From Candidatus Methanoperedens sp. (GTDB lineage Archaea > Halobacteriota > Methanosarcinia > Methanosarcinales > Methanoperedenaceae): a stretch of 64,000 nucleotides of DNA. The position numbers and the translations under genes are program-made. The notes below the pieces were generated by a model. That model did no database searches, was not told the DNA's origin, and saw nothing but the letters and a program-made list of their open reading frames with translations. Positions 1 through 64,000 of the stretch are shown one piece after another (within the stretch, counting starts at the first letter, position 1; the number at the start of each line of letters is the position of its first letter). Where the stretch lies: assembly GCA_030650845.1 (NCBI GenBank), contig JAUSDC010000202.1, positions 1-64,000 of the forward strand, in the 5' to 3' direction.

Positions 1-433
1 TGATAAGTATGGAGTCATGGAGGTTATGGATGATGGTGCTTCTGACAAAGAAATTAATTTGCAGAACAAAGACAGTGCAGTCAGTCTATCACAGAATTCA
101 GTAACTGACATCATGGGCAACATGAAGTTCAGTGTAGCAGATAGCACAACTGTAAGGTTCTTCCCAATGGTTGAATACCAGATCGTTGGAGAAGGTGGAG
201 TAGTAACACCAAGCGGTACACCAGGCGTAACAGCAGGTGTAACACCTGGGAAGACTCCAGCAACCAACGTAACTGTGACCACACCACCTGTGACAGAAAC
301 AACTGCAGCAGCAGCAGTAACAACTGCAGCAGCAGCAGCAACAACCAAGAAGACAGAGCCAGGCTTTGAAGCAATCTTTGCAATCGCAGGATTACTCGCA
401 GTAGCCTTCCTCGTCCTCAGACAGAGAAAATAA
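1..433 (+). CDS. S-layer protein, C-terminal part (5' end outside window)
   Basis: The frame is open from base 2, so this is the tail of a longer secreted protein. The first 60 residues match the end of the S-layer duplication domain (DUF1608) of Methanosarcina S-layer proteins, with the typical IMGNMKFSVAD and VRFFPMVEY stretches. A Thr/Pro/Ala-rich linker follows, with NVT as a possible N-glycosylation site. The protein ends with PGFEAIFAIAG, a hydrophobic segment and RQRK, which is a PGF-CTERM archaeosortase sorting signal. The protein would be processed and lipid-anchored at the cell surface. The glycan locus later in the window could decorate it. An ATG at 17 is internal, not the start. 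Confidence 0.85.
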   Translation, partial: DKYGVMEVMDDGASDKEINLQNKDSAVSLSQNSVTDIMGNMKFSVADSTTVRFFPMVEYQIVGEGGVVTPSGTPGVTAGVTPGKTPATNVTVTTPPVTETTAAAAVTTAAAAATTKKTEPGFEAIFAIAGLLAVAFLVLRQRK

Positions 434-445
434 ATAATATCAAAT

Positions 446-477
446 GAAGGGAGAAATCCCTTCAACCTTTTTTTTTT
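446..477 (+). terminator. Hairpin terminator of the S-layer gene
   Basis: A 7-bp stem GAAGGGA/TCCCTTC closes a GAAA tetraloop and is followed by a run of ten T from 468 to 477. It sits 12 bases after the S-layer stop codon and separates that gene from the convergent fibrillarin gene. Confidence 0.75.
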
Positions 478-491
478 AAAATCAAGATAAT

Positions 492-1172
492 TCAGAATAC
501 TTTTAGCGCTATTACAACCACATGGTCTGAATGAAAAGGCTCTAAATTCATCGTCCCAATAACTTTGAAAAGCCCCCCAAGCTTTGTTATCTCGATACGG
601 CTCACTTCGTCTGTATTTTTAATAGAATCGATGCTCTTTGTTTTTATAATCAGGACAAGACAGCCCCTCTTCTTAAGAAAAAGTTCTGCGTTCCTGATCA
701 TTATCTCTGCCTGCTCCCGCTGTGCAACATCCTGATAGATCATGTCAACCTCAGTGACCATGTTCCTGTATGCATCTGGATGCCTGGCATCTGCAAGTAT
801 CGGGATGAGATTCTTCCTGGGTGTGCTGGTTCTTATAAGGTCTTTCATTGCACGGGGTGAAAATTCAACAGCAAAGACCGTCCCCTCTGACACAATATCG
901 GAAACATGGCTTACCGTAGTCCCGTTGGAAGCGCCCAGATACAGCACAGCAGAATCCTTTTTTAAAGGTATTTTGGCGCCTTTAATTATAAGGGCTGCAA
1001 GCTTGCTGTGATAAGGATCCCAGATGCGGTATTCTGCATTCCTGACTTTTATGGTCTTTTCACCCTGCACCCCGACAAGAGCTTTTGTGACTAATCTTTT
1101 TGAACCATCCTTGGTAAAAAAAGAAAAAACATTGTTCAGCCCAGTTTGTATTAGATTATTATCTTCCATCAT
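492..1172 (-). CDS. flpA: Fibrillarin-like rRNA/tRNA 2'-O-methyltransferase
   Basis: This is the catalytic subunit of archaeal box C/D RNPs, which 2'-O-methylate rRNA and tRNA at guide-selected sites using SAM. The N-terminal part holds the family motif YRIWDPYHSKLAA. The Rossmann SAM loop is LYLGASNGTTVSHVSD, followed by VFAVEFSPRAMKDL and the acidic VDMIYQDVAQ, all diagnostic of fibrillarin. The length of about 226 residues is normal. I place the start at the ATG at 1172 (MMEDNN); the frame extends nine codons upstream but that stretch is not family-like. Its usual partner nop5 is not adjacent: the neighbours are a convergent S-layer gene and an intergenic repeat. Confidence 0.93.
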   Translation of the reverse strand: MMEDNNLIQTGLNNVFSFFTKDGSKRLVTKALVGVQGEKTIKVRNAEYRIWDPYHSKLAALIIKGAKIPLKKDSAVLYLGASNGTTVSHVSDIVSEGTVFAVEFSPRAMKDLIRTSTPRKNLIPILADARHPDAYRNMVTEVDMIYQDVAQREQAEIMIRNAELFLKKRGCLVLIIKTKSIDSIKNTDEVSRIEITKLGGLFKVIGTMNLEPFHSDHVVVIALKVF

Positions 1173-1202
1173 AATATATGAGCGGAAGTAAAAAATCAAC
1201 CA

Positions 1203-1334
1203 TAGAGGACGCAGAGTGCACAGAGCATTTTAGATTTTCTCTGAGTCCTGGTATGAAAAAAATAGCAACGAACACAACGAACTCGACGAACTCACGCCAC
1301 CTGAGTTCGTTTTAGTTCGTACTAGTTCGTTGTT
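1203..1334. repeat. Dispersed-repeat block with long imperfect hairpin
   Basis: Two short-period repeats sit back to back. From about 1203 to 1255 there are iterated AGAG-type words (GAGGACGCAGAG, GCACAGAG, CTCTGAG). From 1265 to 1334, four copies of AACGAAC/ACGAACT on the left arm pair with four copies of AGTTCGT on the right arm around CGCCACC. The arms are themselves internally periodic. It lies between two genes transcribed on the minus strand and does not look coding. Confidence 0.7.
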
Positions 1335-1393
1335 TTTTTCATGTTCATCTATGTACCGAAGGTTCATAGCTGACTCTGTGGTCTCTTATTTTT

Positions 1394-2521
1394 CTAACTC
1401 TCCTTTATCAACCGTGCAATATCATCACCGACGTCAGAAGTGGTATTAGAACCTCCAAGGTCATATGTCTTAACTTCCCCGGTCACAAGGTTCTGCTCAA
1501 TCGCCCTTACTATCGCGGATGAAGCTTCTTTTTCATCTATCTGGTCAAGCAGTAGCGCTCCTGCCCAGATAGTAGCGATCGGGTTCACTTTGTTCAATCC
1601 TTTATATTTCGGCGCGCTTCCGTGTATAGGTTCGAACATGCTTGTGCCTTCAGGATTTATATTCCCACCTGGAGCAAGACCAAGACCGCCCTGGATCATT
1701 GCGCCAAGGTCTGTGATAATGTCCCCGAACATGTTAGGCGCCACAACTGTGTCGAACCATTCGGGATTCTTCACGAACCACATGGTTATTGCGTCCACGA
1801 AATTGAAATCAGTCTTTACATCAGGATATTCGCTGCCGATCGAGGTGAACTCCTCTCTCCAGAAGCCATAGATATCTGAAAGGACGTTGGCTTTATCAAC
1901 TGAGGACAGGTGCTTTTTCCTCTGCTGTGCAAGCTCGAAAGCATATCGTATGACTCTGCGTGTACCTTCTTTGCTGATAAGACCAAGCTGGTAACCGATC
2001 TCATCACTGTCTGAACTGATATCCAGCCCGAATTTCACATTGTAGAGGTTGCGCGCGACTTCAAGCGTTTTTTTGCTTTTGCCCTTCTTAGCGCGTCCAC
2101 CGATGCCGATATAGAAATCTTCCGTATTCTCACGAACCACAACAAAATCAATGTCCTTTGCTGTCTTGTCTTTGAGCGGGGTCCAGACACCTTCCAGCAG
2201 TTTAACAGGTCTAAGGTTGACATATTCGTCAAGATAAAAGCGTATGGTAAGAAGGATGCCTTTTTCCAGAACGCCTGGCTTTATTCTCTCATCGCCTATG
2301 GAGCCAAAATATATTGCTTTGTATTTGGAGAGTTCCTTGAGAGTATCTTCAGAGATGAGTTCTCCTGTTTCAAGGTAGTGGTCTGCACCATGCGGGTATT
2401 CGATCCAGTCTATGTCAAAACCAAACCTTTCGCCTGCAGCTTCAAGCGCCTTGCGCCCTTCTTTTATGATCTCTGGACCTATCCCGTCGCCGGGGATAAC
2501 CGGGATTTTGTATTGTGTCAT
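1394..2521 (-). CDS. leuB: Isopropylmalate/isocitrate dehydrogenase family protein, probably 3-isopropylmalate dehydrogenase
   Basis: A beta-decarboxylating dehydrogenase of 375 residues. The N-terminus [13 protein letters not shown] is the family start. [15 protein letters not shown], the Asp-rich [12 protein letters not shown] signature and [11 protein letters not shown] follow in the expected order and supply the metal- and NAD-binding residues. The likely role is oxidative decarboxylation of 3-isopropylmalate in leucine synthesis, or of the methylmalate homologue in citramalate-dependent isoleucine synthesis. The archaeal isohomocitrate dehydrogenase AksF is closely related and cannot be excluded by eye. 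The gene stands alone, with no leuA/C/D nearby. Confidence 0.82.
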
Positions 2522-2577
2522 GTGTTTTCCTCTTGAATGATATTCCCCTTAGAATTCCTGTGAGGTTATTAAATTAA

Positions 2578-2714
2578 CTAAACACCCTCTTCAGTCCTGG
2601 TCTTATCCAGTAGCTTTTCCATCTGAATCATGAACTTTCTGGCCGTACGCTTCCCCAGATCATGATATCCGTGAAATCAAATTTGCGCACTTTATTTATC
2701 TGCGTCGATTTCAT
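2578..2714 (-). pseudogene. Small coupled gene, apparently frameshifted
   Basis: An ATG at 2714 overlaps the stop of the acylphosphatase-like gene as ATGA, which suggests translational coupling. The frame reads MKSTQINKVRKFDFTDI and then stops at about codon 27. From about 2663 a second frame continues as HDLGKRTARKFMIQMEKLL and ends at TAG (2578-2580). Joining the two by one base gives a plausible 45-residue basic, helical protein. I do not recognise a family. It may be a real small gene with an assembly error, or a decayed one. Confidence 0.4.
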
Positions 2715-2995
2715 TCGTCAGCATCTGTATGTGCAAAGGGATCTGGTAGATCAATGCACGCTGACAAAATCCGATCATTTATATCTTCAATCTCGTCCCA
2801 CATTGACTTAATTTTCTGAGTAAACTTTTCCACCACGATATCCTCGCCGCAACACAAAATCACGACCCCACCATCTTTGTCATTAAAAACCACACCAGAT
2901 AGACCCAAGAATTGCCCTGTATATTCAACAGCAGATATAAACCTGGTATTCTGTACATTGCCGGTAACGGATATGTTGTGGCATTTGACTGGCAT
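2711..2995 (-). CDS. Acylphosphatase-like protein lacking the catalytic arginine
   Basis: A 94-residue single-domain protein with the acylphosphatase layout. It has an N-terminal GNVQNTRFI where the family has GxVQGVxFR, then GLSGVVFNDKDGGVVI where the family has GxVxNxxDGxVE. The catalytic Asn (VVFN) is kept, but the phosphate-binding Arg of the GxVQGVxFR loop aligns with Ile. It may therefore bind rather than hydrolyse acyl phosphates. Its stop overlaps the start of the small downstream reading frame. Length is normal for the family. Confidence 0.6.
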   Translation of the reverse strand: MPVKCHNISVTGNVQNTRFISAVEYTGQFLGLSGVVFNDKDGGVVILCCGEDIVVEKFTQKIKSMWDEIEDINDRILSACIDLPDPFAHTDADE

Positions 2996-3084
2996 AATGC
3001 TTTTCTATCTCATAACTACTTATGTTTTTTCCTTCGGAGTCTTACCTCTTTATTTCATCGACTGGCATAAAACTTTTTATAAAG

Positions 3085-3158
3085 TGCCCAGACCCGGACT
3101 TGAACCGGGGACATCCGCGTCTTCAGCGCGGCGCTCTCCCAGGCTGAGCTATCTGGGC
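3085..3158 (-). tRNA. tRNA-Phe (anticodon GAA)
   Basis: The minus strand folds as a complete cloverleaf. The acceptor stem is GCCCAGA/TCTGGGC, the D arm AGCTCAGCCTGGGAGAGC, the anticodon stem CCGCG/CGCGG with loop CTGAAGA (GAA anticodon), and the T arm CCCGG-TTCAAGT-CCGGG. The discriminator base is A and the CCA end is not encoded. There is no intron. A TATA-like ATATACGA lies about 30 bases upstream on the minus strand. Confidence 0.95.
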
Positions 3159-3278
3159 ACACAGGGGACGTATCATCGTCGGCATCGTATATCTATCCTT
3201 CGGAAACAGCCGCCTGACACCGTGGGATGATGTCCGAAATAAGGTTAAGGATAGAAATAGGTTTCGATTATCCCAAGC

Positions 3279-3291
3279 CTTAATATAAATA
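3279..3291 (+). promoter_or_regulatory. Probable TATA box of the MoxR/vWA operon
   Basis: TTAATATAAATAAG lies about 35 bases before the first gene of the cluster, the usual archaeal spacing for a short leader. GGTGA at 3312-3316 is a ribosome binding site for the ATG at 3321. Confidence 0.55.
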
Positions 3292-3320
3292 AGACGCATA
3301 AAGCCAGAGAAGGTGACTGA

Positions 3321-4175
3321 ATGGACGAATTTTTGGTCAAGCTCCAGAAACTAAAGTCCGGGATATTCAGCCGGATGAAGCTGCTATTCTTACTTGATAT
3401 GGTCGCCATTTTCAGCATATTTTTCTCAATTTTTATTATCATTAACATGGAATATTTCCTGAACAAGACCACTTTCTACATTCCATTCCCGGTCAGTTTC
3501 ATTCCTCCTGCGCTAGCATTGTTCATTGGTGCAGGCATCGCTTTTTTGCTTCACAGAAAAGACAGGAAAATAAACCTGTATCTATTGATTGAAAAAAAAT
3601 TCTCAGAACTGAAAGAGAAACTCAGGACAGCTTATGATAACAGGGATGAGAGCAACATAATCCTGGATGCTCTGAAAAGCGAGGTGTCGGAGGGGCTTGA
3701 TAAAGTATCCTCGGAAAAAATCCTGACAACTGGAAATCTGATCTCAAGACTTGTTATTACTATTATTTTCCTTTCAGGGACACTTATTATTGCTCAGAAT
3801 CCGGGGACATATGCGATACCAGTGCAAACAATTGAAGATATTGGAAAAACGATAACAGGCAATGGCAACAACGATATACAGGAAGAGACTGGAAACCCGG
3901 AAGAATTCGGAAAAGCAGGTGGGATTGAGACCAAGCCAAAAATCGCCACTATTGAAGGTAAGAACATAGACCTGACGATTTTCCCTGGCTATGAACAGGG
4001 TTATGAACTGAAAGATGTAAGCCAGACCCAGAACCAGTTCATAAAATCAGCAGCATTCCCTGTGGACATTCTGGGTTCCAATGTATCTGATGGAGGATAC
4101 AGCCTCCTCATGAAAAAAACAGAAACAGAAAAGCAACTTATCAATAAATATGCGGTTGAAAGGAGTCAGATCTAA
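3321..4175 (+). CDS. Membrane protein opening the MoxR/vWA operon
   Basis: A protein of 284 residues that I do not recognise beyond its context. It has membrane segments near residues 20-42, 53-75 and 135-158. Between the second and third lies a charged helical loop (KKFSELKEKLRTAYDN). After the third comes a long hydrophilic tail with a Gly/Asn/Glu-rich linker. It starts the operon with moxR 17 bases downstream, a DUF58 gene and two membrane vWA genes. It is therefore probably a membrane component of that chaperone-like system. GGTGA precedes the ATG. Confidence 0.7.
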   Translation: MDEFLVKLQKLKSGIFSRMKLLFLLDMVAIFSIFFSIFIIINMEYFLNKTTFYIPFPVSFIPPALALFIGAGIAFLLHRKDRKINLYLLIEKKFSELKEKLRTAYDNRDESNIILDALKSEVSEGLDKVSSEKILTTGNLISRLVITIIFLSGTLIIAQNPGTYAIPVQTIEDIGKTITGNGNNDIQEETGNPEEFGKAGGIETKPKIATIEGKNIDLTIFPGYEQGYELKDVSQTQNQFIKSAAFPVDILGSNVSDGGYSLLMKKTETEKQLINKYAVERSQI

Positions 4176-4192
4176 AAAATAGAGGTATAATA

Positions 4193-5140
4193 ATGAGTAA
4201 TGAGACATATACAAGCTCAAACAGGATATTCAAAGAACTATTCGAAGAAATAGGGAAAGTCATAGTGGGGCAGCGCGAAGCTGTGGAGCAGATTCTTATT
4301 GCGATCATGTGCAATAGCCATGCGCTCGTTGAAAGCAATCCAGGATTGGCAAAGACACTCACGATCAGCACGGTTTCAAAGGCGCTTGACCTGAAATTCA
4401 GCAGGATACAGTGTACTCCTGACCTGATGCCTTCTGATATAACGGGAACTTATATCATAGAAGATATTGGCGGGAAAAAACAGTTCCGTTTCGAAGCCGG
4501 ACCTGTGTTCGCAAATATCGTGCTCGCGGATGAGATAAACAGGGCTTCGCCCAAGACGCAGAGCGCAATGCTTGAGGCGATGCAGGAAAAGCAGGTCACT
4601 GTGGGCAATAAGACCTATCCATTGGACAAGCCCTTCTTTGTGCTTGCCACACAGAACCCGATCGAAATGGAAGGAACATACCCATTACCTGAAGCGCAAC
4701 TGGACAGGTTCCTTCTCAAGATACTGATGGACTATCCCAATCCAGAGGAAGAGAACGAGATCGTGAACCGATATACCAAGAACATCATTCCTTCGGTGGA
4801 CAAGGTGATATCCAAGAACGAGGTGCTTGATCTTCAGAAGCTCACGCGCGATGTGCCGATCGCAGAGGATATAAAGAGCAGAGCTATTAGTATCGTTATT
4901 GAGACACGGGCAAAGAATGAGAATATCGAGTACGGGGCATCCCCGCGCGCTTCGATAGGTATAATCCTTGCAGCAAAAGCCAGGGCGTTAATGAAAGGGC
5001 GGAATTATGTGAGTGAAGAGGATATCGATGCAATGGCATATCCTGTGCTTCGACACCGCGTCATACTCACATTTGAGTCAGAGCGAAAAGGAATGACAAC
5101 TGACCAGGTGGTTGCCGATATTCTGAAATCCATGAAATAG
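4193..5140 (+). CDS. MoxR-family AAA+ ATPase
   Basis: A 315-residue AAA+ ATPase of the MoxR/RavA clade. These ATPases act with vWA proteins to fold, activate or insert metal into client complexes. The Walker A region is ESNPGLAKT (about residues 47-55), where the usual first Gly of the loop is Ser. Walker B is IVLADEINR (109-117) and sensor 1 is VLATQNPIEMEGTYPLPEAQ. The C-terminal lid has the typical GASPRASIGIILAAKA and YPVLRHR. The DUF58 partner lies downstream across a 355-base repeat-filled gap. Confidence 0.93.
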   Translation: MSNETYTSSNRIFKELFEEIGKVIVGQREAVEQILIAIMCNSHALVESNPGLAKTLTISTVSKALDLKFSRIQCTPDLMPSDITGTYIIEDIGGKKQFRFEAGPVFANIVLADEINRASPKTQSAMLEAMQEKQVTVGNKTYPLDKPFFVLATQNPIEMEGTYPLPEAQLDRFLLKILMDYPNPEEENEIVNRYTKNIIPSVDKVISKNEVLDLQKLTRDVPIAEDIKSRAISIVIETRAKNENIEYGASPRASIGIILAAKARALMKGRNYVSEEDIDAMAYPVLRHRVILTFESERKGMTTDQVVADILKSMK

Positions 5141-5495
5141 ATAATGGTTTATTTGAAAAATTTTATAAGGAATCAATGTATGCGAATGACTGTTAAGGCT
5201 AAGAAAGATAATAAGCCACAGATAAACGCAGATGAACGCAGATTTATTGAATCTGGAATTCAGCGTACATTTGGTGATGATATTGATAGTAATTTAATTA
5301 ATTCACCGCAAAGAACGCAAAGTTCGCAAAGATTTTATATGCATTTATTGTCAGAGTTTGGAAATAAGCAACAGCAGCGACTTAGAACACGGATGACACG
5401 GATCAAACGGATTTTCACGGATACCTTATATCCGTGCGTATCCGTGCAATCCGTGTCATCCGTGTTCCAAAGATAAATCAGAAAAGTGAAATCAT
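5141..5495. repeat. Repeat-filled gap inside the MoxR/DUF58 operon
   Basis: This 355-base gap contains three short-period elements rather than a gene. At 5214-5262 it has CCACAGATAAACGCAGATG-type words closed by an inverted copy. At 5304-5331 it has CGCAAAGAACGCAAAG-type words. At 5385-5467 there is a hairpin with perfect 19-bp arms (GAACACGGATGACACGGAT and its complement) and more CGGAT/ATCCG units inside. A 110-codon reading frame runs through all three but its peptide is only translated repeat. AAATCATATG just before 5496 is the start region of the next gene. Confidence 0.75.
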
Positions 5496-6362
5496 ATGAT
5501 AGACACATCGTTCTTCAAGGAACTTGACCGCTTCTCGTTCATGGTGCGTAAGCGCGTATCCACTGCCTACAGCGGTAGCCGTCGCTCAATATTGAAAGGC
5601 AGGGGAATGGAGCCTGTAAGTTACAGGGAGTACACGCAGGGGGATGATTTCAAGATCATAGACTGGAAAGTTTACGGGCGCACAGAGAAGCTCTTTGTTA
5701 AGGAATTCGAGGAAGAAAAAAGTCTCACAACGCATATCCTGCTTGATACCAGCAAGAGCATGGACTTTCGCAATAAGTTCGAGTATGCTGCTATGCTGGC
5801 GCTTGGATTTGCATATCTTGTTACGAAAGATAACGAGAAGTTCGCAGTGTCCACTTTCGCTGAGGAGATAAATATCACAAAACCAAAGCGAGGAAGGCGT
5901 TATCTCTCCCAGACCATCGATCTTCTCAACAGCACTGAGCTTTCTGGAAAGACAAGGTTTGATTACTGCATGGAAAAATATGCAAGCATCATTAAATCAA
6001 GGTCTCTTGTTATTGTAATTTCGGATTTCATGGCGGATGCAAGCGCTATCAAGAATGCGATTTTCAGGTTAGGGGATAATGAACTTGTGCTCATCCAGGT
6101 GCTTGATCCTGTGGAAAAAAACCTTGAACTTGGCGGCGAAGCACGGTTGATAGATCTTGAAACCGATCAGAAACTTGATATCTATGCAAGCCCGCGACTT
6201 AGAACTGAATACCAGAAGCGCCTCGCTGACCATATCGCAAAGATAAAAGAGCCAGGCATTCAGGTAGGGGCTGATTTCCACACGGTTACAACTGATATTC
6301 CGGTCTTTGAAGCCATATTCCAGGTCATAAACAAGAGAGAAGCTGCTGAAAAGGTGAAATAA
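5496..6362 (+). CDS. DUF58 domain protein (vWA-like, MoxR partner)
   Basis: A cytosolic protein of 288 residues with the DUF58 signature YREYTQGDDFKIIDWKVYGR (residues 43-62). A vWA fold follows with the metal-ion-dependent adhesion motif DTSKS at 84-88 and LVIVISDFMAD as the later strand. DUF58 proteins are standard partners of MoxR ATPases. The stop codon overlaps the start of the next gene by one base (TAATG), so the two are translationally coupled. Confidence 0.9.
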   Translation: MIDTSFFKELDRFSFMVRKRVSTAYSGSRRSILKGRGMEPVSYREYTQGDDFKIIDWKVYGRTEKLFVKEFEEEKSLTTHILLDTSKSMDFRNKFEYAAMLALGFAYLVTKDNEKFAVSTFAEEINITKPKRGRRYLSQTIDLLNSTELSGKTRFDYCMEKYASIIKSRSLVIVISDFMADASAIKNAIFRLGDNELVLIQVLDPVEKNLELGGEARLIDLETDQKLDIYASPRLRTEYQKRLADHIAKIKEPGIQVGADFHTVTTDIPVFEAIFQVINKREAAEKVK

Positions 6363-8227
6363 TGGCTGATCTACTGACCTCGCTCCTCACCAATCCTGTG
6401 CAGTTCGCAAACCAGATCGGGCTTTACGCGCTTCTGTCAATTATTCCACTGATAATCATATATTTACTGCGTCCAAGACCCCTTAAGATAAAAATTCCTT
6501 CGCTCATGTTCCTGCTGGACATTGAAAAGAAAAAGCGGCTTAACGTATTTAGAAAATTCCTGAAAGATCCCCTGTTCCTTATCCAGCTTTTTGTCCTGAT
6601 ACTCACCTCGCTTGCGGTTGCAGAACCCTTTATTATTGCGAATGAAGAATTGGGAGGAGGCCACACGGTTATTATCCTTGACGCCTCTGCAAGCATGCAG
6701 GCTGATGGGAGGTTTGAAAAAGCAGTGGTAGAGGCAAATAAATTCCTGAGCGCAAAGAACACCGTGATCCTTGCTGAGAATGTACCTGTTATGGCTGTTA
6801 AAGAAGTCCCGTCCGGGAGTGCATCAGATACCATGAAAAAATTAAAAGCAAAAGCCACGACTGCCGACATTTCTGGTGCCATGATGCTTGGGCGAAAGAT
6901 GCTTCCTGAGGGAGGAAGGATGGTTGTGGTTTCTGATTTTTCAAGCTGGACTGGAGAAGATCCTGCAGTAACAAAGAGCCTTGCGCATGCTAATGGGATC
7001 AATGTTGATTTTGTAACGGTGACAGGGCAAACTGACAATGTCGGGATAGTGGGCGGCTGGTTCGAAGGGAGCGATTACAAAGTCGTTGTCCGCAATTTCA
7101 ATAAAGCCGGTCAGTCAGTGAAACTTGAGGCTGCCACAAATGGCGCGAACGTACTTTCAACAAGTCGTGACTTTAAGCCAGAGTCGAGCGAATACTTCAC
7201 AATAAGCTCCCTGAATGCAGGGGAGACAAAAATTTCCATTGATTCAAAAGATGCACTCGGGGTTGACAACGATGCCTATGTAATAATACCGGTGTCTATC
7301 AAAAAGGACATCCTTTATGTTACTAACAATTCAAAAGTTCCTTCTATAATTGCGTTGAAGCTTGCGCCTTTTGTATCTGTCCAGAGAACGGACACGGGGA
7401 GTATTCCTGCGCTGTCGCCGTATCCAATAGTAATGGAGAGCGGCTCACTTTCCACTGAAAATGAAAAGAGCCTTTCAGATCATGTAAAAGCTGGTAAGAA
7501 TGCAGTCATGATAGCATCCCCGGAACTTGTTAATATGGACATGCTGCCCGTCGAACTGGGTGAGATCTCAGGTGAAACTTCTCTAAACGTTGTGCGGGGA
7601 AGCAGAATAACAGAGGATATCGGGATCGATAAGATAAAGGTCAAGAAACATTTCAAAGCAACTCTTAAAAGAGGTGCTATTACGCTTGTGGAAGGCGGGG
7701 ATAAATCTCCGATGCTCGCTTACTGGAAATACGGGAAGGGGATAGTGATATATTCAGGTCTTGCCGACCCTGCAGGTGATAATTTCTTTGACCCGCTCAA
7801 TACAAAGATATGGAACGATTTCCATGCGTTGCCAGAATACCCGCTTTTCTGGAAGCAGATGCTTGAGTGGATAACTGGAAGCCTTGACGTTAATGAATAT
7901 AATGCAAGGACTGGACAGTACATCAGGTTGCCAGTGCGTGAGACTGTAAAAACGCCAAGTGAGAACATAACAACAGACCTCGTGCTGCTTGATGAGGTCG
8001 GGGTCTATGGTCTTCCTGATAAAGAGGTGGCAGTGAACCTGTACGATGAAAAAGAATCAAACCTTGCGGGTGGCGGGATCATAGCTCAGCCATCTGAAAC
8101 GAAGGAGATATCATATAATACACAGATAGTCCGCGCCCCGAAGAACCTTGATATCTATCTTATTATTATTGCAATTATTCTTGTTATAATGGAGCTTTAT
8201 TATCTGCGCTGGAGAGGTGAGCTGTAA
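6362..8227 (+). CDS. BatA-type membrane vWA protein
   Basis: A protein of 621 residues. The first 90 form the BatA N-terminal region: a membrane helix LYALLSIIPLIIIYLLRPRP, a basic loop, and a second helix LFLIQLFVLILTSLAVAEPF. A vWA domain starts at about 100 with a complete MIDAS motif DASAS at 107-111. Beta-rich extracytoplasmic domains follow. A C-terminal membrane helix near 594-615 ends with the short basic tail RWRGEL. One-base TAATG overlaps join it to both neighbours. It probably forms the membrane platform on which the MoxR ATPase acts. Confidence 0.85.
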   Translation: MADLLTSLLTNPVQFANQIGLYALLSIIPLIIIYLLRPRPLKIKIPSLMFLLDIEKKKRLNVFRKFLKDPLFLIQLFVLILTSLAVAEPFIIANEELGGGHTVIILDASASMQADGRFEKAVVEANKFLSAKNTVILAENVPVMAVKEVPSGSASDTMKKLKAKATTADISGAMMLGRKMLPEGGRMVVVSDFSSWTGEDPAVTKSLAHANGINVDFVTVTGQTDNVGIVGGWFEGSDYKVVVRNFNKAGQSVKLEAATNGANVLSTSRDFKPESSEYFTISSLNAGETKISIDSKDALGVDNDAYVIIPVSIKKDILYVTNNSKVPSIIALKLAPFVSVQRTDTGSIPALSPYPIVMESGSLSTENEKSLSDHVKAGKNAVMIASPELVNMDMLPVELGEISGETSLNVVRGSRITEDIGIDKIKVKKHFKATLKRGAITLVEGGDKSPMLAYWKYGKGIVIYSGLADPAGDNFFDPLNTKIWNDFHALPEYPLFWKQMLEWITGSLDVNEYNARTGQYIRLPVRETVKTPSENITTDLVLLDEVGVYGLPDKEVAVNLYDEKESNLAGGGIIAQPSETKEISYNTQIVRAPKNLDIYLIIIAIILVIMELYYLRWRGEL

Positions 8228-10740
8228 TGGATTTCCCTCCTCAGTTCGCAAGTCCTCTTATTTTACTTTTGATAAGTCCGGTTGTTCTTGGAGGATTGTA
8301 CGCTATAAGGCGAGGCGTTTCAAAATACCTTATTCTCTCGCGCGTGATAATACTCAGCCTTTTGATAATAGCGCTTGCTTCACCTTTTACCATGGGTATA
8401 ACCACAGTGAAGGATGATGCCCCCAGGATCACGGTGCTCACTGACCAGACTATGAGCATGGACCTGTTCAAGAAGGATACGGGTCAGATAATATATGAAG
8501 CCATAAAATCAAAGACTCCCACTACGTTTAAGAAGTTCGCGGGCATGACCTCGCCTGTGGGTGACGAGGTGATAGGTGCGTCTGAAAATAACAATATCGT
8601 GCTTGTGAGCGATGGGAATGCAAATTATGGAAAAGATCTCTCTGATGCTATAACGTTTGTCTCAAAGAGCGGAACGCGTGTGTTCGCTGTTAATCAAAAA
8701 CTGCTGCACAATGATATGAGCGTTGAGATAGCAGGCGCCAAGAATCTTATCCTCGGGAACGAGAACACGTTCAATATCGTTGTAAGACAGGCCGGGAATA
8801 ACGCGCGTTACAGGCTTGATGTAAAAATAGATGATAAACCAGTGAGCCTGCCTGAGAGCAGTAATGTTGTCCAGACTGAAAAATTAAAGACGATCCAGTT
8901 CTCATATATCTTCACGACACTGGGAACGCACAGGGTAGAGGCTGTAATAACACCACAAAGCGATGACTGGTTCCCAACGAACAATAAATTCTATAAAGCG
9001 GTATATGTTGTGCCAAAACCAAAAGCGCTTGTGATAAGCGATGATACTGGCTCATCATTATATCAAATAGTAGAAAGCCTGTATGCTGTTGACCGAGTAA
9101 GCTCTATTCCAGATGATCTGTCAAAATACAGGGTTGTAATAATAGATAATATGGGCGCAGGAATGCTCGGCGCTGTTTCTCTCAAGAATTATGTAGCAGG
9201 CGGAGGCGGGCTTGTTGTGGTAGGAGGGGATGCCTCGTATGATAAGGGGAATTACAATAATTCGCCAGTAGAAGCCATGCTGCCTATAATTTCAAGGGCT
9301 GCTGAGTACAAGGGTGGTAGGAATATTGTTATTGTTATAGATGCTTCAGGATCGATGTTCTCATCGGATGCAACGACAGGCATCTCTGCCATTGGTTTAA
9401 TTGATGCAAATGCCATAAATATTGTCCGGAAGATATCACGTGATAGTAATGTCGGGATTGTGACATTTGGTGCTAACATAAGTAGTTCACCCCTTTTGAC
9501 GATGAGCAAAGAGGTCAATAGGGCTGCACTTGAAAGTTTTATTAGAGAAATAACTCCAAGTTCACTTACTGACCCGACTGACCTTGATAGAGGTCTCCTT
9601 TCCGCCGAGGAGTTATTGAACTCTGTAAGTGGTACCAAAGAAGTGATAGTATTTTCAGATGGCATTATTGATCCGGACAGTGCCATATCTGACTTTGAAA
9701 AAATAAAAGCCGCAGCATTGGAACTGAAAAGCATGAATATAAAAATGCATTTTTTTCAGATACTCTTGTCATATGAAACAAAAAAGGAACCGGGAAAACT
9801 TTATAATGAACTTGCGATTGTAGCTGGAGCCGACTCAGCAATCGTCTTGAACCCAGATGAACGAGCGAGTGTAGTAATAGGAATTGAGGCTGAGCCTGAA
9901 CCGACAACTACAGAGACTCCCGAAGTAACCTATGAATATCCCATCGCAGCCCTCGAATCAAACCACTTCATCACAAAATACGTTAACATCACAGCCTCAG
10001 TAACAGGATACAACGACGTGACTCCAAAATTGGGTGCAGACCGTCTTGTAGTAACAACAAAGGGAAAGCCTATCATCACAACATGGGGCTTCGGCCTGGG
10101 AAGAGTAGTCGCATTCACCACTGACAACGGCGCAGGCATGACGATGTGGGCGCCCGCTGTATATAGCGGCGAGAACTCCCGCCTGGTATCAGGGATGATC
10201 AACTGGGCAATAGGTGATCCGCGCGGAAAGGAAGGGGTGGTGGTGCAGGCTGAGGATATCTGGGGCGGGACTCCGGGCAGGGTCATAGTTAGATCTAACA
10301 CGGTGCCGCAGGTGCAGTTTGATAAAAAGGATATTGCTCTATCAAGCACTGGACCAACGACCTATGAGACCACGATAAATCCGGATAAAGAGGGTTTCCA
10401 CGACCTCTCTGGATACGGAATAGCTGTGAACTATCCCATAGAATACAGGGATGTCGGGTTTAACGATGAGCTTAAGACCATCATCGAATCCAACGGTGGG
10501 CGCGTGTATGAAGAGGATGGGGTGGAAGGTCTGCTCTTCATGGATATAAAGGAGAAGGCTACAAGGACAGTGGAGGCGCCGCAGAGTGAAAAGGAGCCTT
10601 TCCTGCTGGCTGCTCTGATACTGTTCCTGGCTGAAGTGATAATCAGGAGGATCAAGGACTACAGGAAGGATAGACCGAAGATCGAGGATAACCTGCCAAG
10701 AGCTGAACCTGTGGAGGCGGCGGCTGAAGGGACGGAGTGA
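8227..10740 (+). CDS. Large membrane protein with two vWA-like domains in a glutamine-amidotransferase-like scaffold
   Basis: A protein of 837 residues with two N-terminal membrane helices (about 10-25 and 38-55). A first vWA-like region has a MIDAS-like DQTMS near 73 and VLVSDGNANYG. A class I glutamine-amidotransferase-like segment follows (YRVVIIDNMGAG, GGGGLVVVGGDASYDKG). A second vWA is inserted with a canonical DASGS near 371 and VIVFSDGIID. A Thr/Pro/Glu linker, more beta domains and a membrane helix near 795-810 complete it. It resembles the large last gene of BatA-like operons. It has a one-base overlap with the upstream gene and ends the operon. Confidence 0.8.
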   Translation: MDFPPQFASPLILLLISPVVLGGLYAIRRGVSKYLILSRVIILSLLIIALASPFTMGITTVKDDAPRITVLTDQTMSMDLFKKDTGQIIYEAIKSKTPTTFKKFAGMTSPVGDEVIGASENNNIVLVSDGNANYGKDLSDAITFVSKSGTRVFAVNQKLLHNDMSVEIAGAKNLILGNENTFNIVVRQAGNNARYRLDVKIDDKPVSLPESSNVVQTEKLKTIQFSYIFTTLGTHRVEAVITPQSDDWFPTNNKFYKAVYVVPKPKALVISDDTGSSLYQIVESLYAVDRVSSIPDDLSKYRVVIIDNMGAGMLGAVSLKNYVAGGGGLVVVGGDASYDKGNYNNSPVEAMLPIISRAAEYKGGRNIVIVIDASGSMFSSDATTGISAIGLIDANAINIVRKISRDSNVGIVTFGANISSSPLLTMSKEVNRAALESFIREITPSSLTDPTDLDRGLLSAEELLNSVSGTKEVIVFSDGIIDPDSAISDFEKIKAAALELKSMNIKMHFFQILLSYETKKEPGKLYNELAIVAGADSAIVLNPDERASVVIGIEAEPEPTTTETPEVTYEYPIAALESNHFITKYVNITASVTGYNDVTPKLGADRLVVTTKGKPIITTWGFGLGRVVAFTTDNGAGMTMWAPAVYSGENSRLVSGMINWAIGDPRGKEGVVVQAEDIWGGTPGRVIVRSNTVPQVQFDKKDIALSSTGPTTYETTINPDKEGFHDLSGYGIAVNYPIEYRDVGFNDELKTIIESNGGRVYEEDGVEGLLFMDIKEKATRTVEAPQSEKEPFLLAALILFLAEVIIRRIKDYRKDRPKIEDNLPRAEPVEAAAEGTE

Positions 10741-10774
10741 GAATGTTGAGAGGCTTTTCTCACATATATTAGAC

Positions 10775-10878
10775 CGAATACAACCAAAAATCTGTGAGAA
10801 TCGTTGTAAATCTGTGTCTGAAAAACGTCCCGAAGACACTGATTTCACAGATTTCACTGATTATAAGTTGTAATCTGT
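10775..10878. repeat. Short-period repeat with imperfect hairpin
   Basis: Several copies of AATCTGTG and its complement CACAGATT, plus TGTCTG/GACACTGA, are spread over this gap and can fold on themselves. The words match the CACAGAT element seen at 5214-5262. No coding potential is seen between the vWA gene and the AbiE-like promoter. Confidence 0.5.
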
Positions 10879-10896
10879 CACTTAGATAAAACCAAA

Positions 10897-10963
10897 GTAT
10901 ATAAGTAACCTCAATTAACTATATAGTTAAGCTATATAAACACCTAAAGTTACCTTCACAATC
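10897..10963 (+). promoter_or_regulatory. Promoter and palindromic operator candidate of the AbiEi/AbiEii-like pair
   Basis: A perfect 16-bp palindrome TTAACTATATAGTTAA occupies 10915-10930. CTATATAAA (10932-10940) is a TATA box whose start site would fall at the ATG at 10964, giving a leaderless transcript. A second TATA-like AGTATATAAG lies at 10897. The palindrome sits where a regulator would block TFB/TBP, which fits autoregulation by an AbiEi-type antitoxin. Confidence 0.55.
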
Positions 10964-11545
10964 ATGCGCGGAAAAGTAAGAAATAGAATACTCAGAGTTC
11001 TCACAAATAATCCTGGTGGGGATATGAGTAAATATAAAATTGCCAGACTGACTTGCGCAACTTATCCATGGGTGCGGAAATTTCTCTTGAACCTGGAGGA
11101 AATGAGGCTGGTAAAGGGTACAAGAGTACTTGATTACCCTGCACTTTTACGCTACTGGCAGTCAGTTAATATCAAGCGCAAATACAGAGAGTATATGGTC
11201 AAAGAACCTTTGAAACTTCTCAAAAGTAGTAAATTACCCTACGCATTGACCACATACAAGGCAGAAAACCTCATCCAGAATTATTTGTTTCCAAGCAGGA
11301 TAGATGTTTATATAAAAGAAGAAGACTGGAAACAGTGGCATGATATGATCTCAAGAAAAGGACTGGTAGGTAAAGGAAATATGAGGCTATTACTTGCGGA
11401 TGAGCATGTTTTTTATAAGTCATTTGAAAGGAATGGTTTAAAAATAGTTTCTACGCCACAGTTGATCATTGACCTGATGATCGAGGGGGGCGTATGTGTT
11501 GAGGCTGCAGAACTGCTTATAAAGAAGGTATTGAAAAATGTATGA
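10964..11545 (+). CDS. AbiEi-like winged-helix antitoxin candidate
   Basis: A 193-residue basic protein. The N-terminal 60 residues are a winged-helix DNA-binding domain (RNRILRVLTNN, then YKIARLTCATYPWVRKFLLNLEEMRLV). The C-terminal part (from about 85, LPYALTTYKAENLIQNYLFPSRIDVYI) resembles the AbiEi antitoxin C-terminal domain of type IV toxin-antitoxin systems. It overlaps the following nucleotidyltransferase gene by 8 bases and is preceded by a palindrome. The likely role is to repress its own promoter and counter the partner. This assignment is by architecture and context, not by a strong single motif. Confidence 0.6.
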   Translation: MRGKVRNRILRVLTNNPGGDMSKYKIARLTCATYPWVRKFLLNLEEMRLVKGTRVLDYPALLRYWQSVNIKRKYREYMVKEPLKLLKSSKLPYALTTYKAENLIQNYLFPSRIDVYIKEEDWKQWHDMISRKGLVGKGNMRLLLADEHVFYKSFERNGLKIVSTPQLIIDLMIEGGVCVEAAELLIKKVLKNV

Positions 11546-12332
11546 ACCTCATGAAATAGACATTTCTTATAAATACCTTAAAACAGTGGTTGTCAGACTT
11601 GAAGAACCAATTTGTCTGATAGGCGGATGGGCGGTTTACCATAACGTAAATAAGAATTTTAAGAAAGCAACTGGCAGAGATTACATAGGGTCAAGGGACA
11701 TTGACCTTGGGTTTCATTTTGAAAAGGATTGGAGCGAGAAAGATCTGCATGAGTCCACATTTGCTAAATCTCTTCAAACTATTGAGGAAGATCTTGGCTT
11801 CATGCCTGTAGGATTCAGATACTTAAAGGAGTTTCACATAGAAACCGAACAGGAACTGAGCGTAGAAGAAGTGAAAACAACGCCACAGTATTTCATATTT
11901 CCATTATACATAGACCCGGTTGTTGACATCATACATCCAAAATTTTATGATGTTTTTCATTTCAACCCTATAGATGAACCAATGATTGAAATGGTGTTCA
12001 GAAATAAAGCCAATAGGACAATAGAAAAATCATTCGGAAAAAATCTCTGGCTTCCAAAACCCCATGTTTTGTTAGCAACAAAATTAAACTCGGTTATCGG
12101 TCGGGATAAAGAACATAAAAGATTGAAAGATATTGCAGACATTTTCGCTCTTCTCTGGTTTTCCGATGTTGAAATTCGGGATATCAAATCGAACCTGCTT
12201 GAGTTCTATGATAGAGGAAATATCAAAAAGATCATTGGTTCTATTTCAAAACAAGAAATAATGAATGTCGCTTCTATTACTGGTTTTAATTGGGAAGAAG
12301 TTGAAAGAATATTATTGGAACTCACAAGATAA
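11538..12332 (+). CDS. AbiEii-like nucleotidyltransferase (toxin candidate)
   Basis: A 264-residue protein of the DNA polymerase beta-type nucleotidyltransferase superfamily. The catalytic signature is LIGGWAVYHNV followed by SRDIDLGFH, which supplies the GG loop and the paired Asp residues. A later Asp (YIDPVVDIIHP) could be the third. The helical C-terminal part carries HVLLATKLNSVIGRDKEHKRLKDIADIFALL, a pattern shared with AbiEii/DUF1814 toxins. Paired with the winged-helix gene upstream, it looks like a type IV toxin-antitoxin or abortive-infection unit. AbiEii proteins transfer nucleotides to targets such as tRNA; the target here is unknown. Confidence 0.65.
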   Translation: MYEPHEIDISYKYLKTVVVRLEEPICLIGGWAVYHNVNKNFKKATGRDYIGSRDIDLGFHFEKDWSEKDLHESTFAKSLQTIEEDLGFMPVGFRYLKEFHIETEQELSVEEVKTTPQYFIFPLYIDPVVDIIHPKFYDVFHFNPIDEPMIEMVFRNKANRTIEKSFGKNLWLPKPHVLLATKLNSVIGRDKEHKRLKDIADIFALLWFSDVEIRDIKSNLLEFYDRGNIKKIIGSISKQEIMNVASITGFNWEEVERILLELTR

Positions 12333-12369
12333 ACAATACCATAAAAAAGATAATACTTAAAAAATAAAA

Positions 12370-12397
12370 AAAATAGTTAAAAGCTCTCGCTCTTAAC
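12370..12397 (-). terminator. Terminator of the fusA-tuf-rpsJ operon
   Basis: On the minus strand the 9-bp imperfect stem GTTAAGAGC/GCTTTTAAC closes a GAGA loop and is followed by TATTTTTTTTA. The stem overlaps the rpsJ stop codon. Confidence 0.6.
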
Positions 12398-12704
12398 TCG
12401 TCAGCACGATCTCTATGCTGATATCTTTGGGCACCTGAATGCGCATCAACTGGCGCAAAGCCCTTTCATCAGCATCAAGGTCGATAAGCCTTTTATGAAC
12501 GCGCATCTCCCAGTGATCCCATGTCGAGCTCCCTTCGCCGTCAGGAGCTTTCCTGGTCGGCACTACCAGTCTTTTGGTAGGAAGTGGAACTGGACCTGAG
12601 ATGCTAACACCGGTCTTTGAAGCGATATCTCTGACCTGGGCACAAATCCCGTCAAGAGTAGAGGGACTTGTCCCTGATAAACGTATCCTTGCTTTTTGAG
12701 CCAT
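12393..12704 (-). CDS. rpsJ: 30S ribosomal protein S10 (archaeal uS10)
   Basis: At 103 residues it is the normal archaeal/eukaryotic length. It has the family N-terminus [11 protein letters not shown], the loop [23 protein letters not shown], and the C-terminal region [21 protein letters not shown]. It contacts the head of the small ribosomal subunit. It ends the fusA-tuf-rpsJ series, 28 bases after tuf, an archaeal arrangement. Confidence 0.97.
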
Positions 12705-12732
12705 ATATACACCGTTTTAAAAAGGTAAGGGA

Positions 12733-14001
12733 TTAAATGCGGAGCTTAATGTCCTGGACCATGCCTGCTGCAATGGTCATACCCATATCTCGGATCGCAA
12801 AGCGACCAAGCTGCGGGATCTCTTTTACCTTTTCGATACACAGTGGTTTCATAGGCTTGATAACAACGATGGCTGCATCGCCAGCTTTTATGAAATCAGG
12901 GTTCTCAGCAGCTACCTGACCTGATTTGGGGTCAAGCTTCTTCAGGATTGCCGTGATCATGCCTGCGCACTGAGCGGTATGGCAGTGAATAACAGGTGTG
13001 TATCCTGCTGCGATAGCGGATGGGTGTTGCAGAACAACGATCTGCGCTGTGAACTCATCAGCAACGCTTGGCGGTTTGTCTGTATGACCACAAACATCGC
13101 CGCGTCTGATATCCTTCTTCTCAACGCCTCTCACGTTCCAGCCGATATTGTCGCCAGGAACGGCCTCTTTAACTTCCTGGTGATGCATCTCGATGGATTT
13201 GACTTCACCGACTGCCTTTGCTGGCATGAATATGATCTTGTCGCCTGCTTTCATCTTACCTGTTTCGACACGCCCTACTGGAACAGTGCCGATACCTGAG
13301 ATGGTATATGAGTCCTGAACAGGGATTCGAAGCGGTAATGTGACTGGTTTCTCAGGGACTTTCAGCGTGTCAAGCGCAGCCAGAAGTGTTGGTCCTGTGT
13401 ACCATTTGGTGTTCTCGCTTGGTTTTGAGAGGTTATCTCCCTTGAATGCAGATGTCGGGATGAAGAGAATCTCGTCAGGCTTAAAACCTACCATCTTAAG
13501 GAGTGTGGAAAGCTCAGCTTTTACAGATTCAAATTTTGCTTTGTCGTAATTGACCTCATCCATCTTGTTAATAGCAATGATCAATTGGTTGATACCGAGG
13601 GTTCTTGAAAGGAACACGTGTTCTTTGGTCTGTGACTGAACACCATCTTTACCAGAGCATACAAGTATAGCTGCATCTGCCTGGGAAGCGCCCGTGATCA
13701 TGTTCTTGACAAAGTCCCTGTGTCCTGGACAGTCCACGATGGTAAAATAGTATTTTGCGGTATCAAATCTCTGATGTGCAACATCAATGGTAATACCTCT
13801 GTCCCTCTCTTCCTTGAGAGAGTCCATTACCCATGCAAATACGAAGGATTCTTTGCCTTTCGCTTTTGCTTCTTCTTTATACTTTTCGATTATGTGCGGT
13901 GGCACAGCGCCAGTTTCAAACAATAATCGTCCTACGAGGGTTGATTTCCCGTGGTCGATATGCCCGATAACTGCTAAATTTAAATGTGGTTTCTCTGCCA
14001 T
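12733..14001 (-). CDS. tuf: Translation elongation factor 1-alpha
   Basis: At 422 residues it is full length. The G domain has the P-loop GHIDHGKST (13-21), [20 protein letters not shown] as G3, and NKMD as G4. Domains 2 and 3 follow with [23 protein letters not shown] and the C-terminal [17 protein letters not shown]. It delivers aminoacyl-tRNA to the ribosome with GTP hydrolysis. It lies between fusA and rpsJ, with a GGAG ribosome binding site before the ATG. Confidence 0.98.
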
Positions 14002-14111
14002 GATATTTCTCCTATAATTCTTTTGAAGTAATGTTTTGTGTCCGTATTGTTGTTTTGGTTTTTAAACCTTCCGTTAACCCCTCATTGAAATGCGGGGACT
14101 CACAGTATCTC

Positions 14112-16298
14112 TTAATCAATGAAATCACTCGGTTTTGGCATTTCGAGTTTAAGTCCTTTCCTCTTCCTGATATCCATTACTACATCGTTGAGAATGTTGC
14201 CAGGAATTGTTTCAAACCCTGCAAATTCCGTGCTCCACATTGCTCTACCTTCTGTCGCTGACCTCAAGTCACCGGCAAAACCGAACAATTGTGCCACAGG
14301 GGCTTTTGCTTCGATAATAGTGGTATCGCCTTCTGATTGCATATCAAGAATAGAACCGCGTCTTCCCTGCATCTCTCGCATTGCTCCTCCCATCTGTTCC
14401 TGGGGCACATGGATGAACACTTTCTGGAAAGGTTCAAGCAATGTTGCTCCTGCCATGAGTATTGCAGCCTGAGTAGCCTGTCTTGATGCAGGTATAACCT
14501 GTGCAGGTCCTCTGTGTATGGAGTCTTCATGGAGTTTTGCATCCATCAATTTGACTTTCACACCCATTACAGGTTCCCTCGTAAGCGGTCCTGCCTTCAT
14601 GACCTCTTCAAAACCTTCAAGTATGAGTTCCATTGTTTCGTTCAGGTACTGGATACCTTTTGTCATATCAATAAACATATTGGATTCATAGATATGGGTT
14701 ATTCCTTTTGCTTCATCTTTGGTCATCCCTGCTTTCATCAGGATATCCCTTCTCTCCACTTCCGGCTGCCTCATCGAAATTCCATTGCTTTTAATAAGTT
14801 CGATGACCTCAGGCGTCAGGGGTTCTACCTCGATATAAAACCTGTTATGGTGGTTGGGGGACTTCCCTTCAACTGGTCCGGCATGCGATGAAACTGTTTC
14901 CCTGTAAACCACAAGCGGTTTTGAGGTAGTAATATCTACATGCTTATCGCGTTTTATTCTACCTGCCACAACTTCAAGATGCAGTTCGCCCATTCCTGCA
15001 AGCAGGTGTTCCCCGGTTTCCTGGTTGATCATTACTTTGAGCGTGGGATCTTCCTTTGCGACCTGTCGCAGCACTTCAACGAGCTTGGGCAGGTCTTTCA
15101 TGTGTTTTGCTTCCACAGCTACTGTCACTACAGGTTCACTGACATGCCTGATGCTCTCGAATGGCGTCATATTCTTGTCAGTTGATGCGGTCGATCCTAC
15201 TATCGCATCACCAAGACCTGTCAGTGCAACTATATTCCCGGCAGGGATCTTTTCCACTTCGATGCGTTCTGCTCCCATGAAAATACCTACAGACTGTATC
15301 CTGTTCGCATTGGGCATTCCTGAGATGAATATTTCCTTGCCCCGCTCAAGTGTGCCAGAGAAAAGTCTTCCGCTGGCAACCTCGCCCGCATGTGGATCAG
15401 TCGTGATATCCGTTATCATAAGAGCTACTTTGCCATTTCGGTCAACATTTGTCATAGATTTACCGATCTCGCTTTCCTTATCCCCATGCCAGATGACCTT
15501 TATACGTTCTTTCTGGGCATCCACCGGGCTTGGCAGGAATTTTATAATCATTTCGTTCATGACTTCATGAAGCGGGCATTTCTTTGCAAGTTCATCTTGC
15601 TTATCGGCCTGGCAATATTCTATAATTTCCTTGAAAGTGATGCCTGTCTTTTTCATGTACGGGATGCTTATCGCCCAGTTATTAAGAGCCGAACCGAAAG
15701 CTACCTTACCGATCACGGGATCAAGTTTCAATCTGTCATATTCATCCGGTTTCAGACCCTTAACGATCTTATTGACTTTATCTATCACAAGACCAAGTCT
15801 CATCTGCATATCCTGCGGAGTGAGCTTGATCTCATTTATGAGCCTGTCCACTTTATTAATAAAAAGTATCGGCTTGACATTCTCTCTGAGTGCCTGTCGA
15901 AGAACGGTCTCGGTCTGTGGCATTGGTCCTTCCACTGCGTCCACAAGAACAACAGCACCGTCCACCGCGCGCATTGCTCGCGTGACGTCACCGCCAAAGT
16001 CAACGTGACCTGGTGTATCTATGAGGTTGATAAGGTATTCCTTGCCATCAAACTCATGCACCATCGAAACCGTTGCAGAATCGATGGTAATTCCTCGTTT
16101 CTGTTCTTCTTCATCAAAGTCCATGAATAACTGCTCGCCTGCCAGTTCTTGAGAAATCATGCCAGCGCCAGCGAGTAGATTATCAGAAAATGTTGTTTTG
16201 CCGTGGTCGATATGCGCTACTGTGCCAATATTCCGGATGAACTCCGGTTGATCCATCAGCACTACAACGCGCTCAACCATTTTCTTTCGTCTGCCCAT
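14112..16298 (-). CDS. fusA: Translation elongation factor 2
   Basis: At 728 residues it is a complete archaeal EF-2, beginning with the typical [11 protein letters not shown]. The P-loop is AHIDHGKTT (28-36), G3 is [22 protein letters not shown], and G4 is NKVD. Domain IV contains [15 protein letters not shown], which carries the His that becomes diphthamide. It catalyses GTP-driven translocation. The genes for S12 and S7 that usually precede it in the archaeal str operon are not upstream here; a PurM-like gene is. Confidence 0.98.
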
Positions 16299-16344
16299 TA
16301 TAAATTACCTCTTTTATTGTAAATTTTTGATTCACTATTATTCT

Positions 16345-16358
16345 AACCTATATAAACA
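16345..16358 (-). promoter_or_regulatory. TATA box of fusA
   Basis: On the minus strand GTTTATATAGG, preceded by a purine-rich stretch (CAAAGT), lies about 50 bases upstream of the fusA ATG. GAGGT lies just before the start as ribosome binding site. This supports a dedicated promoter for fusA-tuf-rpsJ. Confidence 0.55.
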
Positions 16359-16405
16359 CTTTGAAAACCAGGAAAACGGCATGGGGCGTCAAAATAGTGG
16401 CATTT

Positions 16406-17722
16406 TCAGCCCCTCTGCAACCGTTCTACTATATGTTTCTTCTTTTCTATCGCCTGCGCCGCAGCTATGTCCACAGCTTTCTTCATTTTCTCAAAATCTC
16501 CTGGTGTCTTTTCCCCCACAAGCTTTTTAATGGGGGTATAAGCAGATTCCCTGAACTGTGGTGTAAAGTCATGGCTTTTCCCGCCAATAATAAGTTCTGC
16601 GCCTTCACCCTTAGAGATCTTTCCAACAATATCAGCAGCAACTCCATTATTCCGTATGCATGATAATATTACATCGGCATGTTCAGGCGGCGCAATGATC
16701 AACAACGAATCAAGCGACACGCCCAGATAATCTATTTCAAGCTTATCAAGCATTTCAAGGACTTTCCTGTTCACAAGGGCGCGAAGCTTCTCTTCCTCAA
16801 AGATGAGTTTAACTCCTGCGGTTCTTGCGATCTCTTTCGCATCCCCACGCACACCTCCGTTCGTAACATCTGTCATAGCATGTATCTTTTCGATAAGTCC
16901 TGCTTTCAGAAGCGCTTCGCAGGCATCGATGAACTTAAGATTAATTGTCTCATCCACAACGTTATGCATCCCGTAATAGAGCGCCGTGGTCGATACGGTT
17001 CCACCGCCAGCGCCCTCGGTCATTATAATGATATCTCCGGGCGCTGCCTGAATGCGTGCTGTTAGATCCTCTGCAATACCTACAGCGCCCACCCCGCCCG
17101 TCATCCGCCCACCGATGACCATATCGCCCCCGATGCGCAGCGTGCTGCCTGTTATCAGGGGTATGCCTGTCAGCTCTGAGACTGTGGTTATGCCTGCGAT
17201 ATGGTCGAATATCTTTGCCACATCGCCATCATCTGCCACATGGATGTCAGAAAGCATAGCCACAGGGCGCGCCCCCATAACGTATATGTCCCGCAGCGCA
17301 GCGCGTGCGACGTGAAAACCGGCAAGAAAGGGAAAGTCAGAAAGACGCGAATGCATACCGTCTATAGTTACCACAACATATTGTCCACCTGCGCGCACAA
17401 CACCAGAATCATCCAGATGTGAAGAATCAACCACTGCTGATGTTCTTCCAATTACTTCGGCTATCTTTTCATGTGTATAGAAATCTCCCAGGCCCCTTGA
17501 ACCAACTCCGAATTCACCCATGGTGACACCTGACGTTGTCGGGGAAAGTAACTCACCGTCTGGCTTAAGTGTGGCTTTTGCTTCTACTATAATTGCGCCC
17601 GCGATCTCCAGAGCATGTTTTCTCGATATCTTCTTTATCTCAAGTATCCTGTCTGCAAGCTTTTCATTAAGATCCTTATCGTTTCGCAGGATACCGCGCT
17701 TTGCATATCCTTCAAGGTCCAT
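16406..17722 (-). CDS. PurM/HypE/SelD-superfamily (AIR synthase-related) protein
   Basis: A protein of 438 residues with the two-domain AIR-synthase fold. The first half has GVGSRGLGDFYTHEKIAEVIG and VTIDGMHSRLSDFPFLAGFHVARAALRDI, where the family places its ATP/Mg-binding Asp residues. The second half has MTEGAGGGTVS, then AMTDVTNGGVRGDAKEIA. It resembles archaeal HypE-like and selenophosphate-synthetase-related proteins of unknown substrate. A 70-residue Lys-rich tail extends the family. It overlaps hisH by 11 bases, so the two are cotranscribed. I cannot assign the substrate. Confidence 0.75.
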   Translation of the reverse strand: MDLEGYAKRGILRNDKDLNEKLADRILEIKKISRKHALEIAGAIIVEAKATLKPDGELLSPTTSGVTMGEFGVGSRGLGDFYTHEKIAEVIGRTSAVVDSSHLDDSGVVRAGGQYVVVTIDGMHSRLSDFPFLAGFHVARAALRDIYVMGARPVAMLSDIHVADDGDVAKIFDHIAGITTVSELTGIPLITGSTLRIGGDMVIGGRMTGGVGAVGIAEDLTARIQAAPGDIIIMTEGAGGGTVSTTALYYGMHNVVDETINLKFIDACEALLKAGLIEKIHAMTDVTNGGVRGDAKEIARTAGVKLIFEEEKLRALVNRKVLEMLDKLEIDYLGVSLDSLLIIAPPEHADVILSCIRNNGVAADIVGKISKGEGAELIIGGKSHDFTPQFRESAYTPIKKLVGEKTPGDFEKMKKAVDIAAAQAIEKKKHIVERLQRG

Positions 17723-18323
17723 AGCTCTCCACGAAATTTTTCAGCATTTTAAGGCCAATAGTGCCGCTTTTTTCAGGGTGGAACTGAGTGCCAACCACAT
17801 TTCCTGCCTCGTTGGTTACGACAGAAGAGAACTCTAACCCATAATCGCACAGAGCAGCCTGATATTGTCCTGCTGTGTCAACATAATATGAATGCACAAA
17901 ATATACAAATGAGCCGTTCTTTATTCCTTTAAGCAGCGGGATTTCTTTTCGGATGATCAGTGAGTTCCATCCCATGTGAGGGACTTTTAGTTCAGATGCA
18001 GGGAAGCGCACAACTCTTCCAGGGATTATATCTATGCCACTATATATGCCGCCTTCTTCACTTTCAGAAGCGAGCATCTGCATGCCAAGGCATATTCCCA
18101 GAAGTGGTTTACCCTCATTGACAGCATCCTTTACCACGCGCGAAAGTGTGGAAAAATGCATCATAGCATCGCGAAATGCACCGACTCCTGGAAGTATCAG
18201 TGCATCGGCACGGTCGATGGATGCGGGGTCATTTGAGATCTCTGCTTCTGCGCCAACGTATTGCAGGGCTTTCTCAATGCTTCGCAGGTTGCCGAGTCCG
18301 TAGTCGATGATCATGAGTTTCAT
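17712..18323 (-). CDS. hisH: Imidazole glycerol phosphate synthase, glutamine amidotransferase subunit
   Basis: A class I glutamine amidotransferase of 203 residues that feeds ammonia to HisF in histidine synthesis. It shows the nucleophile GICLGMQ (Cys78) and the FHPEKSG triad part (His182, Glu184). ILPGVGAFRDAM and VPHMGWN are the family-specific stretches. I start it at the ATG at 18323 (MKLMIIDYGLGN); the frame extends 22 codons upstream into AT-rich leader that is not family-like. hisF is not adjacent. Confidence 0.95.
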   Translation of the reverse strand: MKLMIIDYGLGNLRSIEKALQYVGAEAEISNDPASIDRADALILPGVGAFRDAMMHFSTLSRVVKDAVNEGKPLLGICLGMQMLASESEEGGIYSGIDIIPGRVVRFPASELKVPHMGWNSLIIRKEIPLLKGIKNGSFVYFVHSYYVDTAGQYQAALCDYGLEFSSVVTNEAGNVVGTQFHPEKSGTIGLKMLKNFVESYGP

Positions 18324-18418
18324 ATTGTATTTTTTAACGTTTAGAACATTTATTAAATTATGTATTCTATCACACCAAAGCAAAACCATTATACAATAAC
18401 CTGCTGTTCTTAAGTCTT

Positions 18419-19108
18419 GTGAAAATCGCAGTCACAAAACTCAGGGAAAAGTCAGAAGGCATCCACGAACTCTTCAGGCGTTATGGTCATGAAGCGCTCA
18501 TAATCTCCACAATGGTCGCTGCTGATCCCAAAGACCCTGAACCTCTGACCAGCCTGGCAGAGATGGCATCAAAAGGAACTATTGACATCCTGATATTCAC
18601 AAGCGCCTTGGGAGTGGATAAGCTATTTCAGAGAGCAAACCCCGCGCAGAAGGTCAGGATAGTGAGCGTGGGACCAAAGACCGCAAAAAAGGTCGAAGAG
18701 TATGGATTTAAAAGCCAAGTAATAGCTAAATTCTCATCTGAACACTTCGCGCAGTACCTCGGGGATATAAGAGGAAAGACTCTGGGCATAGCGCGCGCAG
18801 ATGTGCCGAATCCTGAATTGATAAGATCGCTGGAATCGGGGGGCGCCACAGTGGTGGAAGCACCCGCTTATCGGCTTGGGCCTGCAGGCACAATATTTGA
18901 TGATATATTGGATGATGCCGATGCTGTAATCTTTACAAGTGCAAAGTCTTTTGAGTATTCACGATTTCAGCTCAAGAACCACAAAAAACTGAAAGTGGTT
19001 GCCATCGGAGAAAAAACAGCAATTGCTATGAGAAATCTGCATCTTGAACCTGATATGGTTGGAGATGGAACGCTTGAGAGCTGCCTTATTGTTCTTGGCA
19101 GGAAATGA
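18419..19108 (+). CDS. hemD: Uroporphyrinogen-III synthase
   Basis: A protein of 229 residues starting with GTG. It has the HemD bilobed pattern: a short N-terminal strand (MKIAVTKLREKSEG), DILIFTSALGVDKLF, VSVGPKTAKKVEEYG, a second lobe with DADAVIFTSAKSFEY, and VVAIGEKTAIAM. It closes hydroxymethylbilane to uroporphyrinogen III, the precursor of heme, siroheme, cobalamin and F430. Sequence conservation in this family is low, so the call rests on the repeated strand/turn pattern. It is divergent from hisH and the transcript looks nearly leaderless. Confidence 0.85.
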   Translation: MKIAVTKLREKSEGIHELFRRYGHEALIISTMVAADPKDPEPLTSLAEMASKGTIDILIFTSALGVDKLFQRANPAQKVRIVSVGPKTAKKVEEYGFKSQVIAKFSSEHFAQYLGDIRGKTLGIARADVPNPELIRSLESGGATVVEAPAYRLGPAGTIFDDILDDADAVIFTSAKSFEYSRFQLKNHKKLKVVAIGEKTAIAMRNLHLEPDMVGDGTLESCLIVLGRK

Positions 19109-19150
19109 CATTAATGGCTGATTTAGAAAAAATATGAATTGAGGAACACC

Positions 19151-19465
19151 ATGAGAACATTTACAGAACTTGACAAAAAGATCCTGGCAAAACTTGCACC
19201 AGAATTTGAAGGAACGACTGGGCCTGCGCCAGGGCATGATTATAAGTTCATACTTTTACCCGTATCGCACAAGTTATCGGAATCTCCGGAAGATTTCGCT
19301 GCAAGGATAAATAAATTGACAGACGATGAACTGGGATATATCATAGACCTGATATTAACAGGGGAAGAAGATTCTCGATCGCTTGCTGAAGGTGATTACG
19401 ACGCTCTTGTTGAAGTGATGGAGAAAAGACTTCCCAAAAGGGTGGATGAACTGAAGAACAGATGA
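19151..19465 (+). CDS. Small conserved-looking protein, unknown
   Basis: A soluble, acidic protein of 104 residues. I start it at the ATG at 19151 because GAGG lies directly upstream (a TTG at 19139 is also in frame). It contains a central FKFILLPVSH-like strand region (YKFILLPVSHKL) and helical segments rich in Glu/Asp (DDELGYIIDLILTGEED, DYDALVEVMEKRLP). No membrane segment or catalytic motif is seen. It follows hemD on the same strand, 42 bases downstream, and may share its transcript. I do not recognise the family. Confidence 0.65.
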   Translation: MRTFTELDKKILAKLAPEFEGTTGPAPGHDYKFILLPVSHKLSESPEDFAARINKLTDDELGYIIDLILTGEEDSRSLAEGDYDALVEVMEKRLPKRVDELKNR

Positions 19466-19579
19466 TGATAAGGAGCAAGGATTGAGCGGATGACAAAATC
19501 AATTATTTCAGATAGACTTTTAAATCCATAAAGATATAATATCCAGGGTGTAAGGCGATATAATCACAGGGAAAAATAA

Positions 19580-20974
19580 ATGGATCAAGGAGACAAAAAA
19601 ATAAGATCAATAATACTCGCAGGTGGTTCAGGAACACGCCTCTGGCCGCTCTCGCGCGAGCAGTATCCAAAGCAGTTTTTGAAATTCGGCAAAACTTCCC
19701 TTTTTCAAGACACACTGATAAGATGCCTGCAAATCTCGGACATTAAAGAGATATTCGTTGTTACCAACGACTCCCAGAAATTTTTCGTATCAGGACAGAT
19801 AAAAGAGCTAGGATACGATATTCCTGTTAAGAATATACTTATTGAACCTACGGGAAAAAACACACTTCCTGCCATCTGCTTTGGAATGAAAGAAATTGAG
19901 AAAAGATATGGTTGCTCAATAGTGGGCATTTTTCCGTCAGACCACATTCTCGAAAAAGCTGCCATGAATATCATAGCAGGTGCGGGTTCGTTGGCATCTG
20001 AAAGTCTTGTGACCTTTGGTATAACGCCCAGGTCGCCGCATACAGGTTACGGATACATAAAACCTGGCGAGGCGATGGGAAATGGATACAGGGTACTTGA
20101 GTTCAGGGAAAAACCTGAACAAGCACAGGCTATAAAATATGTAAAAGAAGGATGTTTCTGGAACAGCGGTATGTTCCTGTTCAACACAGATCTATTTTTC
20201 TCTGAACTTAAAACACATGCCTATGATGTTTTTAAGGCGTTTGAGGCATCAGATAACATAAATGCTATTTATGATGTCATTCCTTCTATCTCCATAGACT
20301 ATGGGATAATGGAAAAATCATCACGTGTGGCTGTTGTAAAGCTGGATGAGAACTGGAGTGACCTGGGGAACTTCGATGCCATGTATGATGAGCTTCCGAA
20401 AGACAGCTCAGGGAATGTGGTTTACGGCTGTGATAACGTTTCTATTGGATCCACCGATAATCTCATCTACTCAAAACCCAAAAAACTTGTCTCGCTTATT
20501 GATGTCAGCGGGATGGTCGTGGTGGATACACCGGATGCACTGCTCGTATGCCCCAGAAGCAGCAGCCAGAAGGTGAAAGACCTTGTTTCCGTACTTAAGA
20601 AAAATGACGATGAGCGGGCATACCTTCACCAGACGGTGTACAGACCATGGGGCTCATACACCATCCTTGAAAGCTCGGAAAGGCATAAGATAAAAAATAT
20701 AATGGTCATGCCTGAAAAGAGATTGAGCCTTCAGCTTCATCACCACAGGAGCGAGCACTGGGTGGTCGTAAAAGGCATGGCACAGGTGCAGGTAGATGGG
20801 AAGGAGTTCTTTTTAAGCCCTGGAGAAAGCACATTCATAAAAGGCGGCATAAAGCACAGGCTGTCCAATCCAGGAAAGATACCGCTTGAGATAATCGAGG
20901 TGCAGCTTGGCGATTCAGTGGCTGAGGATGATATAGTTCGATTTGATGATGAATATGGAAGGGTGAAACATTGA
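19580..20974 (+). CDS. manC: Mannose-1-phosphate guanylyltransferase / mannose-6-phosphate isomerase
   Basis: A bifunctional-type protein of 464 residues. Residues 10-290 are the nucleotidyltransferase, with IILAGGSGTRLWPLSREQYPKQF, GIFPSDHIL and FREKPEQ. Residues 350-460 are the cupin isomerase, with RPWGSY, LHHHRSEHWVVVKG and the HRLSNPG metal-binding stretch. Together they convert fructose-6-phosphate-derived mannose-6-phosphate towards GDP-mannose. It opens the nucleotide-sugar operon. Its stop overlaps the next TTG start by 4 bases. Confidence 0.93.
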   Translation: MDQGDKKIRSIILAGGSGTRLWPLSREQYPKQFLKFGKTSLFQDTLIRCLQISDIKEIFVVTNDSQKFFVSGQIKELGYDIPVKNILIEPTGKNTLPAICFGMKEIEKRYGCSIVGIFPSDHILEKAAMNIIAGAGSLASESLVTFGITPRSPHTGYGYIKPGEAMGNGYRVLEFREKPEQAQAIKYVKEGCFWNSGMFLFNTDLFFSELKTHAYDVFKAFEASDNINAIYDVIPSISIDYGIMEKSSRVAVVKLDENWSDLGNFDAMYDELPKDSSGNVVYGCDNVSIGSTDNLIYSKPKKLVSLIDVSGMVVVDTPDALLVCPRSSSQKVKDLVSVLKKNDDERAYLHQTVYRPWGSYTILESSERHKIKNIMVMPEKRLSLQLHHHRSEHWVVVKGMAQVQVDGKEFFLSPGESTFIKGGIKHRLSNPGKIPLEIIEVQLGDSVAEDDIVRFDDEYGRVKH

Positions 20975-21975
20975 AAGTTATTATTCCTGCAGCAGGGGCA
21001 GGAAAGCGCCTGTTCCCGCATACATTCACAAAACCAAAACCCATGGTGTATATTGCAGGCAAGCCCATAATCGGGCATATTCTTGACAGATTGAAGGATG
21101 TGAAACCCGAAGAGATAATAATGGTCGTGGGCTACAGGAAAGAACAGATAATGTCGTATGTGGATGAGAATTATACGGATATATTCAAAATAAAATATGT
21201 TGACCAGCCTGAACAACTTGGTCTGGGACATTCTATTTATGTGGCAAGGGATGAGATTGGTGATTCAGAAATAATGATAGCTCTTGGTGACATGATCTTC
21301 AAGGCAGGATATTTTGAGTTTTATGCTCATTATTTAAATAACGGTGACTGTTCAGGATCTATCGGTGTGCGTGAAGTGGATGACCCTAAAAAATACGGTA
21401 TTGTGGAACTCGAAGGAAAATATATCAAGAGGATGGAAGAAAAGCCCTCCCACCCGCGCTCAAACCTGGGTATTGCTGGTGTATATTTCATCAAGGAAAC
21501 AAAGATTCTGCTCTCGATACTGGATGAAATGATGAAAAAAGACACGCGCACACGCGGGGAATACCAGCTTACGGATGCGCTTCAGGAGATGGTGAAAAGG
21601 GGATACAGGCTCAAGACATTCCCGGTATCGAGCTGGTACGATTGCGGGCATCAAGAATCTCTGCTTGAGACAAACCGTGTGCTTCTGGATGAGAAACAGG
21701 ATATAGATCCTGTATTCAAGCTGAAGGACTCGGTGATCATCCAGCCAGTGGCGATAGGTGAAAACGTAACTATCATTAATTCAGTCATCGGACCTCATGC
21801 TTCTATTGCAGAGGATTCAATTATTGAAAGCAGCATAATCTCTGACAGTGTCATAGGTTCTCGGTCTCATATATCAAAGGTCAATCTCCAGAGTTCAATA
21901 GTGGGAGATGAGGCAAGCGTGCATGGAAAACACAATTCTCTTAATATAGGTGATCTATCATCAATAGAATTCTGA
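20971..21975 (+). CDS. Sugar-1-phosphate nucleotidylyltransferase
   Basis: A protein of 334 residues starting with TTG inside the TTGA overlap with manC. The N-terminal domain has [32 protein letters not shown] and ALGDMIF. The C-terminal 80 residues are hexapeptide-like ([21 protein letters not shown]), a left-handed beta helix. It resembles archaeal glucose-1-phosphate thymidylyl- or uridylyltransferases (RmlA/GlmU-type). It makes an NDP-sugar for the adjacent decarboxylase and epimerases; the nucleotide and sugar cannot be fixed by eye. Confidence 0.85.
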
Positions 21976-21977
21976 AT

Positions 21978-22907
21978 ATGAAAACAATAGTAACAGGCGG
22001 CGCTGGATTCCTGGGGTCACACCTTTGCGACCTGCTCCTGGAAAAAGGTCACGAAGTCATCTGCATAGATAATCTGGTCACTGGCAATACCCGCAATATC
22101 GAGCATATTAATTCTGACAGTTTCACATACCTGAAACATGACATCACAAAACCCATCTATTTTGGAGATAAGATAGATTACATATTCCATCTTGCAAGTC
22201 CTGCGTCCCCGATAGATTACCTGGAGCTGCCTATCCAGACATTAAAGGTGGGCGCGCTTGGAACATATAATATGCTTGGCCTTGCAAAGGAAAAAAAGGC
22301 ACGATTCCTGCTTGCGTCTACTTCTGAAGTTTACGGTGACCCTCTTGTTAATCCGCAAACTGAGGAATACTGGGGCAATGTGAATCCTATAGGTCCGCGG
22401 GGTGTTTACGATGAAGCTAAACGCTATGCTGAGGCCATTACCATGGCATACCACAGGTATCATGGAATCGATACAAGGATCGTTCGTATATTCAATACTT
22501 ATGGTCCGAGGATGCGCCTGAATGATGGGCGAGTTGTCCCGAATTTTATCGGGCAGGCGCTGCGGGGTGAAGACCTCACTGTGTACGGGGATGGCTCGCA
22601 GACGCGAAGTTTCTGCTATGTGAGCGATGAGATAGAAGGGATATACCGGCTGATGATGTCGGAATATTCGTTACCTGTTAATATCGGAAATCCGGAGGAG
22701 CATACCATACTTGAGTTCGCAAAGATTATTATCAAGATGGTTGGAAGAGGTTCGAAGATCGTTTTTAAGGAGTTGCCGGTTGATGATCCTAAACAAAGGA
22801 GACCGGATATTACGAAAGCACGGGAGCTGCTTGGGTGGGAACCGAAAGTTTCGCTGGAGAAGGGGTTGAAGCAAACAATAGGATACTTCAGGGAGATTTT
22901 GAGGTAA
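21978..22907 (+). CDS. UDP-glucuronate decarboxylase-like NAD-dependent epimerase/dehydratase
   Basis: An extended short-chain dehydrogenase of 309 residues with [13 protein letters not shown] for NAD binding and [10 protein letters not shown] as the catalytic YxxxK. It also has the UXS-type features [32 protein letters not shown] and VVPNFI. The closest match is UDP-xylose synthase, which decarboxylates UDP-glucuronate. It lies 2 bases after the nucleotidyltransferase. A separate dTDP-glucose dehydratase role is less likely given these motifs. Confidence 0.85.
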
Positions 22908-22978
22908 AGTAAATAAATGAAAATATTGATATCCAGATAAAGAAGAATATATGAATTCAGAAGCAATTAGGTGATAAA

Positions 22979-23944
22979 ATGAATAAAAAAGCTCTCATAA
23001 CAGGAATCACAGGGCAGGACGGCTCATATCTTGCTGAACTGCTTCTTGAAAAAGGCTATGATGTTTACGGGATTGTAAGAAGACTCAGCACCCCCAACAT
23101 CTCAAGAATTGATCATATTTCTGATAAAATAAGTCTTGTTGAAGGGGATTTAACAGACCAGTCATCACTTAACTGCGCTATGAAGGAGATCCAGCCGGAT
23201 GAGGTGTATAATCTTGCAGCCCAATCTTTTGTAGGTACTTCATGGAACCAGCCAGTTCTAACCGGTGATGTAACCGGTATGGGTGCGGTTCGATTGCTTG
23301 AAAGCGTGCGCCATTTTTGTAGAGATGCAAAAGTATATCAAGCTTCATCAAGTGAGATGTTCGGCAAGGTGCAGGAAATGCCACAGAACGAGAATACCAA
23401 ATTCTATCCTCGAAGCCCGTATGGTTGTGCCAAGGTCTATGCTTATTGGATGTGCATTAATTACAGGGAGAGCTATAACATGCATGTGTCAAATGGCATT
23501 CTTTTCAATCATGAATCTCCCCGAAGGGGGATGGAGTTCGTTACACGCAAAATCACAGACGGGGTGGCGCGGATATATCACGGCTTATCTAAAGAACTCA
23601 AGTTGGGGAATCTCGATGCGAAGAGGGACTGGGGTTATGCAGGGGATTATGTTATTGCAATGTGGCAGATGCTTCAGCAGGAAACGCCAGATGATTATGT
23701 AATTGCTACCGGGGAATCTCACTCTGTGCGTGAGTTTGTGGAGCTTGCTTTCAGGGAAGTTGGGTTAAACTGGGAGGACCATATTAAAGTCGATCCAAAG
23801 CTTTTCAGGCCAGCAGAGGTGGAGTACCTGACAGGAGATTATTCTAAAGCGAAGAGGGTGTTTGGATGGGAACCGGAAGTTAAGTTTGAAGAACTGGTTA
23901 AGATGATGATAAAGGCGGATGTTGAGAGATTATCCAGAAGATAA
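22979..23944 (+). CDS. gmd: GDP-mannose 4,6-dehydratase family protein
   Basis: A 321-residue extended SDR with [22 protein letters not shown] at the N-terminus, [33 protein letters not shown] and the catalytic [12 protein letters not shown] (YxxxK). [17 protein letters not shown] is a hallmark of Gmd. It makes GDP-4-keto-6-deoxymannose. Because a GDP-heptose pathway lies downstream, it could instead act on GDP-mannoheptose, as DmhA does. GGTGA precedes the ATG. Confidence 0.93.
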
Positions 23945-23977
23945 ATATAAGTTCATTAAGGAAATGGGTCGATTAAA

Positions 23978-24931
23978 TTGAAATATTTTGTTACAGGCGG
24001 CGCTGGATTCATTGGTAGTAATCTTGCAGACAGACTATTGAATAATGGAAATGATGTAATTGTATATGATAATTTTTCTACCGGGTTTCCAGAATTTCTA
24101 AATGATGCCGGGAAATTTAAAACTTTCAGGGTGGTTCGAGGAGATCTTCTAGATATTGAATTTCTAACAAGGTCTATGTCTGGCTGCGATTTTGTTTTCC
24201 ATCTGGCAGCGAATGCAGATGTTCGCTTTGGAACAGAACATCCGGATAAAGACTTAAAACAAAATACAATTGCCACTTTTAATGTGCTTGAAGCAATGCG
24301 GTTAAATGGAATAAAAAAAATTGCATTCTCTTCAACCGGTTCCGTATATGGGGAGGCCGCTGTTATTCCAACTCCTGAAGATGCGCCATTCCCTGTCCAG
24401 ACATCCTTTTATGGAGCTTCAAAATTGGCTTGCGAAGGTTTGATACAGGCATATTGCGAAGGATTTGGTTTTCAATCCTGGATTTTCCGCTTTGTCTCGA
24501 TCCTGGGTGAAAGATATACTCATGGGCACGTCTTTGATTTTTATAAGAAATTATTAAAGACACCCGGTAGACTTGATGTTCTTGGGAACGGCAAACAGAG
24601 AAAATCGTATTTGTATGTTCAGGATTGTATAGATGCGATATTATTTGCGATTGAAAAATCAGGTGAGAAGGTCAACATATTCAATCTGGGAACAGATGAG
24701 TATTGCGAAGTCAATAACTCAATCGGATGGATATGCAGTAGTCTTAATGTTGCTCCCAAATTGGTTTACTCAGGAGGAGCGCGAGGATGGATCGGTGACA
24801 ATCCTTTTATTTTCCTGGATTGTTCGAAGATACGAATACTGGGTTGGAAACCTAAATATACAATAAAAGAAGGTATAATAAAAACATTAAGTTACCTCGA
24901 AGAAAATAAATGGGTACTCGATAGACAATGA
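23978..24931 (+). CDS. NAD-dependent epimerase/dehydratase (UDP-glucose 4-epimerase-like)
   Basis: A 317-residue extended SDR starting with TTG. The NAD site is KYFVTGGAGFIGSNLADRLL. VFHLAANADVRFG, AFSSTGSVYGE and the catalytic SFYGASKLACEG follow. GNGKQRKSYLYVQDCIDAI is typical of GalE-like epimerases. Its end overlaps the next gene by 4 bases (ATGA). It is probably part of the same sugar-modifying set as the three genes after it. Confidence 0.87.
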   Translation: MKYFVTGGAGFIGSNLADRLLNNGNDVIVYDNFSTGFPEFLNDAGKFKTFRVVRGDLLDIEFLTRSMSGCDFVFHLAANADVRFGTEHPDKDLKQNTIATFNVLEAMRLNGIKKIAFSSTGSVYGEAAVIPTPEDAPFPVQTSFYGASKLACEGLIQAYCEGFGFQSWIFRFVSILGERYTHGHVFDFYKKLLKTPGRLDVLGNGKQRKSYLYVQDCIDAILFAIEKSGEKVNIFNLGTDEYCEVNNSIGWICSSLNVAPKLVYSGGARGWIGDNPFIFLDCSKIRILGWKPKYTIKEGIIKTLSYLEENKWVLDRQ

Positions 24932-26220
24932 AAATTTGCGTATTTGGTTTATGGCACCTTGGTTCTGTAATTGCTTCATGCCTGGCGCAGAAAGGTTTTG
25001 AAGTCGTTGGGCTTGATCCGGATTCAGATAGAATTAATCATCTAAAAAAGGGGATGCCGCCGATATTTGAACCTGGATTAGAGCAGGCTATTAAAAAAAG
25101 CCTATCAAGTAAAAAACTTATTTTTACTACTGATGAGAAAACTGCGCTGAACAAGACCAATATAATATGGGTGGCATTTGACACACCGGTGGATGAAAAA
25201 GACAGAGCAGACGTTGATCATGTTATAGATCAAGCCAAGAAACTATTCGAACATGTGGAATCAGGAATGATAGTATTGATCTCATCACAATTACCTGTTG
25301 GGTCCACAAGGCAATTAGAGGATGACTTTTTAAAACAATATCCGGAAAAAAAAGTAATTTTTGCATATTCCCCGGAAAATTTAAGACTGGGTAAAGCGAT
25401 TGAATCTTTCACAAAACCTGAACGGATCGTGGTCGGTTTACGGAATAATGAGGGAAAAGAAAAACTCGAAGCGATATTCAAACTTTTTTGTGATAATATA
25501 GAGTGGATGTCGGTGGAGTCTGCGGAAATGACAAAACATGGTTTAAATGCATTTCTGGCAACATCTATAACCTTTATCAATGAAATCGCTGTCCTGTGTG
25601 AAAAAGTAGGGGCTGATGCACGCGAAGTGGAAAGAGGATTGAAGAGCGATCCACGCATAGGCATGAGATCATATCTTAAAGCCGGCGCCGCTTTTGCAGG
25701 AGGGACATTGGCAAGAGATGTTGTTTTTTTGGATACTATAGGCAGATCACTCTCCATATCAACACCGCTGATCACAGCAGTCAACATAAGTAATCAAGGA
25801 CATAAGATGTGGGCTTTGAACAGGTTAAGAATGGAACTGGGTGATTTAAATGGCAAAACTGTTGTTGTTCTCGGATTAACCTATAAACCCGGAACAGACA
25901 CCTTACGAAGGTCAAGTTCAATTGAGCTGTGTGAAAATCTCGTAAGAAAAGGTGTAATCGTAAAGTGCCACGATCCATCTCTTAAAAAACTACCGCCGGA
26001 ATATCATGGAAAGTTTATTTTTTCGTCTTCGATCATAGATGCTTTAAAAGGGGCGCAGGCGCTGGTCGTGGCAACAGAATGGCCAGATTATAAAAAATTA
26101 TCTATTGATGATATTCTACAAAATATGCAAAAACCCATTGTGATCGATGCAAACAGGTTCTTGGAGAAAAATATAGGCGAGGATCAACGGATCTGTTATT
26201 TTGCTGTTGGTCGCCCGTAA
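24928..26220 (+). CDS. Nucleotide-sugar dehydrogenase homologue without the catalytic cysteine
   Basis: A protein of 430 residues with all three domains of the UDP-glucose/GDP-mannose dehydrogenase family: VFGLWHLGSVIASCLAQKGFEV, the central helical domain with KHGLNAFLATSITFINEIA, and the C-terminal LGLTYKPGTDTLRRSSSI. At the active site the family has GGxCxxKD, but this protein has AFAGGTLARDVVF (about residue 255), so the thiohemiacetal Cys is missing. The four-electron oxidation to a uronic acid should therefore fail. It may be a two-electron oxidoreductase. It overlaps its upstream neighbour and is followed by an SDR. Confidence 0.85.
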   Translation: MKICVFGLWHLGSVIASCLAQKGFEVVGLDPDSDRINHLKKGMPPIFEPGLEQAIKKSLSSKKLIFTTDEKTALNKTNIIWVAFDTPVDEKDRADVDHVIDQAKKLFEHVESGMIVLISSQLPVGSTRQLEDDFLKQYPEKKVIFAYSPENLRLGKAIESFTKPERIVVGLRNNEGKEKLEAIFKLFCDNIEWMSVESAEMTKHGLNAFLATSITFINEIAVLCEKVGADAREVERGLKSDPRIGMRSYLKAGAAFAGGTLARDVVFLDTIGRSLSISTPLITAVNISNQGHKMWALNRLRMELGDLNGKTVVVLGLTYKPGTDTLRRSSSIELCENLVRKGVIVKCHDPSLKKLPPEYHGKFIFSSSIIDALKGAQALVVATEWPDYKKLSIDDILQNMQKPIVIDANRFLEKNIGEDQRICYFAVGRP

Positions 26221-26237
26221 AAACAGAGGTATTCAAA

Positions 26238-27107
26238 ATGCAATTAAAAGGAAAGAATGCGGTTATTACCGGATCAAATCAAGGATTTGGGAAAGCTATC
26301 GCGCAAGAGTTTATAGCCCAGGGGGCAAATGTTTTGATCTGTGCCCGTAATGATAATCTTCTTGAATCTACGAGATTAGAACTTTCAAAAAAAGCTGCAG
26401 GATATCAGAAAATATATGCATGCCATGTTGATGTTATGGATCCTAAAAGTTTAGATCAGCTTTATGAAACTGCTCTTGAAAAATTTGATAAGATCGATAT
26501 CCTGGTCAATAATGCTGGAGTCTATGGCCCAAAAGGCGCTATTGAAGAAATCGATTGGGATGAATGGGCGCAGGCTATAAAGATCAATCTTTTGGGTACC
26601 GTCCTGGCGTGCAAAATTTTTATACCGCATTTTAAGAATAATGGGTATGGCAAAATAATCAACCTCTCAGGGGGAGGAGCTACTGCACCGCTGCCTAGAA
26701 TAAGTGCTTACGCTGCCTCGAAAGCAGCTGTAGTCAGGTTCACGGAAACACTTTCTGAAGAATTAAAAGGAACAGGTGTCGAAGTTAATTGCATTGCTCC
26801 GGGCGCTTTAAATACAAGGTTACTTGACGAGGTTTTAGAGGCAGGCATGGAAAAAGTTGGAAAAACTTTTTATGAACGATCTCTGGCTCAAAAACAACAG
26901 GGTGGGACGCCACTTGTCAAAGGTGCGCAATTGTGTGTATTTTTAGCATCAGATAAAAGCAACGGCATCACAGGCAAATTGATAAGCGCTGTCTGGGATC
27001 CATGGAGTGAACTACCTGAACATCTTGACGATCTGAAAAATAGCGATGTGTACACGTTAAGGCGAATAATACCAAAAGATCGCGGCATGGACTGGGGGGA
27101 CGTTTAA
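26238..27107 (+). CDS. Short-chain dehydrogenase/reductase
   Basis: A classical SDR of 289 residues. The cofactor loop is ITGSNQGFGKAIA, the NNAG motif is ILVNNAGVYGP, and the active site is INLSGGGATA with YAASKAAVVRF (Tyr and Lys present). The C-terminal extension (residues 245-289) is longer than usual. Its position between a Cys-less nucleotide-sugar dehydrogenase and a Gfo/Idh oxidoreductase, directly before the heptose genes, suggests reduction or oxidation of an activated sugar. Confidence 0.88.
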   Translation: MQLKGKNAVITGSNQGFGKAIAQEFIAQGANVLICARNDNLLESTRLELSKKAAGYQKIYACHVDVMDPKSLDQLYETALEKFDKIDILVNNAGVYGPKGAIEEIDWDEWAQAIKINLLGTVLACKIFIPHFKNNGYGKIINLSGGGATAPLPRISAYAASKAAVVRFTETLSEELKGTGVEVNCIAPGALNTRLLDEVLEAGMEKVGKTFYERSLAQKQQGGTPLVKGAQLCVFLASDKSNGITGKLISAVWDPWSELPEHLDDLKNSDVYTLRRIIPKDRGMDWGDV

Positions 27108-27108
27108 T

Positions 27109-28086
27109 ATGAATGTTGGAATTGTAGGCTGTGGTTTAATTGGCCATAAAAGAGCATCATCTTTAGGTAATAATATACTGAAGGCGGTTGCAGATGTAAC
27201 GCTTGAACGTGCAGAAAAATTGGCTTCTTGTTATAAAGATGTGAAGACATTTTCGGACTGGAAAGATCTTGTTGAACTTGATGATATTGACATAGTGATC
27301 GTTTCAACAACAAATAACTGGCTTGCTCCCATTACGCTCAAAGCGGTTGAATCGGGTAAGCATGTTCTTGTGGAAAAACCAGGCGCCTGTCATTTTAAGG
27401 AACTTGATCCGGTAATAGAAGCTGCCAGAAAGAACAGGGCCAGAGTCAAAGTTGGGTTTAACCTGCGCTGCCATCCTTCATTATTAAAGGCTCGTGAAAT
27501 AATCGATTCCGGGATACTTGGGAAATTGATGTTTATCCGGGGACGCTACGGTCACGGGGGACGCCCTGGTTATGAAAAAGAATGGCGTTCGGATCCAGCC
27601 GTTTCAGGTGGAGGAGAATTGATAGACCAGGGAGTACATCTTATAGATCTTTCGAGATGGTTCCTTGGGGATTTCCCAATTGTTTCAGGTTCTGTCCACA
27701 CTTATTTCTGGGATATGCCTGTCGAAGATAACGGTTTCCTTCATCTTGAAACCTCATCTGGAAACGCAGCATGGTTACATGTAAGTTGTACTGAATGGAA
27801 AAACATGTTCTCATTCGAAATATACGGTGAACATGGAAAGCTGCAAGTCGATGGGCTTGGAGGCAGCTATGGAACAGAAAGATTAGCATTTTACCGTATG
27901 TTACCCCAGATGGGACCACCGGAAACAACAATATGGGAATATCCTGCCAATGATATGTCCTGGAAAATAGAATTTGAGGAATTTATAAAAGCAATTGAGA
28001 GCAATAGTGAGATGCAACCGGGTCTTAAGGATGCCCGCGCGGCTTTAGAGATCGTTTCGAAAATATATGAGGAGTCCAAAAAATGA
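27109..28086 (+). CDS. Gfo/Idh/MocA-family oxidoreductase
   Basis: A protein of 325 residues with the NAD(P)-binding start VGIVGCGLIGHKRASSLG. The family motif HVLVEKPGACHF carries the EKP Lys, and GGELIDQGVHLIDLSRWF carries the conserved Asp/His. Members oxidise or reduce sugars or inositols. It starts one base after the SDR stop and overlaps the heptose kinase by 4 bases, which ties it to that pathway. The substrate is unknown. Confidence 0.88.
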   Translation: MNVGIVGCGLIGHKRASSLGNNILKAVADVTLERAEKLASCYKDVKTFSDWKDLVELDDIDIVIVSTTNNWLAPITLKAVESGKHVLVEKPGACHFKELDPVIEAARKNRARVKVGFNLRCHPSLLKAREIIDSGILGKLMFIRGRYGHGGRPGYEKEWRSDPAVSGGGELIDQGVHLIDLSRWFLGDFPIVSGSVHTYFWDMPVEDNGFLHLETSSGNAAWLHVSCTEWKNMFSFEIYGEHGKLQVDGLGGSYGTERLAFYRMLPQMGPPETTIWEYPANDMSWKIEFEEFIKAIESNSEMQPGLKDARAALEIVSKIYEESKK

Positions 28087-29066
28087 TAATTACACGCAGT
28101 CCACTACGAATTTCACTTGGCGGCGGGGGTACGGATCTACCATCGTACTACAGGGAACACGAAGGGTTCCTGATCGCTGCAGCTATTGATAAGTATGTGT
28201 ACATTACATTGCATGAAACATTTGTAGATGAAATGATCATAAAATACTCCAAGATGGAACGTGTTTCCTCGATCGACGAAATCCAGCATCCCATTATACG
28301 CGAGGCATTGAGATTAGTGGGAATAAAAAACCTTAACATTGAATTATCCAGTATGGCAGACATTCCATCTGGAACAGGCTTGGGTTCTTCTGGAAGTTTC
28401 ACCTGTGCTTTATTGAAGGCTTTGCAAACATATAAAAAAAATTTGGTGCATCCAAATGAAATTGCAGAGCAAGCTTGTCATATTGAAATCGACATGCTGA
28501 AAGAACCAATTGGTAAACAGGACCAGTATATATCAGCATATGGAGGTATCAACTGTTTTGAATTTTGTAAAAATGATACAGTAAGAGCTAAACCTCTTAA
28601 AATTTCGGATGAAACCCTCTATAGCCTTGAAGATAATCTCCTGTTATTTTTCACAGGGTACTCAAGGTCTGCATCTGAAGTTCTTAAAGAACAGGACACT
28701 AAAACTAAGAAAAATGATCCATCAATGATCGACAATCTACACTATGTAAAGGAACTTGGATACAAGAGCCAGGCCGCATTTGAATCCGGTGATCTTGAAG
28801 AATTTGCTGAATTGATGAATGTCCATTGGGAACACAAGAAACAACGCTCCAATTCGATGAGTAACAATAAGATCAATGAATGGTATGACATAGCTTTGAA
28901 AAATGGTGCACTTGGCGGTAAACTCATCGGTGCAGGTGGAGGGGGATTTCTTATGTTCTATACCAATGAAAACATGAAGCTGCGGCATGCAATGGCGCAC
29001 GAAGGCTTGAAAGAAGTCCGCTTTAAATTTGACTTTGAGGGAAGTAAAGTGGTGGCACAGTCATGA
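28083..29066 (+). CDS. hddA: D-glycero-alpha-D-manno-heptose-7-phosphate kinase (HddA-type GHMP kinase)
   Basis: A GHMP kinase of 327 residues. The N-terminal SPLRISLGGGGTDLPSYY, the ATP loop PSGTGLGSSGSFTCALL, the KEPIGKQDQYISAYGG stretch and the C-terminal GGKLIGAGGGGFLMFY are all typical of HddA. It would phosphorylate heptose-7-phosphate at C1. It has ATGA-type overlaps with both the upstream oxidoreductase and the downstream nucleotidyltransferase. Together with the next three genes it forms the GDP-heptose route. A fucokinase or other GHMP role is less likely in this context. Confidence 0.88.
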   Translation: MIITRSPLRISLGGGGTDLPSYYREHEGFLIAAAIDKYVYITLHETFVDEMIIKYSKMERVSSIDEIQHPIIREALRLVGIKNLNIELSSMADIPSGTGLGSSGSFTCALLKALQTYKKNLVHPNEIAEQACHIEIDMLKEPIGKQDQYISAYGGINCFEFCKNDTVRAKPLKISDETLYSLEDNLLLFFTGYSRSASEVLKEQDTKTKKNDPSMIDNLHYVKELGYKSQAAFESGDLEEFAELMNVHWEHKKQRSNSMSNNKINEWYDIALKNGALGGKLIGAGGGGFLMFYTNENMKLRHAMAHEGLKEVRFKFDFEGSKVVAQS

Positions 29067-29782
29067 TGCCGCCTGTGGTTATTCTTACAGGTGGATTGGC
29101 AACTCGACTTTATCCAGCGACCTTAAAGATCCCAAAATCCCTCATCGAAGTGGCAGGAAAACCTTTCATTTTTCACCAATTAGCTCTATTAAAGAAACAG
29201 GGTGTTGGTACTGTCGTATTATGTGTGGGAAAGTTTGGAGAGATGATACAGGATTACGTTGGCGATGGGCATGAATGGAGTTTAAAAGTGGAATATTCTT
29301 TTGACGGCGAAACACTACTTGGAACTGGCGGGGCGATCAAAAAGGCCATTCCACTTCTTCCAGAAATATTCTTTGTTTTATATGGCGATTCCTATCTTGA
29401 TGTTGATTTAAAGCCAATCCTGGAGAGGTTTGAATGTGAAGGAAAACCGGCTTTGATGACTGTTTATCATAATAATAATAAATGGGATAGAAGTAACATT
29501 CTATTCAAGAATGGCCGGATTGTAAAATATGATAAAAAAAATGCAATTCCTGAGATGGAGCATCTTGACTTTGGAATAAATATCTTGAGAAAATCTGTTT
29601 TTAATGATTGGCCGGATGGGACACCCTTTGATATGTCAGAGGTATTTATTAAACTCATAGAAAAAGGCGAAGTGTCGGCTTTTGAAGTTTTCAAACGCTT
29701 TTATGAAATTGGGTCTATCAAGGGTATAAAAGAAACTGAGGAATATTTAAATACTAAACACCAAAATTATGGTAATACGTGA
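29063..29782 (+). CDS. hddC: Heptose-1-phosphate guanylyltransferase (HddC-type)
   Basis: A nucleotidyltransferase of 239 residues without a beta-helix domain. VVILTGGLATRLYPATLKIPKSLIEVAGKPF is the nucleotide site, GTGGAIKKA the product-sugar loop, and FFVLYGDSYLDVD carries the metal Asp. Its position between hddA and gmhA makes transfer of GMP to D-glycero-alpha-D-manno-heptose-1-phosphate the best guess. It has 4-base overlaps on both sides. Confidence 0.82.
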   Translation: MMPPVVILTGGLATRLYPATLKIPKSLIEVAGKPFIFHQLALLKKQGVGTVVLCVGKFGEMIQDYVGDGHEWSLKVEYSFDGETLLGTGGAIKKAIPLLPEIFFVLYGDSYLDVDLKPILERFECEGKPALMTVYHNNNKWDRSNILFKNGRIVKYDKKNAIPEMEHLDFGINILRKSVFNDWPDGTPFDMSEVFIKLIEKGEVSAFEVFKRFYEIGSIKGIKETEEYLNTKHQNYGNT

Positions 29783-30393
29783 TTGATATGGAACAGGAAG
29801 ATTATATTAAAACCTATTTTAAAGACTGCATTGAAATTATAGATCGGATCGATAGGGAACAAATAACAAAAACTTCTGCGATCCTAAAAAAGATCCAGCT
29901 AAGACAGGGCAGGCTGTTCATACTTGGCGTAGGCGGAAGCGCAGGCAATGCATCTCATGCTGTTAATGATTTTCGAAAAATTGCAGGTATAGAATCCTAT
30001 GCTCCCACAGATAACGTTTCTGAACTTACGGCAAGGGTCAATGATGACGGTTGGGAAACGGTGTTTGTAAACTGGCTCAAAGGCAGCCGGTTGAACTCAA
30101 AAGATGGCATCCTTGTGTTCTCAGTTGGCGGAGGGAATGCCGAAAAAAACGTGAGCGTTAACCTTGTCAGAGCATTACAATATTCAAAAGATGTTGGTGC
30201 AAGTATTATTGGGATCGTAGGACGTGACGGTGGGTACACTGCAAAAGTAGCAGATGCCTGCGTTATAATCCCTCCAGTGAACAATGAAACCATTACGCCT
30301 CAGACTGAAGCATTCCAGGCAGTCGTCTGGCATTTACTCGTTTCCAGTCCTGATATGAAAAAATATGAAATGAAATGGGAGAGCACTAAATAA
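29779..30393 (+). CDS. gmhA: Sedoheptulose-7-phosphate isomerase (GmhA-type SIS protein)
   Basis: A SIS-domain protein of 204 residues that starts with GTG in the GTGA overlap, or with the ATG at 29788. LFILGVGGSAGNASHAVNDFRK is the sugar-phosphate site, with a GmhA-like HxxxD in place of HxxxE. ILVFSVGGGNAEKNVSVN is the second SIS signature. It would convert sedoheptulose-7-phosphate to D-glycero-D-manno-heptose-7-phosphate, the first step of the pathway. Confidence 0.85.
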   Translation: MIDMEQEDYIKTYFKDCIEIIDRIDREQITKTSAILKKIQLRQGRLFILGVGGSAGNASHAVNDFRKIAGIESYAPTDNVSELTARVNDDGWETVFVNWLKGSRLNSKDGILVFSVGGGNAEKNVSVNLVRALQYSKDVGASIIGIVGRDGGYTAKVADACVIIPPVNNETITPQTEAFQAVVWHLLVSSPDMKKYEMKWESTK

Positions 30394-30406
30394 CAGGTAC
30401 TTTGAA

Positions 30407-30991
30407 ATGGTAGAGGCAGTTTTTCTGGACAGGGATGGCGTTCTTAATGAACTTGTATTAAATTCAGCAACGAGAGAGTATGAGCCTCCTCATAGAATAG
30501 AGGATATGAAACTTTTTCCGTATGTAATTGAATGCCTTGGAAAACTTCAAGGGGCGGGGTACGATCTGTTTCTTGTTTCCAACCAGCCGGATGTTGCTAA
30601 AGGAAAAACTACGCTTGAAGCATTAGAAAAAATCCATAAAAAATTTGATCAATTGTTGACTTCCCGGGGAATATATTTCAAGGAATACTATTACTGTTAT
30701 CATCATCCTCAGGGTTTAATACCTGAATATTCTCACGAATGTATGTGCCGCAAACCAAAGCCGTTCTTCCTTCTCAAAGCTGAAGAGAAACATAATATCG
30801 ACCTTGGAAACTCGTGGATGATCGGTGACCGGGATACAGATATTGAATGCGGTAAAGCTGGGGGTACGAAAACAATATTAATAGAGGAGCCATTATCTGT
30901 GCATAAACGAGGGAATAGTCTCCCTGACTATAAGGTAAAAGACCTGAGGGAAGCAGTGGAGATAATAATTCAAAATACTGATGAAAAGTAA
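30407..30991 (+). CDS. gmhB: Heptose-1,7-bisphosphate 7-phosphatase (GmhB-type HAD)
   Basis: A HAD-IIIA phosphatase of 194 residues. The nucleophile motif is FLDRDGVLNE, motif II is LVSNQPDVAKG, the zinc loop is CYHHP with CMCRKPKP (Cys, His, Cys, Cys), and motif IV is MIGDRDTDIECG. This zinc-loop arrangement is specific to GmhB and histidinol-phosphatase-like enzymes. It removes the 7-phosphate after HddA. It lies 13 bases after gmhA. Confidence 0.88.
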   Translation: MVEAVFLDRDGVLNELVLNSATREYEPPHRIEDMKLFPYVIECLGKLQGAGYDLFLVSNQPDVAKGKTTLEALEKIHKKFDQLLTSRGIYFKEYYYCYHHPQGLIPEYSHECMCRKPKPFFLLKAEEKHNIDLGNSWMIGDRDTDIECGKAGGTKTILIEEPLSVHKRGNSLPDYKVKDLREAVEIIIQNTDEK

Positions 30992-31037
30992 TATTAAATA
31001 TCAAGAATAAAATAATCAAGAAGGAGACGAGGAAATT

Positions 31038-31754
31038 ATGAAAGAATTAAAACAATTTAAAATAAAGCTATATGCAGACGGCGCAGATCTGAAAGGAATG
31101 ATAGAAGTATACAATGAAGGAATTGTTAGTGGTTTCACAACAAATCCAACATTGATGAAAAAAGCCGCTGTTAAGAACTATGAAGAATTCGCAAAATCTG
31201 CTCTTAAAGCTATTCCAGACCTCCCAATATCATTTGAAGTATTTTCGGATGACCTTGCTGGCATGGAGAGAGAAGCACGCAAGATCGCAGGCTGGGGCGA
31301 AAACGCTTACATAAAAATACCTGTTACAAATACTAAAGGAGAAAGCACAGCAACCCTCGTGAAAAAACTGTCCCGTGATGGGTTAAAGCTGAATGTAACT
31401 GCCATTTTAACGATCGAACAGGTAAAACAAGTAGCTGGTGCTCTTTCGTCATCGACCCCTAGTATAGTTTCCGTGTTTGCGGGTCGCATTGCCGATACTG
31501 GCAGGGATCCTTCGCCAATGATGAAAGAAGCTGCGGGCATATTAAAATCCAATCCGAAATCGGAACTATTATGGGCTAGTACCAGGGAATTGCTGAATCT
31601 GGTGCAGGCGGAGTCATGCGGTTGCCATATAATAACCATTACGAATGATATATTGAAAAAGGTCCCAATGCTTGGGAAGGATTTGAAGGAGTTATCGCTG
31701 GATACGGTTAAGATGTTCTATAATGATGCGCAATCGGCGGGATATAAGATTTAA
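31038..31754 (+). CDS. Transaldolase-like protein
   Basis: A protein of 238 residues of the small transaldolase/fructose-6-phosphate aldolase group. KLYADGADLKGMIE holds the conserved early Asp, GFTTNPTLMKKA the TNPT motif, and AYIKIPVTN the Schiff-base Lys93. NVTAILTIEQV and WASTRELLNL follow as expected. A transaldolase supplies sedoheptulose-7-phosphate, the substrate of GmhA encoded just upstream, so it probably serves the heptose pathway. It has a strong AAGGAGACGAGG ribosome binding site and is the last gene before the strand switch. Confidence 0.87.
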   Translation: MKELKQFKIKLYADGADLKGMIEVYNEGIVSGFTTNPTLMKKAAVKNYEEFAKSALKAIPDLPISFEVFSDDLAGMEREARKIAGWGENAYIKIPVTNTKGESTATLVKKLSRDGLKLNVTAILTIEQVKQVAGALSSSTPSIVSVFAGRIADTGRDPSPMMKEAAGILKSNPKSELLWASTRELLNLVQAESCGCHIITITNDILKKVPMLGKDLKELSLDTVKMFYNDAQSAGYKI

Positions 31755-31775
31755 CACTTCTGTTGACAGATGAGG

Positions 31776-31803
31776 AGAGGAAGGCCGAAAAGCTTCTCTT
31801 TTA
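31776..31803 (+). terminator. Possible terminator after the transaldolase gene
   Basis: An imperfect hairpin (GGAAGGCCGAAAAGCTTCTC region) is followed by TTTT, 25 bases after the transaldolase stop and just before the convergent AT-rich block. The stem is short and the call is tentative. Confidence 0.35.
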
Positions 31804-31818
31804 TCTACTTCTGTTATC

Positions 31819-33531
31819 TTAGCCAGTGTATATGTTTCTATAAACATATATTAATTTAGAATTATTATATAGTTTAGTGTGTGTATTTAAACTAGAAATT
31901 GTTTCATTTGCCATTATAATCCGATCAAATTTATCATCTTTTAATAAGAAGTATATCTCAAAATTATTTGTATTATACCAATATTCTACTAAATACATAT
32001 TAATAATGCGATTTGATTTTTTGTTTTTATATTCTAAACAAATTGAATTAATAAATTTCGATATTGTCGCACATTTTGTATATTGAATATTGAAATTAGT
32101 ATTATTCTGAAAATGGATATAATAATTAAGAATAGTAGGAGAATCTACTAATAAAAAGATTTCTGTTTTATCTGTATTATTAATATAATCATTTAATTCT
32201 TGTGACGCTACATCATATTTTGAATCGGCCTTAATCGATGAACTACCATACATTACAAATATTTGAGGAATAGGTATAATTGAAATAATTAATAATATTA
32301 TAAATAATATAACACTCAGAATTTTATTTCGTTTATTCAAAAACATCAATTGATTTATTGAATTATACAATATAATTATTATCAATATAGTAAATAATAC
32401 AAAAAATGGTAACATATATTTTATTAGTTTCGTTCCAACTAGACTAAAAAACAATAAAGGAATAATTGAATATACAGATAGGAATAATATGCTTGGATCT
32501 AATTTTTTATTATAATATTTATGTATAATTATTATTATTATAGAGGACAATAAACCTGCGGTATAAATAATTCCCCCATACACCCATATCATATTAAAAT
32601 AAGTCCACCATGGTGCATGTGAGGTATTAAAAAATATTTGAACAGTAAATGAACGTGCAAATAAATAAAAAATAGAAGGAAGATATGGCATTATTAATAC
32701 AAATAATGATATCATTGGATTTGAAAGATTATATTTTTCATTTCCAAAATTACCTCCCATATTTGCAACATCTGCATTAATTCGATTTTTTATATTATCA
32801 GTATCAAAAGATAAATATGGTAGATATATTAAAAGACATGTAATTATAAAAGCTGCAAAATAATATTTTAATTTCGAATCTTTTATTTTAATAGTCCTAT
32901 TTTTTGTTTCTATATAAAAAATACATAAAAATGCTGTCAAGGCAAAGAAAAATCCAAAATATTTAATATTGGATATTCCTGCGGAAGCTGCTCCAAGCAA
33001 TATTAACATCATTTTTTTACTTATACTTTCTGTTTGTTGTAAATATTTAATCATTAAATATAATAATAATATAACAAAAAATAAAAACGACATATCCAAT
33101 ATACCTATAACAGCATTACTTCCAAATATATTTATAGAACTTACAATAATAACAGTAAGCAACCCGATATATTTATTTGAAAACATTTTAGTTATTTCAT
33201 ATATTAAAATCAATGTAAATATACTTAAAATAAAACTTGGAATTCTTGCCCCTATAGGAGACCAATCTGTTGCTAATAAACTAAATGTTAAAATCCAATG
33301 ACCCAACTTTGGGTGATCCGCCCAAATATACATATCAGACCCGGTTAACAAAGACTGAGCTAAATTGTAATAATTTACTTCATCATGTGACAATGCACCA
33401 TTAATATTTGAAAGATACCAATAACTAATGAATATAAGTAAAATAATTAGTAATAAATTATTGTATATATATTGTGTTATTTTTTTATAGTTCATGTTTT
33501 TTCTATAATTTCTTTTTTGTTCATAGATCAC
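31819..33531 (-). CDS. GT-C (ArnT/PMT-type) membrane glycosyltransferase
   Basis: An integral membrane protein of about 570 residues with some eleven hydrophobic segments. The first luminal loop has GALSHDEVNYYNLAQSLL with Asp-Glu, as in ArnT/PMT family enzymes that use polyprenyl-linked sugars, then WADHPKLGHWILTF. The DNA is very AT-rich. The start may be the ATG at 33495 (MNYKKITQ) rather than 33531, which overlaps gtrA by 11 bases. With the GtrA- and GtrB-like genes upstream it forms a three-gene sugar-addition module. Confidence 0.82.
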   Translation of the reverse strand: MIYEQKRNYRKNMNYKKITQYIYNNLLLIILLIFISYWYLSNINGALSHDEVNYYNLAQSLLTGSDMYIWADHPKLGHWILTFSLLATDWSPIGARIPSFILSIFTLILIYEITKMFSNKYIGLLTVIIVSSINIFGSNAVIGILDMSFLFFVILLLYLMIKYLQQTESISKKMMLILLGAASAGISNIKYFGFFFALTAFLCIFYIETKNRTIKIKDSKLKYYFAAFIITCLLIYLPYLSFDTDNIKNRINADVANMGGNFGNEKYNLSNPMISLFVLIMPYLPSIFYLFARSFTVQIFFNTSHAPWWTYFNMIWVYGGIIYTAGLLSSIIIIIIHKYYNKKLDPSILFLSVYSIIPLLFFSLVGTKLIKYMLPFFVLFTILIIIILYNSINQLMFLNKRNKILSVILFIILLIISIIPIPQIFVMYGSSSIKADSKYDVASQELNDYINNTDKTEIFLLVDSPTILNYYIHFQNNTNFNIQYTKCATISKFINSICLEYKNKKSNRIINMYLVEYWYNTNNFEIYFLLKDDKFDRIIMANETISSLNTHTKLYNNSKLIYVYRNIYTG

Positions 33532-33913
33532 ATTTCTTTGTCTTAAAAACGTAGTAATTGTTAATATAATAACCCCATATAGAACAAAGTGTTATCTGTA
33601 TTAATTTTGAAGTAAATAAATTTATACTCAACAATTCTATATTTATCATCAATATTATATTACTTAAAATATATGTAATAATGACCGCCATGAGATATTT
33701 ATTAAATGTTTTAAAATTTTCGTTTGTTTTGTAACAAAATGTCCAATTTTTTTGTAAAAAATAAACTACAATAGCAGCTATTGAAAATGAAAAAATATTT
33801 GATATCAGATAATTTAAATTGGTTGTATATATTACTAAAGTATATAATATAAAATCAATCGATGCACCAATTACACCTGCTATACTATATTTTAAATATT
33901 TTAATAACATCAT
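33521..33913 (-). CDS. GtrA-like small membrane protein (polyprenyl-sugar flippase type)
   Basis: A protein of 130 residues with four membrane helices. LLKYLKYSIAGVIGASIDFILYTL is the typical GtrA start, and the C-terminal WGYYINNYYVFKTKK matches its end (basic residues after the last helix). GtrA proteins are thought to flip polyprenyl-phosphate-linked hexose across the membrane. It overlaps the GtrB-like gene by 4 bases (ATGA). Confidence 0.85.
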   Translation of the reverse strand: MMLLKYLKYSIAGVIGASIDFILYTLVIYTTNLNYLISNIFSFSIAAIVVYFLQKNWTFCYKTNENFKTFNKYLMAVIITYILSNIILMINIELLSINLFTSKLIQITLCSIWGYYINNYYVFKTKKCDL

Positions 33914-34860
33914 CGCTGTATGTTTTCCATTTCCTCAATAATATACATTGGTCGTCTTTTTACTTCTTCATATATACGCCCAACATATTCACCCATAATA
34001 CCAAGAGACAACAATTGAACACCAGCGAAAAATGTTATTAAAATAATTGTCCACGTAAGTCCAGGTGTTAGTTCATTATGTAAGACTATTTTTTGAAATA
34101 AAAACCAAAATCCCAAAAAAAAACTTACAAGTGCAATTAATCCACCAACCAAAGATGCAACTTGTAATGGTCGAATAGAAAATCCAACAATTCCATTAAA
34201 TGCAATCTTCAACGACCCAAGATATTTATTATAATTCGTAATTCCTGATGCACGTTCATCCCTATCATATTCGATATATGTTTGTTTAAATCCTACAAAA
34301 GCTACCATACCTCGAAGGAAACCATGTGTTTCATTTAGCTTTTTCAGTTCATCAACAATCCTTTTGTCCATTAATCTGAAATCACCTGTATCTTTAGGAA
34401 TTTTCATTTCAGATATCATATTAATAACTCGATACCCAAAATATGAGATCCATTCTTTAATAAAAGTCTCTCCTTTTCGTGATCGGCGTTTTGCATATAC
34501 AACATAGTATCCTTCACGCCATTTATCCAGCATCTGCTCAATTAATTCTGGCGGGTCCTGGAGATCAACGTCAATTACAACACATGCATCACCTTTGCAC
34601 AAATGTATCCCCGCCATAGTTGCGGCCGGCTGACCAAACCGTCGACTGAATTTGATTAAACGGATTTTAGGATTACGTTTTATCTCTTCATGTATTACCT
34701 TTTCGGTATTATCGGGAGAAGGATCAAGACAAAAAATAATTTCATATGGTAACTGTAATTTCTCTATTAAAGCCTCAGCTCTTTTTAGAAATGGTTTAAT
34801 GTTGGATTCTTCCCTATACACAGGGACTACGATTGAAACTGATGTTTTATTGGTGATCAT
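33910..34860 (-). CDS. GtrB/DPM1-like polyprenyl-phosphate glycosyltransferase (GT2)
   Basis: A protein of 316 residues. The GT2 domain has SIVVPVYREESNIKPFLKR, CLDPSPDNTEKV, the catalytic ACVVIDVDLQDPPELI (DxD), and GDFRLMDKRIVDEL. Two C-terminal membrane helices lie near 228-250 and 264-290, with GIMGEYVGRIYEEVKRRP at the end. It loads a sugar onto dolichyl phosphate at the cytosolic face for the GtrA and GT-C partners downstream. Confidence 0.9.
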   Translation of the reverse strand: MITNKTSVSIVVPVYREESNIKPFLKRAEALIEKLQLPYEIIFCLDPSPDNTEKVIHEEIKRNPKIRLIKFSRRFGQPAATMAGIHLCKGDACVVIDVDLQDPPELIEQMLDKWREGYYVVYAKRRSRKGETFIKEWISYFGYRVINMISEMKIPKDTGDFRLMDKRIVDELKKLNETHGFLRGMVAFVGFKQTYIEYDRDERASGITNYNKYLGSLKIAFNGIVGFSIRPLQVASLVGGLIALVSFFLGFWFLFQKIVLHNELTPGLTWTIILITFFAGVQLLSLGIMGEYVGRIYEEVKRRPMYIIEEMENIQR

Positions 34861-34972
34861 TATGCCCCTAATACCATCTGCTATTATACAGATTTTAGTT
34901 TTGGGAAATAATACGTCAATCTATATTAAATGTTGCAGTATCGGATGATAGCATTGATATTTTTATTGAAAT

Positions 34973-35548
34973 TTATGATTGATATTCTATATCATCACTT
35001 GATTTTTGTATCTTATAAATAACTTTTTTTATTCCTCTAATAATCAAATCCGGATGCAAAGATAATAACCAAAAAATGAGTTTTATTTCATTTTTAAACT
35101 TTCCCTTCTCATGTGGGTAATGATACACACTCTCTCTTGGAATTGCAATTAATTTATATCCTTTCTTTGCAGCCCGGACACACCATTCTGTCTCTTCTCC
35201 ATGTCGAACTTCTTTTAATGGGCCAATATCATCATATATCGATCTTTTAAATAACATAAAGCGACTTATCAAATAAGGTGATGGTGAATATCCCTGTAAT
35301 CCAATGATGCTGTTTGGATTATTGTTTGCGAGTTGAATAACATAAGCCAGGAATTCAGGCGTGAACTTGATATCGTCATCTGCAAAAGCGATCCATTCTG
35401 TTCTAGACTTCTTTACACCTTCGTTTCTTGCTTTGCCCTGTGTGTATTCCCGGCATTCAACAAAGGAACATTCTTTGGGAATGGATTCGACTGTTTCTAC
35501 CTTGGGTTTGTTTGTGGGAATTACAAAGGTTATGTCTTTTGGTTGCAT
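34973..35548 (-). CDS. Short family 2 glycosyltransferase-like protein
   Basis: A protein of 191 residues. It has a compact GT2 core: ITFVIPTNKPKVETV, QGKARNEGVKKSRTEWIAFADDDIKF (the DDD metal site) and VRHGEETEWCVRAAKKGYKLI (the ED base region). It lacks the extra C-terminal domain of longer GT2 enzymes and has no membrane helix. It probably adds one sugar to the glycan. It lies 7 bases downstream of the radical SAM gene. Confidence 0.78.
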   Translation of the reverse strand: MQPKDITFVIPTNKPKVETVESIPKECSFVECREYTQGKARNEGVKKSRTEWIAFADDDIKFTPEFLAYVIQLANNNPNSIIGLQGYSPSPYLISRFMLFKRSIYDDIGPLKEVRHGEETEWCVRAAKKGYKLIAIPRESVYHYPHEKGKFKNEIKLIFWLLSLHPDLIIRGIKKVIYKIQKSSDDIEYQS

Positions 35549-35555
35549 GTTATTT

Positions 35556-36971
35556 TCATCTAAAAATAGTTTTAAATAATGTCAAAGGTTGTTCATAGTA
35601 ATATTTTATAGCATATTTAAAGATTGGAATTAGCAATGATTTTTGATAGTATAATTTAGTTAATGTAGGTGGCATAAAAGCTATACGATTTGTTAACTCT
35701 TTCTTAAAATGTATTAATTCTTCTAAAGGATGTTCTACAGTGTATAAAAGTGACGGATTATTAGTTAACCAATAATCGTCGGTAATTTTTCCTGTTGCTT
35801 TCATTGTATCATATATCTCTGTTCCTGGAAATACCATTAAAATTGCTGGATTAAAATCATAATACATAATGTATTTTATTTTCTGTAATTTTTTAATAAA
35901 TCTTGCAGTCTCAAGAATGGTTTCTTTCGTTTCTCCTGGAAGCCCAACAATTAAAAAAGTAGTGACTTTTATTTTTGACTCCTTTAATAGAGTAATTGTA
36001 TCTATAACATCCTGTTTTTTAAATGATTTATGGCATGCTTTTAGCATATTTTCATTTGCAGTCTCAAGTCCGAAAAATAACGCAATAAAATTAGCATTTT
36101 CAAGATAAGGTATTATCTCTTTATGAAATGGCTTAAATCTTGCCTGACATTGAAATTCAATATAATTTAATCCTCGTTTGATTATTTCATTACAGATTTC
36201 AATAGCTCTGTTATTATTTGTAAGAAAAGCATCGTCTAAGAAATAAATCCTTTTTAGGTTTTGATACTTTTTCGCAACAATTTCAATTTCATCGACAACA
36301 TTTTTAACAGAACGCATTCTTTGGATTCGTCTTGAATTGGGATTCAAAACGCAAAATGAACATGAAAATGGACATCCTCTACTTGTAATTATGTTTACCC
36401 TTGTTCGTTCTAAATTCCCATGATCTGGAAAAGGTAAATTATCTAAATCACAAAGTTCCCGATTTTCCGTTTTAATTATTTTTCCATCTGAATAAAATAC
36501 TATTCCTTTTATAGAATTTAATGGCCTATCTTCCAAAATCTCGCCAAAAGTAATTTCTCCATCACCAATAACAACAATAATATAAGGATATTTTTTAATA
36601 AGTTGTTCATACATTATTGTAGCATGAATTCCACCCACAACTATTTTTATTTCAGGATAAGTTTCATGAATATATTCAATCATTTTATAGGTAGTTACAT
36701 GATTATCTGTTAGCATTGAAAATCCAATTACATCAGGGTGAAATGAATTAATTTGATTTGTCAGGATTTCTTTGCTTTTATCGAACCTTACCAAAAGTAA
36801 ATCAAGGTATTTAACGTCATGATTCTTAGATTCCAAAAACGATTGAATATATGACAAACCGAGAGGATATAAATAATCATTTTCGGCTACTGTGCCTCTA
36901 GAAGATTTTTTTTTATCTTCAGCAAGGGGATCATGTGCAAGTGCAGATAATGATGTTAGTATTACGTTCAT
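35556..36971 (-). CDS. B12-binding-type radical SAM protein
   Basis: A protein of 471 residues from the ATG at 36971 (MNVILTSLSAL), chosen because it clears the upstream gene's stop by 4 bases. The N-terminal B12-binding-like domain (residues 20-150) has HPDVIGFSMLT, IKIVVGGIHAT and VIGDGEITF. The radical SAM cluster is CPFSCSFC (Cys 200, 204, 207), followed by IYFLDDAFL and FFGLETANENML. Such proteins methylate or rearrange hard-to-reach carbons. In this locus a sugar or lipid-carrier modification is plausible. The substrate is unknown. Confidence 0.82.
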   Translation of the reverse strand: MNVILTSLSALAHDPLAEDKKKSSRGTVAENDYLYPLGLSYIQSFLESKNHDVKYLDLLLVRFDKSKEILTNQINSFHPDVIGFSMLTDNHVTTYKMIEYIHETYPEIKIVVGGIHATIMYEQLIKKYPYIIVVIGDGEITFGEILEDRPLNSIKGIVFYSDGKIIKTENRELCDLDNLPFPDHGNLERTRVNIITSRGCPFSCSFCVLNPNSRRIQRMRSVKNVVDEIEIVAKKYQNLKRIYFLDDAFLTNNNRAIEICNEIIKRGLNYIEFQCQARFKPFHKEIIPYLENANFIALFFGLETANENMLKACHKSFKKQDVIDTITLLKESKIKVTTFLIVGLPGETKETILETARFIKKLQKIKYIMYYDFNPAILMVFPGTEIYDTMKATGKITDDYWLTNNPSLLYTVEHPLEELIHFKKELTNRIAFMPPTLTKLYYQKSLLIPIFKYAIKYYYEQPLTLFKTIFR

Positions 36972-36975
36972 TTTT

Positions 36976-37995
36976 TTATTCCTGTAATTCAAACATATAA
37001 TATACAACAGTAAGATTGGGAAAAACTCCGTATTTAAACATTAATTTAGAATTTTTATATTTTGGCTGTTTTGCAATTAATTTATACCCTCGTGATTCTA
37101 TTGCATTAAGAAAGCTGAGTTTTTTTGGTTTATGTTCATTTATAAGATTATCTTCACTTGTTGGAAATTCTGGTTCATTTTCCCATGAATTAGGAACAAT
37201 CATTAAATACTTGATTTTATTTTTCTTAATTATATCAAGCCACCATTCAACAAATTCAAGTGTACATTCTGAGAAACTATGAATGTTAACTGCAATATCA
37301 ATATTATTATTGTTTAAACATGTTTCTATTTCATTAAATGGTATTGTTATTGCTCTATCATTTACACCACGGAAACCAAGATAATATTCACAAATAAATG
37401 TAGATTCTGGAATTGCATCAGTACAATAAACTTTGATATTTGGCATTGCCTCAACGAGTCTATGCGCTAAACGACCATATCCTGCACCCACATCCAATAT
37501 ATTTAAAGTTCTATTTGAGATTTTTAGTGTATCTTCAAGAAAGTTTATTTCAAGAATCGAATCCAATAAATCTCTGCTTACGTTAATATCAGCAATATTG
37601 TAAATATTAGAACCAAATAAATCATCTTCTTTAAGTTTTTCCATAAGATTTAATTTATCTATTAATTCAACATAAGTTGCGGTCAATAAATAATTACATT
37701 CATTTACACCCCCTTGTGCAACAAATACTTGGCCGTTCCTAAAATCCTGTAGATAGGATGGCTTCATACGATTTTCCCATTGTGAATGTTTTAATGCTTG
37801 TTTTGAGTATATATTTTGTAATTCAATTAGTCTTGGATTATCTACTCTTAAATATTTATTCGCATTGACAGGCAATTTTTTTTTGGCTACAAAAGTATTT
37901 ATTCTATCAAGAAAAATTGCGACTTTAATTCGAATATGAAGAATATCCAACAGCTTAATTATTTTATATTTAATCCATAATAATTGTTTATTCAT
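36976..37995 (-). CDS. Putative sugar O-methyltransferase (SAM-dependent)
   Basis: A protein of 339 residues. The SAM loop is LNILDVGAGYGRLAHRLVEAMP, near residue 165. The C-terminal half (NIHSFSECTLEFVEWWLDII, LMIVPNSWENEPEFPTS) matches the family annotated as putative sugar O-methyltransferase in surface-polysaccharide loci. The first 100 residues are a basic, helical extension. A TATA-like ATATATAAATATT lies upstream on the minus strand, so this may start a transcript that runs to 31819. Confidence 0.78.
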   Translation of the reverse strand: MNKQLLWIKYKIIKLLDILHIRIKVAIFLDRINTFVAKKKLPVNANKYLRVDNPRLIELQNIYSKQALKHSQWENRMKPSYLQDFRNGQVFVAQGGVNECNYLLTATYVELIDKLNLMEKLKEDDLFGSNIYNIADINVSRDLLDSILEINFLEDTLKISNRTLNILDVGAGYGRLAHRLVEAMPNIKVYCTDAIPESTFICEYYLGFRGVNDRAITIPFNEIETCLNNNNIDIAVNIHSFSECTLEFVEWWLDIIKKNKIKYLMIVPNSWENEPEFPTSEDNLINEHKPKKLSFLNAIESRGYKLIAKQPKYKNSKLMFKYGVFPNLTVVYYMFELQE

Positions 37996-38037
37996 AATTT
38001 ATATCCTTATTTGATATAATATTTATATATATGCGAA
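37996..38037 (-). promoter_or_regulatory. Probable promoter in the AT-rich glycan block
   Basis: Reading the minus strand, CATATATATAAATATTATATC precedes AAGGATATAAATT and the ATG at 37995. The TATA-like core is unusually good even for this AT-rich region, and the gap separates two groups of genes. Confidence 0.4.
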
Positions 38038-38076
38038 CGGTTTGACAATCAGATAAATTGTTTTATTATTTCCCAT

Positions 38077-39096
38077 TTATTTACTCCCTACACTATCATA
38101 CATTTCATCCCATTTTTTTATTGCATTTTCAGGTTTATGGATATCTCTTAATTCATTGCTTCTCTTTATTGTTTCTTTTAGTTCATGACGATACCGCTCA
38201 TCATCCATTTTTATTAATTGTATCATCTCATCTAATGTATTGGGTAGCAATTTTGTAAAACTTCTTAGATTTCCATATGGAAAAGTAATTAATGGCGTAC
38301 CACACAAAACAGAATTAGCAGCAGCAACACCAAAAGGTTCAGCAAAAAAATATGGAAGAACTGTAAACCTGGCATGTCTTACCAAGTCAATCATTTTTTC
38401 TTTAGATGGGCCAAAAAAGATTTCAATGTTCTTATTTTCTAATAATTCTTTGTAATGACTTCTTACACCTAATATATCCTCAATTGTATCATACACTGCC
38501 ATCTTCCCTTTTAGTCCAGTCTTATTAACAATGTCAATAAATCCATAAGGGTTCTTTTCAAATGATAATCTACCGGTGTAAAATATATAATCTTCTTTAT
38601 CATCACACGGTATGAGTAAATCTGTTTCCATTGGTAATGGTAAAAGTGTTGGATTATAAGTATGATAAAACTCCATCATAAATTCACTATCAACAGCAAT
38701 TGCATCTGCTCTTTGTGCCAGTTTGTGCCATCTTTTGAGATTATCCCCACCCGTTTTTATTCCAATATATCCCAGACAATTTAGACATGTAAGTGGTTCT
38801 TTAAGAAATTTATTTAAGACAACACAATATAATCCCCCCGTTGGGCAAGTTAAGCTGAAAACATGAATCGTGTAAATAAGTTTTGGTTTCATGGGGCGGA
38901 GAAGTTTTTCATGTATCGAATGAGTATGAACTATGTCAAAATCATCAAAATTATATTTATTTATGTCATTCCTAAAACAAAAAGTAATATCGTGCTTTGA
39001 ATATTGTTTTATAGCTGTTAGACAATACCTGCATCCTCCTGCCTTATTAGGATTATTATTGGTGGATAGGTCATCGATATACGTTAATATTTTAAT
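38077..39096 (-). CDS. Family 4 glycosyltransferase with probable ATT start
   Basis: From an internal ATG at 38892 the protein would lack its N-terminal Rossmann half. The frame is open further upstream, and residues there are clearly family-like: KILTYIDDLSTNNNPNKAGG, then NFDDFDIVHTHSIHEKLLRP. No ATG, GTG or TTG exists before the stop at 39103-39105. GAGGTGA lies 4 bases before an in-frame ATT at 39096, giving 339 residues. The C-terminal half has FYTGRLSFEKNPYGFIDI and PYFFAEPFGVAAANSVLCGTPLI (the EPFG site). Enzymes of this fold transfer sugars from nucleotide donors. Confidence 0.82.
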   Translation of the reverse strand: MKILTYIDDLSTNNNPNKAGGCRYCLTAIKQYSKHDITFCFRNDINKYNFDDFDIVHTHSIHEKLLRPMKPKLIYTIHVFSLTCPTGGLYCVVLNKFLKEPLTCLNCLGYIGIKTGGDNLKRWHKLAQRADAIAVDSEFMMEFYHTYNPTLLPLPMETDLLIPCDDKEDYIFYTGRLSFEKNPYGFIDIVNKTGLKGKMAVYDTIEDILGVRSHYKELLENKNIEIFFGPSKEKMIDLVRHARFTVLPYFFAEPFGVAAANSVLCGTPLITFPYGNLRSFTKLLPNTLDEMIQLIKMDDERYRHELKETIKRSNELRDIHKPENAIKKWDEMYDSVGSK

Positions 39097-39212
39097 CGTC
39101 TCACCTCATCATTAAATTTTTTCGTGAAAACTCTACCAGAGATTTTTACTATTATAAAATCCGGTAATGGTAATTTATAATATATTTTTTTAATAAATAA
39201 AGGTATTTTCAT
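39084..39212 (-). CDS. Possible 42-codon small ORF overlapping the glycosyltransferase start
   Basis: ATG at 39212 opens a basic peptide (MKIPLFIKKIYYKLPLPDFI...) that ends at TAA (39084-39086), overlapping the ATT start of the glycosyltransferase by 13 bases. Such an overlap could couple translation of the ATT-started gene. No homology is recognised and the composition is that of AT-rich DNA, so it may be chance. Confidence 0.3.
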   Translation of the reverse strand: MKIPLFIKKIYYKLPLPDFIIVKISGRVFTKKFNDEVRRLKY

Positions 39213-39216
39213 ATTA

Positions 39217-39864
39217 TCATCTTCGATTAGCATGTACTAACATATCAGTTTCCTTGTAAATATTATAGGTAAATTCAAATCCAGCTTGATCTAATTTCTT
39301 AAAATAATCATTGAAATTATACTTACCAGATAGATTATGAACTTCCATTTCTATACGCCGAATGTTCTTTAACTCATCTGAAGTTATACACCATTCACCA
39401 CCTTCACAATCACATTTTAAAATATCAACATGCCCACCACATAACGCTATTAATTCGGATAACGATTTACCTTTAACACTCTTATATGGTGGAGTGCCCC
39501 ATACAATTTCTATATCACCGATTCCTAATGCTTCATCAAACACAGTTATGTTATTTAGATTGTTTAGTTTAATATTTTCATTTAACGTTGTTGTGATAAA
39601 CGGTTCAACTGAATAAACGTGCTTTACCATTTTCGATATAAATAATGAAAATCCACCGACATTAGCTCCTATATCTAAAACAATATCATCTTTTCTAATA
39701 TCATTGAATTTATATTCTTTAAATACTTCTTCAATAGTTGTATTGTTTGAATTATAAACCCATTTAGTTCCACATTTAATATTGAAATGTCTATTTACAT
39801 AGTCCTGAAATTTGTCTATTTTTAAACACTGGTCCAAAATCTTTTCTAATAATTGCAGTACCAA
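39217..39864 (-). CDS. FkbM-family methyltransferase
   Basis: A protein of 215 residues. The SAM site is DIVLDIGANVGGFSLFISKMV. HVYSVEPFITTTLNENIKLN is the next strand, VDILKCDCEGGEWCI is the FkbM-specific DCEG motif, and RIEMEVHNL follows. FkbM enzymes O-methylate sugars or polyketides. It is the most complete single-domain copy among several FkbM-like sequences in this block (fused at 41500-42255, truncated at 43194-43418, decayed at 40240-40383). Confidence 0.87.
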   Translation of the reverse strand: MVLQLLEKILDQCLKIDKFQDYVNRHFNIKCGTKWVYNSNNTTIEEVFKEYKFNDIRKDDIVLDIGANVGGFSLFISKMVKHVYSVEPFITTTLNENIKLNNLNNITVFDEALGIGDIEIVWGTPPYKSVKGKSLSELIALCGGHVDILKCDCEGGEWCITSDELKNIRRIEMEVHNLSGKYNFNDYFKKLDQAGFEFTYNIYKETDMLVHANRR

Positions 39865-39868
39865 ATTA

Positions 39869-40237
39869 TTAACTCCTATTATTTAATTGAGATTCGATAT
39901 TCTTTAATGTTGCTTTTATTTCTTCAAATTCTTTTTTCATTGGATTGTCGTGTTCATAAGTTTGCCGGTTTCCGAATCGTACCATTGAGGGATACACAAA
40001 TATAAAAAATATCCATTCATATATTATAAAAAGAACTGCAGATATAAATATAAATGTATTTAAATCAACCCAATATTTTATATAACGATCATAGTTTAAA
40101 GCTAATATACCTATGAATGAAAAAGGAGATAATATAACTAAACTACTTGAAAATACAGCAATCAACCCACCAAATTGTCCTGTATCAATTCTATATTGTT
40201 TCATAACAAGTTGGTAAATCTTTGTAAAAATACTCAT
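39869..40237 (-). CDS. Small two-helix membrane protein, unknown
   Basis: A protein of 122 residues. Two membrane helices at about 24-46 and 58-82 are followed by a charged, probably coiled C-terminal tail (MKKEFEEIKATLKNIESQL). No catalytic motif is visible. It lies 4 bases upstream of the FkbM gene and is probably cotranscribed with it. A scaffold or regulatory role in the glycan machinery is conceivable but not shown. Confidence 0.6.
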   Translation of the reverse strand: MSIFTKIYQLVMKQYRIDTGQFGGLIAVFSSSLVILSPFSFIGILALNYDRYIKYWVDLNTFIFISAVLFIIYEWIFFIFVYPSMVRFGNRQTYEHDNPMKKEFEEIKATLKNIESQLNNRS

Positions 40238-40239
40238 AG

Positions 40240-40383
40240 TTATGTCTCCATTAAATGAACAAACAGGATCCCACTTCTGCGGCTACTATAATCATATTTA
40301 TATCCAAACCCATCCAATACTTTTTCCTCTATTAAAAATAAGCGTACTTCAAAAGGTATTTTATATACAGAATTGTTAACCAT
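40240..40383 (-). pseudogene. Internally deleted FkbM-like remnant
   Basis: A 47-codon frame. It begins MVNNSVYKIPFEVRLFLIEE, nearly the same as the truncated FkbM at 43418 (MVNNSVYKTPFKERLFVIRG). It then jumps to GFGYKYDYSSRRSGILFVH, which resembles the C-terminus of FkbM enzymes. The whole SAM-binding core is missing, so it cannot be active. It is part of a decayed duplicate of 43195-43520. Confidence 0.65.
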
Positions 40384-40387
40384 AATA

Positions 40388-40474
40388 TCACCCCATTAAT
40401 TTGTTATACACTTTAATTGTTTCTTTTGCATTCTTATTCCATGAAAATTCCTTTGATCTGATCATTTGATTCAT
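40388..40474 (-). pseudogene. C-terminal remnant of a family 4 glycosyltransferase
   Basis: The 28 codons MNQMIRSKEFSWNKNAKETI...YNKLMG align almost residue for residue with the last 27 residues of the intact glycosyltransferase ending at 43423 (GLIRSKEFTWNRNAKETI...YNELMN). The order, glycosyltransferase tail then FkbM start, is also the same in both places. The remainder of the gene has been replaced by the fused FkbM-GT2 gene. Confidence 0.7.
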
Positions 40475-42255
40475 ACTATATTACAAATTTTACAATAATA
40501 TTTAATAATTTTATTAAAACTTATCGGAATATCGTAACAACCTATTAAATATTGTGATAAAATCTCTTTATCAGTCAAAATTCTATTTCTCTGAATTTTT
40601 TTCCTTGTTGACAATATGTGTTCTCTGTTTTTTATTATCCACAACCATCCATTTATTTTTGCAATCTTTTTTGAAGGACTCAAAACTAAAATCCTCAAAA
40701 TTTCATTTACTATTAATAATGGTGATAGCAGAATAATAGTTCTTGTTTCATAATTGTGTATTATCGTAATAATTCGATTTCTTTCAATAAAATAATATGA
40801 TTTTATATTATGTTTTTTTGAAGTAGCACCTCCTTTATGATATATAAATGAATTAGCATCAACAATGACTTTATAACCAGCAAGTCTTGTCCGCCAGCAA
40901 GCATCAGTCTCTTCATTATATAAAAAGTATGATGCGTCAAAAAAAGGATATATTTTTTTTATCAAATCTATTTTAACTAACATGCATGCACCCCATATAT
41001 GGGGTGCCTCAATAATTGGTTTGATATCTTTTTTGACATGATAGTTTTTTATCCATGCATATCCAAATAAATCCATACCACCGTCAACATGTGGTATATT
41101 TTCAATGTAACTATACACTATAGGACCAATAATACCAATCTTCTCATCGTTTTTCGCAGTCTTTATTAGAGTGGTTAAAAAATCCTTATCAACAATAGTA
41201 TCATTATTTAATAACAAAACATAATCAGGATCTAAAGATTCTAAAGCATATTTAATTCCAATATTATTCCCTTCAGCAAAACCATAGTTTTTGTCATTTT
41301 CTATAATGTAAATTGAAATTTTACTGTTAATATTAACCCATTCTTTTATTTTTTCAACCGAATTATCTACTGAACCATTATCAACAATGACTACATCAAA
41401 GTTTGTATATGTAATTTGATAAACAGAATTTAAACATTCAATGGTGTCTTCCAAACCATTCCAGTTTAAAATTATAAATGAAATTTTTGGAGACTCTATA
41501 CACTGTTTTTGTTTTGCGTGTATTAATATTAAGTCTTCGGACAGTTGTTTGATTTTATAACTAAATCCTGAATAGTCTAACATATTCATAAATTTTTCAA
41601 AATTATGTTTCTTATCGAAATTATGAATTTCAGCTTCAATTCTTCTTATTCCTTTTAGTTCATCTGATCGGATAGTCCATTCACCGCCTTCGCAATCCAT
41701 TTTTAGAAAATCAATATGTCCTCCACATAATTGAATTATTTCTGATAATGAATAGCATTTGACTGTTTTATTACGCGTCGAATATGTTATATTTAAATCT
41801 CCTTTTCCTAATCCTATATCTAATACTGTAACATTTATAATATTATTTTTTAATAAATTTTTGTTTAGTGTATTTGCATAAAGTGGTTCAACAGCAAAAA
41901 CATGTTTCGCTTTCTTTGACGCAAACATTGTAAATGCCCCGATATTTGCCCCAATATCAAGAACAATATCGGTTTCTTTAATGTCTGAAAAATCATAATC
42001 TTTGACAACTTGATTTATACTTTCAAGTTGATTATCAATATTAAACGCAATATCATTACAATAATAATATATATTTTCTAAAAATAGTTCGTTGATGATT
42101 GTGTACCCTTTTAGTTTATATCTATTATTTATATAATCCTGAAATGATTTAAATTTTAATAATTTATCCAACTGTTTCTCAATTATTTTTTTAATTCTAT
42201 CGGTAAATCTCCTCGCTCTATCGAGGGAGGCTTCATTTTGTTGGAACAACTTCAA
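40471..42255 (-). CDS. FkbM methyltransferase fused to a family 2 glycosyltransferase
   Basis: A protein of 594 residues starting with TTG just after AGAGAGG. The N-terminal half is FkbM: DIVLDIGANIGAFTMFASKKA, HVFAVEPLYANTL and IDFLKMDCEGGEWTI. From about residue 255 it is GT2: ISFIILNWNGLEDTIECLNSVY, VDNGSVDNSVEKI, YGFAEGNNIGI, VLLLNNDTIVD, and FDASYFLYNEETDACWR. A C-terminal hydrophobic stretch could touch the membrane. The fusion suggests that one protein transfers a sugar and O-methylates it or a neighbouring sugar. Confidence 0.85.
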   Translation of the reverse strand: MKLFQQNEASLDRARRFTDRIKKIIEKQLDKLLKFKSFQDYINNRYKLKGYTIINELFLENIYYYCNDIAFNIDNQLESINQVVKDYDFSDIKETDIVLDIGANIGAFTMFASKKAKHVFAVEPLYANTLNKNLLKNNIINVTVLDIGLGKGDLNITYSTRNKTVKCYSLSEIIQLCGGHIDFLKMDCEGGEWTIRSDELKGIRRIEAEIHNFDKKHNFEKFMNMLDYSGFSYKIKQLSEDLILIHAKQKQCIESPKISFIILNWNGLEDTIECLNSVYQITYTNFDVVIVDNGSVDNSVEKIKEWVNINSKISIYIIENDKNYGFAEGNNIGIKYALESLDPDYVLLLNNDTIVDKDFLTTLIKTAKNDEKIGIIGPIVYSYIENIPHVDGGMDLFGYAWIKNYHVKKDIKPIIEAPHIWGACMLVKIDLIKKIYPFFDASYFLYNEETDACWRTRLAGYKVIVDANSFIYHKGGATSKKHNIKSYYFIERNRIITIIHNYETRTIILLSPLLIVNEILRILVLSPSKKIAKINGWLWIIKNREHILSTRKKIQRNRILTDKEILSQYLIGCYDIPISFNKIIKYYCKICNIV

Positions 42256-42411
42256 CCTCTCTCTTTAATGGAAAACTGGCCATATTTTGTAACATTTTTT
42301 TGTTCAATAAATCTGTTTCTGTTTGGGACTATAAACACCAGAATTGGTTGTTTGTTGCACATATTTTTAATTTTTATGGTTATATTAATTTTATACATTG
42401 TTAGTTATCGT

Positions 42412-43194
42412 TTATCTCCAATAGAAACTACCCAATTTGAAAAAACGTAAAAATATATTAATGCCATAAACCACATGAAAACCAATTCCTTTTACGAATT
42501 TAATCGCTTCATTTTCTTGATTTTGACTTTTTTCTTGAAAGCTAACAGTTCCGGTCATTTCAGTATGAGGCTTTTCTCTTTTCCTTTTCTCTATAACTAT
42601 AACACTATCATAATAATGAATTGAATCAACTGATTTAGTAAAAGCAGTAACTTTAAGAGATTTTTGCTCTGAATGATACGCATTCAAAAAATCTATAAAA
42701 TTTTTACTGTACTCTATAAATGTCCCATTTCTTTTATGACCGCCTCCATACAGTACCATCTGATAAGAAGTAAGTAAGTCTTCACACAAATAAACACCAT
42801 CATCTTTTACATGGTCGAACAATTCCTCATAAGTTACTATTTGCTGAATAAATTTGTGCCCGCCATCATCTATCAAGATATCAATTTTTGGAATAGACTG
42901 TTTAATTTTTTTTAAAAAATCTCTATCCGACTGCGAACCTATAAATATCTTAATATTTTCTTCTTCAAGTTCTTTACACTTTGGATTAATATCTATACCG
43001 TATATTTTTGCTTTTCCTCCGAAATAATTTTTCCACATCTGTAAACTTCCACCCTGATATATTCCAATTTCGAGAACTGATATTTCTTCGTTTCTAAACC
43101 TTGAAAAATGTCTCTCGTAAATATCAAAATAGTGTATCCATTTATGAATCTGCTTCTTATTATTCTCTCTAAAATATTTCTCTAAATCATTCAT
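42412..43194 (-). CDS. Class I SAM-dependent methyltransferase (cephalosporin hydroxylase-like group)
   Basis: A protein of 260 residues. The SAM site is SVLEIGIYQGGSLQMWKNYFG with IYGIDINPKCKELEE. IDILIDDGGHKFIQQI is the metal/acidic motif typical of the CmcI/Methyltransf_24-type group found in glycan and antibiotic loci, and VYLCEDLLTSY follows. The last 40 residues have a short hydrophobic helix. Its start overlaps the stop of the truncated FkbM fragment. It is probably a sugar methyltransferase. Confidence 0.78.
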   Translation of the reverse strand: MNDLEKYFRENNKKQIHKWIHYFDIYERHFSRFRNEEISVLEIGIYQGGSLQMWKNYFGGKAKIYGIDINPKCKELEEENIKIFIGSQSDRDFLKKIKQSIPKIDILIDDGGHKFIQQIVTYEELFDHVKDDGVYLCEDLLTSYQMVLYGGGHKRNGTFIEYSKNFIDFLNAYHSEQKSLKVTAFTKSVDSIHYYDSVIVIEKRKREKPHTEMTGTVSFQEKSQNQENEAIKFVKGIGFHVVYGINIFLRFFKLGSFYWR

Positions 43195-43418
43195 TAGTTT
43201 ATTACCTTTTTTATTGTTTCTACAGCGTAAACATGTTTAATCATTCTGGAAACAACCAAAGAAAACGCTCCTACATAAGCACCAATGTCAAGAACTATGT
43301 CTTCCCTTCTGATATTGTTAATTCTATAATAACTAATATTTAAAAATTCGTCCAGCACTCCCCTTATTACAAATAAGCGTTCTTTAAAAGGTGTTTTATA
43401 AACAGAGTTGTTAACCAT
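43194..43418 (-). pseudogene. Truncated FkbM methyltransferase (N-terminal third)
   Basis: The 74 residues cover only the start of an FkbM enzyme (MVNNSVYKTPFKERLFVIRG and EDIVLDIGAYVGAFSLVVSRMI, HVYAVE) and then end. The DCEG motif and the C-terminal half are absent. It lies 4 bases after the glycosyltransferase stop and abuts the next methyltransferase. The same N-terminal sequence occurs in the remnant at 40240-40383. Confidence 0.8.
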
Positions 43419-43422
43419 AAGA

Positions 43423-44421
43423 TTAATTCATCAATTCATTATACACTTCAATTGTTTCTTTCGCATTCCTATTCCACGTAAATTCCTTTGATCGGATCAA
43501 TCCATTTTCAATCATTCGTTTTCTTAAATCATCCTGCTCTAAAACCTTATAAATATCATCCATAAATCTTTCCTTGCTATCAACATCTTCCGCATCAAGA
43601 AGTATTCCAGCCCCTTTCACAATTTCAGGCAACGATGCCGAATTTGATGAAATTACAGGGCATCCGCAAGCCATCGCTTCCAAAACGGGTAATCCAAACC
43701 CCTCATGGAGACTCGTGTGTAAAAACAGATCACACGCATTGTAAAGATATGGCATATCAATTTCATCGATGTAACCCAGGTTAATTACCTTTGGATTTGT
43801 TGAGTTTTGACCATAACCAATTTTAATAAAGGTATAATCACCGGTTGAATCAATTATACCATTTGTAAGTTCCATGTTCTTCCAGGGTTCATTGCTGCTC
43901 ACGATCAGGATATATTTTTTGTCCGGATCAAGATTGAATCTCCTTTTACATTCATCTTTATTCAATGGATGATATTTATCATCAACTCCAAGGGGCACAA
44001 CACAGATCTTATCTTGATCCACATCTAAATGGCCAATCAATTCGTTCTTAGTGAACTCAGAGTCGGTTATTATCTTATCAGCTTTTGGGATCGCGTATTC
44101 TGTCAAATACCACATGGTTTTGATCTTTTGTTTTGCGGTAAAATATATTGTAGGTATTATATCGTGTACTGTCAATACAAATTTTTTTGGATGTTTGATT
44201 AATTTAAGTGGAGCAAGCATCTGGAAGGTTGCGTGAACTAAATCAGCATTATTGGCTTTAAAATTAATTGCATCCATTAAGTAATTTTGTGTTCGTCTAA
44301 TCCGTTCAACATCCATCAGTTGGCTTGTATTTTTGAATAGTTCATCTTCATAGCGTTTCGCTCCTGATTGATGATCATTCTCTTTAAAAAAGTTCCATTG
44401 AATTACTTTTAGATTATTAAT
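43423..44421 (-). CDS. Family 4 glycosyltransferase with probable ATT start
   Basis: The first ATG (44316) is internal. Upstream the frame continues with family-like sequence: NNLKVIQWNFFKENDHQSG, then AKRYEDELFKNTSQL. There is no ATG, GTG or TTG before the stop near 44464. GGTGAT lies 6 bases before an in-frame ATT at 44421, giving 332 residues. Core motifs are FVLTVHDIIP, ITDSEFTKNELI, YILIVSSNEPWKNMEL and HEGFGLPVLEAMACGCPVIS (the E-x7-E site). It is a retaining, GT-B-fold mannosyltransferase-like enzyme. Its 3' end has a decayed duplicate at 40388-40474. Confidence 0.83.
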   Translation of the reverse strand: MNNLKVIQWNFFKENDHQSGAKRYEDELFKNTSQLMDVERIRRTQNYLMDAINFKANNADLVHATFQMLAPLKLIKHPKKFVLTVHDIIPTIYFTAKQKIKTMWYLTEYAIPKADKIITDSEFTKNELIGHLDVDQDKICVVPLGVDDKYHPLNKDECKRRFNLDPDKKYILIVSSNEPWKNMELTNGIIDSTGDYTFIKIGYGQNSTNPKVINLGYIDEIDMPYLYNACDLFLHTSLHEGFGLPVLEAMACGCPVISSNSASLPEIVKGAGILLDAEDVDSKERFMDDIYKVLEQDDLRKRMIENGLIRSKEFTWNRNAKETIEVYNELMN

Positions 44422-44485
44422 GTTCTTATCACCATGGCTTTCGATTCTGATGCAATACTTTTACCGGGAGTGTCTTAAATCAATT

Positions 44486-44740
44486 TTATCTGTCATAGAT
44501 ATTTCTCCTGTGACCAGCTTTTAAGACCAGGATGATAAGGTTTTTGTTATCAATGTCCATTATGACTCTATAATCACCCACACGTAGCTTATAACCTGGG
44601 TCCCCGATGAGTTTAGATACATAAACTTCAGGTCTTATTCTGACTCTTTCTAATGCGGCTTTTATCCGCTCCTGAACATTTCTCTCCAATTTCTTAAACT
44701 GTCTATAAGCTTTGTCTGAGTATATGATTATATATGTCAT
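44486..44740 (-). CDS. relE: RelE/ParE-family toxin
   Basis: An 84-residue basic protein. It has the RelE pattern: YSDKAYRQFKKLERNVQERIKAALE (helical hairpin), then LIGDPGYKLRVGDYRVIMDID, and the C-terminal LVLKAGHRRNIYD. The R-x-G-D-Y-R and GHR stretches carry the likely mRNA-cleaving basic residues. Its start overlaps the antitoxin stop (ATGA). Confidence 0.9.
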   Translation of the reverse strand: MTYIIIYSDKAYRQFKKLERNVQERIKAALERVRIRPEVYVSKLIGDPGYKLRVGDYRVIMDIDNKNLIILVLKAGHRRNIYDR

Positions 44741-44955
44741 AACCCAAGCTCTGTGTTGACTTCTTCAAAAGTATGGAACTTGCCCGCTTTTATCTCATCA
44801 CGAGCCTCTGCTATATCTCTTTTTGTCTCCTCGCTTAGTTCCTGGGAATCCTCTATCGCATCCCAGATTACTTCCTCATAAGTCTCTTTGTCTGAGAGTT
44901 TCCTATTAGTAAGCTCTTTTTGTAAATCTGCACTTATTTGTATTGTAGTTGCCAT
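44737..44955 (-). CDS. relB: RelB-like antitoxin
   Basis: A 72-residue acidic protein upstream of the RelE toxin. The N-terminus TTIQISADLQKELTNRKLSDKETYEEVIWDAIED is a ribbon-helix-helix-type DNA-binding region. The acidic tail (RDEIKAGKFHTFEEV) would bind the toxin. A 4-base overlap couples the pair, and the antitoxin-first order is typical. Confidence 0.85.
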   Translation of the reverse strand: MATTIQISADLQKELTNRKLSDKETYEEVIWDAIEDSQELSEETKRDIAEARDEIKAGKFHTFEEVNTELGL

Positions 44956-44961
44956 AGTACA

Positions 44962-46065
44962 TTATAATCCGCTATAGTATTTAAGTTTTCCTTTAATACC
45001 AATAGTATTCTCCACTAATTGATTTATCTTTTCTTTAAAAACGCTATAATCAAATCGTCTTGCCTGCACTTCACAGGCCTCTATATATTGTTCAGGATTC
45101 TCTGAAATTTTATTCACTGCCTGGACAATTTCATCAACATCAGGCGATACAAGGATCCCGGTATATCCATCAATTATTGTCTCCAGATATCCGCCTTCTT
45201 TTGTTGCCACTACGGGCTTACCACTTGCCATCGCCTCAAGAGGCGTGATGCCAAAATCCTCATCTATCGCTGTTGTGATGAATCCTTCACATTCTGAATA
45301 CAAGCCGATCAATTTGGATTCGTTCACATTAGTTATAAATGAAACATTATCTGGTGCATTCTTTACAACGTCTTCATATTGGGGATAGATCTTACCCACA
45401 ATAAACAATTTTTTATCTGGCATCTTCCTGAACGCTTCGATTTGAAGCTCGATCCGCTTCCACTTGTCTATTCGTCCAACTGACAACCAATATCCTTTAC
45501 CAGGAAGATATTTGAATTTCTCTGTATGCACAGGGGGGTAAATTACTTGCGCATGTCTCTGGTATATCTTATTGATCCGGTTTCTGACGTTATGAGAAAT
45601 ACAGGCAAATTTGGTAACATTCTTCTTGACATAATATCTATCATACATTGAAACCAAATTCAATCCAATACTATAAAATATCTTTTTTAATAATCCCTGG
45701 CTGCTTAAAAACTCATAATACATATCATAAACTGCCCTGCGTGGTGTTAGCATATAATAAAGATGTGGAGTACCCGGATTCAAGTAATGTAATGCCATGT
45801 CATCAATAGCGATATAAAATTCATAATCCAATTTTAAACGACTGTAAAGACGCATTCCAGCGATCTGGCGCAGCGGTTCTTGTGGCAATTGTTTATTTAG
45901 TGAAACAAACCTGATCTCTCTGTTCTTATCATATGTTGTGATCACTTCTTCGTTATATATTGGACAGACAATGTCAGCGTCCAATGCTTTTGCCAGATCC
46001 ATAGTAAATCGTTCTGCACCGCCAGGTACAGAAAAATCATTACAAAATAAGATTGCTATTCTCAT
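44962..46065 (-). CDS. Family 4 glycosyltransferase
   Basis: A protein of 367 residues. The N-terminal domain starts RIAILFCNDFSVPGGAERFTMDLAKAL (the GGAER donor loop). Later motifs are FACISHNVRNRINKIY, YPPVHTEKF, LSVGRIDKWKRIELQIEAF, DEDFGITPLEAMASGKPVVA (the E-x7-E site) and GYTGILVSPD. It uses a nucleotide sugar in the cytosol. It overlaps the upstream GT2 gene by one base (TGATG) and precedes the RelBE pair. Confidence 0.9.
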   Translation of the reverse strand: MRIAILFCNDFSVPGGAERFTMDLAKALDADIVCPIYNEEVITTYDKNREIRFVSLNKQLPQEPLRQIAGMRLYSRLKLDYEFYIAIDDMALHYLNPGTPHLYYMLTPRRAVYDMYYEFLSSQGLLKKIFYSIGLNLVSMYDRYYVKKNVTKFACISHNVRNRINKIYQRHAQVIYPPVHTEKFKYLPGKGYWLSVGRIDKWKRIELQIEAFRKMPDKKLFIVGKIYPQYEDVVKNAPDNVSFITNVNESKLIGLYSECEGFITTAIDEDFGITPLEAMASGKPVVATKEGGYLETIIDGYTGILVSPDVDEIVQAVNKISENPEQYIEACEVQARRFDYSVFKEKINQLVENTIGIKGKLKYYSGL

Positions 46066-46772
46066 CAGTTTTTTTCTCTTTCAAGGAATATTCTCCTTAT
46101 TGCAAGTTTTTTATTTCGGATCTCTTTTTTTATATAATGCCAATAGCCATCTACATGATAATGGTAGCATTTTTCAGTTGGAAGATAAATGAACTTATAA
46201 CCCGATTGCATGATTTTTTTTGTTACTTCAAGATCTTCTGAAGAACATATATCCCTTATTCCACCAACTCTTTCAATAAGTTCTTTCCTTATCAATAAAT
46301 GACTTGTTCCAACAATTTCATAATGGTCAATGTCTATTACCGAATTCTTATATTCAAATGACGAATGGATCCTTTTTAAAATTGCTGGGTCGGTATCCTT
46401 GCATTTTGCGAGTGTTTGAACTCCTGCAACCGTTTCATCTTGCAAAGGTTTGGACATGTTTTTTAGCCAGTTCTCATGCGGTAATTCTACGTCAGAATCA
46501 ATAAAAGCTAAAATTTCACCCTTTGATATCTCTAATCCGATTTGGCGAGCTTTACCGATAGATGTATCTGATGGAACAGCCTCAATTCTAAATGGTATAT
46601 TTGTTTTAGTTTTATATCCTTCTAATATTGATATTGTTTCATCTTTGCTCTGTGCATCGACTACAATTATTTCAAAATCGGAATAAGTTTGTTTTAATAT
46701 TGATCCAATACAAAGCTGAATATATTTTTGACTATTTTTGGTTAAAACAATAACTGATATTTTAGGGATCAT
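46065..46772 (-). CDS. Family 2 glycosyltransferase
   Basis: A protein of 235 residues. ISVIVLTKNSQKYIQLCIGSIL, IIVVDAQSKDETISI, GKARQIGLEISKGEILAFIDSDVELP (the DSD metal site) and GGIRDICSSEDLEVTKKIMQSGY (the ED base) are all in order. It is soluble with a basic C-terminus. As the first gene of the minus-strand block, it faces a divergent membrane protein gene across a 128-base promoter region. Confidence 0.9.
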   Translation of the reverse strand: MIPKISVIVLTKNSQKYIQLCIGSILKQTYSDFEIIVVDAQSKDETISILEGYKTKTNIPFRIEAVPSDTSIGKARQIGLEISKGEILAFIDSDVELPHENWLKNMSKPLQDETVAGVQTLAKCKDTDPAILKRIHSSFEYKNSVIDIDHYEIVGTSHLLIRKELIERVGGIRDICSSEDLEVTKKIMQSGYKFIYLPTEKCYHYHVDGYWHYIKKEIRNKKLAIRRIFLEREKN

Positions 46773-46900
46773 TTCTCATTCCTTTGATTAACTCTGTTGT
46801 TATTATATATTAAAAACTTATCGATGTTATTTATAGTTGTGAATAGTAATGTATAGAAATATTTTTAAACCCATACCTCCACTAAATCATTTAATCCATA
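46773..46900. promoter_or_regulatory. Divergent promoter region of the glycan block
   Basis: Very AT-rich DNA between two divergent genes. ATATTTTTAAACCC at 46858-46871 is a TATA-like element about 30 bases before the plus-strand ATG. ATATATTAAAAAC near 46805 could serve either strand. No hairpin is evident. Confidence 0.45.
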
Positions 46901-48328
46901 ATGAAAAAAATAAAAAAAAAAGCAGTGAATAATAAAATAAATAAAGACAAATTAGATTATCTTATTTTACTTGTATTTTTTATATCAATTATTGTTCCTG
47001 TTATGATAGCACCAACTCAATATTATATAACTCAATATGGTGATGACATAGCATGGATTTCCTGGGCACAGAATCACCATTCTAATATTATAGATATAAT
47101 CACAAATAAAGTGGGTACAGGTTATAGACCGATGATTTCTTTATTTCATGCACTTGAATATAATTTATGGGGAAGTAATGCTTTTTATTATTATTTATTT
47201 AATGGTCTTTTTATTTCTGGTTCAATGGTATTCTTATATCTTATTGGAAAAATACTTCATAGTAAATTTGCAGGTGTTGTAGCAGTATTATTATATTTAT
47301 TCCTTGATGGAACTTTTATTGCTGCAGAAAAAATTGCTTTTATTTCAACAATTGGTGAAATATTCTTTATTGTATCAGCAATATATTATTCAATTAAATA
47401 TATAAATACTAAAGATAAAACTTCAATGTGGCTATCAATAATATTAAGTATATTGGCATTTTTAACAAAAGAACCAAGTACTCTGATTATCCCATCCTTT
47501 ATACTAGTTTATTTATATTGTAAAAAAGAATTAAATATTAAATATATTGCATTGTGCCTAATACCATACTTATATGATTTTGTTTTAATAATCTTTATAT
47601 CTCCAGATGTTAATGCTGGTGGTTCAAACATATATCAAGTGGTGATGAGCAATCTTAACTATTATACAGATGCAGAAGTAAACTCCCAATTTAAAACACC
47701 AATTTTATTAGGAATATCATTATTTGTGGCAACGTACTATATTTATTATAAAAATTTGAGAACTGAAATAATTTCATGTATTGCAATAATTATTACAGCT
47801 ATGCTTCCATTTATTCTAACACAACGAACAGTTCAGCCAACATATTTAATGGAAGCAAATCTTGGAATGGTACTGTTAATAGGAATTGTTATATCAGAAG
47901 GATTTAAAAAATTTAATGTAATAACAGGATTATTAATAATTGGAATTCTGTTCCAGGTATCAATGATCCCCGGGCAAATATCGAATATGCAAAATTATAA
48001 TAATATGATATCGAATAATCAAAAGACATTTCTTGAAACCGTTGAATCACTAAAGCAATTACCATCTAATGAAACAGTATTCTATTTTTCGAACGATATT
48101 CGACAAAAATATGGTATGCAACTCACCGAGGATTTTTTCAAAGATTATCTATGCTTACGGGATCTATGCAATATCAAAGTTGTCACTTCTTATGCTGATG
48201 CGAATTATATAATTTTACCGAGTTCGTTGGATGTATATACTTTCCAAAAGGAAATGCCAAATGAAAAACCATCTGTTCTAAAACAAATAAAGAATGGGGA
48301 TGATTATGGTTATTTGCTTAAAAAGTAG
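46901..48328 (+). CDS. Polytopic membrane protein, probable GT-C glycosyltransferase
   Basis: A protein of 475 residues with about eleven membrane helices. The first luminal loop carries ITQYGDDIAWISWAQNHH with adjacent Asp residues, followed by GTGYRPMISLFHALEYNLWG, the layout of GT-C enzymes that use dolichyl-linked sugars. The Lys-rich N-terminus is cytosolic and the last 90 residues form a soluble domain. Motif support is weaker than for the gene at 31819. A non-catalytic transporter or polymerase is the alternative. Confidence 0.7.
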   Translation: MKKIKKKAVNNKINKDKLDYLILLVFFISIIVPVMIAPTQYYITQYGDDIAWISWAQNHHSNIIDIITNKVGTGYRPMISLFHALEYNLWGSNAFYYYLFNGLFISGSMVFLYLIGKILHSKFAGVVAVLLYLFLDGTFIAAEKIAFISTIGEIFFIVSAIYYSIKYINTKDKTSMWLSIILSILAFLTKEPSTLIIPSFILVYLYCKKELNIKYIALCLIPYLYDFVLIIFISPDVNAGGSNIYQVVMSNLNYYTDAEVNSQFKTPILLGISLFVATYYIYYKNLRTEIISCIAIIITAMLPFILTQRTVQPTYLMEANLGMVLLIGIVISEGFKKFNVITGLLIIGILFQVSMIPGQISNMQNYNNMISNNQKTFLETVESLKQLPSNETVFYFSNDIRQKYGMQLTEDFFKDYLCLRDLCNIKVVTSYADANYIILPSSLDVYTFQKEMPNEKPSVLKQIKNGDDYGYLLKK

Positions 48329-48335
48329 GAATATT

Positions 48336-49010
48336 TTGAAAAAACTTGCAAATCCAGAGTCGCCAAATTCCTTAGCCACAAAAACAAGATTAAAAAATTT
48401 TAATATTTTCAAGGGTCTGATATCCAATCTTTCAAAGCCACTGAGAATACTCGATATCGGTGGAACCGAACAATATTGGGAAAAAATGAATTTTTCAAAA
48501 GAACATGGCGTTGAAATAATTCTTCTGAATCTTTCCGAATGCGAAGTAAACTATCCAACTTTCAAGAGTATAGCAGGTGATGCAAAAGATCTATCTGTTT
48601 TTAAAGACAAAGAATTTGGCATTGTTTTTTCACACTCAGTAATAGAACATGTGGGGGGATTCGAAGATCAACTCAGAATGGCAGACGAAATAAAAAGAGT
48701 GGGAGAAAGATATTTCATACAAACTCCAAATTATTATTTTCCGATAGAGCCGCATTTTTTGTTCCCAATGTTCCAGTTTTTTCCACTATTTTTGAAAATA
48801 TGGTTGATCTCCCACTTCAATATTGGCTGGATTGGAAGAACCCCTGACAAAGAAAAAGCTTCAGAAACTGCGAACTCCATAAGATTGCTTAGTGAAAAAG
48901 AGTTGCATGAGCTTTTTCCTGATGCTACTATTTATAGAGAGACGTTTTTGGGTCTTACAAAATCTTTCCTGGTATACGGTGGATGGGACACTGCATCAAA
49001 AATAGAATAA
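48336..49010 (+). CDS. Class I SAM-dependent methyltransferase
   Basis: I start it at TTG 48336 (KKLANPESPNSLATKTRLKN), which lies 7 bases after the previous stop with AGGA upstream. This N-terminus is typical of a family in glycan loci, while the longer frame from 48294 overlaps the previous gene. The protein has 224 residues. The SAM site is LRILDIGGTEQYWEKM, then IVFSHSVIEHVGGFEDQ and YFIQTPNYYFPIEPHFLFP. It is a probable sugar or lipid-carrier methyltransferase. Confidence 0.8.
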   Translation: MKKLANPESPNSLATKTRLKNFNIFKGLISNLSKPLRILDIGGTEQYWEKMNFSKEHGVEIILLNLSECEVNYPTFKSIAGDAKDLSVFKDKEFGIVFSHSVIEHVGGFEDQLRMADEIKRVGERYFIQTPNYYFPIEPHFLFPMFQFFPLFLKIWLISHFNIGWIGRTPDKEKASETANSIRLLSEKELHELFPDATIYRETFLGLTKSFLVYGGWDTASKIE

Positions 49011-49124
49011 ATGCTGCACACAAAATTATTTAGACCTTGCAGGCATCAATAAGCAAAGAATTTAAATATGTACGATATTTATTAGTCATAACTTCCACTT
49101 AAAGCATATATTTTGAGGTGTACT

Positions 49125-51713
49125 TTGGCTAAAAAATCCATCAGAAAGAAGGCAGTAAGAACTGAAAAAATACAAGATGAAAAGAAAGAAGATAAAGTAG
49201 ACGGTTTTTTCAAAACGAAGTATCTTACATATATTGTTCTATTTGCAATATTCCTCTTCTCTTTCTATATTAGAGGGATTGTACCAATACAAAATGTTTT
49301 TAGCAGAGGGATCGTAGGTTTTGCAATGGACGACTCTGTATTCCAGATGAGGTTAGTGGAGAATACTATTTACTTTTTTCCAAACAGGATATTTTATGAT
49401 GCATTTACACTATACCCCTCTGGAAGTCAGTTGAGCTGGGGTCCTCTATTTGGTCAGATGATCGCGTTTTTCTCATTATTCATAGGTTTCATAACAAATA
49501 ACTGGAATCCCACAATTGCCGGAATGCCATCTCAATTTATTATTGATACGGTGGGAGCTTTCTTTCCGGCTGTTTTTGGGGCATTGATAATATTCCCGGT
49601 ATATGTTATCGGAAAAGAAGTACTTGATGAGAAGGCAGGGCTGATCGGGGCATTTCTAATATCAATATTGCCTGGTCAGTTCATATCAAGATCAGTGCTT
49701 GGATTCACGGATCACCATATAGTAGAGGCATTTTTTACAACTCTGATGATGATGTTTTTCATTATGGCAATTAAGAGAGCTGAAAACATCACGTTTGATC
49801 ACTGGCTGAACAAGGATTGGACATCATTAAAGACACCGATAGCATATTCCATTCTTGCTGGTATCACGTTCGGAGCTTATCTTCTTACATGGACATATGG
49901 TGTATTATTCGCAGTTATATTTGGAATTTTTATTGTTGTTCAGTATATAATAGACCATTTTAAAGGGAAATCCACGGAGCACCTTGGTATCGTGGGTATT
50001 ATAGCGTACGTAGTGGCAATGATAATGGTATTACCATACGTAGATATCAGCAATGGTTTTTCACCGGGAACATATTCTCTCATGCATCTTACAGTAACTG
50101 GTGGAGCTGCATTGGTTTTCGCTTTTTTTAGTCTTGTATCCAGGGAAATGAATAAAAGAAACATGAAGGGAGATTATTACTTGTTGTTCGTTTCAGGAAC
50201 GATTATTATAAGTCTGATAATTATTAATATATTTATCCCAGGTCTTTATATGGATTTCATATTCAAGTCAGGAGGTGGGTTGTCAATAGGAGAAGCTGCT
50301 CCGACATGTGGCGATTTTTCCCTGGGTTCGATAATTAATTGCCAAAATGCAATAGGGCAATTTGGTTATAATTATTATTTAGCTTTCATTGGTATTTTAA
50401 TACTTGGTTATTTTATCATGAAAAAATCAAAAGCTGAATATACATTATTGGCTGTCTGGAGCATTTTTATTTTAGTTATCATGTTAGCTCAGAACAGATT
50501 TTCATATTATTATGCTGTGAATGTTGCAATCCTTGCGGGTTTTCTGGGTTCCATTATATTAAACTTAGCCGATTGGAAATCATTTGACTCAAATAGTCTT
50601 GTTGAATGCGCCAGGAAAATTAGATTTCAACATATCTTTTCTTTAATTCTTGTAATTGCATTTATTGCATTCCTCCCGGTAAATGCATCACCATATGATA
50701 TGACATGCGGCAGCTGGCCGTGGTCATGCGAACAAACAAAATGGGGCGCCATTGGAGAAGGAGAATATGAATGGCACGACGCACTAAACTGGATGAGAGA
50801 TAATACTCCAGACCCGGGTTTAGATTATTACGCTATTTATGAGAAACCAAAGAATGGCACATATCCTTATCCAGATACTGCTTACGGCGTCATGAGCTGG
50901 TGGGATTATGGTCATATTATCACATACTGGGGACACAGGATCCCGAATGCAAATCCGTTCCAGGCAGGTATAGGTGGTGGCTCATCACATGCGCCGGGAG
51001 CATCCACTTTCCTGATAGCACCAACAGAAGAAAAAGCAAATGAAGTTCTCGATAAGCTTGGAATAAATGGGAAACCAGGTGCAAGATATGTCGTTAGTAA
51101 TGCTTACATGGCATATTCCATATTGGAAATCTTTGCGATATGGGATCAATCAAACGAGGGGTATCGTGTTGCTGTGCGAACATCCCAGGGAACAATAGGC
51201 GCTCCATCTATGAAATATTTCAATACTATGGAGGCAAAGCTCCATATATTCGATACAAATGGTCTGCATAATTACAGGCTTGTGCATGAATCCACACCCA
51301 ATCCGTATGTCCGTGGCGGTAATGAAGAAAAATGGTATAAGAATGTTTATAACGTATTATATGGAGGCAATCTTCCAGTAGAGGATTCCGGCTATGCCAA
51401 GATATTTGAATTAGTAAAAGGCGCCAACATCACTGGACGCGCCCCACCGAACAGCACAGTTACTATCTCAAACACTATAAAAACAAACATCGGAAGGACG
51501 ATCCAATATTCGCAGACAACAACTTCATCCTCTGACGGAACTTACGGATTCACTGTCCCGTATTCAACAACAGGTCCGATCGCAGGAGAGACAAATTTCG
51601 ATACGAAGCCAGTAGGTCAATATTCCGTGACCGCTGGAAATGTCACGAAGCAGGTCGATGTTGGAGAAAGGGATGTCCTTGATGGTGGAACTGTGACAGT
51701 TGATCTAAAGTGA
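49125..51713 (+). CDS. aglB: Dolichyl-(phospho)oligosaccharide-protein glycosyltransferase AglB (STT3)
   Basis: A protein of 862 residues from TTG 49125, which has GAGGTG 4 bases upstream; a TTG at 49113 is also in frame. It has a Lys/Arg-rich cytosolic start, about thirteen membrane helices, and GFAMDDSVFQMRLVENTI as the first catalytic Asp loop. FTDHHIVEAFF is the second acidic motif, and VMSWWDYGHIITYWGHR is the invariant WWDYG sequon-binding motif. A C-terminal beta domain starts near residue 765. It transfers the lipid-linked glycan to Asn-X-Ser/Thr of S-layer and other surface proteins, and logically completes the locus. Confidence 0.96.
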   Translation: MAKKSIRKKAVRTEKIQDEKKEDKVDGFFKTKYLTYIVLFAIFLFSFYIRGIVPIQNVFSRGIVGFAMDDSVFQMRLVENTIYFFPNRIFYDAFTLYPSGSQLSWGPLFGQMIAFFSLFIGFITNNWNPTIAGMPSQFIIDTVGAFFPAVFGALIIFPVYVIGKEVLDEKAGLIGAFLISILPGQFISRSVLGFTDHHIVEAFFTTLMMMFFIMAIKRAENITFDHWLNKDWTSLKTPIAYSILAGITFGAYLLTWTYGVLFAVIFGIFIVVQYIIDHFKGKSTEHLGIVGIIAYVVAMIMVLPYVDISNGFSPGTYSLMHLTVTGGAALVFAFFSLVSREMNKRNMKGDYYLLFVSGTIIISLIIINIFIPGLYMDFIFKSGGGLSIGEAAPTCGDFSLGSIINCQNAIGQFGYNYYLAFIGILILGYFIMKKSKAEYTLLAVWSIFILVIMLAQNRFSYYYAVNVAILAGFLGSIILNLADWKSFDSNSLVECARKIRFQHIFSLILVIAFIAFLPVNASPYDMTCGSWPWSCEQTKWGAIGEGEYEWHDALNWMRDNTPDPGLDYYAIYEKPKNGTYPYPDTAYGVMSWWDYGHIITYWGHRIPNANPFQAGIGGGSSHAPGASTFLIAPTEEKANEVLDKLGINGKPGARYVVSNAYMAYSILEIFAIWDQSNEGYRVAVRTSQGTIGAPSMKYFNTMEAKLHIFDTNGLHNYRLVHESTPNPYVRGGNEEKWYKNVYNVLYGGNLPVEDSGYAKIFELVKGANITGRAPPNSTVTISNTIKTNIGRTIQYSQTTTSSSDGTYGFTVPYSTTGPIAGETNFDTKPVGQYSVTAGNVTKQVDVGERDVLDGGTVTVDLK

Positions 51714-51803
51714 AGTTCTAAAATAACCGAAAAATCCATGAATGAATGAAATCCAGATAAAGGCACCCAGAGTGACGCCTCTGGAGGGGTGATTTCATAT
51801 TAA

Positions 51804-51851
51804 ACCCCGCCAGCGGCGGCGCCTCACCGGGGTCTGGGGTCGCAACCCCAG
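51804..51851. repeat. GC-rich double hairpin after aglB
   Basis: Two inverted repeats are nested side by side: ACCCCG (51804-51809) with CGGGGT (51828-51833), and CTGGGGT-CGCA-ACCCCAG (51834-51851). The composition is far more GC-rich than the AT-rich block that ends at aglB. It looks like a dispersed REP-type or mobile-element remnant and precedes the fdhD fragment. Confidence 0.55.
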
Positions 51852-51884
51852 CGCCGTTTAGATAATATTGAGCGAAAGTGTAAC

Positions 51885-51952
51885 GGCGCAGTCTTTGTCG
51901 CAACAAGAGGTATCCCTGCACGCGCCGCTTTCATCACCATTCCAGCAGACTG
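51885..51952 (-). pseudogene. Fragment of a second fdhD copy
   Basis: This 68-base stretch matches fdhD 52557-52624 at 65 of 68 positions on the same strand. It encodes the identical peptide QSAGMVMKAARAGIPLVATK plus TAP. The three differences are all synonymous. Coding similarity stops on both sides. It is thus a remnant of a duplicated, recombined or converted fdhD. Confidence 0.8.
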
Positions 51953-51977
51953 ACCTCTTGAAAGTTAGTACATCGAA

Positions 51978-52406
51978 ATGAATCAGTTATATTTATTATG
52001 TAATAGTTCTATGAATTTATTAATGGATACCCAGACTGTTAAAATGATTCTTGAAGGTGCGAAAGATACCGTAAATACTTTTTTAAATGAAATTAAATCC
52101 AGGAAATATGTTTCAGGAGTTGAAATTGATAGTTTGCAACAAAAAGAACTATCTATGGATTTTGACATTCCGGTTCGATTCGTCAAGCTTTCTACAGATG
52201 AATTGTATGATATAGATAGAAAACTTGGAATTGGAAATGATTTACTTGCTGATATTAAGACAAATACAATTGATATTAAAGATGGTGTTTATGGTTTAAA
52301 TACAAGATTTGATTTATTTTTTGAACAACAAAAAGGATTTAATAAAAATATTATTGAGCATAACTTTCGTCTTGAAAAAATTCTTGAAAAACTTTCAGAG
52401 AAATAA
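51978..52406 (+). pseudogene. 5'-truncated acylphosphatase-type protein with coiled tail
   Basis: A 142-codon frame. The first useful part, NLLMDTQTVKMILEGAKDTVNTFLNEI, aligns with the second half of the acylphosphatase fold (NxxDGxVxxxxEGxxxxVxxF). It continues into the long C-terminal tail known from Methanosarcina acylphosphatase-like proteins (YDIDRKLGIGNDLLADI, then a coiled coil). The N-terminal GxVQGVxFR half is missing; its place is taken by the fdhD fragment and non-family sequence. A shorter product from the ATG at 52011 or 52023 could still be made, but the enzyme would be dead. Confidence 0.55.
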
Positions 52407-52450
52407 ATTTTTTTGATTGTTTTTGCTCTTACCAACGATGCAGACAAACT

Positions 52451-53194
52451 TCATGACACCCTTTCAGGATGTGTGAATACCGACATCCGATCCTGCGATA
52501 CAAAACATACCAGGCAGACCCCAGTCCTTTCTGCCGCCTCGATCCCGGTATTTAAGGGCGCGGTCTTTGTCGCAACAAGAGGTATCCCTGCCCGCGCTGC
52601 TTTCATCACCATTCCAGCAGACTGGCGCCCAGAAGATAAAAGGAAATGACTACCGAGGTCTATATCTTCGATGCATGCCCGCCCCACCACTTTATCAAAA
52701 GCATTATGTCGCCCCACATCTATCGTTTTTACCACGCATTCGCCCCTATTATTTACAAGGCATGCCGCATGTGTCCCATGCGTCTTTTTATAGATATCGG
52801 ATTCCAGGAACCTTAAACTCTTTTTTATTACATCACTGTTAAAGACTACATCAGAATAAACCTGGATCGGTTCATTCTCGTCCCATCGTATGCCCACACA
52901 ACCTGAAGAACGCAGCTCGCGCCAGAGTTCAATATGTTCAGAGGGTTCGATCTCCACTTTTATTATTTTCCCATCAATCAGGATATCATTTATATCTTTT
53001 CTGGATTTAATTATCCCCTCGCAGATGAGATAGCCAAGCGCCAGTTCGTCAAGCATCTCAGGTGTAGCAAGGATCGAAGCCAGGCGCACCCCGTTCACGA
53101 AAAGGTCAATGGTATCTTCAACTGCTACAGAATATGACGCTTTATGTTGTCCATCGCCCAATTCTGTTGCCTGGTAATCCATGGTGTACGCCAT
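52451..53194 (-). CDS. fdhD: FdhD-type sulfurtransferase for formate dehydrogenase / molybdo- or tungstoenzymes
   Basis: A protein of 247 residues. FdhD carries sulfur to the Mo/W-bis-pterin cofactor of formate dehydrogenase. It has LATPEMLDELALGYLICEGI, the C-terminal VGRHNAFDKVVGRA and LLSSGRQSAGMVMKAARAGI. The catalytic loop reads RSSGCVGIRW: a single Cys where E. coli FdhD has CGVC. The gene begins directly after radC's stop, so the two are one transcript. No formate dehydrogenase gene lies in the window. Confidence 0.92.
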   Translation of the reverse strand: MAYTMDYQATELGDGQHKASYSVAVEDTIDLFVNGVRLASILATPEMLDELALGYLICEGIIKSRKDINDILIDGKIIKVEIEPSEHIELWRELRSSGCVGIRWDENEPIQVYSDVVFNSDVIKKSLRFLESDIYKKTHGTHAACLVNNRGECVVKTIDVGRHNAFDKVVGRACIEDIDLGSHFLLSSGRQSAGMVMKAARAGIPLVATKTAPLNTGIEAAERTGVCLVCFVSQDRMSVFTHPERVS

Positions 53195-53890
53195 TTAAAT
53201 ATGCCCTGCCTCTTTCATGCTGAAGTGCCGCCCATCGCCTATTATGACATGATCAAGCACATCGATCCCCATTATTTTACCGGTCTCTGCCAGTTTCTTT
53301 GTTATCTCGATGTCTTCCCTGCTTGGTGTTGGATCGCCTGAGGGGTGGTTGTGCACCACGATTATGTGAGCTGCAGATTCTGCAAGAGCCATCTTGAACA
53401 CCTCCCTGGGATGGACGATATTGGCGTTAAGAGAGCCAATAGAGATGGTTTCCTCTTTTATTATCTGGTTCTTGGTGTCAAGACACAGTTCTATGAACAT
53501 TTCTTTTTTCTGTTCTCTCATTCTGGGGTATATCAGCCTGTACACGTCTTCGGGCGAGTTGATCTTTTGTTTAGACTCTTCACTGAATGTTTCAAGCCTC
53601 CGTGCGATCTCAAAACAGGCTGCGATCTGCGCGGCTTTGCTTTCCTTAATACCATGTATCTGTGTCAGTTTGGCAATATTTGTCTGTGAAAGCTGCTTTA
53701 GATTATACATCGACAACAGTCTCTGGGACAGGTTTATCACGTTCTCCTGCTTTGTTCCAGTCCTCAGGATTATCGCCAGGAGTTCTGAATCTGCAAGTGA
53801 GGCAGCTCCGCTTTTCAGTAGTCTCTCCCTTGGTCTTTCCTCTTTTTGCATGTCAAGTATCCTGACTTTGTATTCCTGCATAAACCCCAC
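53195..53890 (-). CDS. radC: RadC/JAB1-family protein
   Basis: A protein of 231 residues. The N-terminal helix-hairpin-helix UPF0758 region has RPRERLLKSGAASLADSELLAIILRTG and LTQIHGIKESKAAQIAACFEI. The C-terminal JAB/MPN domain has the metalloprotease-like HNHPSGDPTPSREDIEIT. The family is widespread in bacteria and in Methanosarcinales; despite its name a role in repair is not proven. The ATG at 53881 (MQEYKV) is an alternative start. It is cotranscribed with fdhD. Confidence 0.94.
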   Translation of the reverse strand: MGFMQEYKVRILDMQKEERPRERLLKSGAASLADSELLAIILRTGTKQENVINLSQRLLSMYNLKQLSQTNIAKLTQIHGIKESKAAQIAACFEIARRLETFSEESKQKINSPEDVYRLIYPRMREQKKEMFIELCLDTKNQIIKEETISIGSLNANIVHPREVFKMALAESAAHIIVVHNHPSGDPTPSREDIEITKKLAETGKIMGIDVLDHVIIGDGRHFSMKEAGHI

Positions 53891-53929
53891 AATTGTTTTA
53901 GGGGATTAATACCTTTCTAATTGATATGC

Positions 53930-54319
53930 TCAAGCTTTGATTATTTTTACATGTACTGTGCGGTTTCTTGGCCCATCAAGCTCTACGAAAAATATGCTCT
54001 GCCAGGTGCCAATAACAAGGTGTCCGTCCTCAATGGGTATGGTCTCGCTCATACCAAGGAGCACAGCGCGCAGGTGGGCATCTGCATTGTCGTCTAGTGA
54101 ATTGTGGGCGTATTTCTTGTTCTCCGGGACGAGCGCTTCCAGCAGGTCGAGAATATCAGCCCTTAACCCGCGTTCGTTCTCGTTTATGATTATGCCGCAT
54201 GTGGTGTGGGGCGTTGTGATGACGCAGATACCTTCTTTTATGCCGCTATCCTTCACCTCGGCTCGCACGCGGTCTGTTATATCGATAAGTTCTGTTCTGG
54301 TTTTGGTCTGGATGTCCAT
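53930..54319 (-). CDS. yjbQ: YjbQ/UPF0047 family protein
   Basis: A compact protein of 129 residues with the whole family signature: ICVITTPHTTCGIIINENE, the NAHLRAVLLG-like DNADAHLRAVLLGMS, and LVIGTWQSIFFVELDGPRNRTVHVKI. Members are linked to thiamine-phosphate synthase activity in vitro; the physiological role is unsettled. It is divergent from tmk, with an 80-base promoter gap. Confidence 0.95.
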   Translation of the reverse strand: MDIQTKTRTELIDITDRVRAEVKDSGIKEGICVITTPHTTCGIIINENERGLRADILDLLEALVPENKKYAHNSLDDNADAHLRAVLLGMSETIPIEDGHLVIGTWQSIFFVELDGPRNRTVHVKIIKA

Positions 54320-54399
54320 TTGATATCAACCAATTGAATTAGTAAATTCGAATATCCTTTGGATAAGCTTTTTCATTATTACTCAGATATATAGAAAGA

Positions 54400-55002
54400 A
54401 TGCCAGAAGGAAAATTAATTACACTCGAAGGTATCGACGGGACGGGAAAATCCAGCATAGCAAACATGCTGAAAAAAAGCTTCCCTGAAGCTTTTTTTAC
54501 GCGCGAACCAACGCAGAACTGGATAGGTAAAGCTGTAAAGAGATCGATCGAATCTGATGGCGATCCGCTGGCTGAACTGTTCTTATTCGTGGCCGACCAT
54601 GCAGAGCATATCGCAAAAGTGATCCGGCCCGCGCTGGCTGAGGGCAAAATTGTGTTCTCAGACAGGTACTCAGACAGCAGGTATGCCTACCAGGGAGTCA
54701 CACTTTCGGATGATTTCGATGATGCGGTGGCATGGGTGCAGGGAATACACAGAGACTGGACAGTTGTTCCAGACTTGACGATCCTATTTACCATTGACCC
54801 TGCTGTTGCGATTTCGCGCTGTGGTGTGCGTGGGGAAAAAACCAAGTTCGAGAAGCTTGAATTCCTGAAAAAAGTGCAGGATAATTTCCTGAGGCTTGCA
54901 AAGGAAGAACCGCGCAGGTTCGTGATCATTGATGCGGAAAATGAACTTGAAGATGTGGGGCGCGAGGTTGAGATGAAGATTAAGGATTTCCTGAAAAAAT
55001 AA
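54400..55002 (+). CDS. tmk: Thymidylate kinase
   Basis: A protein of 200 residues. The P-loop is LEGIDGTGKSSIANML, the DRY motif is FSDRYSDSRYAYQG, and LTILFTIDPAVAISRC and FLKKVQDNFLRLA follow in family order. It phosphorylates dTMP to dTDP. A TATA-like GATATATAG lies directly upstream, so the transcript has a very short leader. Confidence 0.95.
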   Translation: MPEGKLITLEGIDGTGKSSIANMLKKSFPEAFFTREPTQNWIGKAVKRSIESDGDPLAELFLFVADHAEHIAKVIRPALAEGKIVFSDRYSDSRYAYQGVTLSDDFDDAVAWVQGIHRDWTVVPDLTILFTIDPAVAISRCGVRGEKTKFEKLEFLKKVQDNFLRLAKEEPRRFVIIDAENELEDVGREVEMKIKDFLKK

Positions 55003-55148
55003 AGTGTATATTCAATGAAGAAACAAACGATAGTTTTATAAAACTTGATTGCTTAAAATGTTCTATCGTGAAGTTCCGCGTTCATCTGCGGCTAATTCTT
55101 CATAAATTTCAGAAATTATGAATTATGCAATAACAAGAGGGTGAAAGA

Positions 55149-56039
55149 ATTAACCTGAAGGAATTCCTTTTACAGAATCGCACAGAACCAAAACTTTCAG
55201 AACTTATCCTGTTCCTTAGCGAACAGGGAAAGACCATAAAACAGGGATTCCTGAAAGCTCAGGATAAAGCCGGCACCAAAAACATATATGGTGAAGAGCA
55301 GATGGCTCTTGATAAATGGGCAGATGATGTCCTGGTCAATGGGTTGAAGAAAACAAAGTTGGTGCGGTATATCGCGACCGAAGAACAGCCAGATATAATT
55401 GAAATTGAAAAACCCAAGAACCAGTTCGGCATTGTCATCGATCCTCTTGACGGTTCATCTCTGATCGATGTTAACCTTGCTGTCGGCACTATTATAGGCA
55501 TTTATCCGGGAAGGGTGCTTGAGCCAGGAAATACCATGGTAGCTGCAATGTACATCCTTTACGGACCGCTCACCACGATGACGCTGACGGCTGGAAAAGG
55601 GGTGCATGATTTTGTGATGGATGAAAAAGGTACATTCACCCTGACGCATAAAGATGTCACGATCCAGGATGAAAAAATATATGCACCCGGCGCCCTCAGG
55701 AAAGATTACCTGCCCCAGCATGCAAAGTTCATAGAGAGCCTTGAGAAGGATGGCTATAAGATTCGTTTTTCAGGATCATTTGTAGCAGATATGCACCAGA
55801 TCCTTCACAAAGGCGGCGTTTTCACCTACCCGGGATATAAGGGGAAAGAGAACGGGAAGCTCAGGTTATTGTTTGAGGCAAACCCAATGGGGAAGATAAT
55901 AACTGAAGCTGGCGGGGCGATAAGCAACGGGAAGATGGATATTCTGTCTATCAAGCCCGAATCTATTGATGTACGGACACCTATTTATGCTGGCGGCAAA
56001 AAAGAGATCCAAATGATTGAAAAGCTTATGGCTGATTGA
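55149..56039 (+). CDS. fbp: Fructose-1,6-bisphosphatase with probable ATT start
   Basis: The first ATG (55302) would cut off a conserved N-terminal region. The open frame upstream reads [37 protein letters not shown] and [13 protein letters not shown], exactly as FBPase family members begin. No ATG, GTG or TTG is present after the stop at 55131-55133. GAGGGTGA lies 4 bases before an in-frame ATT at 55149 (296 residues); CTG at 55155 is the alternative. [17 protein letters not shown] carries the metal-binding Asp residues. It dephosphorylates fructose-1,6-bisphosphate in gluconeogenesis and is followed by the aldolase. Confidence 0.88.
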
Positions 56040-56083
56040 TGATATAACTAAAACAAATATTGCACAAAAAGAGGGAAATAATC

Positions 56084-57265
56084 ATGGCTGTTGTAAGAAA
56101 ATTAATAGATTCCAAGAAACACATAGATGAAATTAATTTAGAAATTAGCATCGCCGACAATGTAGATGTCAGACCCCGTCTTGAAAAGCTGCGCTTCCTC
56201 GAACCAGGGGTCGAAGCAAACCTTTACCGCATGCTTTATGCCCACGGTCCGGGAAACGGCACAGCCCTGTTCATGCCCTTTGACCAGAAAAGTTCTGAAC
56301 ATGGACCAGGCCATGAGTTTCTTTGGGAGCGGGATGGCGCGACAGCACAAGAGATCAACATCAGAGGAAAGGGCTCAGCAGACATGCGCGCTATTGCTGA
56401 ACTTGTGAACCGCGGCAATTTTTCAGGTTATGTCCTGCATCCAGGCAATGTGAGGCAATTCAAGCACCTTTTCAGACCGGATATTCCTTTAATTTACAAG
56501 ATAGACGGTCACATATCGCAGCCTCAGAGCGCAGGATTTATGTCAACTGTTGGGACGATCCGGGATGCGCTTAAATATGGTGCATCAGCTATCGGACTGA
56601 CGATATATCCGGGCGGAGAGCACATAAAGGCAGATCTTGAGAGGGCTGCCCAGATAATCAGACAGGCTCATGATGCCGGATTGGTTGCTGTGGTATGGGC
56701 TTATGCGCGCGGTTCTGGTCTTGATGAGATATCTAAATTCAAGGACAAGGAAGGGGAATTACAGGGCACAACACAGGCTGACAGCCTGTACTGGACACAT
56801 TATGCTGTTTCCATAGCTTCAGGATTCATCGGGGCTGACATTGTAAAGACCAAGTACCCCGTAAAGGTAAAACCAGACAACAGGCGGGCTTATGATGCTC
56901 ATATAGAAAGTCTTGCAAAAAAGAATTCAAGCATGATCGCTTACAAATATCTTGAACCAGGAAATGCGCAAATGTCATTAACTCCAGAGCAGGAAATATT
57001 CAGGGCAAGCATTGTGGTGCAGGCGGCTCCGAATTCTATTGTCATCTTTTCAGGTGGTCCGAAAATACCTGGAAATCCTACAGAGAGCCTTGTAAAACAG
57101 ACCGAGATAGTAATGAAAGCAGGGGCCGAAGGTGGCATTTATGGCAGGAACATCTGGGGTCTTCCAGTGGATGAGGGGCTTGAAGCGTCAAACGCTATCA
57201 ACGAGGTTATCAGCAGGCAGGAATTCCACAGAACATTGACAGAGCCAAGGTTCGCAGGTTATTGA
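56084..57265 (+). CDS. Class I fructose-bisphosphate aldolase (DhnA/FbaB type)
   Basis: A protein of 393 residues from ATG 56084, chosen for GAGGGA directly upstream; a TTG at 56060 is in frame but lacks a ribosome binding site. The TIM barrel shows FMPFDQKSSEHGPG, LIYKIDGHI, AIGLTIYPGGEH and VVAVVWAYARGSG (here AVVWAYARGSG). GADIVKTKYPVKV carries the Schiff-base Lys (255 or 257), and VIFSGGPKI and EGGIYGRNIW form the phosphate site. It makes fructose-1,6-bisphosphate from triose phosphates and lies 44 bases after FBPase, a gluconeogenic pair. Confidence 0.92.
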   Translation: MAVVRKLIDSKKHIDEINLEISIADNVDVRPRLEKLRFLEPGVEANLYRMLYAHGPGNGTALFMPFDQKSSEHGPGHEFLWERDGATAQEINIRGKGSADMRAIAELVNRGNFSGYVLHPGNVRQFKHLFRPDIPLIYKIDGHISQPQSAGFMSTVGTIRDALKYGASAIGLTIYPGGEHIKADLERAAQIIRQAHDAGLVAVVWAYARGSGLDEISKFKDKEGELQGTTQADSLYWTHYAVSIASGFIGADIVKTKYPVKVKPDNRRAYDAHIESLAKKNSSMIAYKYLEPGNAQMSLTPEQEIFRASIVVQAAPNSIVIFSGGPKIPGNPTESLVKQTEIVMKAGAEGGIYGRNIWGLPVDEGLEASNAINEVISRQEFHRTLTEPRFAGY

Positions 57266-57286
57266 GATCAAGCTTTAAAAAAGAAA

Positions 57287-57319
57287 AAAAGGCTCATTTT
57301 GTTGCGTTTTGAGCCTTTT
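57287..57319. terminator. Bidirectional terminator between aldolase and FKBP genes
   Basis: A 10-bp perfect stem AAAAGGCTCA/TGAGCCTTTT with a 13-base loop sits between two convergent genes, with A-rich sequence on one side and T-rich on the other. It therefore works in both directions. It overlaps the FKBP stop codon. Confidence 0.75.
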
Positions 57320-58128
57320 CTGTTTCAATTGAGACTACGGTAACATTGAATATCAATCTTTTACCTGCAAGTTCGTGGTTCTCATCTATGGTAAATTTGG
57401 TCTCGTTGAATCTTACGATCATATTATCGTACATGCTCTGAACCTTTGTCTCCGGGATCGCATTATGCCTGAGAGTAATGTTATCGTCTGTTACTCCAAT
57501 AACTGTTGAAGTCCAGGGTGTCTTCTGGAACTTATCAAGCTGGAATTGGATAACATCATTTTTCTTTACACTTGGTTTAATTGTAATATTCTTGGCATCG
57601 ATTTTTACAACGGTCATATTCCACGGCGCATTTTGTGAGAATATCTGAAAACCTTCCTTTAGATCGTAAGATAGTGAAACACGATCTGAAATATTCTGGA
57701 CTGTAATATTGATGTTTGTTCCGGGGTAAACAACAGTATCGCTCTTATTATGACCAGGACCGTAGGTTCCCTCGAATTCTTCAAGAGAGATATTAAAGAG
57801 TTTGGGGAATGTGTTCTCTTTTGCTGAAACGTTTTCAATAATATCGTAGGCGCTGATCATTTCTGCTTTTGGAAGTCCATATGCCTTCTCAGGTGGAATT
57901 GTTAATGTTTTTGTCTCCCCGACCTTCATTCCCACAACACCTTCATCAAACCCTTCAATCATACCACGTTCACCAACTTTGAATTTAAGTGGAACGTATT
58001 CTGGCTTTATAATTTCATTTTGTTTTGCTACACTTTCTATATTGGTATCGAAAACCTTTCCATCCTGGAGACGGCCTGTATAATTAACAGAGATCGTGTC
58101 CCCTATTTTTACAGTTTTTTCACTTCAT
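57294..58128 (-). CDS. FKBP-type peptidyl-prolyl isomerase; frame needs a +1 shift at codon 3
   Basis: The open frame from 58124 encodes EKTVKIGDTISVNYTGRLQD, GKVFDTN, then VPLKFKVGERGMIEGFDEGV and TKTLTIPPEKAYGLP. That is a full FKBP domain with the long insert and beta tail of archaeal FKBPs. This frame has no start codon. GGTGA lies 5 bases before an ATG at 58128, but ATG-AAG is followed at once by TGA. Skipping the T of that TGA gives MKEKTVKIGD and restores the frame. It is either a programmed shift, a mutation or an assembly error. No signal peptide is seen. Confidence 0.8.
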
Positions 58129-58133
58129 GAAAT

Positions 58134-58397
58134 TCACCTGCATCCTGAAAGCAGCAATCCCAGCTCTGCCAGTAAGCTGCGCGCTATTTCAAGAGAGTCT
58201 TCTTTGCTTGCGGTTTTAATGATCATCCTGCCGCTTGGATACATGGAAACCTCTACACCATTATAATTCATCAGAAGAAGGTGTTTTGTTGCCACCTTTG
58301 TTTTCAGGAGACTGCTAGCATAGATTAGATCTATTTTAGTGCAGGTTGTGACTTCAAAACCGGTTCTACCCGAGCATAGTCTGACCGAAATTACCAT
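58134..58397 (-). CDS. Small conserved archaeal protein, possibly TBP-half-like fold
   Basis: A protein of 87 residues from the ATG at 58397 (MVISVRLCSG). The frame extends 24 codons further but runs into the divergent promoter. VRLCSGRTGFEVTTCTKIDLIYASSLL and VEVSMYPSGRMIIKTASKEDSLEI look like the beta-strand/helix pattern of half a TATA-binding-protein domain, which also has V-x-V-x-x-x-x-SGR-x-x-x-K. It has three Cys. The function is unknown. The stop lies 5 bases before the FKBP start, so the genes are cotranscribed. Confidence 0.6.
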   Translation of the reverse strand: MVISVRLCSGRTGFEVTTCTKIDLIYASSLLKTKVATKHLLLMNYNGVEVSMYPSGRMIIKTASKEDSLEIARSLLAELGLLLSGCR

Positions 58398-58454
58398 GGG
58401 CAAAAAGATGCAAAGGAAATATATAAGTCTGCGTACGAAGTCAGTGTAAATAAT
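58398..58454. promoter_or_regulatory. Divergent promoter region
   Basis: GAAATATATAAG at about 58417-58428 is a TATA box placed about 27 bases from the ATG at 58455, which suggests a nearly leaderless plus-strand transcript. The opposite gene starts at 58397 within the same 57-base gap. Confidence 0.5.
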
Positions 58455-58973
58455 ATGGTGATGAGGCAAAAGGCATTACTTTTAATGTTATTATTATCTA
58501 TTATATCGTCAGCTGGTGCCAGAAGCGATATCCTGTTCAATGGAACCAACATGTATCTGGCAACTGGTGAATCCAGCACATTGTACCAGGGGTATGTACT
58601 CAGTTTAAAAAGTGTAAGCAGCGATGGTTCAATGTGGCTTCAGCTGACCGACAATAAAACTATCGTAAAAAGCGAGATAGTTTACAATTACGGGTCTTTC
58701 GTATATAATAAGAGCAATAAGACCATAATATCCCTTAAAGTGGATAAGGTGTATTCAGGCCAGTCAGAACAGTACCTTGTTTCGTATTTCCTATACCAGT
58801 TCAATGACCCTGAGAAGCTTTTTCCAGATAAGACAATTATACCTGAAAATACTGTGGCAATAAAAAACAATAATTCGATCCCGCCGACCAGACCATCCAG
58901 CGAAACCCTGATATGGGTGCTTGGAATTTCCCTCATTCTGCTCCTTTTTTATGTAGTGCGTAGATTATGGTGA
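58455..58973 (+). CDS. Exported membrane-anchored protein with S-layer-like domain
   Basis: A protein of 172 residues. It has a signal peptide (KALLLMLLLSIISSAGA, cleavage near 23), then a single beta-rich domain. YQGYVLSLKSVSSDGSMWLQL and VDKVYSGQSEQYLVSYFLYQF resemble the S-layer duplication domain of Methanosarcinales. A C-terminal membrane helix (about 148-168) ends in RRLW. Several N-X-S/T sites (NGT, NKS, NKT) make it a possible AglB substrate. Pelota follows 4 bases downstream. Confidence 0.75.
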   Translation: MVMRQKALLLMLLLSIISSAGARSDILFNGTNMYLATGESSTLYQGYVLSLKSVSSDGSMWLQLTDNKTIVKSEIVYNYGSFVYNKSNKTIISLKVDKVYSGQSEQYLVSYFLYQFNDPEKLFPDKTIIPENTVAIKNNNSIPPTRPSSETLIWVLGISLILLLFYVVRRLW

Positions 58974-58977
58974 AGCA

Positions 58978-60021
58978 ATGAAGGTACTGAAAAAAGAATT
59001 GCGGTTCAATGAAGGTGAAATCTCGATCATAACGGAATCCCTTGATGACCTCTGGCACCTGAAATACATACTTGAACCGAATGACCTTGTATATGCTTTC
59101 ACCAAACGCAGGATAGAAGGCGCGACCGATAAATTAAGGCCAGAAAAGATTGAAAAAAAAACAGTGCGCCTGGGGATAACTGTAGAGAAGGTGGAGTTCC
59201 ATAAATTCTCAAACCGCCTGCGCGTGCACGGGACTATCGTGGACGGGATAGACGCAGGAGCATATCACACGATCAATGTTGAAGAGGGGACTAACATTTC
59301 GATCATCAAGAGATGGAAGAATGACCAGTTCGAGCGGATAAGGGAAGCAGAGATCGCATCACTGCGCCCGAAGGTAATTATCGCAACAATTGAAGAGGGA
59401 GAAGCGTGTATAGGCATGGTGAGGCAGTTCGGGGTTGAAGAAACCTCATCCCTGCGCCAGTCGCTCGGGAAAGGTGAGGGGAATCAGCGAAACTCTTTTT
59501 TCGGGGAACTTGCTTCGCAGTTGAAGTGGGCTGCAGAGAAGGTAGAAGCTGTGATACTGGCAGGACCCGGGTTCACGAAAGAGGATTTCTTTGAGTTCGT
59601 GCGGACAAGGGAGCCTGAACTTGCTAAAAAGATCGTGCTTGAAGATACCACTTCCATCGGGGTATCAGGCTTCCAGGAAGTGCTGCGCCGCGGCGCTGTG
59701 GACAGGATAATGCAGGAATCAAGGATAGGCAGGGAAGCAATCCTCATCGAAGAATTGATGAAGGAGATATCAATGGATGGAAAAGCGGCGTACGGCATTG
59801 CAGAGGTGAGGAGCGCGCAGGGTATGGGCGCTGTGGAGACCCTGTTGATCACGGATGAACTTTTGCGTACAGAGCGTGAAAGCGATTCGATTGACAGTTT
59901 CTTAAAAAGTGTGGAGCATTCGCAGGGACGTATTGTGGTGTTCAGTACAGAATTCGAGCCAGGGAGGAAGCTTGATTCGCTGGGCGGAATTGCGGCGCTG
60001 CTGCGCTTTAAGGTGGCGTAA
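58978..60021 (+). CDS. pelA: Pelota (mRNA surveillance / ribosome rescue factor)
   Basis: A protein of 347 residues with three domains. The N-terminal Lsm-like domain starts MKVLKKELRFNEGEISIITESLDDLWHLKY and has VHGTIVDGIDAGAYHTINVE. The central domain (about 125-260) has AILAGPGFTKEDFFEF-type sequence (VILAGPGFTKEDF). The C-terminal eL30-like domain has AYGIAEVRSAQGMGAVETLLITDELL. The GGQ loop of eRF1 is absent, as expected. With aEF1alpha it splits stalled ribosomes. Confidence 0.96.
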   Translation: MKVLKKELRFNEGEISIITESLDDLWHLKYILEPNDLVYAFTKRRIEGATDKLRPEKIEKKTVRLGITVEKVEFHKFSNRLRVHGTIVDGIDAGAYHTINVEEGTNISIIKRWKNDQFERIREAEIASLRPKVIIATIEEGEACIGMVRQFGVEETSSLRQSLGKGEGNQRNSFFGELASQLKWAAEKVEAVILAGPGFTKEDFFEFVRTREPELAKKIVLEDTTSIGVSGFQEVLRRGAVDRIMQESRIGREAILIEELMKEISMDGKAAYGIAEVRSAQGMGAVETLLITDELLRTERESDSIDSFLKSVEHSQGRIVVFSTEFEPGRKLDSLGGIAALLRFKVA

Positions 60022-60154
60022 TGGGTCTTGAGAAGGCTGCAGTACACATAAGATACTAGGTGAAGTTTAATAAAGACTGAATCTTATATTACATTGAAGG
60101 CAAAAGGTTTTAGCCAATGATACAAAAACAAACATTAAGTTCAAAGGGTGATTA

Positions 60155-61309
60155 ATGATTATGCAGCGATCGGAATTACTGGAATTGATCGATAAAGGAG
60201 AGGATAGCAGGACGCAATTCAAAAAAGATATCAATAATGCAGTCCAGCTTGCCCAGGAAATGGTCGCGTTTTCAAACTCAAAAGGCGGTTATATCATAGT
60301 CGGAGTTGAGGACGCTGGAAATGTTGTGGGTCTTAATAGCAGTGATATTCGAAGGTTGAACCAGTTGATATCAAACAGCGCAAATGAGAATGTAAAACCC
60401 CCCATAACACCTTTTACTGAAATAATAAAAGTGGAAGATAAGAAAGTACTTGTCATAGAGATAAAAGAAGGAGTTAATAAACCATATTGCACAGCGGAAG
60501 GTGTCTATTTTGCTAAAGTCGGAGCAGATAAGAGAAAAATATCACAGGAAGAATTGATGCGGCTGTTTCAGGAATCAGGTAAATTGTATGCTGATGAAAT
60601 GATCGTCCATGATTCGTCTTTTAACGATATTGACAAAGAGCTTTTTTATTCATTTTATGAGAAACAATATGGTGAAAATATAGATGCTTCAGGAATGCCG
60701 TTTGATAAGATCCTAGAAAACCTGAATCTTGCACGTGAGAATAAACTTAATCTGGCTGGATTGCTGTTATTTGGTAAGAACCCGCAGAGATACGAACCGA
60801 TCTTTTTGATCAAAGCGGTATGTTTTTTTGGTAATGAAATGGGCGGAACCCAATATCGTGACAGCGAGGATATTGATGGAAATCTTTCAAGACAATACAG
60901 GAATGGAATGGCTTTTTTACTGCGAAATTTAAGAAAAATACAAAAAGGTAAGAATTTTAATACACCAGGTGTCCTTGAGGTTTCGGAAATCGCATTGCAG
61001 GAAATCCTTGTAAATGCACTCATTCACAGGGATTATTTTATCGGCGCACCCATCCGGATACTAATATTTGATAACAGGATTGAGATCGACAATCCAGGCA
61101 AGCTACCCAATAGTTTGACAATAGAAAATATAAAATCCGGGATTTCATGCATCCGAAACCAGATTATTGCTTCATATGCTTTCAAAATGCTGCCTTACCG
61201 TGGCATTGGCAGTGGAATAATCAGGGCATTAAGAGATGACCCGAATATTGAATTTATTAATGATATTTCAACTGAACGGTTCAAAGTGATAATAAGAAGA
61301 CCGGTTTGA
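60155..61309 (+). CDS. AlbA_2/Schlafen-type putative DNA-binding protein with ATPase-like C-terminus
   Basis: A protein of 384 residues. The N-terminal AlbA_2 domain (about 5-125) has RTQFKKDINNAVQLAQEMVAFSNSKGGYIIVGV and VLVIEIKEGVNKPYCTAEGVYFAKVGADKR. The C-terminal part (about 250-384) has EIALQEILVNALIHRDYF, IDNPGKLP and YRGIGSGIIRAL, the HATPase_c_4 pattern of COG2865 regulators. Related proteins are called transcriptional regulators, and some act in defence. It is convergent with recQ with no spacing: the two stops are adjacent. Confidence 0.88.
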   Translation: MIMQRSELLELIDKGEDSRTQFKKDINNAVQLAQEMVAFSNSKGGYIIVGVEDAGNVVGLNSSDIRRLNQLISNSANENVKPPITPFTEIIKVEDKKVLVIEIKEGVNKPYCTAEGVYFAKVGADKRKISQEELMRLFQESGKLYADEMIVHDSSFNDIDKELFYSFYEKQYGENIDASGMPFDKILENLNLARENKLNLAGLLLFGKNPQRYEPIFLIKAVCFFGNEMGGTQYRDSEDIDGNLSRQYRNGMAFLLRNLRKIQKGKNFNTPGVLEVSEIALQEILVNALIHRDYFIGAPIRILIFDNRIEIDNPGKLPNSLTIENIKSGISCIRNQIIASYAFKMLPYRGIGSGIIRALRDDPNIEFINDISTERFKVIIRRPV

Positions 61310-63574
61310 TTAATTCATTTTAGCCCTAACAAGCTTTATTTCCCCATAAGAATAATTATCCCCCAGCTTTTCCTTGATAGGTTTCAGGGTTTTTCCACCC
61401 AATTCATGGATAACTCTTGATATCACTTCGATCTTTTCCTTCTTGATAAACTTCTCGATATTGATATTTTCACCTGCAATTATCAATTTTTCAATATGAT
61501 CATATATCGTATTCAAAGACAAATTCCTTTTTAGAGTGATTTCGTCCAGATCCATATCCTGACCCAGCATTTCAAGTGTCACATACTCACTCGAGTGCTT
61601 TTTTATAGGCTTGCTGGATGGATCGTTTTTTTCGCAAAACCTTCTGATCTCACCCATGAAAATGGCGCCATATCTCTCAAGTTTTTTTTCCCCAACACCT
61701 GTTATCTTTCGAAAATCTTCGGGAGTGCATGGGCGCCGGGCAGCCATCTGTTTCAGGGTGGCGTCATTGAATATCATATACGGCGGATAATTCTCAGCGT
61801 CAGCCAGCGTTTTCCTCAATGTCCGGAGCGCATCGAACAATCCCATCTCATCAGTGTCCTGCTCTATTATCGCCGGTTTTTCTGCTACCCTGGGTTTTAC
61901 AAGAAATATTTTTTCGTTCGTCACACCACTCTTTGATCCTGCCAGCATTTCCCTGCTTTTCTGGCACAATTTCAGAACAGGATATTCTCCCTCCAGATTG
62001 AGATAGCTGCGACTGAGGAGTTCTCTTATGAACCCGTGCCATGTTTTCTTTGGCAGGTTTTTCCCGGAGCCGTACGACTTCAATCCCGTGTGACCATTCT
62101 GCATGACGCGGCTGCTTTTACTTCCGGTCAGCACATCTATGCAGTAATTTATTCCGAACATTTCATCCAGTTCTTCGATACAGGAAAGGATGGCCAGTAT
62201 CTCACCTGTGGCTTCGATCTCATCCTTTGGCGTGAGGCAGTTATCACAGCCGCTGCACTTTGTTTCTATATATTCCTCCCCAAAATATCCCAGGAGCAGC
62301 TTTCGCCTGCATACAATTGTTTCACAAAAATTTATGATGTCATTCAGTTTATTATGCGCTATAAGCCGTTCTTTTTCATTTGTCATCTGGTTAATAAAAT
62401 ACTCTATCTTCTGCCTGTCCCCGTAGCTGTAGAAAAGCACACAATCGCTCCTCAGCCCATCCCTGCCAGCGCGTCCTGTTTCCTGATAGTAGGCTTCAAG
62501 ATTTTTCGGAAGGTCATTATGTATCACAAAACGAATGTTTGGTTTGTCGATGCCCATCCCGAAAGCGATAGTGGCGACAAGTATCTCCACATCGTCTTTT
62601 ATGAACTTATCCTGGTTAGCGGATCTTATATTTGCAGACAAGCCTGCATGATATGGAAGCGCCCGAAAGCCTGCATATTTCAGGTTTTCTGTGAGAGCAT
62701 CTACGTTCTTCCTGCTGTAGCAGTAAATTATGCCTGATTCATGGGGCTTTGTTTTTAAGAACTCAACGATCTGACTGAATGCATCCTGCTTGGGTTTTAC
62801 ATAATAAACAAGGTTCTCGCGATTGAAACTCGCAATATATTTTTTACAGTCTTTGAGTTCAATCTGGGTTATGATATCCTCCCTGACTTTTGTGGTCGCT
62901 GTGGCGGTAAGGGCAATTATTGGAACATCAGGAAAGGACGTGCCAATGATCTTTAACTGCCTGTATTCTGGTCTGAAATCATGCCCCCATTCTGATATGC
63001 AGTGAGCCTCATCAATGGCGAAAAGGCTTATTTTTAATCCTTTCAGGAATGAAAGAAATGTTGGGATTGTCAATCTTTCAGGTGCTACATAGAGCAGCCT
63101 GATCCGGTTCTGCAATAGGGCAGATTTTATTTTTGTGATGTCTTCGTAGTTCAACGAACTGTTGATATATTCAGCCGCGATGCCATTTTGCCTTAGGTTA
63201 TCGACCTGGTTTTTCATCAGGGCAATAAGAGGTGAGACAACGATAGTCAATCCCTTAAAGAGCAGGGACGGGTACTGGTAGCACAGGGACTTTCCGCCGC
63301 CTGTGGGCATGAGCACAAGCACATTGTTCCCTTTCAGGACGTCAAGTATGATATCCTGCTGAAGCTGCCTGAATTCGGAATAACCAAAGTACCGCCTGAG
63401 GATTTCTTTATCGATAACTGCGGTCGTTGCTTCTTTCTCTACTTCAGGTTTTACCGTTTTTTCAGCGGTTTTAATTTTTGGGCACAGGTCAAAAAGCCCT
63501 TCATCTTTTAACCCGCACCTGGTGGATGCTTCGCATGTACTGCAAACCTGCATGAATGCTATTGACAATTCCAA
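61310..63574 (-). CDS. recQ: RecQ-family ATP-dependent DNA helicase
   Basis: A protein of 754 residues. An N-terminal Cys cluster (CSTC, C20, C31) may bind a metal. Helicase motifs: VLMPTGGGKSLCYQYP (Walker A), SLFAIDEAHCISEWGHDFRPEY (DEAH), ALTATAT, ATIAFGMGIDKPNIRFVIH and QETGRAGRDG. The zinc-binding region is CRRKLLLGYFGE with CSGCDNC. An HRDC-like domain (about 575-640) with TPEDFRKITGVGEKKLERYG and a helical C-terminal domain follow. It unwinds 3'-5' in recombination and repair. It is longer than typical RecQ by the two terminal extensions. Confidence 0.95.
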   Translation of the reverse strand: MELSIAFMQVCSTCEASTRCGLKDEGLFDLCPKIKTAEKTVKPEVEKEATTAVIDKEILRRYFGYSEFRQLQQDIILDVLKGNNVLVLMPTGGGKSLCYQYPSLLFKGLTIVVSPLIALMKNQVDNLRQNGIAAEYINSSLNYEDITKIKSALLQNRIRLLYVAPERLTIPTFLSFLKGLKISLFAIDEAHCISEWGHDFRPEYRQLKIIGTSFPDVPIIALTATATTKVREDIITQIELKDCKKYIASFNRENLVYYVKPKQDAFSQIVEFLKTKPHESGIIYCYSRKNVDALTENLKYAGFRALPYHAGLSANIRSANQDKFIKDDVEILVATIAFGMGIDKPNIRFVIHNDLPKNLEAYYQETGRAGRDGLRSDCVLFYSYGDRQKIEYFINQMTNEKERLIAHNKLNDIINFCETIVCRRKLLLGYFGEEYIETKCSGCDNCLTPKDEIEATGEILAILSCIEELDEMFGINYCIDVLTGSKSSRVMQNGHTGLKSYGSGKNLPKKTWHGFIRELLSRSYLNLEGEYPVLKLCQKSREMLAGSKSGVTNEKIFLVKPRVAEKPAIIEQDTDEMGLFDALRTLRKTLADAENYPPYMIFNDATLKQMAARRPCTPEDFRKITGVGEKKLERYGAIFMGEIRRFCEKNDPSSKPIKKHSSEYVTLEMLGQDMDLDEITLKRNLSLNTIYDHIEKLIIAGENINIEKFIKKEKIEVISRVIHELGGKTLKPIKEKLGDNYSYGEIKLVRAKMN

Positions 63575-63697
63575 TCAGGATAACGGTTTGCATTTGGTCT
63601 TTTCAGAAAACAAAAGCTTTTAGCCTTTCCTGTGTTATATAAAGATAGTTTAATTGGTATCATAATAAATAAACAATAAAGAAGGAGATATGAAATT

Positions 63698-63877
63698 ATG
63701 AAGAACGTAGAAATGTCAGTTGATGGGAACATTTTGACGATCAAGGTGGATTTGACTAAAGATTTTGGACCTTCCACATCCGGGAAAACTATTATCATCG
63801 CATCAAGCGAAGGCAATCAGTCTGTTCCAGGGAAAGAAGCTGTCAAGATCGGGCTGAATGTGTATAAAAAGAAATGA
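63698..63877 (+). CDS. 59-residue small protein, conserved-looking, unknown function
   Basis: An ATG at 63698 follows GAAGGAGATAT, one of the best ribosome binding sites in the window. The frame reads MKNVEMSVDGNILTIKVDLT, then KDFGPSTSGKTIIIASSEGN, and ends LNVYKKK. It is beta-strand rich with a central GPSTSGKTIII that superficially resembles a P-loop but is probably a beta turn. I recall similar short proteins in methanogens and some bacteria but know no function. A TATA-like TTATATAAAGA at about 63634 precedes it. Confidence 0.75.
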   Translation: MKNVEMSVDGNILTIKVDLTKDFGPSTSGKTIIIASSEGNQSVPGKEAVKIGLNVYKKK

Positions 63878-63895
63878 AATCAAAAAATCATGAAA

Positions 63896-63960
63896 TAGAA
63901 CACGGATGGCGCGGATGACACGGATGCGCACAGATCCGTGAAAATCCGTGGGGAAAACGA
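63896..63960. repeat. CGGAT/ATCCG short-period repeat with hairpin
   Basis: GAACACGGATGGCGCGGATGACACGGATGCG pairs imperfectly with the following CAGATCCGTGAAAATCCGTGGGG. The words are the same as in the element at 5385-5467, in the same orientation relative to the opening GAACACGGATG. It lies downstream of the 59-codon gene and reaches close to the end of the window. Confidence 0.65.
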
Positions 63961-64000
63961 CGTGTCGCATATTATTAAATGTGTTAAATTGCCCAATTAA

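Follow-up and report, generated by a model that had tools for sequence, protein, structure and literature searches.

A short, synonymously diverged copy of part of fdhD among truncated pieces between AglB and fdhD in Candidatus Methanoperedens

Introduction

How did a 72-nt copy of part of fdhD, differing from the gene at synonymous positions only, come to lie in the spacer next to the intact gene in a Candidatus Methanoperedens genome, and what does it tell of the allele from which it was copied? An initial annotation of this DNA had read the place as a recombination scar at the edge of a glycan locus. The window referred to below is the whole stretch analysed, 64,000 nt (positions 1 to 64,000 of contig JAUSDC010000202.1, forward strand), and coordinates given without a prefix are positions within it.

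Results

Layout of the spacer and of the locus in relatives

The spacer lies between the gene for an AglB-type oligosaccharyltransferase (49113..51713, plus strand; Pfam STT3/AglB) and an intact fdhD (52451..53194, minus strand; Pfam FdhD-NarQ, 203 bits), whose upstream neighbour is radC (53195..53890, minus strand; identified by Pfam). Of the relatives found, STD1_19 is the closest at this locus; its FdhD is 94% identical in amino acid sequence to that of the window, and in both radC touches fdhD and AglB is convergent to fdhD. The gap between AglB and fdhD is 737 bp in the window; in STD1_19 it is 20 bp between stop codons, part of a palindrome, with no insert. Read from AglB, the spacer of the window consists of 40 nt of no traced origin, 35 nt of a repeat termed repA, 94 nt of a dispersed repeat termed element B, the fdhD scrap, about 80 nt of no traced origin, the remnant of an acylphosphatase-like gene, and 44 nt up to the fdhD stop codon. 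This block as a whole was found in none of 39 other genomes, with 11 candidates scored per genome. Viral contigs yielded no exact element-B core, no scrap junction and no relative of the remnant ORF, and among the papers listed none dealt with this locus or with such a repeat.

AglB stands directly beside fdhD in two of the ten fdhD loci compared, those of the window and STD1_19, so that gain of the whole insert here and its loss in STD1_19 are indistinguishable. In G014, AglB is likewise convergent to fdhD, but 2.6 kb of sequence with two long frames, one of them mobB-like, lies between the two genes, and an 11-kb stretch of that genome has no element-B match. The distance from radC to fdhD is about 600-640 nt in seven other relatives. 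In OWC_0015, fdhD follows radC and lies between genes that, reading their sequences, we take to be mobA- and mobB-like, the former separating radC from fdhD and the latter coming after fdhD (L157:2270-4770, compared with window 52451-53890); neither is beside fdhD in the window or in STD1_19.

The repA piece (51754..51788, plus strand) is truncated, and all 11 copies found in seven relatives (L106-L116) continue rightward differently from the window. Most of these copies start with AACCGCAGAT, and this end of the repeat resembles the reverse complement of the right end of element B.

The fdhD scrap

The 72 nt at 51881-51952 match positions 52553-52624 of the intact gene with 68 identities (94%; E = 2.4e-26 in a search of the genome itself, which returned these two matches only). 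The scrap, on the minus strand, holds the codons for QSAGMVMKAARAGIPLVATKTAPL; it has the orientation of the intact gene and lies about 600 nt from its counterpart there. It covers 24 of the 247 codons of fdhD, and thus contains neither the full FdhD/NarQ (PF02634) domain nor an intact frame. Homology stops sharply at 51881 and at 51952; the left junction shows 1-3 nt of microhomology, which is non-diagnostic, and the exact junction sequence in the window is GAAAGTGTAACGGCGCAGTC. The 68-base copy with 65 identities and three synonymous differences that had been annotated earlier corresponds to 51885-51952, inside this larger repeat, and the fourth difference is at 51884. The scrap had also been described as following a GC-rich double hairpin and abutting an acylphosphatase-type gene: the hairpin is there, as the copy of element B at 51788-51881, and the gene is indeed a neighbour, but 25 nt separate the scrap from its ORF.

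All four differences fall at third codon positions of fdhD and all are synonymous (gene/scrap GCA/GCG, CGG/CGT, ACC/ACT and CCC/CCG), giving four changes at 19.5 synonymous sites and none at 52.5 nonsynonymous sites. Between the gene and STD1_19, pS is 0.25 over the same 72 nt, and pS is 0.32 and pN 0.033 over the whole of fdhD. The probability that all four would be synonymous is about 0.006 if every change is assumed to have fallen at random in the scrap, and about 0.03, by arithmetic from the site counts, if both copies drifted. The pattern from which selection on the source copy had been concluded is therefore real, but the conclusion is weaker than it was put; taken alone, a synonymous bias in four differences is only suggestive.

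Comparison with other alleles adds to this. STD1_19 has the state of the gene at three of the four differing sites and that of the scrap at the remaining one. The full-length fdhD of OWC_0015 has the state of the scrap at two of the four variant codons (GCG and CGT), so at least two of the scrap variants occur in a full-length gene, which supports the earlier view of a source copy under selection. The exact scrap allele turned up in no potential donor genome. Scrap and gene differ from each other at four positions and from STD1_19, for the two copies, at seven and five; they have two positions in common that are absent from both STD1_19 and OWC_0015.

A search of the assembly for a second full fdhD found none. 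The proposal of a second functional copy in the genome thus lacks support, the assembly holding the intact gene and the scrap, and such a copy was rejected as source of the scrap. A further, distant FdhD-like gene with 32-40% identity is present in 12 of 23 same-genus relatives searched, and none was found in the genome of the window; that level of identity excludes these genes as a source. From radC through fdhD, identity to STD1_19 is 86-97% in each of 14 full 100-nt bins, with 33 matching positions among the final 40 nt, and has no step along its length.

AglB as a mosaic

The identity of AglB to STD1_19 is 83-88% per 100-nt bin in the last 300 nt only (51413-51713), and about 50-80% before. 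To G014 it is 57-81% throughout, with 67-70% within the last 300 nt or so. By these profiles, AglB outside its last 300 nt or so is of a different allele type from that of STD1_19, with a likely crossover near 51413, and the change of identity shows that this locus has undergone exchange with other lineages. Some 340-470 nt separate the crossover site from the scraps on its right. The suggestion of a recombination scar is thereby supported, with the scar next to the border of the exchanged glycan locus rather than on it.

The acylphosphatase-like remnant

By Pfam and by alignment with relatives, the 142-codon ORF at 51978..52406 (plus strand) belongs to an acylphosphatase/coiled-coil-like family, of which it keeps the C-terminal part but not the catalytic half. 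Against the Pfam acylphosphatase profile (PF00708) it matches positions 35-83 of 85 only, with 14.2 bits, below the cut-off of 22.5, while the N-terminal acylphosphatase domain of four full-length relatives scores 52-58 bits; the gene had rightly been said to lack its first half. Residues 20-142 align with full-length relatives (53% identity to the G006 copy), the homology starting only near 52035. The N-terminal half of the relatives, including the motif VQDIGFR, which we take to be catalytic, is absent from the ORF and from 51000-52500, and acylphosphatase activity is accordingly not expected of the ORF. That half is present in frame at 17 of 19 other loci with relatives of the ORF and missing at two (L037, L042); a further copy in the same genome, on C109, likewise lacks it and has no Pfam match. 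Loss of this half is thus recurrent.

Against its closest relative the remnant looks protein-like, with dN 0.19 and dS 1.37 over 76 codons, values that span the time before truncation too. The missing N-terminus did not turn up as an orphan half in the genome: a search with the N-terminal half of the G006 copy gave six matches at E 0.1 or better, each lying within an open frame of 97-202 codons. A weak match to this half (E = 0.02) lies in the window at 2864-2992 (minus strand), in a 97-codon open frame that is perhaps an ordinary small acylphosphatase.

Element B

The copy of element B in the window (core at 51788..51881, plus strand) was compared with the other copies of this dispersed repeat. 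It is truncated at both ends; several others have about 40 nt more on the left and about 30 nt more on the right. The genome contains at least 40 matches (40 of 57 candidates scored; loci L074-L102), and seven copies occur in 464 kb made up of the window and other stretches of the same genome. Among the matches listed, full-length copies are 85-95% identical to that of the window. In a class-wide sample, 23 of 199 genomes have a match, this one included: they comprise all 22 listed genomes of the same genus, some with weak matches (E up to 8e-4), and one of the two from a sister genus; none belongs to any other genus.

In 26 aligned copies the core is almost invariant, with one of 15 pairs changed on both sides, and covariation therefore speaks neither for nor against element B as a folded RNA under selection. 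Window 51788-51960 folds little better than its shuffles (z = -1.18). A scan of 51600-52700 with Rfam 15 gave two chance-level matches (E 1.6 and 4.9), below gathering score, and seven loci with longer copies gave no match at that score. An integron attC or cassette site, considered since copies cluster, was discarded on mixed orientation and spacing and the lack of consensus core sites by eye. Comparison of three copies with STD1_19 and OWC_0015 found no clean empty site; one of these copies is common to STD1_19, and so is not recent.

Other scraps

A second gene scrap adjoins a copy of element B on C83 (L082:1387-1482, equal to L177:1078-1173). It consists of 96 nt of a small gene, in sense orientation to that gene, with an intact copy on C154 (L171:584-679), and all seven differences from this copy are synonymous. 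The source gene, which we take to be zinc-ribbon/antitoxin-like, has no Pfam match.

Capture of gene pieces by element B was assessed from second matches to 16 right flanks, chosen from 29 copies by the absence of the tail motif, and to 16 control pieces, the first of 27 outside ORFs of at least 90 codons and otherwise unconfirmed as intergenic. At least five of the flanks and at least six of the controls had second matches, both counts being lower bounds (40 of 67 candidates scored for the flanks, 40 of 170 for the controls), and a role of element B as a capture device is not supported. The flank at L082 is the sole clear gene scrap among the five: two (L099 and L102) come from paralogous gene regions, one (L094) is non-coding, and the match of L093 is 32 nt long. 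One control, from L078 (query 464-550), contains a different dispersed repeat, roughly 80 nt long, that matches some 20 other places in the genome.

A census of scraps covered 534,717 bases of the genome (16% of the assembly), partly selected for element B, with matches to element B, to other multi-match segments and to doubtful ORFs set aside. It returned the fdhD scrap, the L177/L171 scrap, a 91-nt scrap of an acylphosphatase gene with four synonymous and three nonsynonymous differences, and a piece of a presumably HtrA-like gene with nonsynonymous changes by eye; the last two show that scraps are not all synonymous-only.

Discussion

The reading that we favor, at somewhat better than even chances, is that recombination left a scar at 51714-52450, composed of truncated pieces and lying between AglB and fdhD; its fdhD piece would have come from the functional allele of a close relative and been joined with little or no homology. 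A scar is indicated by several unrelated truncated pieces side by side where STD1_19 has no insert; that it took up a piece of a kin fdhD is suggested by the synonymous-only differences of the fdhD scrap, two of whose variants recur in OWC_0015, by the second scrap, synonymous in all its differences, by the even identity of radC-fdhD, and by the exchange with other lineages seen in AglB. The donor would have carried an fdhD allele somewhat less diverged than that of STD1_19, and the scrap would have been joined to the end of the repeat copy in the manner of homology-facilitated or short-patch illegitimate recombination (HFIR and SPDIR) after uptake of DNA. We infer the origin of the scrap outside the cell, the mode of its joining and its present lack of function.

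A possible but distinctly less probable history keeps the scrap at home: the end of the resident fdhD, or a longer piece later deleted, was duplicated in place, after which homologous recombination brought a new allele into the gene, or synonymous changes accumulated there under selection. The closeness and common orientation of scrap and source would fit this, as would the two positions that they share against both relatives and their differing less from each other than either does from STD1_19; AglB, moreover, shows that exchange with other lineages has occurred here. Against it, no step in identity is seen within radC-fdhD, and with STD1_19 as outgroup it is the scrap that has changed at three of the four sites. 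An error of assembly or a mixture of strains, with the contig misjoined at the multi-copy element B, we hold to be improbable, even though the assembly is a draft of 258 contigs with 4.85% estimated contamination and several contigs (C198, C226 and C109, for example) have an end within or adjacent to element B. A misjoin at a repeat would not be expected to leave a 72-nt piece with four variants that only the gene matches in the assembly and that is followed by further sequence, and the full-length copies of element B listed are 85-95% identical to the copy in question.

A function for the junction seems very improbable. The plus strand of the scrap is antisense to the fdhD mRNA across 72 nt at 94% identity, so element B and the scrap might be transcribed together as an antisense RNA that regulates fdhD, and the near-invariance of the hairpin core could be read in the same way. 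Against this stand the negligible covariation, the unremarkable folding score, the lack of any Rfam match at gathering score, whether for the window copy or for the loci with longer copies, the sense orientation of the other gene scrap beside element B, and the absence from the window copy of the 40 nt or so on the left, present in several other copies, that could hold a promoter. Equally far-fetched, in our estimate, is a broader version, with element B either a family-specific RNA that is transcribed or a site in Methanoperedens where recombination is frequent; its right end would acquire short tails from genes again and again, and the antisense tail in the window could bind fdhD mRNA.

On our preferred account of a scar holding a piece of kin fdhD, the process itself is of an ordinary kind, and it gives a modest but testable indication that spacers in this genus take in short fragments of kin DNA. 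Were it right, uncultured methane-oxidising archaea could take such pieces into the spaces between their genes, a process seen here at the level of single bases, and the source of a piece could be read from differences that are synonymous only. The work also draws attention to element B, a repeat abundant in Methanoperedens on which our Rfam scans and literature searches gave nothing.

Three known systems invite comparison. Archaeal acylphosphatases (PF00708) with a C-terminal coiled-coil-like extension have their C-terminal part in common with the ORF of the window, which differs in lacking the N-terminal half that bears the catalytic motif. HFIR and SPDIR are known from bacterial experiments. 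They resemble the present case in that short pieces are joined where homology is slight or absent and mosaics result, and the product, a short patch that lacks extended homology at one end or at both, is what the window contains; the difference is that here the product alone is seen, in an archaeal draft genome, with no donor, uptake or homologous anchor shown. One paper (PMC7192050) presents both as outcomes of transformation with relaxed needs for identity. The third system is the ordinary one of duplication and deletion, which leave gene fragments and pseudogene remnants in intergenic DNA; these are like the scrap in being non-functional pieces of a neighboring gene in a spacer, whereas the scrap of the window has four synonymous differences only and sits in a chain of unrelated truncated repeats.
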